Source of the DNA: Azovibrio restrictus | Lineage (GTDB): Bacteria > Bacteroidota > Bacteroidia > Chitinophagales > Chitinophagaceae | Direction: 5' to 3' | DNA length: 41,909 bases | Assembly: GCA_029255605.1 (NCBI GenBank) | Contig: JANLJF010000072.1 | Coordinates: 1-41,909, forward strand | Shown: positions 1 through 41,909 of the stretch, one piece after another | How the letters are laid out: each line of letters starts with the position of its first letter | Numbering within the stretch: the stretch's first letter is position 1 | Notes under the pieces: generated by a model | Told to the model about the DNA's origin: nothing | Seen by the model: only the letters and a program-made list of their open reading frames with translations | The model's database searches: none | Program-made: the position numbers and the translations under genes

Positions 1-750
1 GCTGCGCTGAGTATACTCATCACATTACATCTTTTTGGCAAAAACAAATGGATACTCAAGCTGGCATTGGCACTGCTGGCTGTTTTCAGCATTTACCTGG
101 TGTATCTCTGGATATATGCCGGCAACGATATCAACTGTGGTTGTTTCGGCGATGCTATCTGGATGAGCCCTTCTACATCACTTATCAAAAATGCCGTTCT
201 TGCGTTAATTATCTTGCTTATTATACGCTACCATCGTGGCCTTGATTTCAGGTATACTAGGATTGCCATACCTCTTATTTGCATAGGGTTGGTGGCTACA
301 CCGTTTATTTACTATCCGCTGCCAGATAATCAGCCTCAGTGGCTTAACAAAGGGCATTTCCAACTCGATATGTCATCTTTCTATGCCCCAGGCAAAAAAG
401 ATGCCCCGGCTATAGATTTGCGCAAAGGCAAGCATATCATTGCCTTCTTCAGTCTGAAATGCCCGCATTGCAAAATGGCCGCATATAAAATGCACGTAAT
501 GAAGGAAAAAAATCCTTCATTGCCCATATTTATGGTATTGGCCGGCAATGATAAATACCTACCCGATTTCTGGAAAAAGACGAACGCACAAAACATTCCC
601 TATACCCGCCTTGACGGTCAAACATTTACAGACCTGGTAGGCTATAGCTGGCCGGTTATCTATTTTGTAAATAATGGGTGGGTGGAAGCCGAAACCAACT
701 ATCTCTCGCTCAACCAGGCAACAATTGAAACCTGGATGACAAAACCATAG
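1..750 (+). CDS. MauE/DoxX-like membrane protein fused to a thioredoxin-like domain (5' partial)
   Basis: The reading frame is open at the left edge, so the true start lies outside the window. The visible part begins with hydrophobic helices, followed by an NCGCFGD motif like the Cys-x-Cys loop of MauE/DoxX-type redox membrane proteins, then two more membrane segments (LIKNAVLALIILLII and RIAIPLICIGLVATPFIYY). The C-terminal ~120 residues form a periplasmic-type thioredoxin-like domain with a CPHC active site (FFSLKCPHCKMAAYKM). Known families with this layout shuttle electrons or thiol equivalents across the inner membrane; the substrate here is unknown. Only the order membrane-redox part then thioredoxin part is seen; the function is inferred. 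The gene ends before a small ORF and faces the glycan cassette convergently. Confidence 0.75.
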   Translation, partial: AALSILITLHLFGKNKWILKLALALLAVFSIYLVYLWIYAGNDINCGCFGDAIWMSPSTSLIKNAVLALIILLIIRYHRGLDFRYTRIAIPLICIGLVATPFIYYPLPDNQPQWLNKGHFQLDMSSFYAPGKKDAPAIDLRKGKHIIAFFSLKCPHCKMAAYKMHVMKEKNPSLPIFMVLAGNDKYLPDFWKKTNAQNIPYTRLDGQTFTDLVGYSWPVIYFVNNGWVEAETNYLSLNQATIETWMTKP

Positions 751-810
751 CCTAGGCGCTTATTTTGGCTCAATATTTGGATTGATATGGGTACCGTCCA
801 AAAATTATTT

Positions 811-843
811 CGTTGCCAATACAATATTTCAATATTGCCAACG
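811..843. promoter_or_regulatory. 11-bp inverted repeat, possible operator or weak hairpin
   Basis: Arms CGTTGCCAATA (811-821) and TATTGCCAACG (833-843) are complementary except for one central position, with an 11-bp spacer. The 22-bp distance between arm centres equals about two helical turns, as in dimeric operators. No T-run follows, so a terminator is less likely. It lies between the thioredoxin-like gene and the small membrane ORF at 901. Confidence 0.35.
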
Positions 844-900
844 TTATGTTAAAACAGAAGACGAGCACAATAATTGTTAGCCCTGAAAAAATCTATGACA

Positions 901-1008
901 ATGTCTTACAAACTGCCCCTGAAAGAAAATCAACCAAAAAAATGGATGACCATTACTTTGATATGCATTTACATAGTTGTCGGATTGTTTATAGTCATCA
1001 ACAACTAA
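901..1008 (+). CDS. Small single-pass membrane protein, 35 aa, unrecognised
   Basis: An ATG ORF encodes a polar, lysine-rich N-terminus (MSYKLPLKENQPKKW) followed by one strongly hydrophobic helix of about 17 residues (TLICIYIVVGLFIVI) and ends NN. This charge-then-helix layout is that of a real small inner-membrane protein rather than random translation. The stop codon directly abuts the stop of the convergent acyltransferase gene, which fits compact packing. No family is recognised and no Shine-Dalgarno is visible, as is normal in this phylum. It could be a chance ORF; conservation in relatives would decide. Confidence 0.45.
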   Translation: MSYKLPLKENQPKKWMTITLICIYIVVGLFIVINN

Positions 1009-2121
1009 CTACCTGAAAAATCGTTTCAGTTTCAGGAATTGCCTTTCAAAAGCATAGTAAGAAAGCATACTACACAATAGTGTAATCATCAATGCTGCTA
1101 TAGCAAAAAGAGTAGCACCTTTCCATTCATCAAGGCTCAACCCTACCTTCCCCCATATTACCCGCAGCAGGTTTATCACCAGTGTATGATACAGGTACAG
1201 TCCGTAAGTATATACCCCCATCCTGCTCAATACATTTTTATCGCTTATCCGGAACTGGGAGTCCGCCGGTATCGTTAGCATTATCAGTATCGCAAATAAG
1301 GCCCCCAATACTGTAGTTAGCCATATGTATATTACTTCGCTGGTGGTTTGCGATGCAATGAGCACCACCACCACAAGCCCGGCAGTGAACAACTGCTTCT
1401 TCCATAAAGCTATTTGCTGCACATATGCTTCCAGTTTTTCAGGGTACCGAACCAATAAATAAGCGGGTATGGCACCGAGGGCAAACAGGTCGATATTCGT
1501 AAATATATCGTTGGATGGCAGGTGATAATGTGCAAATGCAGCCCTTGCTATAATAGCTACCACAATGCAAATACCTATAAGCTTAGGCAATGCATCTACG
1601 CGCAACCGGTACAGTAATATACCCCATACAATATAAAAATGTTCTTCAATACACAACGACCACATCACTGTTAACGGTGATACATTGGGCGTGCTGCCCG
1701 TAAAGATCATTTTGTAATTTTCCAGGAACAGTACAGACACCCACCATGTAGGGTCATACCCCTCGCCGGATGCGGAAATGCCTGCTTTAGACAGCAGGTA
1801 CGGCGTTGCAAAGGCTACTGCTACCATTAAGTAATACAGTGGCCATATGCGCAGTATACGCCGGATAAAAAAATTGCGCAGGTTCAGTGTGCCCGTATGC
1901 TGCTTCTCTTCGCAAATGATATAAGTAATGAGAAAGCCGCTTAAAACGAAAAAAAACTGTACACCAATGCCTCCCCCGGCGCTAAAGAAGCTAAACCACG
2001 GGAAGGCTGCAATAGGCAGGTGAAGTAAAAAGACTTTGAAAAAAGCAAAGAACCGCAGCGCATCAAACGTGTGAAAATGCCGCCTTGTTATAGCGGGCGC
2101 CGATGCGTTGCCTGCTTCCAT
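1009..2121 (-). CDS. Acyltransferase 3 family membrane protein (OafA/YrhL-like)
   Basis: A 370-residue protein with about ten hydrophobic segments. The N-terminus shows the family signature FDALRFFAFFKVFLLH (residues 19-34), with Arg23 and His34 at the positions considered catalytic in acyltransferase-3 enzymes, followed by GVQFFFVLSGFLITY. Family members transfer acetyl or other acyl groups to cell-surface sugars from the inner membrane. The ATG overlaps the stop codon of the upstream GT-C gene (TAATG), implying translational coupling, so it probably decorates the sugar handled by the two glycosyltransferases before it. The acyl donor and acceptor cannot be read from sequence. Confidence 0.88.
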   Translation of the reverse strand: MEAGNASAPAITRRHFHTFDALRFFAFFKVFLLHLPIAAFPWFSFFSAGGGIGVQFFFVLSGFLITYIICEEKQHTGTLNLRNFFIRRILRIWPLYYLMVAVAFATPYLLSKAGISASGEGYDPTWWVSVLFLENYKMIFTGSTPNVSPLTVMWSLCIEEHFYIVWGILLYRLRVDALPKLIGICIVVAIIARAAFAHYHLPSNDIFTNIDLFALGAIPAYLLVRYPEKLEAYVQQIALWKKQLFTAGLVVVVLIASQTTSEVIYIWLTTVLGALFAILIMLTIPADSQFRISDKNVLSRMGVYTYGLYLYHTLVINLLRVIWGKVGLSLDEWKGATLFAIAALMITLLCSMLSYYAFERQFLKLKRFFR

Positions 2122-4016
2122 TATTCTCCCTCTTGTTCTTGCATAATGCTTTGTGCAGTGGTCATTGCCCTTTGCGCACTTTGCATATCGCCTATGGCTT
2201 TATACAGCTGCACTAATATCTGGTAGCCATTCATATCCTCAGGTACCATCTTCAGGTACTCATTGGTTGCATTAATTGCCTCGTTCATGTGCCCGGTGCT
2301 GGCAAGTGCTATTGCATAATTCAGATACAAGGTTTCATTCTTTGCATCCTTAGCCAGTGCCTTTTGATAATATACTACAGCATTTGCGTAGTCTTTAGCT
2401 TCATAATACTGGTTAGCTTTATACGCATTCTGCTCTGGGTCTGCTTTGGTAACAACGGCCAGTGGCGTATTATCTGCTTTTATGGTAATGATCGTATTAG
2501 CCGGTGGATAGTATCCGTTTTGCAGCAACTGGCGGTCGATAAACCTTGAGAAGAAAATACCATAAGTATAGGGTTTCGTTTCCCGCTCACGGTACCTTAC
2601 ATAGTCTGCCACCACTCTGGGATTTTTCAGCGAGGCTACATATTGCCACATAGGCTCTATACAGTTGGTAACGATGATAACGCTATCCTTGGTATTATAC
2701 AGGTCCTTCTCTTTCGCCAGCTTATAAAATGCCTGCTTGATGCTGTTCATGTAATAGTCCGTTTCATAGTAGCCATACGCACCATCTATGCCGCCAGCCA
2801 GTTCATTGAAATATACTACCTGGTTAGGATGGTTAGCTATACTCCACCTTGCGGGTAGTATCAACCCTATAGTTACCAGTCCGGCAATAACATATTTTAC
2901 ACTCTTATTCTGCACATATTCTATGGCCGATGTAAATGTAAGCGCGCTTATCACCACCAGCATGGGGTAAATGAATAGTAAGTGCCTCCAGCCGTCGTAC
3001 AGCGGCGAATGTTTGTACACAATGTAGAGCCAAGGGAAAAGTGCTACAAAAAACAAGAACAATAATTTGTGAAATTTGTATTGTTTAGACACAAACAACC
3101 AAGGCGATAGCAGCATACCTAACAATATAATGATAGGCGTTGTCAACCCTATCCAGGTAGGTATATATCCACCGGTTACATTCTGGCTCATTATATGCTT
3201 ATCGCCAAAAAGCATACGGATACCAACAGAGAAATTCGACATTTCAGATAAGGCAGTAAACGGGTTTTGCAGCGGACTTTCCAATGCAAATGGCCAAAAG
3301 ATGAGCCCCGAAAAATAACCTACAATACAGATGCCAATGGTATAAATAGCTAAGCGTTTTATTTCCGCACCAAACAATTCATAATGCTTCCGCCAGTCAA
3401 ATACATACTCTATACCTATCGCCACAAACAGGAATGGTATCAATAACAAACCACCTACACGTATGCCGATGGCAAAGCCAATAGATAAAGCCACCCACAG
3501 CGCATCCTTCCAACTGGGTTTAGGAAAGGCAGCCACAAAGCGGCATATGAAATATACGCCCATCACCATCCCTAAGGCAAATGGTATATCCTTCGGGTTA
3601 TACATCGATTCGCCAAAAAAACGCGGCGTAAAGAACATGAACAAGGCTGTGAGAAATGCCGCACCCCACCCTTTGTAAAATTTTGCCAGCAATACGGCAA
3701 ACACAATAGCCAGGAAGCCGAAGATAGCCGTAATAAAGTGACGGGTATTATACTCGTCTGTAGGCAATACTTTATTTACAGCCACGCACAGCAGGTCGAA
3801 GAAGCCGCCGTAGTTATATACGTTCTTAAATGTTAATGCTCCTTTATCCTCACCAAAAGTTGCATAGTAATTATACACATGCTCACCATATGTGTTTTGG
3901 GTATATTCATCACCACTAATGCCATAGTCTTTACTTACCCACAGCATCACCAGCAGCATTACGCCCAGGGTTATCAATGTGATTTTCTTAAAGTTCAGGT
4001 TGTTGAGAGCATCCAT
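2121..4016 (-). CDS. GT-C glycosyltransferase (GT39/ArnT-like) with C-terminal TPR repeats
   Basis: A 631-residue polytopic membrane protein. After the first helix comes an extracytoplasmic loop with GISGDEYTQ, an acidic pair in the position of the catalytic Asp/Glu of GT-C enzymes that use polyprenyl-phosphate sugars. Many membrane helices follow, then a soluble region; residues ~535-625 form tetratricopeptide repeats (NQYYEAKDYANAVVYYQKAL and two more units). It starts 5 bp after the GT2 stop and overlaps the acyltransferase start. The inferred role is to transfer a sugar from the lipid carrier made by the GT2 enzyme to a protein or glycan outside the membrane. The TPR tail may bind the acceptor or partners. 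Confidence 0.8.
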   Translation of the reverse strand: MDALNNLNFKKITLITLGVMLLVMLWVSKDYGISGDEYTQNTYGEHVYNYYATFGEDKGALTFKNVYNYGGFFDLLCVAVNKVLPTDEYNTRHFITAIFGFLAIVFAVLLAKFYKGWGAAFLTALFMFFTPRFFGESMYNPKDIPFALGMVMGVYFICRFVAAFPKPSWKDALWVALSIGFAIGIRVGGLLLIPFLFVAIGIEYVFDWRKHYELFGAEIKRLAIYTIGICIVGYFSGLIFWPFALESPLQNPFTALSEMSNFSVGIRMLFGDKHIMSQNVTGGYIPTWIGLTTPIIILLGMLLSPWLFVSKQYKFHKLLFLFFVALFPWLYIVYKHSPLYDGWRHLLFIYPMLVVISALTFTSAIEYVQNKSVKYVIAGLVTIGLILPARWSIANHPNQVVYFNELAGGIDGAYGYYETDYYMNSIKQAFYKLAKEKDLYNTKDSVIIVTNCIEPMWQYVASLKNPRVVADYVRYRERETKPYTYGIFFSRFIDRQLLQNGYYPPANTIITIKADNTPLAVVTKADPEQNAYKANQYYEAKDYANAVVYYQKALAKDAKNETLYLNYAIALASTGHMNEAINATNEYLKMVPEDMNGYQILVQLYKAIGDMQSAQRAMTTAQSIMQEQEGE

Positions 4017-4021
4017 GGCAA

Positions 4022-4780
4022 CTATTGCTTAGTGCGTTTTATTTTCTTAGAGATATTCAGTATTTCATTAAACATAGCTATAGAGTCTTTTAGCAGTCGA
4101 ATTTTGCTACCTTCTATAGCCTCCCAGGTCAGTGGCATTTCTTTGATGACCATTCCATGCACTTGCCCGCGATACAGTAGCTCTACATCATGCGCCCAGC
4201 CATTGGTTTCCAACTCACTAAAAAGCTGTTTGCCTGCACGGTTGCCATACAGCTTAAATCCGCATTGCGAATCATTCACCTTGAGTGGTGTCAGCGAACG
4301 CACGATGAGGTTAAATACATTTCCCGCCAGTTTCCTTTTAAAAGCTTCATTGATGATGGTGGATTCCTTGTGTTCACGAGACCCTATGTATATTGTCCTT
4401 TCGTCGGGTTTCCAGCCCAGCATATTCATCCACTTTACTACCTCTGTAGGCTGTGCGGCCATGTCCGCGTCGAGGGTCAATATAAAATCTCCGCTCGCCT
4501 GCGCTACCCCGTGCTTTAAAGCACCACCTTTACCGGTATTCTCCTGGTTGATGAGTTTAATATTACCTGCATGCTGTTTATAAAAGGAATGTGCCTGCAG
4601 TTTTTGCCATGTATCGTCCTTACTGCCATCATTCACTATCACAATTTCAAACTGTGCAGGCCATTGCTTTACAAAACTTTCCAGTCCATTATAAAGCAAT
4701 TCAATCCTGCCCGTTTCGTTGTAACAAGGTATTACAAGGGATAGGTTGATGGCCTCTTTTACATCATTCATAGTTAGCAA
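4022..4780 (-). CDS. GT2 glycosyltransferase, polyprenyl/dolichyl-phosphate sugar synthase-like
   Basis: A 252-residue GT-A fold enzyme: LSLVIPCYNETGRI at the N-terminus, the nucleotide-binding VNDGSKDDT (about 49-57), the metal-binding DxD as DAD (104-106) and NTGKGGALKHG. The sequence resembles the Alg5/DPM1-like branch, which moves a hexose from a nucleotide sugar to a polyprenyl phosphate on the cytoplasmic face. There is no C-terminal membrane pair, so it is probably peripheral. Met4 is an alternative start. First gene of a tight three-gene operon with the GT-C enzyme and acyltransferase. A -7-like TATATTTA lies about 40 bp upstream. The exact sugar is unknown. Confidence 0.88.
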   Translation of the reverse strand: MLTMNDVKEAINLSLVIPCYNETGRIELLYNGLESFVKQWPAQFEIVIVNDGSKDDTWQKLQAHSFYKQHAGNIKLINQENTGKGGALKHGVAQASGDFILTLDADMAAQPTEVVKWMNMLGWKPDERTIYIGSREHKESTIINEAFKRKLAGNVFNLIVRSLTPLKVNDSQCGFKLYGNRAGKQLFSELETNGWAHDVELLYRGQVHGMVIKEMPLTWEAIEGSKIRLLKDSIAMFNEILNISKKIKRTKQ

Positions 4781-4873
4781 TATCGGTGCTGAAATTTATG
4801 GCGGGTAAATATAAATTAAACTGCTTGAAAAAACTATCCGGCGCAGGTTGCAGGCATATATAAATACAAAAAA

Positions 4874-4897
4874 ATACGCCCTGCATGCAGGGCGTAT
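4874..4897 (-). terminator. Intrinsic terminator of rpsP
   Basis: A perfect 24-bp palindrome, ATACGCCCTG-CATG-CAGGGCGTAT, gives a 10-bp GC-rich stem. On the minus strand a run of Ts (plus-strand A-run at 4867-4874) follows directly. It lies just beyond the rpsP stop codon. Confidence 0.9.
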
Positions 4898-4919
4898 CAA
4901 ATATCATTCAAAGATTAAA

Positions 4920-5447
4920 TTATCCTTCCTGATTTTCTGTAGTTTCAGCAGCGGCAGCATCTTCTTCAGCACCATCCTGCTCTGCTTCTGCTACTTGTGC
5001 AGCAGCTTTAGCAGCCATTTTCTCTTCTACTTTACGTACCGATTCTGTAACAACAGCGTTACGTTTGTCTGCTTTGTGCTGGCGGTGCGCTTCTTCGCGT
5101 TTAGCTACCAGTTGCTCGTGTTCGCCATTCCATGCTTCAAATTTCTCCCAGGCTGCTTTTTCATCAAACAGGCCAAGGCTAACACCACGCATCAGGTGTT
5201 TCAGGTACAGTACACCTTTGAAAGACAGGATACGGCGGCAAGTATTTGTTGGTTGCGCACCATTTTGCATCCAGTGCAGTGCGCGCTCACGGTTCAGGCG
5301 AACGGTTGCAGGCACAGTTAATGGATTGTAAGTTCCTATTTTCTCGATGAATTTACCATCACGTGGAGCGGCGCTGTTAGCGGCTACGATGAAATAGAAC
5401 GGGCGTTTTTTTGAGCCATGACGTTGAAGACGGATCTTAACTGACAT
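4920..5447 (-). CDS. rpsP: 30S ribosomal protein S16
   Basis: The N-terminal ~85 residues are the S16 core ([21 protein letters not shown], cut here at about residue 20, then GTYNPLT and [13 protein letters not shown]), which binds 16S rRNA in the 5' domain. The 175-residue length is about twice that of the E. coli protein; the extra ~90 residues are a charged, Ala/Glu-rich tail ending [11 protein letters not shown]. Such long S16 forms are usual in Bacteroidota. The gene stands alone here, without rimM or trmD, with its own promoter and terminator. Confidence 0.97.
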
Positions 5448-5492
5448 AAATAATAGAAATTATTTGTGTTAAACAATAAATTTTAAGGACTG

Positions 5493-5523
5493 CGAAAGTA
5501 CACCTAAAAATGAAAAATGCAAA
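5493..5523 (-). promoter_or_regulatory. rpsP promoter (-33 TTTG, -7 TACTTTCG)
   Basis: On the minus strand TTTG (5520-5523) is followed after 19 bp by TACTTTCG (5493-5500). This matches the Bacteroidota TTTG-N18/20-TAnnTTTG pattern with one change (TTCG). It is 45 bp upstream of the rpsP ATG. Confidence 0.65.
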
Positions 5524-5578
5524 ATTCACGGTTTAAAATACGGTTAAAAAACACATAGTTTTAATTAGCACATTTCAT

Positions 5579-6922
5579 TTACCGCTTACCAAAAGGCATA
5601 CCTCCCGGCATCATGCCGCCGGGCATCATACCACGCATTTTATTCATCTGCCCCATCATCTGGCGCATTTGGTCAAATTGCTTCATAAATGCATTCACAT
5701 CGGCTATATCTTTACCACAACCTTTGGCTATACGCTTACGGCGGCTGGTATCAATAGCATCCGGGTTATTACGCTCATATGGGGTCATCGAATTGATGAT
5801 GGCTTCTATACCTTTAAACGCATCGTCTGATATATCAATATCTTTTATAGCCTTGCCCACCCCAGGTATCATCGCCAGCAGGTCTTTGATGTTACCCATT
5901 TTTTTGATCTGGTTCAGCTGCTCTTTAAAGTCTTCAAAATCAAACTTATTGGCACGTATCTTTTTCTCCAGCTTTTTGGCCTGTGCTTCGTCAAACTGTG
6001 CCTGTGCACGCTCTACCAGCGAGGTTATGTCACCCATCCCCAGTATACGCTGTGCCATACGCTCTGGATAAAACACATCCAGCGTATCCAGCTTTTCACC
6101 CATGCTCACAAATTTGATGGGCTTATCTACCGTGTATTTGATAGACAGTGCAGCACCACCACGGGTATCACCATCCAGTTTAGTCAGCACCACACCGGTA
6201 AAATTCAGGCGGTCGTTAAAGGCTTTGGCAGTATTTACCGCATCCTGGCCCGTCATCGAGTCTACTACAAACAGTATCTCATGTGGCTGCACAGCGGCTT
6301 TCACGTTTGCCACCTCGGCCATCATCACTTCGTCTATAGCCAGGCGTCCTGCCGTATCTATGATTACTACATTATTCCCGTTCTTTTTAGCTTCAGCTAT
6401 GGCATTCAGCGCTATCGATACCGCATCTTTATTATCCGGCTCGTTATAAACAGGCACTTTTATCTGCTCACCCAGTACTTTCAACTGGTCTATCGCCGCA
6501 GGGCGATAGATATCGGCAGCTACCAGCAACGGATTACGGCCTTTCTTGGTTTTCAGAAAGTTGGCCAGCTTACCGCTGAAGGTGGTTTTACCCGAACCCT
6601 GCAAACCGGCTATCAGTATGACAGTAGGCTTATTATTCAGGTCTATTTCCACCTCTGTGCCACCCATCAGCTCTGCCAGCTCATCCTTCACTATTTTCAC
6701 CATCAACTGGCCGGGCGATACCGATGTCAGTACCTTTTCGCCCATAGCCTTGTCTTTCACCTTATCGGTAAATTCCTTGGCTATTTTATAGTTCACGTCG
6801 GCATCTACCAGTGCGCGGCGTATTTCCTTTACCGTAGTGGCAATGTTAATATCCGAGATACGGCCTTCACCTTTCAACTGCTTGAACGCGCCTTCGAGCC
6901 GTTCGCTAAGATTTTCAAACAT
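5579..6922 (-). CDS. ffh: Signal recognition particle protein Ffh (SRP54)
   Basis: A 447-residue GTPase that binds signal sequences of nascent membrane proteins together with 4.5S RNA and docks with FtsY at the membrane. The N-domain (MFENLSERLEGAFKQL) is followed by the G domain with the P-loop GLQGSGKTT (106-114), DTAGR and TKLDG. The C-terminal M domain is methionine-rich and ends MRGMMPGGMMPGGMPFGKR. Length and domain order are normal. It is transcribed alone, divergent from the small YqaE-like gene. A TAATTTCG -7-like site lies 24-31 bp upstream of the start (6946-6953). Confidence 0.98.
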   Translation of the reverse strand: MFENLSERLEGAFKQLKGEGRISDINIATTVKEIRRALVDADVNYKIAKEFTDKVKDKAMGEKVLTSVSPGQLMVKIVKDELAELMGGTEVEIDLNNKPTVILIAGLQGSGKTTFSGKLANFLKTKKGRNPLLVAADIYRPAAIDQLKVLGEQIKVPVYNEPDNKDAVSIALNAIAEAKKNGNNVVIIDTAGRLAIDEVMMAEVANVKAAVQPHEILFVVDSMTGQDAVNTAKAFNDRLNFTGVVLTKLDGDTRGGAALSIKYTVDKPIKFVSMGEKLDTLDVFYPERMAQRILGMGDITSLVERAQAQFDEAQAKKLEKKIRANKFDFEDFKEQLNQIKKMGNIKDLLAMIPGVGKAIKDIDISDDAFKGIEAIINSMTPYERNNPDAIDTSRRKRIAKGCGKDIADVNAFMKQFDQMRQMMGQMNKMRGMMPGGMMPGGMPFGKR

Positions 6923-7010
6923 AATTTTAATCCTGTATGGGGATGCGAAATTAATGAATTTATGCAGATGCCGAATGCTGTATATGTCTCTATTTCCTTA
7001 TTTTTACGAT

Positions 7011-7214
7011 ATGTTATTGATAGCGGTTTTATTTCCCTGGCTCTCTTTCTTTCTGCGCTTCAGGCCTGTGCGTGGTATCATTTGCCTATTATTGCAGCTC
7101 ACGCTTATAGGCTGGCTGCCGGCTGCCATATGGGCCGTGGCCGACCTGCAGGAAAAAAGGGCGCAAAGACGTTCGCGCCGTATGATAAGGGCAGTGCGCT
7201 TTGCAAATGCCTGA
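7011..7214 (+). CDS. Small YqaE/Pmp3-like membrane protein
   Basis: A 67-residue protein with two hydrophobic helices (LLIAVLFPWLSFFL and CLLLQLTLIGWLPAAIWAV) joined by a short basic turn, then a highly basic tail (EKRAQRRSRRMIRAVR). The LTLIGWLPAAIWA stretch resembles the second helix of the YqaE/Pmp3 (UPF0057) family of small stress-associated membrane proteins. The start at 7011 gives the family's usual beginning; in-frame ATGs at 6975 and 6984 are alternatives. It is divergent from ffh. The family assignment is tentative, since the first helix lacks the usual double proline. Confidence 0.6.
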   Translation: MLLIAVLFPWLSFFLRFRPVRGIICLLLQLTLIGWLPAAIWAVADLQEKRAQRRSRRMIRAVRFANA

Positions 7215-7246
7215 TTATTACTATTGCTTTTTTAAATTCGTATAGA

Positions 7247-7254
7247 TACTTTTA
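7247..7254 (+). promoter_or_regulatory. Candidate -7 element for the small lipoprotein at 7278
   Basis: TACTTTTA matches TAnnTTTG at seven of eight positions, with TTG 20 bp upstream (7224-7226). It sits 24 bp before the proposed GTG start. Confidence 0.3.
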
Positions 7255-7277
7255 CTACATCTTAAAACAAAGTGCTT

Positions 7278-7532
7278 GTGAAAAAAATATATACACTTTC
7301 CGTATTTGCCCTTTTAGCTGCTGCAGGTCTCACTTCTTGCCAGAAAGATTATACCTGCTCTTGCGATATTAAATATGTAGTGAATGGCAAAGTAGAAGCC
7401 AGTACTACATCTCGCAATAATATTACTGCTACTACGGAAGATAATGCCAAAAACGATTGCAAGTATTACGAAACAGAAGAAGATTACCTGGGCCGTATGG
7501 CGGTGGTACAACACTACTGCGGTATTGAGTAG
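7278..7532 (+). CDS. Small CxC-pattern lipoprotein (paralogue 1)
   Basis: An 84-residue precursor. A GTG start gives MKKIYTLSVFALLAAAGLTSC, a lipoprotein signal peptide with lipobox LTSC (Cys21); a GTG two codons upstream is an alternative. The mature part begins CQKDYTCSC and has two further cysteines (NDC, and HYC near the end), so four cysteines besides the lipid-bearing one. The function is unknown. The same pattern recurs at 7620 and 17407 in this window. The gene has its own terminator, so it is probably monocistronic. Export to the periplasm or outer membrane is inferred from the signal peptide. Confidence 0.8.
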   Translation: MKKIYTLSVFALLAAAGLTSCQKDYTCSCDIKYVVNGKVEASTTSRNNITATTEDNAKNDCKYYETEEDYLGRMAVVQHYCGIE

Positions 7533-7553
7533 CCTTTCATATACAGCATTTAT

Positions 7554-7592
7554 AATATAGCCTATTGATTGTATCAATAGGCTATATTATTT
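7554..7592 (+). terminator. Hairpin terminator after the first CxC lipoprotein
   Basis: A perfect 15-bp stem (7554-7568 with 7574-7588, loop TTGTA) is followed by ATTTT. It lies 21 bp after the stop codon. Confidence 0.75.
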
Positions 7593-7619
7593 TACAGCCA
7601 TATATTAATTCACCCGCTT

Positions 7620-7871
7620 ATGAAAAACACTTTTTTAATTGCCGCTATCACCATCGTTGCATTTGCATCCTGCAAGAAAGACTATACCTGCGCCTGCAAC
7701 GCTAACTATACGGTACCAGGCTTTGCTACCGTAGATAGCTCTTTCAATATTCAGTATAAGGAGAAAAAGAAAACGGCTGAAAGCAAGTGCCAATCGAATG
7801 AAACAGAATCGAAAGTGGACTTCGGAGGCATTTCCTATACATACAAGGTTACCTGCAGCCTCAAAGACTAA
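7620..7871 (+). CDS. Small CxC-pattern lipoprotein (paralogue 2)
   Basis: An 83-residue precursor with signal peptide MKNTFLIAAITIVAFASC (lipobox FASC, Cys18). The mature N-terminus, CKKDYTCAC, is nearly the same as in the preceding gene (CQKDYTCSC). A central SKC and a C-terminal VTC complete the same cysteine order. The middle regions have diverged, so the copies are old or fast-evolving. It lies 87 bp after the first copy but is separated from it by a terminator and followed by its own. The function is unknown; four non-lipid cysteines could form two disulfides. Confidence 0.82.
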   Translation: MKNTFLIAAITIVAFASCKKDYTCACNANYTVPGFATVDSSFNIQYKEKKKTAESKCQSNETESKVDFGGISYTYKVTCSLKD

Positions 7872-7895
7872 ACGCCTGAAGCTAAATTTATACCG

Positions 7896-7920
7896 GCCCC
7901 GGTTTTGTACCGGGGCTTTT
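7896..7920 (+). terminator. Intrinsic terminator after the second CxC lipoprotein
   Basis: The 8-bp stem GCCCCGGT/ACCGGGGC with loop TTTGT is followed by TTTT. It lies 24 bp after the stop codon and directly before the alkane monooxygenase gene. Confidence 0.85.
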
Positions 7921-7936
7921 AATTAATTTTCGCAGT

Positions 7937-8968
7937 ATGAAAGCCCGTGTTTTGAAATATGCCATACCACTGCTGCTCTATTCAGGTGCATGGCGCAGCT
8001 TTACACACACGGGTTGGGTGGTTTGGATACCGGTACTGATATCCTTCGTTATCATACCTATACTGGAACTGTTCATAAAACCAAGCGAACGAAACCTGAC
8101 CGCCGACGAGGAAGAAATGGCCAGGCACGACAAGGCATACGATTGGTTGCTATACCTGGTTGTTCCGCTTCAATACGCAGCTCTATATTTTTTCCTTTCG
8201 GGCATTACAGATGCAGCACTTACCACTAGCGACCGCATAGGGCGCATCCTATCTATGGGGCTGCTATGTGGTATCATGGGCATCAATGTTGGCCATGAAT
8301 TAGGCCACCGGGTAAATAAAACAGAACAGACATTGGCACGCATGCTGCTGCTTACGTCTTTGTACATGCATTTTTTCATCGAGCACAATCGCGGGCATCA
8401 TAAACATGTAGGCACACCCCAAGATGCCAGCAGCGCCGACAGGAACGAACCACTCTATTTCTTCTGGATACGCAGTATCACAGGTGTATACAGGAAAGCA
8501 TGGCAAATATCATTTGAAGAGCAAACTAAAAAAGGCAAAAGCTTTTTGCAAAACGAAATGCTGCATTACCAACTTATCGAGCTGGCTTTTTGCCTGGGCA
8601 TCGGTTTATATTTCGGTTGGACTGTGTTGAGCTATTTTCTTATCTCCGCACTCATTGGCATACTACTGCTGGAAACCGTGAATTATATAGAACACTACGG
8701 CCTGAAGCGCAAAGAAACAAGCAACGGAAAATATGAGCGGGCTATGCCCAAACATAGCTGGAACAGCAACCACACTATTGGCCGCATTATGCTCTTCGAA
8801 CTAAGCCGTCACAGCGACCATCATTACCTGGCCAGCCGCAAGTACCAGCTACTACGCCACCACGACCATTCGCCACAACTACCTACCGGCTACCCCGGCA
8901 GTATGATACTGGCTATGCTGCCTCCGATGTGGTTTGCAGTAATGAATAAACGCATTGATAACATGTAG
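7937..8968 (+). CDS. alkB: AlkB-type alkane/fatty-acyl membrane monooxygenase
   Basis: A 343-residue integral-membrane di-iron hydroxylase. All diagnostic histidine motifs are visible: HELGHR (about 119), EHNRGHHKHVG (about 149), NYIEHYGL (about 252) and RHSDHHY (about 291), with hydrophobic helices between them. Family members hydroxylate the terminal carbon of n-alkanes using rubredoxin or ferredoxin electrons; the HYG motif and final HSDHH favour AlkB over fatty-acid desaturases. No rubredoxin or reductase gene is adjacent. In Bacteroidota the true substrate may be a fatty chain rather than an alkane. A -7-like TAATTTTC at 7924 would leave almost no leader. Confidence 0.9.
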   Translation: MKARVLKYAIPLLLYSGAWRSFTHTGWVVWIPVLISFVIIPILELFIKPSERNLTADEEEMARHDKAYDWLLYLVVPLQYAALYFFLSGITDAALTTSDRIGRILSMGLLCGIMGINVGHELGHRVNKTEQTLARMLLLTSLYMHFFIEHNRGHHKHVGTPQDASSADRNEPLYFFWIRSITGVYRKAWQISFEEQTKKGKSFLQNEMLHYQLIELAFCLGIGLYFGWTVLSYFLISALIGILLLETVNYIEHYGLKRKETSNGKYERAMPKHSWNSNHTIGRIMLFELSRHSDHHYLASRKYQLLRHHDHSPQLPTGYPGSMILAMLPPMWFAVMNKRIDNM

Positions 8969-9066
8969 CAAAAATGAGTACTGCCACCGCTACACATCGC
9001 TAACCTCGGCAGCTGCGCAAATGGCTCTAAAAGATAATACACCACCTATTTCTTAACCCAAGTCAA

Positions 9067-9096
9067 TTTCCTGCCAGTTGCGTGTCGATAGTTTTG
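9067..9096 (+). promoter_or_regulatory. Candidate promoter upstream of the orphan ORF
   Basis: TTTC (9067-9070), an 18-bp spacer and TAGTTTTG (9089-9096), the last an exact match to TAnnTTTG, lie 20 bp before the ATG at 9117. The rest of the 8969-9116 stretch shows no other feature. Confidence 0.5.
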
Positions 9097-9116
9097 CCGT
9101 ATAATCATTACGACTT

Positions 9117-9233
9117 ATGCGACTGTGGTATTTCGTCTTATATGCCATCTTTACTATTGCCTTAGAATTATGCAGCAAGCCGGTCACTACCAAAGAACCT
9201 GTGTATACTTATTACCTTGGTACAGCCTGGTAG
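9117..9233 (+). pseudogene. Short exported-type ORF (38 aa) with in-frame stop; possibly a 60-aa gene interrupted by TAG
   Basis: The ATG ORF begins MRLWYFVLYAIFTIALELCSKP, cut here as a signal-like helix with a cysteine at position 19 (not a canonical lipobox), and ends YYLGTAW at a TAG (9231-9233). The same frame continues for 21 codons (QYKAKYGYGKCSRRERTL...) to TAA at 9297-9299, exactly at the start of a terminator. A promoter-like TAGTTTTG precedes it. The coding-like continuation suggests a recent nonsense mutation (TGG to TAG) or a sequencing error; alternatively only the short form is real. No family is recognised. Confidence 0.4.
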
Positions 9234-9297
9234 CAGTACAAGGCAAAGTATGGCTATGGAAAATGTAGCAGAAGAGAACGCACCCTCATAACATTAT

Positions 9298-9322
9298 AAA
9301 AGCCCCGCTATACGGGGCTTTT
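9298..9322. terminator. Bidirectional intrinsic terminator
   Basis: A symmetrical hairpin with arms AAAAGCCCCG and CGGGGCTTTT around CTATA gives T-runs on both strands. It serves trxA on the minus strand and the orphan ORF or alkB transcript on the plus strand. Confidence 0.92.
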
Positions 9323-9347
9323 CACTTATTTCATCACCGGTAAGTAA

Positions 9348-9665
9348 TTACAGGTGTTGTTGTATTTTCTTGTCGAATACACCTTTAGGTGCAGCGCCCA
9401 CTTGTTTATCTACTACCTGGCCATTTTTGATGAACAGCACTGCAGGTATACTGGTGATACCGTAGTTGATAGAAAGGTTAGGATTCTCATCCACGTTCAC
9501 TTTACCTACATTCACTTTACCATCATACTCTTTAGCCAGGGCTTCAATGGTTGGGCCCAGGGCCAAACAAGGACCACACCATGGTGCCCAGAAATCTATT
9601 ACACTCAGTTTATCTGCGTTTAATACTTCAGCATCAAAATTTGCATCAGTGAATACAGCTGCCAT
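9348..9665 (-). CDS. trxA: Thioredoxin
   Basis: A 105-residue cytosolic thiol-disulfide reductase of normal thioredoxin length. The active site WCGPC is at residues 29-33 (FWAPWCGPC) and the cis-proline loop is TSIPA. It has no signal peptide, so it acts in the cytoplasm with thioredoxin reductase, which is not in this window. It is a single gene between a bidirectional terminator and an exact -7 element (TAAATTTG) about 32 bp before the start. Confidence 0.97.
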   Translation of the reverse strand: MAAVFTDANFDAEVLNADKLSVIDFWAPWCGPCLALGPTIEALAKEYDGKVNVGKVNVDENPNLSINYGITSIPAVLFIKNGQVVDKQVGAAPKGVFDKKIQQHL

Positions 9666-9696
9666 TTTTATTATGTTTTAAATTTTAAATTATCTA

Positions 9697-9704
9697 CAAA
9701 TTTA
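9697..9704 (-). promoter_or_regulatory. trxA -7 element
   Basis: TAAATTTG on the minus strand is an exact match to TAnnTTTG, 31 bp upstream of the trxA ATG. No good -33 TTTG was found at the usual distance. Confidence 0.5.
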
Positions 9705-9788
9705 CTATCAATATCTGACTTAGCAGCATAGAGGAGCAAAATACCACTATAGACTACCTACATACCTATAAGCTTATACTTGTTATAA

Positions 9789-12700
9789 CTAATTATTCTT
9801 TAGCTCTACAGAGTATTTCATCTTATCATTGGCAGCCAAAAACTGGAGCAGCTCATCGTTAATATCAATGCGGCCTGATGTTTTCAGTTTCGATGTTCTG
9901 CCGTCTTCTTCATCTATCACCTGTAGCTGCACATCTGTATTGCCCGGGTGCTTCTTAAAGTTATCGTGCAGGAACATTACGACATCGTGCGTTATAGCTT
10001 CCAGTGGCATCTGCAGGTGCAGCTTGCGGGTCATTATCTTGCGCACTTCATCCAGCAGTACTATACCCTGCACCTGGAACTCCATGACACCCGGCCTGAA
10101 CCTGTGTTCCTGGTACACACCGGTTATCATCAGCTTCTGCCCGTTATCTACATATTTGGCATACTCTACATAGTTCTTCTCCCAAAACACGATTTCCTGG
10201 TTGCCGGTATAGTCGTTGATGACCATCTTGCCAAACTTGCTACCCTTCTTCGTGGTCATATGCGCGGCATCGGTAATGAAGCCCGCTATACGTACCGTTC
10301 TGCCTTTATTATTCTCTATCTCATTTATCGGGGTGAAGTTGTAGTTATCTATCTCAAACTTGTAGCCATCCAGCGGGTGGGCACTCAGGTAGATGCCTAT
10401 CACTTCTTTTTCCCTGTCCAGCAGTTCGGGCAATGTCCATGTATCGCATTCCGGTATGGCCGGTGGTTTAATGTCCGGCATCACCGCATCGCCAAATAGG
10501 CTGTTGCTGGCCATAGAGCTGCTGGCCTGCACCTGGTTGCCAAAGCGCACCAGGCGTTCCATACCCGTTACAGGGTCGGTAGGCGGAGCGAAAAAATACT
10601 GTGCGCGGTGCATCTCTTTAAAACCATCCATGGCACCTGCCAGCACCAGGCTTTCCAGCGACTTCTTGTTTACAGTACGTTGATTCACGCGCGATATAAA
10701 ATCGAACACAGTAGTGTAGGGCCCATTCGCTTCACGCTCTGCTATAACATCTTCTACTGCCGCTTCACCCACACCCTTAATGGCATTCATACCAAAGCGA
10801 ATGACGCTCTCTTTGTTTACCGAAAAACCTTTCAGGCTCTCATTCACATCAGGCCCCAATACTGCAAGGCCCATGCGCTGGCACTCTTCCATGTAGAACT
10901 TTATCTTATCGATATTGCCCTGGTTATTGAGTACCGCCGCCATAAACTCGGCCGGGTAGTGTGCCTTCAGGTATGCTGTCTGGTATGCTACGAAGGCATA
11001 ACAGGTAGAGTGCGACTTATTGAACGCATACTGGGCAAAAGCTTCCCAGTCGGTCCATATCTTGTTCAGTTTATCTTCAGGATGGCCTTTTTTAGTAGCC
11101 CCTTCAATAAACTGGCTTTTCATTTTGTTCAGTACGGTAATCTGCTTTTTACCCATCGCCTTACGCAGTACGTCGGCATCGCCTTTACTAAAGCCTGCCA
11201 GCTTCTGCGATAGCAGCATCACCTGCTCCTGATATACCGTGATACCGTAAGTTTCTTCGAGGTACTCCTGCATATCGGGCAGGTCATATACGATCTCCTC
11301 CTCGCCATGCTTGCGTTTGATGAAGTTGGGGATGTACTCGAGCGGGCCCGGGCGATACAAGGCATTCATCGCAATAAGGTCATCAAACTTATCGGGCTTC
11401 AACTCACGCAGGTACTTTTGCATACCCGGGCTTTCAAACTGGAACGTGGCATTGGTTTCACCCCGCTGGTACAATTCGTAAGTCTTCGTATCATCCAACG
11501 GAATGCTGTCGATATCTATTTCCAGCCCATAGTTGCGCCTTATAAGCTCCAGTGCATCTTTGATGATGGTAAGGGTTTTCAATCCCAAAAAGTCCATCTT
11601 GATAACACCGGCATTTTCAATGACGTTACCCTCAAACTGGGTTATCAACAGTTCCACATCCTTTACAGATGATACCGGTATCAGCTCTGTAAGGTCCTTA
11701 GGGGCAATGATGATACCCGCTGCGTGGATACCTGTATTACGAACAGAGCCTTCCAGTTTTTCGGCAGAGCGTAATACATCACCATGCAGGGTTTTGCTCG
11801 CGTATATCTCGCGTATCTTATTTACGTTCTCTATCTCTTCGCCACCCAAGCCTTCTTTACTTTCCAGGCTCTTCTCGCCTTTTATCGGCGCATGTAATAT
11901 GCGCTTTAGCTCTATACCCGGGCGTTCCGGCACCAGCTTTGCCAGTGCGTTGGAATCGGGCAAGGGCAGATCGAGCGCACGGGCTACGTCTTTGATGCTC
12001 ATTTTGGCCGCCATGGTACCATAGGTAACAATGTGCGCCACCTGGTTTTTACCGTACTTATTCACTACGTAGTCTATCACCTTCTGGCGGCCTACATCGT
12101 CAAAGTCGGTATCTATATCGGGCATGCTCTTACGTTCCGGGTTCAGGAAACGCTCGAACAGGAGTTTATATTTAATAGGGTCGATATTGGTAATGCCGAT
12201 GCAATAGGCCACCACCGAACCCGCTGCCGAACCACGGCCCGGCCCTACGAATACCCCAAGATCGCGGCCAGCCTTAATGAAGTCGGACACGATGAGGAAG
12301 TAACCCGCGAAACCCATCGTTTTGATGGTAAACAGCTCAAAGCGCAGGCGCTCGTCTATTTCGGGTGTTATGTCAACATACCTACGCTTGGCACCTTCCC
12401 AAGTCAGGTGTTCCAGGTAGGCATCCTGGTCGTCATGAAACTCCGGCGGCACCTTGAAGTGAGGCAGCAATATCTCGCGCTCCAGCTTCATAGGTTTTAT
12501 CTTATCTACTATCAGCCCTGTATTATCTATTGCCTCCGGTATATCACTGAAGAGTTTTGTCATCTCTTCAGTAGTCTTGAAGTAGAACTGATCGTTATAG
12601 AAAGCAAAGCGGGTATCCTTCGGCTTTGCTTCATCATCGTCAGAAAACTCTTTATTGGTAGGCGTAGTTTGCTTTTCGCCGGTATTGATGCAAAGCAGGA

Positions 12701-13454
12701 TATCGTGCGCGTTGGCGTCTTCCTGTTCCACATAGTGCGAATCATTTGATGCTATGATAGGCACATTATACTTTCGGGCAAACTTCAGCAACACTTCATT
12801 CACCTTTATCTGCTCCGGTATATCGTGGCGCTGCATTTCCACATAGTAGTCTTCGCCAAACAGGTCGAGCCACCATTTAAACACCTTCTCCCCTTCTTCT
12901 TCCCCCTTACGGAGTATGGTGCGCGGCACCTGTGCACCCAGGCAACAGGTAGTGGCTATCAGCCCCTCGTGATACTGCAATACCAATTCCTTATCGATAC
13001 GTGGGTATTTACCATACAGGCCTTCCATATAGCCCAGCGAGCAGAGCTTTACCAGGTTGCGGTAGCCTACTTCATTTTTGGCCAGGAACAGCTGGTGATA
13101 CCGGGCATCTTTCTCATCGCGGGAGAACTGGCGTTTCAACCTGTTTTCTACCAGGTAGAACTCGCAGCCAACAACGGGCTTTACTACCGGCTCCAGTATG
13201 TCTTTACCTTCGGGCGTGGTGCCCACAACCTTGGTTTTCTTCCATGCCTCGGCTACAAACTGGAACACACCAAACATATTGCCGTGGTCGGTGATAGCCA
13301 TAGCGGGCATCTCGTCTTTTGCGGCCTTATCGTATAGCCTGCCGATGGACGATGCACCGTCTAACAAAGAAAACTGCGTATGGTTGTGTAAATGCGAAAA
13401 CTTCACCCTGTACCTCTCTGAATTTGCCTGATTAAAATACCCCGAACGGGACAT
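9789..13454 (-). CDS. dnaE: DNA polymerase III alpha subunit
   Basis: A 1221-residue replicative polymerase. The N-terminal PHP domain shows FSHLHNHTQFSLLDGA (about 19-34). The polymerase core has GPGRGSAAGSVVAY and the catalytic aspartates of PDIDTDF (about residues 446-452), then the helix-hairpin-helix region (GMNAIKGVGEAAV) and a C-terminal OB fold (GRTVRIAGFITDA). Length and order are those of DnaE type 1. The ATG at 13454 adds 16 residues before the conserved start; a GTG at 13406 (VKFSHLHNH) is an alternative, because a -7-like element ends only 1 bp before the ATG. It is transcribed alone. Confidence 0.97.
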   Translation of the reverse strand: MSRSGYFNQANSERYRVKFSHLHNHTQFSLLDGASSIGRLYDKAAKDEMPAMAITDHGNMFGVFQFVAEAWKKTKVVGTTPEGKDILEPVVKPVVGCEFYLVENRLKRQFSRDEKDARYHQLFLAKNEVGYRNLVKLCSLGYMEGLYGKYPRIDKELVLQYHEGLIATTCCLGAQVPRTILRKGEEEGEKVFKWWLDLFGEDYYVEMQRHDIPEQIKVNEVLLKFARKYNVPIIASNDSHYVEQEDANAHDILLCINTGEKQTTPTNKEFSDDDEAKPKDTRFAFYNDQFYFKTTEEMTKLFSDIPEAIDNTGLIVDKIKPMKLEREILLPHFKVPPEFHDDQDAYLEHLTWEGAKRRYVDITPEIDERLRFELFTIKTMGFAGYFLIVSDFIKAGRDLGVFVGPGRGSAAGSVVAYCIGITNIDPIKYKLLFERFLNPERKSMPDIDTDFDDVGRQKVIDYVVNKYGKNQVAHIVTYGTMAAKMSIKDVARALDLPLPDSNALAKLVPERPGIELKRILHAPIKGEKSLESKEGLGGEEIENVNKIREIYASKTLHGDVLRSAEKLEGSVRNTGIHAAGIIIAPKDLTELIPVSSVKDVELLITQFEGNVIENAGVIKMDFLGLKTLTIIKDALELIRRNYGLEIDIDSIPLDDTKTYELYQRGETNATFQFESPGMQKYLRELKPDKFDDLIAMNALYRPGPLEYIPNFIKRKHGEEEIVYDLPDMQEYLEETYGITVYQEQVMLLSQKLAGFSKGDADVLRKAMGKKQITVLNKMKSQFIEGATKKGHPEDKLNKIWTDWEAFAQYAFNKSHSTCYAFVAYQTAYLKAHYPAEFMAAVLNNQGNIDKIKFYMEECQRMGLAVLGPDVNESLKGFSVNKESVIRFGMNAIKGVGEAAVEDVIAEREANGPYTTVFDFISRVNQRTVNKKSLESLVLAGAMDGFKEMHRAQYFFAPPTDPVTGMERLVRFGNQVQASSSMASNSLFGDAVMPDIKPPAIPECDTWTLPELLDREKEVIGIYLSAHPLDGYKFEIDNYNFTPINEIENNKGRTVRIAGFITDAAHMTTKKGSKFGKMVINDYTGNQEIVFWEKNYVEYAKYVDNGQKLMITGVYQEHRFRPGVMEFQVQGIVLLDEVRKIMTRKLHLQMPLEAITHDVVMFLHDNFKKHPGNTDVQLQVIDEEDGRTSKLKTSGRIDINDELLQFLAANDKMKYSVELKNN

Positions 13455-13455
13455 A

Positions 13456-13463
13456 CAAAATAA
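13456..13463 (-). promoter_or_regulatory. Candidate -7 element of dnaE
   Basis: TTATTTTG on the minus strand matches TAnnTTTG at seven of eight positions. It is immediately upstream of the annotated ATG, so transcription from it would begin at or inside that codon and favour the downstream GTG start. Confidence 0.35.
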
Positions 13464-13703
13464 CGAAAAAGCGGCGGGCTAACCCGTTATGGTTATCCAC
13501 AAAACCTGAATAAAAACCGTCAACATATACACATTTTCATAATTGTTCCAGTTTGTTCCGATTTCAGAGTTTTGATTTTGGAACATTCCGGGGAGAATGT
13601 TGTGTTTTGTTGTGAAATGTTGCATTTTTCTACCTCATATGTTCTCATAACCTTTTCATACCTGCCAAAGAACTACTACTACAAATTTACAATAATTATA
13701 AAT
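13464..13703. promoter_or_regulatory. dnaE upstream region with DnaA-box and dyad motifs
   Basis: This AT-rich gene-free stretch holds TTATCCACA (13493-13501), identical to the consensus DnaA box; two GTTCC copies one helical turn apart (13545-13549, 13555-13559); GGAAC at 13580-13584; and a 7-bp inverted repeat AACATTC/GAATGTT (13582-13588, 13595-13601). No coding potential is convincing. A regulatory role is inferred only from the motif cluster. Confidence 0.4.
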
Positions 13704-13705
13704 AA

Positions 13706-13730
13706 AAAGAGGAGCCTTGTGCTCCTCTTT
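13706..13730 (-). terminator. Terminator of the T9SS cargo gene
   Basis: A perfect 10-bp stem AAAGAGGAGC/GCTCCTCTTT with a 5-nt loop, followed on the minus strand by TTATTTAT. It lies 21 bp beyond the stop codon. Confidence 0.85.
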
Positions 13731-13750
13731 CTCAATATTCATTTAAAACC

Positions 13751-16351
13751 CTAATGATTCACTGTCAGCTTACCTGATGTTGCCTGTCCGTTTATGTAAT
13801 ATTTATAAACATACATACCTGATGGCAGTGACGAAACATTTACATTATATAGTTGTGCTCCGGATACTTGCTGCTCATTAATCAGGTCCATTACCTTCTG
13901 GCCCCTAACATCGAAAAGCTCTGCACTGACCCTGGCATTATTTACGCCAGACAGATTGATACGTACATAATCGGATGCGGGATTAGGATATATTTCGAAT
14001 GCTGGTTGGTTATCCATTTCCGGTACACCCGTAGTACCTTCCTTACAGCCAGAATAATGATTCCTGAAGAAGCCAGCAATAGACTGTGTATCGCAACTGT
14101 TTTTAACGAAAACCTCTACTTCTATATAATGATCAGGACGCGCATTGAAGTATGTTACTGCCGGGAAGAAGGACATACCGCAATTTTGCCACATATAGTC
14201 TGTAAGCGATTTAGTGATATTGCTCACATTACAGCCAGTAGAACAAGTAGTTGTCGTTAATGGTGTAATTACGGATGGTGTACCGCTACATGAGGTGCCA
14301 TAATCTTTTATAATAAACCAATACTCGTCAAAGTCAGACGTAGATGTATTGATATAAATAATAGGTGTATTGCCGCAAGCATCAATAGCTGTTGAACATG
14401 CAGTACCCGGAGTGGCGTAAGTGGCACCAGAAGATGTTGTACTTACCTGCCAGCCAGCCAATCGTGGGCTCCATATATTTGTTTCTACATAGGCACTCTT
14501 AGTATCAGAAGATGTACCATTACATGTATTGAATACCTGCAGGCTTATCTTAAAATATTTGCCTTCTGCTGCATATTGCCCTAATATACCACTACCCCAT
14601 GTCTGCATATTTACACTGGTTAATGGACCGGTAGTAATAGGACCTTGCTCATAGATACCTGAAATATCATTGCCGCAGTTATCTACTTCGTCTACTGTAA
14701 TACGATAACTCTGTACGGCTGTTAATGGTACATCCGGCGTTAAAACAAATGATTGTGTAGGACATCCTGTAACTATTTGGTGGGGGCTACATTGAGCCGG
14801 AAGCCTTGTCTGTGCATTTATTTTAAAATCAGCATTCCTGTTTGTCCAATCGAATTTGATATTGGCCGTTACTTCATAAGACTGATCGCAGGTGGTAACG
14901 TAATAGATAACTTTAAAATACTTGCCGGCTACATTGTAAGTGCCATTGAAGAGCTGCGGAGCATATGTTTTTAAATCTAACTGGTACAAGTCTGTGCTGC
15001 TCATCACCGGTGCAGAGGGCAGATATATACCACCGGGAATAACATTTCCGCAGGCATCTGTTTCCTGCAGTACAACACTCCAGTATCCCTGCCATGTACG
15101 TGCCTGTGTAGGGTAAAACATAAGCGTGCTGCAATCAGTGATACTTTGATAAGAGCATGGTGTCGTAACCCTTGGAACATTATTTATGGTAAAGTTTGGA
15201 TTGAAATCGTAATAGGCACTATTATCATCCCCATCTATCTGATTGTTGATATAGAAATTGTGAGTACCATTATAAGTGGCAGCACTTTTTACAGTTGTTA
15301 CACCGTTCAATAAGGGGGTAGGTACTGCGCCTGTACCACTGGCAGGATCGAAATAGCATAGAACGCCGGGGCCGGTTACAATAAAATAAGGCGTAGTTTG
15401 ATGCGCGCACAAATACATTTTACCATCCTGGCCTCTTTCTATCTCTGTAAAATTGAACATGGCCTTGCTACCATAGCTAATGGGGTTGAATGTACCGGCC
15501 GATACATCATAATAGCCAATACCACCATTATCGCCACCGCTATAGTAATAATAGCTGAGCCAAAAGTCGCCAGATACAGGATCATATTCCAATCCTTCTA
15601 CCTGGTTGATGGCCCCTGAAGTAGTACCAAGTGAGAATGCTGTGAATGAATAGCTACTAAGATCGCAGAGCGAAACCTGGTTATTATTGCCATTGGGATA
15701 GTATAATGTAGAGCCATCGGGTGTGATCTCCATAAGCTGCACATTTCCCCGGATACCGGGTGCAGATGTAGAAACTGTAGTTGGAGAAGAACCTGTACTA
15801 GTGCCATTATTATAGAATGTATGACGCTTTAATACGCCCCCTTCCAGTGTATATACATTTCTATTTCCATTTGATTCCAGCGGAGCTGCTACTATACCAA
15901 ACTGATAATAAGAAACACTTGAATTGGTGTATAAGGTAGTTGCCGATGTAACTGAAGGACTTGAGTAGGTACTTACCTCCAGCCGCACCAAGCTATTAGA
16001 CTGCCAGTACATTACGTAATACGTAAAGCAGTCTCCGATTTTGGGAAAAATCTCAATCTCACTATTTACACCGCCAATGGTATAAAACAAAGTGCCGGAA
16101 GCATCGTACAGACCATAGCCGTTAGCCGAAAACAGTAAAGAACTGTGATAATAAACGGAGTTCACGTAATCTCTTAACGTATTGGGGTAAGCTTGCGGGG
16201 AGAGATTCGTAAGACCTTGTGTACTGGTATTGAGTGTTAAACCACTACTGGTAGATTGAAAAACGGACCAGTATTTGGCATAGCCATAGCTAAAATACTG
16301 GGTGAGCAATAGCATAGCTGTTAGCAACAGCTTGTGTTGTGTTGTCTTCAT
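13751..16351 (-). CDS. Secreted T9SS cargo protein with beta-propeller-like N-terminus and Cys-containing repeats
   Basis: An 866-residue protein with signal peptide MKTTQHKLLLTAMLLLTQYF (continuing SYGYA). Residues ~26-390 are Ser/Thr/Tyr/Gly-rich with blade-like strands (LEYDPVSGDFWLSYY, LMEITPDGSTLYYPNG), suggesting a beta-propeller. Residues ~395-780 hold three diverged ~125-residue units built around aromatic strands and cysteines (ETDACGN..AGKYFKVIYYVTTCD; EVDNCGN..EGKYFKISLQVFNTCN; ..HYIEVEVFVKNSCD). The last ~80 residues are a type A T9SS sorting domain (FEIYPNPASDYVRI, LFDVRGQKV, LPSGMYVYKY). It is therefore exported and probably surface-anchored or released; the ligand is unknown. 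It is monocistronic, with -7-like TATTTTCG at 16387-16394. Confidence 0.85.
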   Translation of the reverse strand: MKTTQHKLLLTAMLLLTQYFSYGYAKYWSVFQSTSSGLTLNTSTQGLTNLSPQAYPNTLRDYVNSVYYHSSLLFSANGYGLYDASGTLFYTIGGVNSEIEIFPKIGDCFTYYVMYWQSNSLVRLEVSTYSSPSVTSATTLYTNSSVSYYQFGIVAAPLESNGNRNVYTLEGGVLKRHTFYNNGTSTGSSPTTVSTSAPGIRGNVQLMEITPDGSTLYYPNGNNNQVSLCDLSSYSFTAFSLGTTSGAINQVEGLEYDPVSGDFWLSYYYYSGGDNGGIGYYDVSAGTFNPISYGSKAMFNFTEIERGQDGKMYLCAHQTTPYFIVTGPGVLCYFDPASGTGAVPTPLLNGVTTVKSAATYNGTHNFYINNQIDGDDNSAYYDFNPNFTINNVPRVTTPCSYQSITDCSTLMFYPTQARTWQGYWSVVLQETDACGNVIPGGIYLPSAPVMSSTDLYQLDLKTYAPQLFNGTYNVAGKYFKVIYYVTTCDQSYEVTANIKFDWTNRNADFKINAQTRLPAQCSPHQIVTGCPTQSFVLTPDVPLTAVQSYRITVDEVDNCGNDISGIYEQGPITTGPLTSVNMQTWGSGILGQYAAEGKYFKISLQVFNTCNGTSSDTKSAYVETNIWSPRLAGWQVSTTSSGATYATPGTACSTAIDACGNTPIIYINTSTSDFDEYWFIIKDYGTSCSGTPSVITPLTTTTCSTGCNVSNITKSLTDYMWQNCGMSFFPAVTYFNARPDHYIEVEVFVKNSCDTQSIAGFFRNHYSGCKEGTTGVPEMDNQPAFEIYPNPASDYVRINLSGVNNARVSAELFDVRGQKVMDLINEQQVSGAQLYNVNVSSLPSGMYVYKYYINGQATSGKLTVNH

Positions 16352-16386
16352 TGGATATATGTTTTAAGGTGAAAAAAGAAACTAAC

Positions 16387-16394
16387 CGAAAATA
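16387..16394 (-). promoter_or_regulatory. Candidate -7 element of the T9SS cargo gene
   Basis: TATTTTCG (TAnnTTTG with one change) lies 36 bp upstream of the ATG. The remaining gap up to 16581 shows no gene. Confidence 0.35.
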
Positions 16395-16581
16395 TGCGGG
16401 TGGGTTATTTTTCTAAAATAAGTTTGCGATGCTGAATGGTGCCAACGAATGGAGGACACCCTGGAAGGTGATGTTTTCTGTTTCATGGTTTTGGTGGTTA
16501 GGTGATATAAACTCTATACGAATATACATACTAACAACCAAATAAAAACCAACTCAAACAAAAAATCTTTGTCAATAAAAA

Positions 16582-16608
16582 AGAGCGATACAATATTTGT
16601 ATCGCTCT
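16582..16608 (-). terminator. Terminator of the lipoprotein gene at 16631
   Basis: A perfect 12-bp stem (AGAGCGATACAA with TTGTATCGCTCT, loop TAT) is followed on the minus strand by TTTTTTATT. It lies 22 bp after the stop codon. Confidence 0.9.
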
Positions 16609-16630
16609 AGATTACGGTCTGTTCAACAGC

Positions 16631-17305
16631 TTATTGCAGTGTAGTATATGTATACGTAACCAGGGTTACTTTCATTTTACCGTCTTTGCCATGGTCTTTA
16701 TTTTCCAACGGCAGTTCTTTAATGCGCTTTAATTCCACCGTTACCCATTCAGGCGATATCTCACTAAGCTCGTAAGGGGTGAAATAAACGCTATCGCCCG
16801 TAAATTCCTTGGTTTCCCTTACCAGGTTGGGGCCTGATATGATGGTGGCTACTAGTTTCTCGTTTTCCTGCAACGGGTCGCCCGCCCATTTGAACCCTAA
16901 GCCTTCTGATTTTGGCATAAACTCAGGGTATACTGTTGTAATATTTATATCACCTATTTCAGCACGGCGTACCGTATTGCTAATGGTACCGCCATAGTTT
17001 TTGGTGAGTATGAAATTTACATCTGATGTGCCCGGAAAATCCCAATAGTAGCGGGTAATGTCTTCAGTAGTAGTATTAGCTATTTTAGTGTTGGCTTTTA
17101 CATTTGCGGTGCCCTTCAGTTCTACCTTACGGCCGGTAGCGTCGTTTTCGCGGAATGTGGCGTATGCCCTCGTTTCGGCATTCACTTTATTATACTCTAC
17201 CTCGTACAACTGATAGTAATTTTTGTCACTTTCCAGGTCGTCATTTTTTTTGCAGCCCAATGCCAGCAGCACGGGCATCAAAAGGATGGGTACATATTTT
17301 TTCAT
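16631..17305 (-). CDS. Lipoprotein of unknown function
   Basis: A 224-residue precursor beginning MKKYVPILLMPVLLALGC, a lipoprotein signal with lipobox ALGC (Cys18), then a KKNDDLESDK linker. The mature part is beta-rich and contains phrases such as AYATFRENDATGRKVELKG and YYWDFPGTSDVNFILTKNYGG, without a recognised domain; an immunoglobulin-like fold is possible but not shown. It is monocistronic, ended by a strong terminator, and divergent from the third CxC lipoprotein with a 101-bp shared upstream region. A -7-like CATATTTG occurs in that region. Confidence 0.8.
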   Translation of the reverse strand: MKKYVPILLMPVLLALGCKKNDDLESDKNYYQLYEVEYNKVNAETRAYATFRENDATGRKVELKGTANVKANTKIANTTTEDITRYYWDFPGTSDVNFILTKNYGGTISNTVRRAEIGDINITTVYPEFMPKSEGLGFKWAGDPLQENEKLVATIISGPNLVRETKEFTGDSVYFTPYELSEISPEWVTVELKRIKELPLENKDHGKDGKMKVTLVTYTYTTLQ

Positions 17306-17406
17306 AACATATAGAGGATTAGCCGATTAAAGTACAAATATGCTGCCAAAGCTTTCGTTTTGTGAACACACAGGAAAGCGGCATATTATTTGTTCTGCAA
17401 AAGTAT

Positions 17407-17634
17407 ATGAGAACTACTGCTATGAGAAGAACTGCCGTCTTATTAACAAGCGCTTTACTAACGGTACTCTCTTTCTCTTCCTGCCAAAAGGAAAGCTTCA
17501 TCTGTGAATGCTCGGGTGGCATTAGTGGCGGTAGCTATCAATACCAGATAAACCATTCGAACCGCGAAGCAGCGAAGGAACAATGCTATAAAGACCCTGT
17601 AGGCCCGGATTCTGAAACCTGCAGGCTGCAATAA
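17407..17634 (+). CDS. Small CxC-pattern lipoprotein (paralogue 3)
   Basis: A 75-residue precursor (70 if the ATG at 17422 is used). The signal peptide MRRTAVLLTSALLTVLSFSSC ends in lipobox FSSC. The mature part starts CQKESFICEC, the same lipid-Cys plus CxC layout as the proteins at 7278 and 7620, with later cysteines at KEQC and ETC in the same order and an alanine/lysine-rich stretch before the third cysteine (REAAKEQC). It ends 3 bp before the convergent pabB stop. The function is unknown. An upstream TATTATTTG is a one-base-long variant of the -7 motif. Confidence 0.75.
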   Translation: MRTTAMRRTAVLLTSALLTVLSFSSCQKESFICECSGGISGGSYQYQINHSNREAAKEQCYKDPVGPDSETCRLQ

Positions 17635-17637
17635 ATA

Positions 17638-18924
17638 TTAATCAAAAATACGCTCCAGCGCCCAGGCTTTCAGGCGCATTTCTTGCCATTCCTGCACGGC
17701 GGTGCTATCATATGTGATGGCCCCACCCGTTTGATAGGACAGTCTTTTGGATGCAACGTTGTAATAGAGGCTCCGGATGATGACATTGAAATCGAAATCG
17801 CCCAGTGGGGAGATATACCCTACTGTACCTGCAAATAATTCGCGACGGCTATGCTCATAGCGGTCTATCAGTTCCATCACTTTTATTTTTGGTGCGCCCG
17901 TCATGCTACCCATCGGGAAACTGTACCTGATAGCATTGGTAAACGGTGTTGCCGCATCCAGCGTACCACTGATGGTAGATATCATCTGGTGCACCTGCGG
18001 AAAGCTGTAGATGCCAAACAGTTCATCGACAGACACTGTGCCCACTTTGCAGCTACGTGCCAGGTCGTTCCGCACCAGGTCTACTATCATCACATTTTCC
18101 GCACGGTCTTTACTGCTATTGTACAGGCTGTTTTTAGCAGCGTCATCGCTAATAGCGTCCTCGCCCCTGCGCATAGTGCCTTTTATAGGCTGCGACAGGA
18201 TAGTGCTGCCGTTGCGCATGATATATCGTTCGGGGCTGGCACACATCATATACCTATCGCCGGAGCGGTAAAAAGCGGCAAACGGTGCCGGTGAAATCGC
18301 ATTGAGCGCATTGAACACGGCTAATGGCTGTACCTCCGCATCGTTACAAATGCCTTCATTGCAGAAATTAATTTCGTAACAATCGCCATCGGCTATATGC
18401 CTGCGCAAAGCATCGATAGTTGTAAGATAGGTTTGCTTATCTATTACTTGCTGAAACTGCAATTTGGGAAGTGCTGCTACCTCTGTTTCTTTTGCCGATA
18501 AAATGGCATCATATATTGCCTGAGGTGCGTCACTCAGTGATTCGATAGTAAGCGTCGTTTTATCCTTGCCGACATAACAAACTACAGATGGCTGAAAGAA
18601 ATGCAGCGGCTCATCGCCCCAGCCTGTAGCTATAGGGTGCCGCGATGAGCATTTGGCTTCCAGTTCATTCTTATAATCGTAACAAATATGACCGAAGAGC
18701 CAGTCTTTATTCGTATCGTGCCAATGCTGTATGGCATCAAGGCCCGTGCAGATGGCATGGCTGCCGGCGGCCATAAGGCATTCATAATGGCCATAGCGAT
18801 CGTCATAGCCATTGCTATCTAAAAAAAGAAAAATGCTGAACTGTTGCGTCCAATTCAGCATTTTCTGTTTTAGTATTCCGTATTCGCCCTTTTGCAGGGA
18901 AAATGTAGCTTTTTGTCTTTGCAA
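17638..18924 (-). CDS. pabB: Aminodeoxychorismate synthase component I
   Basis: A 428-residue chorismate-binding enzyme that, with a PabA glutaminase, makes 4-amino-4-deoxychorismate for folate. The C-terminal chorismate domain shows YEINFC, CASPERY, LSQPIKGTMRRG (about 245), DLVRNDLARSCKVG, FPMGSMTGAPKIK and AGTVGYISPLGDFD. The Lys in PIKGT is the PabB-specific residue (TrpE enzymes have Ala in PIAGT), so PabB rather than anthranilate synthase. No pabA or pabC is adjacent. It follows the acidic-protein gene by 16 bp, so the two are likely co-transcribed. Isochorismate synthase is a less likely alternative. Confidence 0.92.
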   Translation of the reverse strand: MQRQKATFSLQKGEYGILKQKMLNWTQQFSIFLFLDSNGYDDRYGHYECLMAAGSHAICTGLDAIQHWHDTNKDWLFGHICYDYKNELEAKCSSRHPIATGWGDEPLHFFQPSVVCYVGKDKTTLTIESLSDAPQAIYDAILSAKETEVAALPKLQFQQVIDKQTYLTTIDALRRHIADGDCYEINFCNEGICNDAEVQPLAVFNALNAISPAPFAAFYRSGDRYMMCASPERYIMRNGSTILSQPIKGTMRRGEDAISDDAAKNSLYNSSKDRAENVMIVDLVRNDLARSCKVGTVSVDELFGIYSFPQVHQMISTISGTLDAATPFTNAIRYSFPMGSMTGAPKIKVMELIDRYEHSRRELFAGTVGYISPLGDFDFNVIIRSLYYNVASKRLSYQTGGAITYDSTAVQEWQEMRLKAWALERIFD

Positions 18925-18940
18925 GCGCTACGATTGAAGA

Positions 18941-19405
18941 TTAGAAATCATCGTCATCGTCATCAAAACCATCGCCACCATCGTTAAAGAAGCCCAGGTC
19001 TTTGAAATCATCGTCTACATCAAAATCATCGTCTTTTGATGTTTTTTTGCCGCCTGCTTTGCCTTTTGACTTTGGCATATCAAACTCCTCAAACTCTTTT
19101 TCTATGTCGTAATCATCTTCGTCGTCTTTACCGAAATCATCATCGTCATCTTCCAAATCGTCGTCATCATCATCGTTGTCATCATCGTCATCGCGGCTTT
19201 TAGATTTGCTGGCTGTTGTTTTCTTAGCGGCCGTTTTCTTTTTCGGCTGCTCATCCAGTTCTTCATCCAGTTCATCGTCGTCATCTTCCTCTTCAGATTT
19301 CTTGATAGGTTTAGATGATGCTTTCTTTGCTGCAGCTTTGCTTGCAGGCGCTGCGCTCTTGTTAGTTGTTCCTTTTTTGCTTGAATCTGATTTCATAGCA
19401 CTCAT
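18941..19405 (-). CDS. Asp-rich, Lys-rich low-complexity protein
   Basis: A 154-residue protein with a two-part composition: residues 1-70 are Lys/Ala/Ser-rich (KKGTTNKSAAPASKAAAKKA) and the rest is dominated by Asp runs (SRDDDDDNDDDDDDLEDDDD) and ends GGDGFDDDDDDF. It has no signal peptide or membrane segment. Such bipolar acidic proteins recur in Bacteroidota without assigned function; a nucleic-acid or basic-protein binding, chaperone-like role is conceivable. It sits between purA and pabB on the same strand. Met4 is an alternative start. The reading frame is supported by consistent codon use despite low complexity. Confidence 0.75.
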   Translation of the reverse strand: MSAMKSDSSKKGTTNKSAAPASKAAAKKASSKPIKKSEEEDDDDELDEELDEQPKKKTAAKKTTASKSKSRDDDDDNDDDDDDLEDDDDDFGKDDEDDYDIEKEFEEFDMPKSKGKAGGKKTSKDDDFDVDDDFKDLGFFNDGGDGFDDDDDDF

Positions 19406-19483
19406 ACCGTTGATGACGTAAAATTTTAATTGTTTATCGAAATTCCCAAATTTTTTTTCAGATACGAATACATAATTTTTTTA

Positions 19484-20749
19484 TTAAGGAATTTGCAGTA
19501 ATTGGTCGCGGCCTGTACCGTTGGAAACGAATGCGATACGCGTGCCGAGGTAGTCCTCTACAAAGCGGCAATAATCCTTAAATACCTGAGGTGTTTCATC
19601 GTAGTTGGTGCAAGAGCTTATTGGTTTTTCCCAGCCGGGGAAAGTATCATAAACCGGCTCGATGGTAACGCTGCAAAGGTCGTATGGCATTTCTTTGGTT
19701 TCTACGCCATCTACCTTATAGCCTACGGCTATTTTCACCGGGTTGAAGCCATCCATCACATCGGCCTTGGTAACAATCAGCTTGGTAACACCGCTAAGCA
19801 TTACAGCATAGCGCAGGGCTACCAGGTCTATCCAACCGCAGCGGCGCGGGCGGCCTGTGGTAGCGCCAAACTCATTACCGGCTTTGCGCAGTGCTTCACC
19901 GGTTTCATCCAGCAGTTCGGTAGGGAATGGGCCACCGCCTACACGCGTGCAGTATGCTTTGGTAATGCCATACACCTCGCCAATACGCGAAGGGGCTACA
20001 CCCAAACCATTGCAAACACCTGCGGTGATGGTATTAGAAGATGTAACGAACGGATAGGTACCGAAATCGATATCCAGCATGCTGCCCTGCGCTCCTTCTG
20101 CCAATACTTTTTTGCCATTTTTCAGGTGGTTATCCAGCCAGTATTCTGCATTTACTATTTGCAGGCCACGCATGTATTCTACCGCAGCCATAAACTGTTC
20201 TTCCCATTCCTGCCAATCTACCTGGTGGTCATATTGCTTCAACATCTGCAGGTGTTTTTCCTTCAGCCTGTTGTAGCGCTGCATGAAATCTTTGCTGAGT
20301 ATATCGCCCACGCGCAGGCCGTTGCGGCCTGTTTTATCCATATAAGCAGGGCCTATACCTTTCAGTGTAGAGCCAATTTTTTCAGAACCTTTGGCAGCTT
20401 CTGAAGCTGCATCGAGTGCACGGTGCGTAGGCACTATAAGGTGTGCACGCTGCGAAACGAAAAGACGCTGCAGCACATCGGGCTGCAGGGCTATGATATT
20501 GTTTATTTCTTTTTGAAGTGTTACCGGGTCTATCACCACACCATTGCCTATCAGGTTGAGGCAGTGGCCGTGAAACACACCGGAAGGAATGGTATGCAAT
20601 ACCACTTTCTTGCCGTCTACATACAATGTATGGCCGGCATTCGGGCCACCCTGAAAACGTGCAATAATATCGTAATTGGCAGCCAGGTAGTCTACTATTT
20701 TACCCTTGCCTTCATCCCCCCATTGCAAACCAAGCAAAACGTCGATCAT
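19484..20749 (-). CDS. purA: Adenylosuccinate synthetase
   Basis: A 421-residue GTP-dependent enzyme joining IMP and aspartate to adenylosuccinate, the first committed step to AMP. It shows the N-terminal LQWGDEGKGKIVD (catalytic Asp12), GGPNAGHT with the catalytic His, and GIGPAYMDKTGRNGLR, TAGVCNGLG and TTGRPRRCGWIDLVAL. Length is normal and the start ATG begins MIDVLLGLQWGDEG. It heads a minus-strand run with the acidic protein (78 bp downstream) and pabB. Two -7 elements lie upstream. Confidence 0.98.
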   Translation of the reverse strand: MIDVLLGLQWGDEGKGKIVDYLAANYDIIARFQGGPNAGHTLYVDGKKVVLHTIPSGVFHGHCLNLIGNGVVIDPVTLQKEINNIIALQPDVLQRLFVSQRAHLIVPTHRALDAASEAAKGSEKIGSTLKGIGPAYMDKTGRNGLRVGDILSKDFMQRYNRLKEKHLQMLKQYDHQVDWQEWEEQFMAAVEYMRGLQIVNAEYWLDNHLKNGKKVLAEGAQGSMLDIDFGTYPFVTSSNTITAGVCNGLGVAPSRIGEVYGITKAYCTRVGGGPFPTELLDETGEALRKAGNEFGATTGRPRRCGWIDLVALRYAVMLSGVTKLIVTKADVMDGFNPVKIAVGYKVDGVETKEMPYDLCSVTIEPVYDTFPGWEKPISSCTNYDETPQVFKDYCRFVEDYLGTRIAFVSNGTGRDQLLQIP

Positions 20750-20766
20750 AAAAAAAATTTCGCGCC

Positions 20767-20796
20767 CAAAATTAGTGGATAAGTTGAATAATCAAA
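20767..20796 (-). promoter_or_regulatory. purA proximal promoter
   Basis: TTTG (20793-20796), an 18-bp spacer and TAATTTTG (20767-20774) match the Bacteroidota consensus exactly, 17 bp before the purA ATG. The spacer contains TTATCCACT, a one-mismatch DnaA box. Confidence 0.65.
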
Positions 20797-20834
20797 CTGC
20801 ATTTCTCGCGGGCAAAAAAATGCGCATCAAAACG

Positions 20835-20842
20835 CAAAGGTA
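20835..20842 (-). promoter_or_regulatory. purA distal -7 element
   Basis: TACCTTTG is an exact TAnnTTTG match followed by CG, 85 bp upstream of purA. No clear -33 TTTG is visible, and the upstream sequence overlaps the gap after the SPFH gene. Confidence 0.4.
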
Positions 20843-20863
20843 CGTGTAAGCAATTTTAATTTT

Positions 20864-21802
20864 TTACTTATTATCACTGCCCGGCCTCACAATGGAAGAT
20901 TGCTGGTTGATGGCCATCATTTGCTGCATGGTACGCTGCAGGTTATCGGTAGACCCATCGAGGAAGATGGTATTACCATTGCCGTTTTCCGCAAAATGCT
21001 TTATGGCGTCGGTCCACATAGAGAACAGGATAAAAGATGCATCGAGATTAGCATTCTGCATTTCTTTGGCTGCATGTGCCATACCCCTTGCTACCTCTTC
21101 CCTGAAAAGTGCGACGCCCTGGCCACGCAATTGGGCAGCCTGCCTTTCGGCCTCGGCAGATATTTTGATGGCGTTACCATCGGCCTCTGCCGCCTTGGTT
21201 TTCGTTATCAGTAATGCCTGACCTTCATTTTCGGCGGCGGCCTTCAGGTTATTGGATGCCACCACCTGTGCCATAGAGCGCATAATAGCCTCATCAAATG
21301 CTATGTCGTTCAACTGGAGGTCGAGCAGGTGGTAGCCCCACTCTTCCAGTTGCTTATCCAGTTGTTCTTTTACGTGAAAGATAATTTCGGTACGCAACTG
21401 GAGTATCTCCGATTGCTTTTTGGTAGCTACGTATGCACGCACTGCCCCTTCTACACTACGCACCAGCGCCTGCATAAAGCTGCGCTCGTCTATAAACTTA
21501 AATGCTACATTCTTGATAGTTTCCGCCTCTTCATTCAGCACCGAATACAGCAGCATGGCCGAGAAGTTGACATTGGCCTGGTCTTGCGTAATAGCCTGGA
21601 ATTTCAGTTCTATCGAGCGGTTTTGATAAGAGATGCGTTTGAATATCTGCTCGATGATAGGAATACGGAAGTTGAGCCCCGGGCGCAATATGCGTTGGAA
21701 TTTACCGAAGATGGTGATGACCGCAACCGTACCCTGCTGCACCGTTACCAAACAGAACAAAAGTAGGATAATGAGCACCCCTAAAGCAATCAAGCCAATC
21801 AT
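20864..21802 (-). CDS. SPFH/Band 7 domain membrane protein (stomatin/HflC-like)
   Basis: A 312-residue protein with one N-terminal membrane helix (IGLIALGVLIILLLFCLVTV) followed by the SPFH domain (VQQGTVAVITIFGKFQRILRPG, cut within, then VEGAVRAYVATKKQSEI). A coiled-coil region rich in Ala/Glu follows (AEADGNAIKISAEAERQAAQL). Family members oligomerise into ring-like membrane scaffolds; some regulate FtsH-type proteases. No NfeD or protease partner is adjacent. The C-terminal Gln/Ser tail is ordinary. It is divergent from the IPExxxVDY gene and upstream of purA on the same strand. Confidence 0.9.
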   Translation of the reverse strand: MIGLIALGVLIILLLFCLVTVQQGTVAVITIFGKFQRILRPGLNFRIPIIEQIFKRISYQNRSIELKFQAITQDQANVNFSAMLLYSVLNEEAETIKNVAFKFIDERSFMQALVRSVEGAVRAYVATKKQSEILQLRTEIIFHVKEQLDKQLEEWGYHLLDLQLNDIAFDEAIMRSMAQVVASNNLKAAAENEGQALLITKTKAAEADGNAIKISAEAERQAAQLRGQGVALFREEVARGMAHAAKEMQNANLDASFILFSMWTDAIKHFAENGNGNTIFLDGSTDNLQRTMQQMMAINQQSSIVRPGSDNK

Positions 21803-21872
21803 AGATATGTATGTTTATTTGGAAATATACAAAGTTGCCCGAAATTTGGGGTACTAAATAATTATTGCGCGC

Positions 21873-22310
21873 ATGGCTGCAAAGCTGGTATTGGATATGG
21901 CTGCGATGGAGGAAAGCTTTTTCTCCGATACCGCATTGATAGGCATTGTATGTGCGCTTTCACCCCACCGCTTTTGCCAGCAGCTAAACCGGAAGATGGA
22001 CCTGGACTTTGTGCGCCGGCCCGAAAGCGACCCGATGATAAAAGTGGGCGGGGAGCCTTACTATTTTCATTTCTTTGAATATTGCCTGCCGCTGAATGGC
22101 GGCCGCTATGCCATATACCGGTTGAAAAGCGACAAACAGGTATTGCTGCCCGAAGTGAAACAACTGGACTACCTGTGGATGATAGAATGCGGCGCACCGG
22201 AAAGCCAGGCTGCCACCATTATGCAACTATTGCGAAACCTGCCGGATATACAACTGGCACAGATCATACCGGCCGACAGGTTGAAAAATTCGAGCCACCT
22301 GTTAGTTTGA
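21873..22310 (+). CDS. IPExxxVDY family protein
   Basis: A 145-residue soluble protein. Near the C-terminus it has LPEVKQLDYLW, the motif that names the Bacteroidota IPExxxVDY family (Leu and Leu replacing Ile and Val). The N-terminus has SPHRFCQQLNRKMDLDF and the centre YYFHFFEY, also family-typical. The function of the family is unknown; members are small cytoplasmic proteins. It is divergent from the SPFH gene with a 70-bp shared upstream region. The GTG- or ATG-based alternatives inside (Met10, Met11) would remove conserved-looking residues, so the first ATG is kept. Confidence 0.78.
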   Translation: MAAKLVLDMAAMEESFFSDTALIGIVCALSPHRFCQQLNRKMDLDFVRRPESDPMIKVGGEPYYFHFFEYCLPLNGGRYAIYRLKSDKQVLLPEVKQLDYLWMIECGAPESQAATIMQLLRNLPDIQLAQIIPADRLKNSSHLLV

Positions 22311-22391
22311 TTATAAATCGGGGGTATTGTTTAACCGAAAGCAATACATACAAAACAGTAACATATAAATATGTTAATTCCATGGTGCCTA

Positions 22392-22422
22392 TTAGGTGCA
22401 TACGTGTATTTTTCTATTTTTG
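22392..22422 (+). promoter_or_regulatory. Promoter of the DUF2723 gene
   Basis: TTAG (22392-22395), a 19-bp spacer and TATTTTTG (22415-22422), an exact -7 match, precede the ATG at 22447 by 24 bp. This placement excludes the in-frame ATG at 22396 as the start. Confidence 0.6.
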
Positions 22423-22446
22423 TTGCCTGTCAAAATAATCGCTTGC

Positions 22447-25400
22447 ATGAATTTTCGCAAAATCAACAACATAGTTGGTTGGGCCGTGGGTATCATTGCT
22501 ACCCTGGTTTACTTATCCACTATGGAACCTACGACCAGCTTCTGGGATTGTGGTGAGTTTTTATCTTGTGCCTATAAAATAGAAGTAGGCCACTCTCCCG
22601 GTGCCCCATTATTTATGATGATACAACGCATGTTTGCGTTGATGGCCGGCGGCGATGTAAGCCGCGTGGCTCTTTTTATGAATGCGTGGTCGGCCATAGC
22701 GAGCGGACTGACCATCCTGTTCCTCTTCTGGACCATTACACACTTTGCCAAAAAACTGACCAGCGGTGGCGACACTGAGCCTACCGGCCTGCAAACCACA
22801 CTGATAATGGGTTCGGGCATCGTAGGTGCGCTGGCTTATACTTTCTCTGATACTTTCTGGTTCTCTGCCGTGGAAGCGGAGGTATATGCCACCTCCTCTT
22901 TCTTTACAGCTGTAGTATTCTGGGCCATCCTGAAATGGGAACATGTGGCCAATACCAAATATGCAGACCGCTGGCTGGTGTTCATCTCTTATATGATGGG
23001 CCTTTCGGTAGGTATACACTTGCTGAACCTGCTGGCTATACCTGCGGTAGGTATGGTGTACTACTTCAAGCGTTATGAAGCAACTACAAGGGGTGGTATC
23101 ATAGCCTTTATACTGGGTTGCGTAGCACTGGCTTTTGTCCAGTTTGGCGTGCTGCAAGGCTTGCCGATACTGGCTTCCAAGTTCGACCTGCTGTTTGTAA
23201 ACAGCCTGGGTATGCCATTCGATTCCGGTGCGCTTACATTCATCGTGATACTGGTAGCGGCATTAGTATGGCTGCTGATATGGGCAAAGAAAAAGAACTG
23301 GTACCTGGTTCATACAGGCATCTTGTGTGTCACTTTCATCATCATTGGCTTCTCCAGCTACCTGGCACCTTTGATACGTTCTCGCGCAGAAACGCCGATA
23401 GACATGACCAACCCGGACAATGCTATCAGCCTTACCTCTTACCTGCAACGTGAGCAGTTTGGCAGCCAGCCATTGCTGTTTGGCCAGGACTTTGATTCAA
23501 GGCCTATCGAATACAAATCGAAAGGGCACCAATATGCCCGTTCTGAAAAAGACGGTAAAGACCACTACGAAATAGTAGGTAAGAAACTGGAACAAGTGTA
23601 CGATGCTGCTGACAAGCGTTTCTTCCCGCGTATATGGGATAATAACGACCCAAGCCACGTACAGTACTACCGCGACTACCTGGGCTTGAGTCCTGAAGAG
23701 TCGCCAACAGCATCTGACAACTTCAAATTCTTCTTCGGTTACCATATCAACTGGATGTGGTGGCGCTACTTTATGTGGAACTACAGCGGCCGCCAAAACG
23801 ACCTGCAAGGTATGAGCAATGGCATGGCGCGCAACGGTAACTGGATAACGGGTATCAAACCGGTAGATAAAATGCTGGGACGTGGTGATATGGACCTGGG
23901 ATCGGACGGTATTAAGAATAACCCTGCCCGCAACCAGTACTATATGCTGCCGTTTATACTGGGTATACTTGGCTTGATCTACCAATTCAACCGCGATAAG
24001 AAAGATGGTACGACTGTATTGACGTTATTTTTCTTTACAGGTATCGCCATTGCCATATACCTGAATATGCCACCGCTGCAACCTCGTGAGCGCGACTATG
24101 CCTTTGTGGGCTCTATGTATGCATTTGCCATATGGATAGGCCTTGGCGTAATGATGGTGAACGACTGGCTGCAAAAAGCCGTAAAAGGCGCTGCCGGTGC
24201 TTATGTAACCATTGCACTGTGCCTGCTGGCCGTACCAACCATTATGGCCAAGGAAGGCTGGGATGACCACAACCGCTCTAAGAAAGAACTGGCGCAATCA
24301 TCGGCCTACAACGCCCTGATGTCTTGCGAGAAAAATGCCATCCTGTTCACCTTTGGTGACAATGATACGTACCCACTGTGGTACCTGCAGGAGATAGAAG
24401 GCGTACGTACGGATATACGTATCGTCAACATGAGCCTGCTGGGTATAGACTGGTATATAGACCAGCTGAACCGCAAGATAAATGACGCTGATGCCGTACC
24501 TATGGTATGGAAACGCGAACATTACCTGGGAGACCGCAGGAACTATTTGCAATATTACAACAGCCCGCAAGTGCCACAGGACAAATTCCTGAGCTTGATG
24601 GACATTTGTAAATTCATGATCAGCGATGACCCGAATGCCAAACTGCAATCTATGAGTGGCGAAGCGGAAAACTTTTACCCCAGTAAGAAGTTTTACCTGC
24701 CAAGCATGAGCAAAGAGGAAATGGTGAAAAGAGGCTGGATAAAAGCTGCCGACACCAATAATATCATCAACGATATGAAGTTCGTTTTCCCTAAAGATGT
24801 AGCTTATAAAGATGACCTGGCTGCGCTGAACATCCTGGCCGCTATAGCTGCCGATGGCTGGAAACGCCCTGTATATTTTGGCAGTGGCCTGCCAGGTGAT
24901 AACTACGAAGGTATGGACGACTATATGCGCCTGGAAGGTGTGGTATACCGCGTGCTGCCTTACCGCCTGAACGATTCATTGAAAGCAAGGCAACAGGACA
25001 TGGGTTCTGTAGACCTAGATAAGAGCTACAACCTGTTTATGAATACCTTTAAATGGGGTAATGGCCAGCGCAACGATGTTTATTTTGATGAGAAGAACCG
25101 TATCATGTTTGCTACCTACCGCATCAACGGTGCCAGGATAGCTACAGAGCTGGGCTGGTCGGGCCGCAACCAGGAAGGCGTAGCCCTGCTGGATAAAGTG
25201 ATGGCGAATATTTCACAGAAATCATACTATTATGATGCTACAGCTTACTATATAGCTATGGCTTACTATAATATAGGCGAGAAGACTAAAGGCCGCGAGC
25301 TGGCGTTGAAGATCGTGAAGAACTGTGAAGATGACATCAACTACATCTTATCAGTAAAAGAAAGCCTGAGGGATAATATGGCCGGTGAAGTGAGACGAGA

Positions 25401-25572
25401 TGGTACGATCATGAACATACTATCGAACGTAGCACAGAATGCCGGTGATGCAAAAACAGCGAAAGAAATACAAGACAGGCTCAACTTCATTATAAACAAA
25501 GCTGCGAGCCAGATGCCAAGCTTGCAGCAAATGCAACAACCTCAACAACCAGTAAACAACCCCGGTCTTTAA
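22447..25572 (+). CDS. DUF2723 family GT-C-type membrane protein (TMEM260-like)
   Basis: A 1041-residue protein. The N-terminal ~600 residues contain about 12-14 membrane helices; the first loop carries EPTTSFWDCGEFLSCAYKI, cut here, with the conserved acidic residues of the family, then GHSPGAPLF. A long C-terminal soluble part follows (QSSAYNALMSCEKNAILFTF region onward) and ends in a Gln/Pro-rich tail. DUF2723 proteins are relatives of the human O-mannosyltransferase TMEM260, so a role in glycosylating exported proteins is inferred; the sugar donor and targets are unknown. The start at 22447 is chosen because the promoter lies between it and the ATG at 22396, and MNFRKINN fits family starts. 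The stop codon lies within the terminator. Confidence 0.88.
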   Translation: MNFRKINNIVGWAVGIIATLVYLSTMEPTTSFWDCGEFLSCAYKIEVGHSPGAPLFMMIQRMFALMAGGDVSRVALFMNAWSAIASGLTILFLFWTITHFAKKLTSGGDTEPTGLQTTLIMGSGIVGALAYTFSDTFWFSAVEAEVYATSSFFTAVVFWAILKWEHVANTKYADRWLVFISYMMGLSVGIHLLNLLAIPAVGMVYYFKRYEATTRGGIIAFILGCVALAFVQFGVLQGLPILASKFDLLFVNSLGMPFDSGALTFIVILVAALVWLLIWAKKKNWYLVHTGILCVTFIIIGFSSYLAPLIRSRAETPIDMTNPDNAISLTSYLQREQFGSQPLLFGQDFDSRPIEYKSKGHQYARSEKDGKDHYEIVGKKLEQVYDAADKRFFPRIWDNNDPSHVQYYRDYLGLSPEESPTASDNFKFFFGYHINWMWWRYFMWNYSGRQNDLQGMSNGMARNGNWITGIKPVDKMLGRGDMDLGSDGIKNNPARNQYYMLPFILGILGLIYQFNRDKKDGTTVLTLFFFTGIAIAIYLNMPPLQPRERDYAFVGSMYAFAIWIGLGVMMVNDWLQKAVKGAAGAYVTIALCLLAVPTIMAKEGWDDHNRSKKELAQSSAYNALMSCEKNAILFTFGDNDTYPLWYLQEIEGVRTDIRIVNMSLLGIDWYIDQLNRKINDADAVPMVWKREHYLGDRRNYLQYYNSPQVPQDKFLSLMDICKFMISDDPNAKLQSMSGEAENFYPSKKFYLPSMSKEEMVKRGWIKAADTNNIINDMKFVFPKDVAYKDDLAALNILAAIAADGWKRPVYFGSGLPGDNYEGMDDYMRLEGVVYRVLPYRLNDSLKARQQDMGSVDLDKSYNLFMNTFKWGNGQRNDVYFDEKNRIMFATYRINGARIATELGWSGRNQEGVALLDKVMANISQKSYYYDATAYYIAMAYYNIGEKTKGRELALKIVKNCEDDINYILSVKESLRDNMAGEVRRDGTIMNILSNVAQNAGDAKTAKEIQDRLNFIINKAASQMPSLQQMQQPQQPVNNPGL

Positions 25573-25587
25573 GACCGGGTTGTTTTT
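25555..25587 (+). terminator. Terminator of the DUF2723 gene
   Basis: The 9-bp stem CCCGGTCTT/AAGACCGGG extends through AACAA/TTGTT with one bulge and ends in TTTTT. The gene's TAA lies inside the hairpin. Confidence 0.88.
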
Positions 25588-25617
25588 ACGTATAAATCAA
25601 TAAAAACACCTGTAACG

Positions 25618-26292
25618 ATGAGAAGAATAATAGCACTGGTTTTGTGCCTTACAGCATGGAATGACATCAACGCACAAGTATTTAAAAACAGGACTGCAAG
25701 CACAGCCCCGGAATTCATACTGGTACAATTGCCTACCAATAAGCAACTGGCAGAAGCCTATGCCAGGAAGGGGAATATTAAAAGTGCGGAAAATGCCCGG
25801 AAGGATGCAACAGAAGTTTCTAAACGCATGGTGATGGATTTTTCAGACAATTTTGATTTTTGCCCCGTGTACTATTTTTATGACAGCACTGCCAAACAAG
25901 TGCAGGACGGAGCCCTGGAAGGTGTAGTGCTGGATAAGGATATGAAACCGGTTGCAAGCCCCAGGAAAAATGCAGCAGATACAAACTATAATATTGTTTA
26001 CTTCGGATACCATGTGCTGACAACATCTGATTACCGGTCGGAAGGGGATGACAAAGACCCTTACGACGCTGCTTATGCCCCATTGGGAAGCGGGCAAAAA
26101 CGTCTGGTAATGCTTACACACCGTTTTCAAAATATACTTACCGCTCAACCGCACAGAACAGGTACAATACCATCTAAGAAAAGTAAAAAAAGCGTGAAGG
26201 ATTATTATTACAACGAAACGTCTAAAAGCACATATTACAGGCCGTATGCCAGGAATCTGAATAATGCATTGAGCCGATATTACTCTAACTAA
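25618..26292 (+). CDS. Secreted protein of unknown function
   Basis: A 224-residue precursor with a signal peptide (MRRIIALVLCLTAWNDINAQ, cleavage likely after NAQ). The mature part has a central FDFCPVYYFYDSTAKQV and IVYFGYHVLTTSDYR and a Tyr/Lys/Ser-rich basic tail (KKSKKSVKDYYYNETSKST). No family is recognised; a lone cysteine and no lipobox argue against a lipoprotein. It follows the DUF2723 gene by 45 bp after a terminator and has its own strong terminator. A promoter is not obvious, so read-through may express it. Confidence 0.7.
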   Translation: MRRIIALVLCLTAWNDINAQVFKNRTASTAPEFILVQLPTNKQLAEAYARKGNIKSAENARKDATEVSKRMVMDFSDNFDFCPVYYFYDSTAKQVQDGALEGVVLDKDMKPVASPRKNAADTNYNIVYFGYHVLTTSDYRSEGDDKDPYDAAYAPLGSGQKRLVMLTHRFQNILTAQPHRTGTIPSKKSKKSVKDYYYNETSKSTYYRPYARNLNNALSRYYSN

Positions 26293-26307
26293 AAGAGTAT
26301 TATCCTA

Positions 26308-26335
26308 AAAAGCCTTCTCTGTAGAGAAGGCTTTT
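26308..26335. terminator. Terminator between the secreted protein gene and tRNA-Cys
   Basis: A perfect 13-bp stem AAAAGCCTTCTCT/AGAGAAGGCTTTT with a 2-nt loop. The A and T flanks make it usable from both strands, including for tRNA-Cys on the minus strand. Confidence 0.88.
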
Positions 26336-26342
26336 ATGTTTT

Positions 26343-26416
26343 TGGAGGTCACAAGCAGATTCGAACTGCTGTACGAGCTTTTGCAGAGCTCTGCCTAACC
26401 GCTCGGCCATGTGACC
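26343..26416 (-). tRNA. tRNA-Cys (anticodon GCA)
   Basis: The minus strand folds into a full cloverleaf: acceptor stem GGTCACA/TGTGACC, D arm with GCGGTTAGG, anticodon stem GAGCT/AGCTC around the loop CTGCAAA with anticodon GCA, variable loop GTAC, and T arm AGCAG-TTCGAAT-CTGCT. The discriminator base is U, the cysteine identity element, and CCA is encoded (26343-26345). The total length of 74 nt with CCA is normal. It reads cysteine codons UGC/UGU. Confidence 0.97.
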
Positions 26417-26429
26417 GCTGAGTGGATTG

Positions 26430-26460
26430 CAAATGTAGTAAAAAATCGTTTCTTTACAAG
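26430..26460 (-). promoter_or_regulatory. tRNA-Cys promoter
   Basis: CTTG (26457-26460), a 19-bp spacer and TACATTTG (26430-26437), an exact -7 match, lie 13 bp upstream of the mature tRNA 5' end on the minus strand. Confidence 0.65.
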
Positions 26461-26476
26461 TACTAAAAAATAAAGT

Positions 26477-27367
26477 ATGAATGCTTTACCATTTCATGGC
26501 ATTGAAGCATCAGAATTGCTGCTTACAAACAAAGGCGCTGTATATCATTTAAATCTTGTACCGGCGCAGCTTGCAGATATCATCATCACCGTAGGTGACC
26601 CAGCAAGAGTGCAAGCAGTATCCAAATACTTTGACAAGATAGAGTGTACAGTTTCTCACAGAGAATTTGTAACGCATACCGGTTACATAGGTACCAAACG
26701 CATTAGTGTTATCAGTACCGGTATTGGCACAGATAATATAGATATTGTACTGAATGAGATAGATGCATTAGCTAATATTGATCTTTCCACACGAAAAATA
26801 AAGCCGCAAACAAAGCAACTGAAAATAATACGCCTGGGTACCTGCGGTGCCCTGCATAAAAACATACAGCCGGGAGAACTTGTTTTATCGGCCTATGCCA
26901 TAGGGCTGGACAACCTGATGCATTACTACAAGCTCCCCAATAATACCGACGAACAATATATACTGCATGAGTTTTCGCTGCACACACGGCTTGTAAACAA
27001 CATTATCACCCCCTACATAGCAGAGGCGAGCATCCAGCTTAGAAAATACTTCGGTAAAGATTTTCATCATGGCATTACCATAACCAGCCCGGGGTTCTTT
27101 GCACCACAGGGGCGAGCATTGCGTGCGCAACCTGCATTCCCGCACCTGGTAGATGCACTGGCTACTTTTAATAGCCGTGATATGCAGGTGTTGAATTTTG
27201 AAATGGAAACATCGGGACTATATGGATTGGGAAAGATACTAGGCCATCAGTGTATTTCCATCAGCACGGTAACCAATAACCGCATTACAACACAGGCTAT
27301 ATCTGATATGGATGTAGCTGTAGATGATATGATAAGAAAAACGCTTGCTATCATAGCAGGCATATAA
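26477..27367 (+). CDS. Nucleoside phosphorylase (PNP/UDP family 1)
   Basis: A 296-residue cytosolic enzyme that splits a nucleoside with phosphate into base and ribose-1-phosphate. Motifs: the phosphate-binding VGDPARV near residue 38, RLGTCGAL at about 120, and NFEMETSGLYGLG near residue 240, the Glu-Met-Glu that holds the ribose. SISTVTNNR follows. The length is longer than bacterial DeoD (about 240) and closer to uridine phosphorylase-like proteins of Bacteroidota. Specificity for uridine or purine nucleosides cannot be decided. It is a single gene before lgt, separated by a promoter. Confidence 0.9.
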   Translation: MNALPFHGIEASELLLTNKGAVYHLNLVPAQLADIIITVGDPARVQAVSKYFDKIECTVSHREFVTHTGYIGTKRISVISTGIGTDNIDIVLNEIDALANIDLSTRKIKPQTKQLKIIRLGTCGALHKNIQPGELVLSAYAIGLDNLMHYYKLPNNTDEQYILHEFSLHTRLVNNIITPYIAEASIQLRKYFGKDFHHGITITSPGFFAPQGRALRAQPAFPHLVDALATFNSRDMQVLNFEMETSGLYGLGKILGHQCISISTVTNNRITTQAISDMDVAVDDMIRKTLAIIAGI

Positions 27368-27394
27368 GCTTCGCGCTGATTTAACAATTATCCT

Positions 27395-27424
27395 TTTGAT
27401 AAGTCAGTTAATAGCCTAATTTCG
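27395..27424 (+). promoter_or_regulatory. lgt promoter
   Basis: TTTG (27395-27398), an 18-bp spacer and TAATTTCG (27417-27424) fit the Bacteroidota consensus with one change. The -7 element ends 7 bp before the ATG, so the transcript would have almost no leader. Confidence 0.55.
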
Positions 27425-27431
27425 CTGCCGT

Positions 27432-28721
27432 ATGTACCCGGATTTTCAACATTTATTAGAAAGCCTGACAGGGGCCGAGATGCCTGAATGGCTAAGTATA
27501 TTCAAGACCTTTGGCCTGATGGTAGCCATTGCCTTTCTGGGCGCAGCATGGACCATGGTGCAAGAGTTGAAGCGCAAAGAACAACAAGGCCTGATACAGC
27601 CCACCTATACAGAAGAAACAATAGGCAAGCCTGTAACTATAAGTGAGCTGATCATTTCGGGTATCCTGGGGTTTGTGCTGGGTTTTAAAGCAGGCGGCAT
27701 GCTGGGCAATGCAGCAGAAGTAGCCCCTGACCCGATGGGGTATTTATTTTCTCTGAAAGGAAGTTTATTGGTGGGTATCGTTGGGGCTGCCATATTGGTG
27801 TACTTAAAATATGCTGAAAAGAAAAAACAGCAACTGCCGGAGCCACAAACAAGGAAAGTAGTAGTGCATGCCCATCAGCGCATCAGCGAGATAGTGATGA
27901 TAGCTGCTGTAGGCGGGCTTGCGGGCGCCAAAATATTCAATGCATTTGAAACCTGGGATGACTTTATACAAAACCCTATGGAGAGCCTGCTATCCTCATC
28001 AGGCCTTACTTTTTATGGTGGGTTGATAGTGGCTACAGTAGCACTGATGTATTATGCACGGAAGAACAATATCCCTTTCAAACACCTATGTGATGCTGCA
28101 GCACCGGGCCTGATACTGGCATACGGTATAGGCAGGCTGGGCTGCCAGTTTGCCGGTGATGGCGACTGGGGTATTTTTAACAGTGCCTATGTTACAGACC
28201 CGGATGGTTCATTACGACTGGCCGCTGCGGGTGAATTTCAAAACACTTTGAAAACGGCGCACCAATATTTTGTTCGTGATTTTGGCAGCCTTGCTAATGT
28301 GCCGCATATCACAGCGCCTGCCCCGAGTTGGCTGCCCAACTGGATGTTTGCCATGAATTATCCGCATAATGTAAATAATGAAGGTGTGCAGATAGCCGGA
28401 TGCATGGACAATTACTGTGCTGTTTTGCCTGCAGGGGTATTCCCTACCCCACTCTATGAGTTTGTAGCCTGCATGCTGATATTTGCCTTCCTGTGGGCTA
28501 TGCGCACACGATTGAAGTATGCGTGGCAGATGTTTGGCATCTACCTTATCTTCAACGGGCTGGAGCGTTTCTTCGTAGAAAAAATACGTGTGAACTATAA
28601 ATACGATTGGGGTTTCCTGCACCCGACACAGGCCGAGATCATTTCTACCGTGCTGGTAATAGCCGGCATATTGATACTGGTAACGAGAAAAAAGAAGGCT
28701 GCGCCACAAACACCGGCTTAG
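27432..28721 (+). CDS. lgt: Prolipoprotein diacylglyceryl transferase
   Basis: A 429-residue inner-membrane enzyme that moves diacylglycerol from phosphatidylglycerol to the lipobox cysteine of prolipoproteins, such as the lipoproteins in this window. The N-terminus MYPDFQHLLESLTG fits Bacteroidota Lgt starts. Several membrane helices, GLTFYGGLIVATVAL, the signature YGIGRLGCQFAGDGDWG (about residue 232) and the C-terminal RFFVEKIRVNYKY are visible. It is ~150 residues longer than E. coli Lgt, with insertions before residue 150 (a cytoplasmic KYAEKKKQQLPEPQTRK segment) and around residues 255-340. Terminated by a strong hairpin. The next ATG (27480) would remove the conserved start. Confidence 0.93.
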   Translation: MYPDFQHLLESLTGAEMPEWLSIFKTFGLMVAIAFLGAAWTMVQELKRKEQQGLIQPTYTEETIGKPVTISELIISGILGFVLGFKAGGMLGNAAEVAPDPMGYLFSLKGSLLVGIVGAAILVYLKYAEKKKQQLPEPQTRKVVVHAHQRISEIVMIAAVGGLAGAKIFNAFETWDDFIQNPMESLLSSSGLTFYGGLIVATVALMYYARKNNIPFKHLCDAAAPGLILAYGIGRLGCQFAGDGDWGIFNSAYVTDPDGSLRLAAAGEFQNTLKTAHQYFVRDFGSLANVPHITAPAPSWLPNWMFAMNYPHNVNNEGVQIAGCMDNYCAVLPAGVFPTPLYEFVACMLIFAFLWAMRTRLKYAWQMFGIYLIFNGLERFFVEKIRVNYKYDWGFLHPTQAEIISTVLVIAGILILVTRKKKAAPQTPA

Positions 28722-28741
28722 TGCGATGTATAACTATTTGG

Positions 28742-28774
28742 AACCGTGCCTGTAGTATTGCAGGCACGGTTTTT
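28742..28774 (+). terminator. lgt terminator
   Basis: An 11-bp perfect stem AACCGTGCCTG/CAGGCACGGTT with loop TAGTATTG is followed by TTTT. It lies 20 bp after the lgt stop. Confidence 0.9.
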
Positions 28775-28788
28775 ATTTTCAGTATATC

Positions 28789-29910
28789 GTGGCGACTGCA
28801 GCAATTCAAATATCGAACCCGACCGAAATAAAATTTACCCGTAAGAAGCTGGATAAATTGCATATGGATACCGCCAAGAGTGCGGCGGCTATAGACCTGG
28901 TATATACCACTGATGCGATAGCAGGCATCAGCCGTAAACAAAAGAATGGCGGGTGGACTTATGTATACAACGGTAAAACTATTAAGGATAAAGAAACGCT
29001 GGACAGGATAAAGAAACTGGTGATACCACCGGCATGGCAAAATGTATGGATCAGCCCCATAGCTAACAGCCATCTGCTGGTAACAGGTACAGACGCCATG
29101 GGACGTAAGCAATACAAGTATCATACGCTATGGACAACGCTGCGTAACCAAACCAAATTTTCTCATCTGTATGAATTTGGGAAAGCATTACCCACCATCA
29201 GGAAGCAATTGGAAAAGCACATGGCATTACCGGGGCTACCCCATGAGAAGGTAATGGCTACCATCATTGCACTGCTGCAATGTACTTGCATACGCATCGG
29301 CAGCAATGAATATGAAAAGCTCTATGGTTCTTTCGGGCTGACCACCATGAAGGATAAACATGTGCAGATAAATGGCAGTGAGGTGAGATTTGAGTTCAAA
29401 GGCAAGAAAGGTGTTTACCACAAAATAAACTTGAAAAGCAAAAAACTTGCTCGTATCGTTCAGCAATGCAGGGATATACCGGGTAAAGAATTATTCCAGT
29501 ATTATGATGATAACGGCAAACGCAAGGCGGTGGATTCGGGTATGGTAAACAGTTACATTAAAACCATCAGTGGGGGTGATTTTACTGCCAAAGATTTCCG
29601 GACATGGGCAGGAACGCTACAAGCTATCGAAGCCTTTAAAGAAAAAGGAACAGTAGATGGCATTACGGCAACTAAGAAAGCTATAGTAGAAGTGCTGGAT
29701 ATGGTTGCCGAAAAGCTGGGTAATACACGCGCTGTGTGTAAGAAGTATTATGTGCACCCTATAGTGATAGATCACTATACTAACAATACACTCCACACAT
29801 TCCTGGAACAAAAAAATACTGCCGCTTGTGACGACAGTATTGAATTAAGTACAGATGAAAAAATAATGATGAAGATCTTGAAATCTACTGCTACTAGTAT
29901 TATAGTTTAA
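28789..29910 (+). CDS. DNA topoisomerase IB
   Basis: A 373-residue eukaryote/poxvirus-type IB topoisomerase, which relaxes supercoils through a 3'-phosphotyrosine link. The N-terminal binding domain has GGWTYVYNGKTIKD and LVIPPAWQNVWIS. The catalytic domain has IRIGSNEY (Arg, about 169), DFRTWAGT (about 270) and the nucleophile in CKKYYVHP (about 320). The GTG start at 28789 is the longest option; an ATG at 28864 would still keep the conserved part. Its stop overlaps that of map on the other strand by four bases. Type IB enzymes are scattered in bacteria and are usually a supplement to gyrase and TopA. Confidence 0.92.
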   Translation: MATAAIQISNPTEIKFTRKKLDKLHMDTAKSAAAIDLVYTTDAIAGISRKQKNGGWTYVYNGKTIKDKETLDRIKKLVIPPAWQNVWISPIANSHLLVTGTDAMGRKQYKYHTLWTTLRNQTKFSHLYEFGKALPTIRKQLEKHMALPGLPHEKVMATIIALLQCTCIRIGSNEYEKLYGSFGLTTMKDKHVQINGSEVRFEFKGKKGVYHKINLKSKKLARIVQQCRDIPGKELFQYYDDNGKRKAVDSGMVNSYIKTISGGDFTAKDFRTWAGTLQAIEAFKEKGTVDGITATKKAIVEVLDMVAEKLGNTRAVCKKYYVHPIVIDHYTNNTLHTFLEQKNTAACDDSIELSTDEKIMMKILKSTATSIIV

Positions 29911-30743
29911 GCAGGGACCGGCAGGTCTACCAGGTGCCCGGTGTTCAACTCGGGATTGGCACGTTCTGCGGCTTCAATAGGTGCAAAGTTTGAAAGTGCT
30001 TCGCCCCTGTTCTTCCCAACCAATGTAGTGTGCTCATAGTGCACAGAAGGTTTGCCATCGGCAGTAACGACCGTCCAGCCGTCTTCCAATGTCAGCACAT
30101 CTTTTGTACCCAGGTTTATCATTGGCTCGATAGCTAATACCATACCTTGCTTCAGGCGTTTACCATCGCCACGGCGGCCGTAGTTAGGTACTTGCGGGTC
30201 TTCATGCAGTTTCTTTCCTACACCGTGGCCCACCAGTTCGCGCACCACACCATAACTGTTCTGACGGCCGGTAAGGTCTTCAACGGCAAAGGAGATATCA
30301 CCAACCCTATTATTTTCACGTGCCTGGTACACTGCATTCATCAACGCTTCTTTGGTGATGCGCATCAGTTTCAATACCTCAGGCTTTACCTCGCCAATAG
30401 CAAATGTATAAGCATGGTCACCGTGATATCCGTTCATATATACACCGCAGTCTACAGAGATAATATCTCCATCTTTCAGCTCATAATTGCTGGGGAAACC
30501 ATGCACAACCACCTCGTTTACCGAAATGCACAAAGATGCAGGAAATGGGGAGGACGCCGGCCCATACCCTTTGAAAGAAGGTACGCCACCATTGTCGCGT
30601 ATAAAGGCCTCGGCCATTTTATCGATAGATAAAGTGGTGATGCCGGGCTTTAAAAAGTTTGCCACCTGTGTTAAGGTGGCAGTGACTGTTAAAGCACTTT
30701 TTCTGATCAGCTCAATTTCTTCTTTACTTCTAATATGTATCAT
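29907..30743 (-). CDS. map: Methionine aminopeptidase, type I
   Basis: A 278-residue cytosolic metalloprotease removing the initiator Met from new proteins. Metal ligands are visible in SVDCGVYMNGYHGDHAYTF (two Asp), GHGVGKKLHEDP (His), LAIEPMINLG (Glu) and YEHTTLV (Glu region). There is a ~25-residue C-terminal extension (PIEAAERANPELNTGHLVDL) compared with E. coli. It follows secY by 17 bp as in many spc operons, and is here the last gene of the superoperon. Confidence 0.97.
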   Translation of the reverse strand: MIHIRSKEEIELIRKSALTVTATLTQVANFLKPGITTLSIDKMAEAFIRDNGGVPSFKGYGPASSPFPASLCISVNEVVVHGFPSNYELKDGDIISVDCGVYMNGYHGDHAYTFAIGEVKPEVLKLMRITKEALMNAVYQARENNRVGDISFAVEDLTGRQNSYGVVRELVGHGVGKKLHEDPQVPNYGRRGDGKRLKQGMVLAIEPMINLGTKDVLTLEDGWTVVTADGKPSVHYEHTTLVGKNRGEALSNFAPIEAAERANPELNTGHLVDLPVPA

Positions 30744-30760
30744 TACTCAGAAATTCAATA

Positions 30761-32110
30761 TTATACAGCAGCACCCGCACTCTGACGGCCGGTGATGCGT
30801 CCTGTTTTCATCAGGCCATCGTATTGGCGCATCAGCAGGTGGCTTTCTATTTGTTGCAGTGTATCAAGGATAACACCAACACCTATCAGCATAGACGTAC
30901 CGCCGAAGAATGTAGAGAACCCGCTGGTAACACCCAACAATGCAGCAATACCAGGCAGGATACCTGCTACAGCCAGGAACACAGCACCCGGCAGGGTGAT
31001 ACGGTCCATAATAGTAGCAATATAATCTGCTGTAGGCTCACCCGGTTTTACACCAGGGATAAAGCTGTTGTTACGTTTCAGGTTATCTGCCATCTCTGTT
31101 GGGTTGAAGATAAGTGCTGTATAGAAATAGGTAAATGCGATTACCAATACAGCATATATCACGTTATACCACAGGGATGTGTGATCAGACATAGCCCGTA
31201 CGAAACCAGCTGCTGTTTCATTGTTAGAGAAACCGGCAATAGTAGCAGGGATGAACATGATAGCCTGGGCAAAGATGATAGGCATAACACCCGCAGAGTT
31301 TACTTTCAGCGGTATGAAATCGCGTGAACCACCTGCTACTTCGCGTGCAGCATTATTGCTACCTATGATGCGGCGTGCATAGTTTAGCGGTATTTTACGA
31401 ATACCTTGTGTCAGCAGGATAAGGCCTACTACCACAGCGATAAACACAGCGATCTCTATCAGGAATATCAGCAGACCACCGCCACCACCAAGGTTTTTAG
31501 CATCAAACTCCTGACCCAGTGAGTGAGGCAGACGAGCTAGGATACCAACCATGATGATAAGGGATGTACCATTACCAATACCTTTATCAGTTATCTTTTC
31601 ACCCATCCACATTACAAACAATGTACCTGCAGTAAGTACTACAACAGTAGAAAGCCAGAACAGGAATGCAGAGAATTCAGGAACGATAGCAGTACCGCTT
31701 TGTGTACGCAGGTAAGCTACATAAGCACTTGCCTGGAACACAGTAACCAATACGGTAAGGTAACGTGTGTACTGATTTATTTTACGGCGGCCGCTATCCT
31801 CACGTTGCATTTTAGCAATCTGTGGCACAACGATGCCAGCCAGCTGCATGAAGATAGATGCAGAGATATAAGGCATAACACCCAACGCGAATACAGAGGC
31901 GCGGCTAAACGCACCACCTGCAAACATGTTGAACAGGCCAAGCAGGCCTTCCTGGCTGCCCTCAAGCACCAGCATATTAGGATTGATACCCGGCAGTGTT
32001 ATGTAACAGCCTGCACGATATACCAAAACCAGCATCAATGTGAATAGGATGCGCTTACGGAGTTCGTCTATACTCCAGATATTCTTAAGCGTGTCAATTA
32101 GTTTCTTCAC
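30761..32110 (-). CDS. secY: Preprotein translocase subunit SecY
   Basis: A 449-residue, ten-helix channel protein of the Sec translocon. The sequence begins MKKLIDTLKNIWSIDELRKR, with GCYITLPGINPN, FNMFAGGAFSRASVFALGVM (plug region) and the cytoplasmic loops MQREDSGRRKINQYTRYLT and GIRKIPLNYARR, followed by GVMPIIFAQ and NPTEMADNLKRNNSFIPGV. Normal length. It lies 90 bp after rplO with a terminator-like hairpin in between, and directly upstream of map. Confidence 0.98.
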   Translation of the reverse strand: MKKLIDTLKNIWSIDELRKRILFTLMLVLVYRAGCYITLPGINPNMLVLEGSQEGLLGLFNMFAGGAFSRASVFALGVMPYISASIFMQLAGIVVPQIAKMQREDSGRRKINQYTRYLTVLVTVFQASAYVAYLRTQSGTAIVPEFSAFLFWLSTVVVLTAGTLFVMWMGEKITDKGIGNGTSLIIMVGILARLPHSLGQEFDAKNLGGGGGLLIFLIEIAVFIAVVVGLILLTQGIRKIPLNYARRIIGSNNAAREVAGGSRDFIPLKVNSAGVMPIIFAQAIMFIPATIAGFSNNETAAGFVRAMSDHTSLWYNVIYAVLVIAFTYFYTALIFNPTEMADNLKRNNSFIPGVKPGEPTADYIATIMDRITLPGAVFLAVAGILPGIAALLGVTSGFSTFFGGTSMLIGVGVILDTLQQIESHLLMRQYDGLMKTGRITGRQSAGAAV

Positions 32111-32156
32111 TGGGTCTGTAATTAGTCAAAAAAATGTGAAATGCGAATAAACGATA

Positions 32157-32184
32157 AAAGACGCATTTTACCAAATGCGTCTTT
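32157..32184 (-). terminator. Terminator-like hairpin between rplO and secY (possible attenuator)
   Basis: A perfect 12-bp stem AAAGACGCATTT/AAATGCGTCTTT with a 4-nt loop; on the minus strand it ends TCTTTTATCGTTTATT. The hairpin is inside the superoperon, 16 bp after rplO, so it can only cause partial termination unless secY-map has another promoter. Confidence 0.7.
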
Positions 32185-32200
32185 CCGAAATATTATTAGA

Positions 32201-32647
32201 TTAAACCAGTTCTACGGAGCCGCCAGCTGCTTCGATAGCTTGCTTGGCTTTTTCGCTGATGGCGTTTACCTTGAAAGCCAGTTTAGCTTTTACTTCGCCG
32301 TTACCCAATATCTTAACTGCATCTGTGCGGCTGATAAGACCATTGATGTAAAGCAGGTCCAAAGAAAACTCAGACAGGCTGTATTTTTCTATCAGGTAGT
32401 CTAACTGACCTATGTTGAACACTTTATAGTCAACACGGTTGTTATTTTTGAAACCACGTTTAGGCATACGACGCTGGATAGGCATCTGGCCACCTTCGTG
32501 TCCTTTTTTAGATTGGTAACCGGTACGTGCTTGCTGACCTTTATTACCACGAGTAGAAGTACCACCGTGTCCACTACCTTCACCACGACCGATACGTTTT
32601 ACTTTTTGAACTGAACCTTCTGCAGGTTTTAAGTTATGCAATTGCAT
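32201..32647 (-). CDS. rplO: 50S ribosomal protein L15
   Basis: 148 residues beginning MQLHNLKPAEGSVQKVKRIG, then the glycine-rich GRGEGSGHGGTSTRGNKGQQ that enters the 23S rRNA core, and RRMPKRGFKN. It acts late in 50S assembly. Usual spc-operon position between rpmD and secY. Start and length are typical of the family. Confidence 0.98.
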   Translation of the reverse strand: MQLHNLKPAEGSVQKVKRIGRGEGSGHGGTSTRGNKGQQARTGYQSKKGHEGGQMPIQRRMPKRGFKNNNRVDYKVFNIGQLDYLIEKYSLSEFSLDLLYINGLISRTDAVKILGNGEVKAKLAFKVNAISEKAKQAIEAAGGSVELV

Positions 32648-32706
32648 AGTTTACGATTTTTGAACTTGCGCGGAATGGTATAACCGCTCGCAAATCAGGT
32701 TAATAA

Positions 32707-32892
32707 TTAAGCTTTTACTTCTTCCACTTTCACCAGGTGATGAACAGCTTGTACCATGCCTTTTATCTGAGGAGTTTCTTCAACTTCAACAGTAGCATGC
32801 ATCTTGCGCAGACCCAGAGCTATCAGCGTACGCTTTTGGCGCTCAGGACGGTCGATACCGCTCTTTATCTGTGTAATTTTAATTTTAGCCAT
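32707..32892 (-). CDS. rpmD: 50S ribosomal protein L30
   Basis: 61 residues from the ATG giving MAKIKITQIKSGIDRPERQK; the upstream in-frame ATG at 32910 would add six residues (MNYNSV) not expected for L30. RTLIALGLRKMHATVEVEET is the conserved core. It lies between rpsE and rplO. Confidence 0.95.
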   Translation of the reverse strand: MAKIKITQIKSGIDRPERQKRTLIALGLRKMHATVEVEETPQIKGMVQAVHHLVKVEEVKA

Positions 32893-32951
32893 GACGCTAT
32901 TATAATTCAAGAGTTAAAATTCAATTTCAAACGCCCGACGGGCCCCGGTTA

Positions 32952-33470
32952 TTAACCGTTAAATACCTTCTTCAGGTTGATGTTGCGTTGTTTAGCAACT
33001 TGTACTGGCTCACGCAGAGAACCCAGTGCAACGAAAGTAGCTTTTACCACGTTGTGCGGATTTGCAGAACCCAGTGATTTAGACAGTACGTCTGTAACAC
33101 CTGCTGCTTCCAGTACAGCACGCATGCTACCACCTGCTATCACACCCGTACCGTGAGCTGCTGGTTTGATAAGTACTTTTGCAGCACCTTCTTTAGCAAA
33201 CTGCTCGTGAGGTATTGTACCGTTCATTACCGGTACTTTTATCAGGTTTTTCTTAGCGTCGTCTATACCTTTAGTAATAGCTTCCTGTACTTCTTTGGCT
33301 TTACCCAAGCCGTGGCCTACCACACCCTGACCATTACCTACTACCACCAATGCAGAAAAGCTGAATGCGCGGCCACCTTTAGTGGTTTTTACCACACGGT
33401 TGATTGCCACAACCTTTTCATGCAGTTCCAGGTCTCCGGCTTTTACGCGATTTAATTGTGTCTTCGCCAT
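32952..33470 (-). CDS. rpsE: 30S ribosomal protein S5
   Basis: 172 residues of the decoding-centre protein S5: the N-terminal double-stranded-RNA-like domain ([40 protein letters not shown]) and the C-terminal domain ([21 protein letters not shown]). Normal length. Located between rplR and rpmD in canonical order. Confidence 0.98.
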
Positions 33471-33507
33471 TATATATTGTAAAGAAAAAAGTTAATTAAT
33501 GTTGTGA

Positions 33508-33867
33508 TTAAAGTTTCATTCCGCCTTCGCGTGCACCATCTGCTACAGACTTAACACGGCCATGATACAGGTAACCACCACGATCGAATACACATGTTTC
33601 AATGCCCAGTGATTTAGCTTTTTCAGCTATCGCTTTACCAACCAGTACAGATTTCTCTGATTTAGTTACTTTTTGCGCAGCGATATCTTTCTGACGAGAG
33701 CTTGCAGCAGCCAACGTAGTACCTGTTGCATCATCTATCAGTTGTGCATAGATATCCTTATTACTGCGGAATACAGAAAGACGAGGTTTTTGAGATGTGC
33801 CTGTTACTTTGGCACGTATGCGCCAACGCAATTTCTGACGACGGATTACTTTTGGATCCAGTGACAT
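33508..33867 (-). CDS. rplR: 50S ribosomal protein L18
   Basis: 119 residues; binds 5S rRNA with L5. Basic start [20 protein letters not shown], the conserved [18 protein letters not shown] and the C-terminal [21 protein letters not shown] 115-bp gap with a hairpin separates it from rplF upstream, the largest gap within the superoperon. Confidence 0.98.
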
Positions 33868-33943
33868 TTTATCTTAGTTTTTACGGGCTCATGCTGCTAA
33901 CTGCAATATGGCTACCGGAGTTTTTACAAAATTGATATAAGTA

Positions 33944-33974
33944 ATTATCATCCTGCATGCTACAGGATGATAAT
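33944..33974 (-). other. Strong hairpin between rplF and rplR
   Basis: A perfect 12-bp stem ATTATCATCCTG/CAGGATGATAAT with a 7-nt loop. No T-run follows on the minus strand, so it is more likely a processing or protective structure than a terminator. A near -7 element (CAATTTTG, 33927-33934) follows, 60-67 bp before rplR. Confidence 0.7.
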
Positions 33975-33982
33975 CAGTTTTA

Positions 33983-34537
33983 TTATTTACCGGCTGCTTT
34001 ACCAGCTTTACGGCGAACAATCTCACCTGCAAAGCGAACACCTTTACCTTTGTAAGGTTCTGGTTTGCGCAGGCTGCGAATTTTAGCAGCTACTGCACCC
34101 AGCAGTTGTTTATCAGTCGATTCCAGGATGATCCTTGGGTTCTGACCTTTTTCAGCTACTGTTGTAGCTTTGATTTCAGTTGGCAGGTCGAAAATGATAT
34201 TGTGAGAGAAGCCCAGTGCCATATCCAGTTGTTGACCGGCGATAGCTGCACGATAACCCACACCCACCAGTTCCAGTTCTTTCTTGAAACCTTCAGAAAC
34301 ACCAGTCATCATATTAGCCAGCAGTGCACGATATAAACCATGCAGTGCGCGGTGGCGTATCTGATCTGTAGGACGTGTGATAACAACTTCGTCATTCACC
34401 ACTTCTACTTTAATATCGCGGTCTATAGTTTGCTTCAGCTCACCTTTAGGACCTTTGAATACTACTTCGTTAGCTGGCGTTACAGTAACAGTAACACCCT
34501 TTACTACAGTTATCGGCTTTTTACCTATACGAGACAT
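33983..34537 (-). CDS. rplF: 50S ribosomal protein L6
   Basis: 184 residues with the two repeated L6 domains: MSRIGKKPITVVKGVTVTVT and VVFKGPKGEL in the first, LVGVGYRAAI and the conserved C-terminal KGKGVRFAGEIVRRKAGKA. Binds 23S rRNA near the factor-binding site. Follows rpsH by 92 bp. Confidence 0.98.
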   Translation of the reverse strand: MSRIGKKPITVVKGVTVTVTPANEVVFKGPKGELKQTIDRDIKVEVVNDEVVITRPTDQIRHRALHGLYRALLANMMTGVSEGFKKELELVGVGYRAAIAGQQLDMALGFSHNIIFDLPTEIKATTVAEKGQNPRIILESTDKQLLGAVAAKIRSLRKPEPYKGKGVRFAGEIVRRKAGKAAGK

Positions 34538-34629
34538 TGTAAAATGTTTATTTTAAACTTGAAGCACCAACCGATCAGCCTGTATAGGAACCGGCTTAAT
34601 GTATCAGTGCCTCGGTGATTATCAATTTA

Positions 34630-35028
34630 TTAATAAATGTTGCACATTACTTCGCCACCCACATTCTGTGTACGCGCTTCTTTATCTGTCATTACACCTT
34701 TAGATGTAGAAACGATAGCGATACCCAGACCATTCATTACACGTTGTATTTCGCTGGGTTTTGCGTATTGACGCAGACCCGGACGGCTAATGCGCTCTAA
34801 AGAACGAATAGCAGGCTCTTTCGTATTAGCATCGTATTTCAATGCTATTTTGATGATACCTTGTTTGTTATCGTCTTCGAATTTGTATTTCAGGATGTAA
34901 CCTTTTTCGTAAAGGATCTCTGTGATACGTTTTTTAACATTCGAAGCAGGAATTTCCACGATGCGGTGACGCGCCATTTGTGCGTTACGGATACGGGTAA
35001 GGAAGTCTGCTATAGGATCTGTTACCAT
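34630..35028 (-). CDS. rpsH: 30S ribosomal protein S8
   Basis: 132 residues; primary 16S rRNA binder and, in E. coli, translational repressor of the spc operon. [20 protein letters not shown] at the start and the C-terminal [19 protein letters not shown] are family hallmarks. In order after rpsN. Confidence 0.98.
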
Positions 35029-35109
35029 TTTAATTTTAAAATTTTGTAAAGTTTTAAATTGTGCCCGGTTTCGGATGATACTATTCTACCCGACCTGGAT
35101 ACGTTATAA

Positions 35110-35379
35110 TTACCAGCTTGCTTTACGTACACCTGGTATTTTGCCATCCAACGCCATTTCGCGGAATATCACGCGGCAGATGCCGAAGTGACGCATGTAG
35201 CCTTTAGGACGACCTGTAAGCTGACAGCGGTTTTTCAAACGCACAGCTGATGAATTCTTTGGAAGTTTATCCAAAGCAGCATAGTCACCTGCAGCTTTCA
35301 GGGCAGCGCGCTTTTCAGCGAACTTGGCTACCATTGCTTCGCGTTTGCGTTGGCGGGCTTTTACTGATTCTCTTGCCAT
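35110..35379 (-). CDS. rpsN: 30S ribosomal protein S14 (zinc-independent type)
   Basis: 89 residues starting [20 protein letters not shown] and ending [18 protein letters not shown]. It lacks the CxxC...CxxC zinc knuckle of short S14 proteins, so it is the C-minus long form. Conserved [19 protein letters not shown] is present. Lies 8 bp after rplE. Confidence 0.97.
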
Positions 35380-35386
35380 TTATATC

Positions 35387-35962
35387 TTAGTTATTATCTT
35401 TCTTAATGTTTTTGAATGGCATACCCAGCTCTTTCAGCAGTTCATATGCTTCTTCATTAGTGCGGGCAGTAGTCACAAAAGTGATGTCCATACCGCTGAT
35501 GCGTGTTACTTTATCGATGTTGATCTCAGGGAAGATGATCTGCTCTGTAACACCCATTGTGTAGTTACCACGGCCATCAAAAGATTTATCGTTGATACCT
35601 TTAAAGTCGCGTACACGTGGCAGCGTGATAGAGATCATACGATCCAGGAATTCAAACATATTAACACTACGCAGTGTAACGCGGCAGCCGATAGGCATTG
35701 CTTTACGCAGCTTAAAGTTAGAGATGTCTTTTTTAGACAGTGTAGGTACAGCTTTCTGACCAGAAATGTTTGTCATTTCCGTTACTGCATCATCTATCAG
35801 TTTCTTGTCAGCTACAGAACCTTTAACACCCTGGTTCAAACATATTTTAACCAGGCGAGGACACTGCATTACAGTTGAGTAACCAAACTTTTTCATCAAA
35901 GCAGGTACTACTTCCTCTTTATATTTTTTCTGTAAACGAGGGATATATGTTGTCGTTGCCAT
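35387..35962 (-). CDS. rplE: 50S ribosomal protein L5
   Basis: 191 residues; binds 5S rRNA and contacts the P-site t[40 protein letters not shown] and [11 protein letters not shown] are conserved. Its ATG overlaps the rplX stop (TAATG), implying translational coupling. Confidence 0.98.
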
Positions 35963-36300
35963 TATTTAATTTCCTCCCCTGTTTTTTTAGATATACGTAC
36001 AAAACTTCCTTCTTTACGCTCGCGTTTGATGCGTACCGGTGCTTTTTGCTTAGCATCCCACAACATTACGTTAGAGATGTGGATAGCAGCCTCTTCCTGT
36101 ACGATACCCCCTTGAGGGTTCTGAGCACTAGGCTTCAGATGCTTCGTTACCATGTTTACGCCTTCAATAAGCACACGGCTTTTTTGAGGATAAACAGCCA
36201 ACACCTTGCGTGGTTTGCTACGGTCTTTGTCATCGCCGGCAACTACTACCACGTTATCACCTTTTTTGATGTTGAATTTTGGTTGAAATCTTTGTTTCAC
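35962..36300 (-). CDS. rplX: 50S ribosomal protein L24
   Basis: 112 residues from a GTG start giving [20 protein letters not shown], as in related L24 proteins. An ATG at 36360 would add 20 unrelated residues and would lie upstream of a -7 element, so GTG is preferred. The KOW motif region [14 protein letters not shown] and VEGVNMV-like [10 protein letters not shown] are visible. It initiates 50S assembly. Overlaps the rplE start. Confidence 0.95.
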
Positions 36301-36346
36301 AATATTATATTTTAGCGTTGAAGCCCGTACCGGCCCAAACGGGCGG

Positions 36347-36354
36347 CAAAGGTA
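36347..36354 (-). promoter_or_regulatory. Candidate internal promoter before rplX
   Basis: TACCTTTG followed by CC on the minus strand is an exact match to TAnnTTTG in the 63-bp gap between rplN and the rplX GTG. A small hairpin, GCCCGT/ACGGGC, follows in the leader. A -33 TTTG at the right distance is not evident. Confidence 0.45.
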
Positions 36355-36363
36355 CAACAAATT

Positions 36364-36732
36364 TTACAATACTTCAGGCGCTAATGAAACTATTTTCATA
36401 TAACCTTTATCGCGCAGTTCGCGGGCAACTGGTCCGAATATACGGGTACCGCGTGGCTCATCAGAGTTGTTCAGCAGTACTACGGCATTATCGTCAAAGT
36501 TGATGTACGAACCATCTTTACGACGCAGTTTCTTCTTGGTACGCACGATAACGGCTTTAGATACAGTACCTTTTTTGATACCACCGCCTGGCAGTGCATC
36601 CTTTACGGTAACTACTATTTTATCTCCGATACCGGCATAGTCTTGGCCCGAATTACCCAACACACGGATACAAAGTACTTCCTTCGCACCACTGTTGTCG
36701 GCTACATTAAGCCGGGATTCTTGTTGTATCAT
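36364..36732 (-). CDS. rplN: 50S ribosomal protein L14
   Basis: 122 residues, the exact usual length. [20 protein letters not shown] at the start and the conserved [15 protein letters not shown] and [15 protein letters not shown]. Contacts 16S helix 14 in an intersubunit bridge. 12 bp after rpsQ. Confidence 0.98.
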
Positions 36733-36744
36733 CTTTAAATAAGA

Positions 36745-37002
36745 TTACTTAGCTTTTTCAATAATTTCTACCATCCTCCAGCGTTTAGTCTTGCTCAGCG
36801 GACGAGTTTCCATAATACGCACCACATCACCTATGCCGGCTGTGTTGTTATCATCCTGCGCGTGGAATTTAGTCGTTTTCTTAACGAACTTACCGTATAT
36901 CGGGTGCTTCACTTTACGCTCTACAGCTACAGTAATGGTTTTTTCCATCTTGTTGCTGCTCACTATCCCGATACGGGTTTTTCTACGTTTTCTTTCAGTC
37001 AT
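36745..37002 (-). CDS. rpsQ: 30S ribosomal protein S17
   Basis: 85 residues from [20 protein letters not shown]; the ATG three codons upstream (37011) is also possible. The OB-fold motif [20 protein letters not shown] and the C-terminal [20 protein letters not shown] are diagnostic. Binds 16S rRNA early in assembly. Confidence 0.96.
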
Positions 37003-37024
37003 TGTTGACATCTATAAAAATTAA

Positions 37025-37240
37025 TTAGAAACCTAATGCTCTTTTACGCTGCTCTGTTTTCAGACGCGCAATGGTGCGGCGAAGCTGACGGATGGTAAGC
37101 GGATTTTCTATCGGATTTACTGCATGGCTGAATTGTAATTTTTTCAGGCGCAGTTGCTCATCCCCTATCCTGGATTCCAAACCCTGGGCATCCAGAGAAC
37201 GGTAATCATCCACGTTCTTCGCTTTTTTTGCTTTTGCCAT
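37025..37240 (-). CDS. rpmC: 50S ribosomal protein L29
   Basis: 71 residues, all-helical: DDYRSLDAQGLESRIGDEQL then NPLTIRQLRRTIARLKTEQR. It sits at the tunnel exit with L23, where SRP and trigger factor dock. A short lysine-rich MAKAKKAKN precedes the usual start. Confidence 0.96.
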   Translation of the reverse strand: MAKAKKAKNVDDYRSLDAQGLESRIGDEQLRLKKLQFSHAVNPIENPLTIRQLRRTIARLKTEQRKRALGF

Positions 37241-37255
37241 TTTATTATTGTTTTA

Positions 37256-37277
37256 GTCTTTCTACAAAAGACAATTT
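37256..37277 (-). other. Small hairpin with shared AAAGACAATTT motif, rplP-rpmC gap
   Basis: GTCTTT-CTACA-AAAGAC forms a 6-bp stem. The 3' arm and flank (AAAGACAATTT) recur exactly in the rplD-rplW gap, where they again close a hairpin with GTCTTTAG. Confidence 0.45.
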
Positions 37278-37307
37278 ATATTTTAATAAAGCTTACTAGT
37301 CTAAATA

Positions 37308-37730
37308 TTATGCGCCTGCATAATCCCTGCGTACAACAAACTTCGTTTTGATAGGAAGTTTTTGTGCAGCCAGTTCCAGCGCTTCTTTAGCCACTTGCAT
37401 AGGCACACCATCCAGTTCAAACATGATGCGGCCCGGATGCACTACAGCAGCCCAGAATTCGAGGTTACCTTTACCTTTACCCATACGCACTTCAAGTGGC
37501 TTACGAGTTATTGGTTTATCAGGGAAAATACGGATCCACACATTACCTTCACGCTTCATGTGGCGCGTCATTGCCTGGCGGGCAGCTTCTATCTGGCGGT
37601 TCGTAATCCACTTTGGCTCCAGAGCTTTAAGGCCAAAAGAACCAAAAGCTACTGTTGCACCACGCTGAGCATTACCCTTGATCCTGCCTTTGTGCGCTTT
37701 ACGATGTTTCGTTTTTTTAGGTTGTAACAT
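37308..37730 (-). CDS. rplP: 50S ribosomal protein L16
   Basis: 140 residues beginning [20 protein letters not shown] with the conserved [31 protein letters not shown] and [15 protein letters not shown]. It sits near the A site. 40 bp after rpsC. Confidence 0.98.
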
Positions 37731-37770
37731 TGTTACAATATTTTAAAAAGTTGCTCTACAAAATTTATTA

Positions 37771-38574
37771 TTAACGGCGTCCACCACCACGACGGTCACC
37801 ACCGCCGCCACCGCGACGCTCACCACGGCCTTCGCCACCACCGCGGCGGTCACCACCACCACGACGCTCACCACCTTCAGGACGGCCACCCGCATTGCCA
37901 CGGCTGTCAGAACCTGCAGAGAAGTTAGGGTTCAGGTCACGCTTGCCCAGTACTTCACCTTTACATATCCAAACTTTGATACCTATTTTACCATATACTG
38001 TCAGTGCGAATACAGAAGCATAGTCTATATCCATACGGTAAGTATGCAATGGTGTACGGCCTTGTTTGAATTCTTCAGAACGTGCGATTTCAGCACCACC
38101 CAAACGGCCACCTACTTTTATTTTGATACCTTCTGCACCCATACGCATAGCTGTAGAGATTGCCATTTTAACGGCACGCTTGTAGCTAACGCGGCTTTCC
38201 AGCTGGCGGGCGATAGTTTCACCTACGATGTTTGCATCCAGCTCAGGACGGCGAATCTCCATAATGTTGATCTGCACATCATCTTTGCTCGTCAGTTTCT
38301 TCAGCTCTTCTTTGATGCGATCAACTTCTGCACCACCCTTACCTATGATGATACCAGGCTTAGAAGTGTGGATCGTAACGATCAGTTTACCCAGTGTACG
38401 CTCAATAACGATGCGGGAGATACCGCCTTTGTTGATACGAGCATTCAGGTAAGTACGGATTTTATGGTCTTCTACCAGTTTCTGACCGAAATCCTTTTTC
38501 TCGCCAAACCACATTGAGTCCCATCCGCGGACGATGCCCAACCTGTTACCTATAGGATTAGTTTTTTGACCCAT
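37771..38574 (-). CDS. rpsC: 30S ribosomal protein S3 with RGG-type tail
   Basis: 267 residues. The first ~218 are a normal S3: [20 protein letters not shown], the KH domain [38 protein letters not shown] and [20 protein letters not shown]. The remaining ~50 residues are an added tail of repeated [18 protein letters not shown] type, disordered and very basic. S3 lines the mRNA entry channel, so the tail probably reaches mRNA or rRNA there. Canonical place between rplV and rplP. Confidence 0.97.
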
Positions 38575-38607
38575 TCTTTATATTATTATAATGGTTGAAT
38601 GTATTGA

Positions 38608-38970
38608 TTATGCGTTTTCTTTTACAGCGTTACGGCTATCCACAATAACGGTAACATGGTTGCTACGTTTGCGCAGCCTGTATGCACGACCTTGCGGGGC
38701 AGGGTTCATACGTTTCAGGGTGCGGCCACCATCTACGAATATCGTTTTTACATACAGGTTTGCACCTGCTACGTCTACACCTTCATTTTTTACACTCCAG
38801 TTGGCAATTGCGCTAAGCAACAGCTTTTCCAGTGGCACTGAAGGATGCTTAGTGCTAAATTTTAAAGTATTCAGCGCTTTTTCTACATCCATGCCACGTA
38901 CCAGATCAGCCAGCAGGCGCATCTTGCGGGGCGATGTAGGATAGTTACGTAAACGAGCTACAGCTTCCAT
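38608..38970 (-). CDS. rplV: 50S ribosomal protein L22
   Basis: 120 residues. [35 protein letters not shown] and the loop [20 protein letters not shown] that lines the exit tunnel. The C-terminus [10 protein letters not shown] is slightly extended. 60 bp downstream of rpsS; that gap contains the palindrome AGGTAGTACCT (39003-39013). Confidence 0.97.
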
Positions 38971-39030
38971 TTTATTTATTATTTCTTAAGCGGCACTCCA
39001 GAAGGTAGTACCTAAATGTTTATTATTTAA

Positions 39031-39297
39031 TTATTTACTACCACTATGGCCTTTAAAGTTTCGGGTAGGTGCAAACTCACCCAGTTTGTGGCCAACCATG
39101 AATTCCGTTACATAAACAGGTATGAATTTGTTACCGTTATGTACTGCGAACGTGTGGCCTACGAAATCAGGAGTGATAGTAGAGCGACGACTCCATGTTT
39201 TTACAACACCCCTCTTCGCTTTACCTTCGTTCAGAGCTGATACTTTCTTGTCCAGCTTTGCATCTACGTAAGGTCCTTTTTTAATTGAACGAGCCAT
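39031..39297 (-). CDS. rpsS: 30S ribosomal protein S19
   Basis: 88 residues: [40 protein letters not shown], and [20 protein letters not shown] at the end. Binds 16S rRNA in the head with S13. 34 bp after rplB. Confidence 0.98.
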
Positions 39298-39331
39298 TCT
39301 TCGTTATTTTTATATTTCAGAGTTGCCTCTG

Positions 39332-40183
39332 TTATTTTTTGTATTTACCTGAAAGTTTTTTACCGTTGCGGCGCTGGATGATCAGCTTGTTGCTACCCTT
39401 AGTAGTGCTCCTTGTGCTTTCACCCTTAGCGTACTTACCGGTACGGCTACGTGGGTGACCACCAGAAGAACGACCTTCACCACCACCCATTGGGTGATCT
39501 ACAGGGTTCATGGCAACACCACGGTTGCGTGGCTTGATACCTTTCCAACGGTTGCGACCTGCTTTACCCATTGATTGCAGACCATGGTCGCTGTTTGATA
39601 CGGTACCTACAGTAGCCATACAAGTGCTTAGCACTTTGCGCAGCTCACCACTTGGCATTTTCAGTACGCAATATTTTTCCTCTTTCGCATTCAGTTGTGC
39701 ATAAGTACCTGCAGAGCGAGCCATAGCACCGCCACGACCTGGCTGCATTTCTATATTGTGCACTACTGTACCCAGTGGCATGTTTTTCAGCAATAACGCA
39801 TTACCTACTTCCGGCGCTATGTTGTCACCGCTTTGAACAGTGGCACCTACTTCCAGTCCTTGCGGAGCTATGATGTAGCGTTTTTCACCATCAGCATAGC
39901 TAAGCAGTGCGATGAATGCAGAACGGTTCGGATCGTACTCTATGGTTTTAACAGTAGCGGGGATGTCTTTCTTATCGCGTTTGAAATCTACGATACGATA
40001 CATCTTTTTATTGCCACCACCCATGTAGCGCATAGAACGGCGACCCTGAGCGTTACGGCCAGCAGTTGATTTCTGAGGCTCTAACAGGCTCTTTTCAGGC
40101 TGATTAGTGGTAACCTCTGCATAAGCGTTACCGATTCTCCAACGTGTGCCGGCTGTTACCGGTTTATATTTACGTAATGCCAT
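39332..40183 (-). CDS. rplB: 50S ribosomal protein L2
   Basis: 283 residues. [20 protein letters not shown] start, [40 protein letters not shown], and [20 protein letters not shown] with the conserved His near the peptidyl-transferase centre. Length about ten residues longer than E. coli. In order after rplW. Confidence 0.98.
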
Positions 40184-40204
40184 TTTCTAAATTCTTTATC
40201 AATC

Positions 40205-40501
40205 TTACATTGAGAACAAATCAATTGAATCTCCTTCTGCAAGCGTTACTGTTGCTTTTTTGTATGATGATTTAACACCACTTATAAATCCGGCTTTAGT
40301 AAAACGGTTTTTAGCTTTACCAGGAACCACGATCGTATTCACATCAGCTACCTTCACACCGTAAAATTCCTCTACAGCCTTCTTGATCTCCAGTTTGTTG
40401 GCTTTTTTATCAACCACGAAAGTATAGCGGCCAGATTTTTCCATCTGGGTGTTTACTTTCTCGGTGATTACCGGCCTAACCAAAACGTCAGCGAGTTTCA
40501 T
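40205..40501 (-). CDS. rplW: 50S ribosomal protein L23
   Basis: 98 residues: MKLADVLVRPVITEKVNTQM, YTFVVDKKANKLEIKKAVEE and YGVKVADVNTIVVPGK. It forms the docking site for SRP at the tunnel exit. The 90-bp gap to rplD upstream holds a hairpin. Confidence 0.97.
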   Translation of the reverse strand: MKLADVLVRPVITEKVNTQMEKSGRYTFVVDKKANKLEIKKAVEEFYGVKVADVNTIVVPGKAKNRFTKAGFISGVKSSYKKATVTLAEGDSIDLFSM

Positions 40502-40523
40502 TGTTTTATTTTTTTAGTCTATA

Positions 40524-40554
40524 GTCTTTAGTATTCAAAGCCTAAAGACAATTT
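40524..40554 (-). other. Hairpin with shared AAAGACAATTT motif, rplD-rplW gap
   Basis: GTCTTTAG (40524-40531) and CTAAAGAC (40542-40549) form a perfect 8-bp stem around a 10-nt loop. The sequence AAAGACAATTT (40544-40554) is identical to that in the rplP-rpmC gap. Confidence 0.45.
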
Positions 40555-40591
40555 TTATTTATTTTTTATCGGGCGGTATTCCTACCACTCA

Positions 40592-41227
40592 TTATGCTTC
40601 TTCAGCAGCCTCTATTTCAGTGAACAGTTTAGCAGCAGACTCTGTGAATATCAGCACCTGAGAGTTAACCAGGTCGTAAGTACTCATATCGCTCAGCACT
40701 ACAGTTTTGTTCCTTTCCAGGTTGCGGGCGCTCAGGTACAGGTTAGCATTGTACTCAGGCATGATGAACAGTGACTTTTGGTTGCCATTCAGTTTACCCA
40801 GTATGCCGGCCAGTTCCTTCGTTTTAGGCGCCTGCAGGTTCAGGTCTTCTACTATCACTATCTTGTTTTCACGAGCCTTGTGAGACAGTGCAGATATCTT
40901 AGCCAGATCCTTCACTTTACGGTTCAGTTTGAAACCATACAGGTGAGGGATAGGGCCATTTACGGTACCACCACCTTTATACAATGGATTACGCAGGTTA
41001 CCTTTACGAGAACCACCCGTACCTTTTTGACGGTGCAGCTTTTTAGAAGCACCATGCACTTCAGCACGTGTTTTGGTTTTGTGCGTACCCTGGCGCTGAG
41101 CAGCCAGGTATTGTTTTACCGCCAGATATATGCAATGATCGTTTGGTTCGATATTGAATATATCCTCCGGCAATTCTACAACGCGGCCGGTCTTTTCACC
41201 TTTGCTATTTAAAACGTCAACTTGCAT
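40592..41227 (-). CDS. rplD: 50S ribosomal protein L4
   Basis: 211 residues. MQVDVLNSKGEKTGRVVELP start, HKTKTRAEVHGASKKLHRQK and GTGGSRKGNLRNP, the tunnel-lining loop. In E. coli L4 also represses the S10 operon; no equivalent leader is visible in the window. 8 bp after rplC. Confidence 0.97.
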   Translation of the reverse strand: MQVDVLNSKGEKTGRVVELPEDIFNIEPNDHCIYLAVKQYLAAQRQGTHKTKTRAEVHGASKKLHRQKGTGGSRKGNLRNPLYKGGGTVNGPIPHLYGFKLNRKVKDLAKISALSHKARENKIVIVEDLNLQAPKTKELAGILGKLNGNQKSLFIMPEYNANLYLSARNLERNKTVVLSDMSTYDLVNSQVLIFTESAAKLFTEIEAAEEA

Positions 41228-41235
41228 GACTTAAA

Positions 41236-41853
41236 TTAATTCTGAATTAAAACAATTGAACCATTGTGACCCGGTACAGAACCACTAACCAGTATGTAGT
41301 TTTGTTCTGGGAACACTTTTACTACACGCAGGGCTTTAACCTTTACCTGGTCGCCGCCCATACGGCCTGCCATGCGCATACCTTTAAATACGCGGCTAGG
41401 GTATGATGAACCACCGATAGAACCCGGCGCACGTTGACGATCGTGCTGGCCGTGGGTAGATTCACCCACACCACCAAAACCATGGCGTTTTACAACACCC
41501 TGAAAACCTTTACCTTTTGTAGTGCCTATTACACTTACCTTTTCGCCTTCAGCGAAAATTTCACAGGTCAGGTTTTCACCTACTTGTTTATCAATGGAAC
41601 AATTACGAAGTTCTTTTACGATTGCCTTAGGCGTTGTATTTGCCTTAGCGAAGTGATTAAGCAGCGCTTTCGGAGTATTTTTCTCCTTAGCCTCGCCGAA
41701 TGCGATTTGCAGCGCATTATAACCGTCGGTATCCACGGTTTTCTTTTGAGTAACCACACAAGGACCAGCTTCGATAATGGTGCAGGCTGTCTGCTTTCCA
41801 TTCGGCTCAAATACACTGGTCATGCCGATTTTTTTACCAATAATACCTTTCAT
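41236..41853 (-). CDS. rplC: 50S ribosomal protein L3
   Basis: 205 residues: MKGIIGKKIGMTSVFEPNGK start, VIGTTKGKGFQGVVKRHGFG, THGQHDRQRAPGSIGGSSYP and RVFKGMRMAGRMGGDQVKVK. Initiates 50S assembly. It is the first complete gene of the superoperon here; rpsJ would be expected beyond the right edge, and the last 56 bp (41854-41909) show no gene. Confidence 0.98.
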   Translation of the reverse strand: MKGIIGKKIGMTSVFEPNGKQTACTIIEAGPCVVTQKKTVDTDGYNALQIAFGEAKEKNTPKALLNHFAKANTTPKAIVKELRNCSIDKQVGENLTCEIFAEGEKVSVIGTTKGKGFQGVVKRHGFGGVGESTHGQHDRQRAPGSIGGSSYPSRVFKGMRMAGRMGGDQVKVKALRVVKVFPEQNYILVSGSVPGHNGSIVLIQN

Positions 41854-41909
41854 GTCTTATTATGTTTAGCTAAGCGCCCGGTTGCTCCTGAAATGGTGTG
41901 GCCCGGGAT

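Follow-up and report, generated by a model that had tools for sequence, protein, structure and literature searches.

The three small lipoproteins A, B and C encoded in the window (the complete stretch of 41,909 nucleotides analysed here) are members of a large, multi-copy and uncatalogued family of very small lipoproteins. A fusion of a MauE domain with a thioredoxin-like domain is the commonest downstream neighbour of the genes of this family and also their co-occurring gene, which is the new observation of this work. In our opinion A, B, C and their relatives are probably two-disulfide lipoproteins and clients of this co-evolved oxidoreductase. An unnamed lipoprotein family thereby gains a testable partner, and the pair hints at how bacteria without detected DsbB, and with VKOR rare in the sample, might form extracytoplasmic disulfides. 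If the enzyme is specific for the lipoproteins, the two together would serve as a neat model, with just two parts, for proteins of the MauE type.

The lipoprotein family

Members of this family show a lipobox cysteine, a CxC pair six or seven positions on, a third cysteine after an alanine-containing stretch and a last cysteine near the C-terminus. All of this is found in A, B and C (Table 1), where the lipobox cysteine is followed by QKD, KKD or QKE, CxC lies at +6 or +7, the third cysteine comes after AKND, AESK or AKEQ and three or four residues stand behind the last one.

Table 1. Features of the window discussed in the text
Feature	Position	Strand	Description	Cysteines
MauE–thioredoxin fusion	1..750	+	C-terminal 249 residues, cut by contig start; PF07291 45.6 bits vs 27	CGCFG, CPHC
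Lipoprotein A	7278..7532	+	84 aa; GTG start, alternative GTG at 7272	lipid Cys codon at 7338; CSC; AKNDC; CGIE end
Near-palindrome between genes A and B	7552..7590	no strand	92% match to own reverse complement	
Lipoprotein B	7620..7871	+	83 aa; mature part predicted as folded (pLDDT 93)	lipid Cys codon at 7671; CAC; AESKC; CSLKD end
Terminator-like hairpin with T tail, 3' of gene B	7895..7917	+		
Lipoprotein C	17407..17634	+	75 aa, or 70 aa from second ATG at 17422	lipid Cys codon at 17482; CEC; AKEQC; CRLQ end

Protein B as lone query retrieved protein A (E 1e-5) and five further loci of the same genome (E 2e-7 to 2e-3), and protein C was not found at E ≤ 1. A profile was then used that comprised the mature parts of 42 relatives and excluded the three window proteins as well as the two orthologues from the neighbouring species (L003). 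When all frames of the window with 30 codons or more were scored with it, exactly A, B and C came out at the top (E 5.4e-12, 8.5e-7 and 2.8e-4; next frame 1.6). A chance cysteine pattern is ruled out by this leave-out profile, and the preliminary description was right to group the three by their shared CxC pattern. Protein C is thus the most divergent of the three, yet a member of the family. Two terminator-like hairpins were counted in the region, which is no clear excess over shuffled sequences (mean 1.2, sd 1.1).

The recurrence of the family suspected in the preliminary description was borne out by copy numbers. The full-length profile gave 5–18 copies for every one of 14 genus-mates, and with the mature-part profile 69 of the 294 genomes examined from the taxonomic family had 1–19 copies. 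Tandem arrays reach six copies (L109) and the paralogues diverge widely in sequence. Pattern-defined lipoproteins were present at 78 of 81 loci read; L120, L121 and L162 show none, though the profile search had placed one there. The 117 members found by pattern are an upper count that includes probable spurious frames (e.g., in L115, L147 and L160), and the same caveat applies to the 110-member set mentioned below. From the mature-part alignments L060:1122-1331, which lacks the last cysteine, and one L003 frame judged spurious were excluded, leaving 50 candidates. Alignment A2 contains 47 of them, without a 104-residue form in L007 and near-identical copies in L009 and L042, and alignment A3 contains 43, two L003 rows, L029 and L031 being omitted in addition.

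For A, B and C no Pfam or NCBIfam model reaches its curated cut-off, and among 17 members the best matches were weak (E 0.009 in Pfam and 0.00086 in NCBIfam). The latter value belongs to the PG1828 family lipoprotein (NF050142), which weakly resembles 11 of the 17 members but differs in that protein B scores 17 bits against a cut-off of 50, over residues 1–24 only, i.e. essentially over signal peptide and lipobox. The lipoprotein profile had no match among PDB sequences and PADLOC gave none for the 17 members; on these grounds identity with a known family was rejected. Neither the lipoproteins nor the MauE–thioredoxin fusions were found among the best-ranked matches in the open text of PubMed Central.

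Conserved cysteines and predicted fold

Four cysteines are conserved in this tiny lipoprotein family besides the lipid-bearing one. CxC and the third cysteine occur in all 156 distinct profile matches, and all five cysteines in 147 of them as aligned. When the whole frames of the nine exceptions were inspected, eight had the full set and only L060 lacked the last cysteine, giving a total of 155/156. The pattern proposed in the preliminary description is recurrent in other genomes. The third and the last cysteine are conserved as strongly as CxC, and natural cysteine loss offered no variants informative for disulfide pairing among the 156 matches, L060 being the only one without the last cysteine.

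AlphaFold gave one confident, compact small fold for the two members modelled (pLDDT 93 for protein B and 94.6 for the other). According to these models the mature lipoprotein would form a small β-β-α-β domain, with the CxC pair on one strand and facing the same side, and the helix cysteine and the cysteine of the last strand would be near enough for two disulfides. The two disulfides considered in the preliminary description fit both this predicted fold and the gene partner. With Foldseek, two models compared with PDB and one compared with a viral library had no match at E ≤ 0.001, and the best VIA-align hits (Z 5.3 and 5.2) were small folds with unrelated functions. One of these was 5hy3_B, a Dmd-like small phage fold (Z 5.3, rmsd 1.7, 44 residues aligned), where a Z under 8 may reflect just a common arrangement. 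As neither program gave a confident match, the fold was not used to assign a function.

Four conserved cysteines in a small domain could also hold one zinc, copper or iron ion, with the thioredoxin-like partner keeping them reduced for loading, and a SCO1/SenC gene does follow one paralogue of this genome (L020). Among the downstream clusters listed, however, SCO1-like genes account for 1/78 loci, and the lipoprotein alignment has no near-invariant His, Asp or Glu column. Moreover, the extracytoplasmic position and the CPHC motif of the partner, known as the active-site motif of DsbA-type proteins, favour disulfides. We regard a metal site as very improbable.

The MauE–thioredoxin fusion as gene partner

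The partner enzyme consists of a MauE membrane domain with a conserved CGC and a fused thioredoxin-like domain with a CxHC motif. Its MauE domain (PF07291) scored 84.8, 77.3, 82.7 and 74.8 bits in partners against a gathering cut-off of 27. CxHC is present in 15/15 aligned fusions, as CPHC in 12 and otherwise as CSHC or CHHC. The C-terminal half remains below the cut-off of the Pfam thioredoxin and DSBA models and matches glutaredoxin, Eps1p and ResA weakly in PDB. All 15 aligned fusions also match the MauE-type BT_3928 family (NF045576; best E 1.5e-18; residues 24–182 of the first member), but the first fusion scores 56 bits only, compared with a curated cut-off of 250.

MauD is a thioredoxin-like protein. 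Like MauE/MauD with the small subunit of methylamine dehydrogenase in Paracoccus denitrificans, the system described here links a MauE-family membrane protein to an exported cysteine-containing protein; it differs in that MauE and the thioredoxin-like part are fused and its putative clients are very small lipoproteins present in multiple copies. A passage in the literature speculates that MauE helps disulfide formation in the methylamine dehydrogenase β subunit (PMC7794033).

The fusion is the commonest gene directly downstream of the lipoproteins (23/78 loci). Lipoprotein and enzyme are encoded on the same strand in all 35 pairs, and the nearest gap between them lies between an overlap of 16 bases and a distance of 341 bases. 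At the 78 loci no MauE–thioredoxin gene was found upstream of a lipoprotein or on the opposite strand within 1 kb, and the genes upstream of lipoprotein–enzyme loci fall into 12 different clusters, some of them perhaps false frames. Seen from the enzyme side, a lipoprotein gene immediately precedes 19 of the 26 fusion genes of 16 selected genomes, being recognised by pattern in 17 cases and by coordinates in two; the enzyme frames in L198, L199 and L211 lack CGCFG and were not recognised, L198 and L199 being judged non-adjacent by coordinates. In the sample of the taxonomic family the same holds for at least 27 of 86 strong enzyme matches (E below 1e-78, eight weaker ones omitted; the lipoprotein side comprised 31 rows near an enzyme or taken for comparison).

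No fusion lies directly downstream at 55/78 lipoprotein loci, including A, B and C. On three contigs labelled Flavobacteriales or Flavobacteriia a different, membrane-anchored thioredoxin-like protein with CxYC is encoded no more than 60 bases after the lipoprotein gene. The window itself opens within a MauE–thioredoxin fusion gene, which the preliminary description had omitted; the counterpart of this gene in a sister species (G011) follows the gene of ribosomal protein S20 and not a lipoprotein gene.

Co-occurrence and a putative route of disulfide formation

Among 294 genomes of the taxonomic family 69 contain the lipoprotein, 69 the fusion and 68 both (counts that ignore shared ancestry), and the enzyme accompanies the lipoproteins in all 23 genera that have them. 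In a sample of the phylum (296 genomes) the lipoprotein was detected in three genomes and the enzyme (E < 1e-80) in the same three. Beyond the taxonomic family the two are paired only in part. Among 15 genomes of the order five have clear lipoproteins (G024, G025, G028, G030 and G035), and a close enzyme was found in G025 only, where it adjoins the lipoprotein. G035 has a weaker match (8.8e-52) away from the lipoprotein, G024 and G028 have distant MauE matches only, and G030 has no enzyme match at E ≤ 1e-10; a further genome, G038, combines an enzyme match (4.1e-32) with a merely weak lipoprotein match. Longer frames with more remote MauE similarity are also present in genomes without lipoproteins.

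Because both nearly always occur together in this bacterial family, it is suggested that the enzyme matures the lipoproteins. Each lipoprotein would be exported and lipidated on its first cysteine, and it would presumably be located in the outer membrane on its periplasmic side. Its disulfides would be inserted or corrected by the co-evolved membrane oxidoreductase, whose thioredoxin-like domain (mostly CPHC) would touch the lipoproteins while the MauE domain, via its conserved CGC, would draw electrons off through the membrane. One or two enzymes may serve all lipoprotein copies of a genome. As a guess, the folded products could be small binding modules of the envelope that vary in their surfaces.

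CPHC in 12/15 fusions recalls DsbA with DsbB or VKOR, but the membrane part is MauE here, and DsbB was found in 0/35 and VKOR in 4/35 sampled genomes; the genome of the window matched neither. Their absence is not specific to lipoprotein genomes, because the 15 sampled genomes taken as lipoprotein-free mostly lack both (13 without VKOR and all 15 without DsbB). Tentatively, the fusion might be a third type of membrane enzyme by which bacteria generate disulfides, replacing DsbB and VKOR here, with the lipoproteins as dedicated carriers or clients which, via their paralogues, spread oxidative folding from the inner to the outer membrane; we are doubtful about this wider reading.

The same adjacency and co-occurrence would be expected if the lipoproteins acted as carriers of electrons or disulfides instead of passive clients. 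CxC would then be redox-active, undergo exchange with the enzyme's CxHC and hand oxidising or reducing equivalents on to other envelope proteins at the outer membrane, with different targets for the many divergent copies. One or two enzyme matches per genome compared with up to 19 lipoproteins, the invariance of CxC and the lack of DsbB and VKOR matches in this genome are in line with such a relay. Two structural disulfides fit better with the equally strong conservation of the third and last cysteine, however, and no confident fold match points to a relay, which is thus considered unlikely.

Selection, conflict and localisation

The preliminary description had called the family rapidly evolving. 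This applies to the wide differences between paralogues, but orthologues look constrained: when this genome was compared with a single sister species, dN/dS was 0.18 for A, 0.19 for B and 0.09 for C, 0 for a fourth paralogue and 0.24, 0.15 and 0 for three more (several flanking rows that were antisense frames were left out). With values of 0.004 for dnaE and 0.012 for ffh, the lipoproteins are mostly less constrained than these genes. Positive selection was not seen in dN/dS between the two species.

Small size, tandem arrays and paralogue divergence would also suit lipoproteins by which phage receptors are blocked or toxins of competitors neutralised, the oxidoreductase serving for their folding alone, and 4 of 17 members show a weak likeness to the Cor superinfection-exclusion profile (phrog_1119; best E 0.0032). 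The constraint between the two species speaks against such a role in conflict or immunity, as do the missing PADLOC matches and the many loci adjoining genes of housekeeping appearance. Protein B has no phage record and the one paralogue searched for has no relative on viral contigs, so a phage origin was rejected as well. A conflict function seems improbable to us, and maturation of two-disulfide clients remains the preferred reading.

Concerning the surface or envelope role suggested in the preliminary description, the surface signal of Capnocytophaga canimorsus, i.e. K-(D/E)2 or Q-A-(D/E)2 after the lipid cysteine with acidic residues at +4 and +5, occurs in 0/110 members. This says little here, because 0/23 other lipoproteins of the same DNA carry it either; such signals differ between genera. 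Lysine and aspartate alone are described in a part of one study as not being an efficient signal in C. canimorsus (PMC5080379). Lysine at +3 with an acidic residue at +4 is found in 65 of the 110 members, compared with 0/23 of the other lipoproteins.

The lipoprotein family

The small lipoproteins A, B and C belong to a family whose members are probably disulfide-bonded and serviced by a membrane enzyme composed of a MauE domain and a thioredoxin-like half. Coordinates and sequences of the three genes were rechecked and agree in position and cysteine pattern with the preliminary description. Between genes A and B a near-palindrome is found, and a terminator-like hairpin lies 3' of the pair. 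Also the claim of a single family holds. With a mature profile (post-signal part only) of 42 relatives, from which the window proteins and two orthologues from a contig of a neighbouring species (L003) were excluded, B (5.4e-12), A (8.5e-7) and C (2.8e-4) rank first among all window frames of at least 30 codons and are separated by a clear gap from the next one (E = 1.6). As a single query protein B recovers A and does not recover C.

Coordinates of the lipoprotein and fusion genes in the window
Feature	Position	Strand	Remark
Lipoprotein A	7278-7532	+	GTG start
Lipoprotein B	7620-7871	+	adjoins A
Lipoprotein C	17407-17634	+	~10 kb from A/B
MauE–thioredoxin fusion, C-terminal part	1-750		cut by contig start

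In this genome and the named contigs the consensus starts with a signal peptide that leads into S-C-K-K-D-Y-T-C-x-C; after a variable loop follow K-x-x-K-x-D-A-x-x-x-C and finally a cysteine that is usually located two to four residues from the C-terminal end. Within the DNA read the profile has 156 distinct hits, every one with CxC and the third cysteine and 147 with all five cysteines aligned. Among the nine exceptions eight possess all five in their whole frames and were only clipped by the alignment, leaving L060:1122-1331 as the sole member without the last cysteine. Since the first search pattern required the lipid-bearing cysteine and CxC, it is the third and last cysteines that give independent evidence of conservation. 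Mature lengths of 50 candidates range from 39 (L028, L031) to 104 residues (L007). The two shortest members, both of this genome (L028:1501-1677 and L031:1462-1638), keep the lipid-bearing cysteine, CxC, and the third and last cysteines. A, B and C have no Pfam or NCBIfam match up to its cut-off, and PADLOC and PDB sequence searches with the family were empty. The family is real, and none of the libraries searched has a named model for it.

The expected recurrence in other genomes is borne out, with multiple copies. Among 294 genomes of the taxonomic family, which represent 101 genera, the mature profile (E<=0.001) detects the lipoprotein in 69 genomes from 23 genera, with 1-19 copies each and ten in this genome; in a phylum-wide sample of 296 genomes it does so in 3. 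At E<=0.01 the full-length profile, which contains the signal peptide and may thus count a few other lipoproteins, gives 13 matches in this genome and 5 to 18 in each of 14 sampled genus-mates; it finds clear members in 5 of 15 sampled genomes from other families of the order. Single contigs with members are labelled Flavobacteriales, Flavobacteriia, Fluviicola and Chitinophagaceae. Tandem arrays occur, with up to six genes in a row (L109).

Predicted fold

From alignments of 47 and 43 sequences, respectively, AlphaFold2 produced confident models of mature B (66 residues; pLDDT 93.0, pTM 0.73; order strand, strand, helix, strand, strand) and of a mature paralogue (50 residues; pLDDT 94.6, pTM 0.70; order strand, strand, helix, strand). 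Predicted positions of the cysteines are strand 1 (CxC), the helix (third) and the final strand (last). As residues two apart in a strand face the same way, two disulfides per lipoprotein would be sterically reasonable. Structure searches with the models gave no confident fold match.

The probable MauE–thioredoxin partner

Reading of the neighbourhoods revealed a recurrent gene 3' of several lipoproteins that encodes about 310 residues, i.e. a MauE domain (PF07291, 75-85 bits vs cut-off 27) followed by the thioredoxin-like half. Two motifs are invariant among fifteen aligned fusions, C-G-C-F-G within the MauE domain and C-x-H-C within the thioredoxin-like half (CPHC in 12); two more distant copies keep CGC, reading CGCMG. 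In L141:3771-4741 the gene is split across two overlapping frames, and in a whole-genome search one of the two pieces contains one TGA and two TAA, either a real break or an assembly error.

At 81 loci chosen by lipoprotein hits (78 with a member by pattern; L109-L119 were chosen before the partner came to notice) the fusion is the commonest downstream neighbour, found at 23. All 35 lipoprotein–enzyme pairs are co-directional. The nearest distance varies between an overlap of 16 bases and a gap of 341 bases, and at the lipoprotein loci read no enzyme gene occurs within 1 kb 5' of a lipoprotein or on the opposite strand. Flanking genes differ from pair to pair: upstream neighbours fall into 12 clusters, a few of which may be false frames. 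Counted from the enzyme, 16 chosen genomes contain 26 fusion genes, of which 19 have a lipoprotein directly upstream and the remaining seven have none or could not be judged.

A, B and C have no adjoining fusion gene. The fusion piece at the start of the window, absent from the preliminary description, is central to the finding; its counterpart in the sister species (G011) is located 3' of the ribosomal S20 gene and not of a lipoprotein. This genome encodes one more fusion, 47 bases 3' of a fourth paralogue (L019). A Bacteroidota contig contains four members in tandem (L007:4001-5325), one of which (122 residues) carries a long Ser/Thr-rich loop; the stretch read there includes no fusion gene.

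Co-occurrence and possible further partners

Among the 294 taxonomic-family genomes, this one included, the fusion (E<=1e-30) is found in 69, and 68 contain both genes. One exception (G512; 87% complete, 520 contigs) has lipoproteins and only a distant MauE match (8.4e-16), the other (G591) a weak enzyme match (4.7e-35) inside a longer frame without lipoprotein. In Fisher's test the value is 8e-65 when genomes are counted and 7e-22 when genera are, both uncorrected for common descent. Enzyme matches at E<1e-80 in the phylum sample come from exactly the three genomes that have the lipoprotein. Another 12 genomes contain weaker relatives (9e-34 to 2e-55), and the six of their loci that were read (L236, L237, L239-L242) show no adjoining lipoprotein. 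Within one taxonomic family a maturation link between lipoprotein and enzyme is well supported by genomics.

The five genomes from other families of the order that clearly carry lipoproteins differ in their enzymes. A close one, encoded directly downstream, is confined to G025; a weaker one is encoded elsewhere in G035; G024 and G028 show nothing beyond distant MauE matches, and G030 lacks any match at E<=1e-10. G038 shows a middling enzyme match (4.1e-32) and only a weak lipoprotein hit. In three contigs the lipoprotein is immediately followed by a different, small membrane-anchored protein with a CxYC thioredoxin-like part (L004:1889-2473, L006:690-1310, L010:4254-4850), the two that were scanned (L004 and L010) being below Pfam cut-offs. 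They may be a second type of partner, and the lipoproteins could be tied to thiol-disulfide enzymes more widely than to MauE.

DsbB was found in none of 35 sampled genomes and VKOR in four, two with the lipoprotein (G367, G508) and two without (G018, G290); 14 control genomes gave DsbB in six, including E. coli and B. subtilis, and VKOR in three. This genome has neither in the same search. Since most lipoprotein-free genomes also lack both, their absence is not specific and does no more than leave the MauE enzyme a possible role.

Localization and selection

After the lipid-bearing cysteine 65 of 110 members have lysine at +3 with an acidic residue at +4, compared with 0 of 23 other lipoproteins from the same DNA; acidic residues at both +4 and +5 occur in neither set. 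Capnocytophaga has a similar export signal, which, however, needs two acidic residues, and in the part of PMC5080379 on the Capnocytophaga test KD alone did not mediate efficient transport. Surface display (the preliminary description suggests a surface or envelope role) is therefore possible but not favoured.

The neighbouring genes ffh, dnaE, pabB, rpoB, ribosomal S20, DUF58, RluD and KdsA bear names that we presume from the look of their sequences. In the comparison of this genome with G011 the dN/dS ratios, based on few changes, are 0.18 for A, 0.19 for B and 0.09 for C; the fourth paralogue gives 0, three further paralogues 0.24, 0.15 and 0, and the enzyme adjoining a paralogue 0.09. Comparison genes give 0.004 (dnaE), 0.012 (ffh), 0.11 (downstream desaturase) and 0.22 (pabB-like gene). 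Rapid evolution, as first proposed, is not supported by the range of 0-0.24 across seven paralogues, and on this time scale the values speak for constraint and not for an arms race.

Directly 3' of lipoprotein B a fatty-acid-desaturase family protein is encoded (7937-8968; PF00487, 95.8 bits), and this neighbour cluster recurs in two genus-mates (L113, L115). Divergent from lipoprotein C lies the gene of a lipoprotein-like protein of 224 residues (16631-17305), which has no Pfam match at E<=0.01 and has a counterpart in the same place in two genus-mates.
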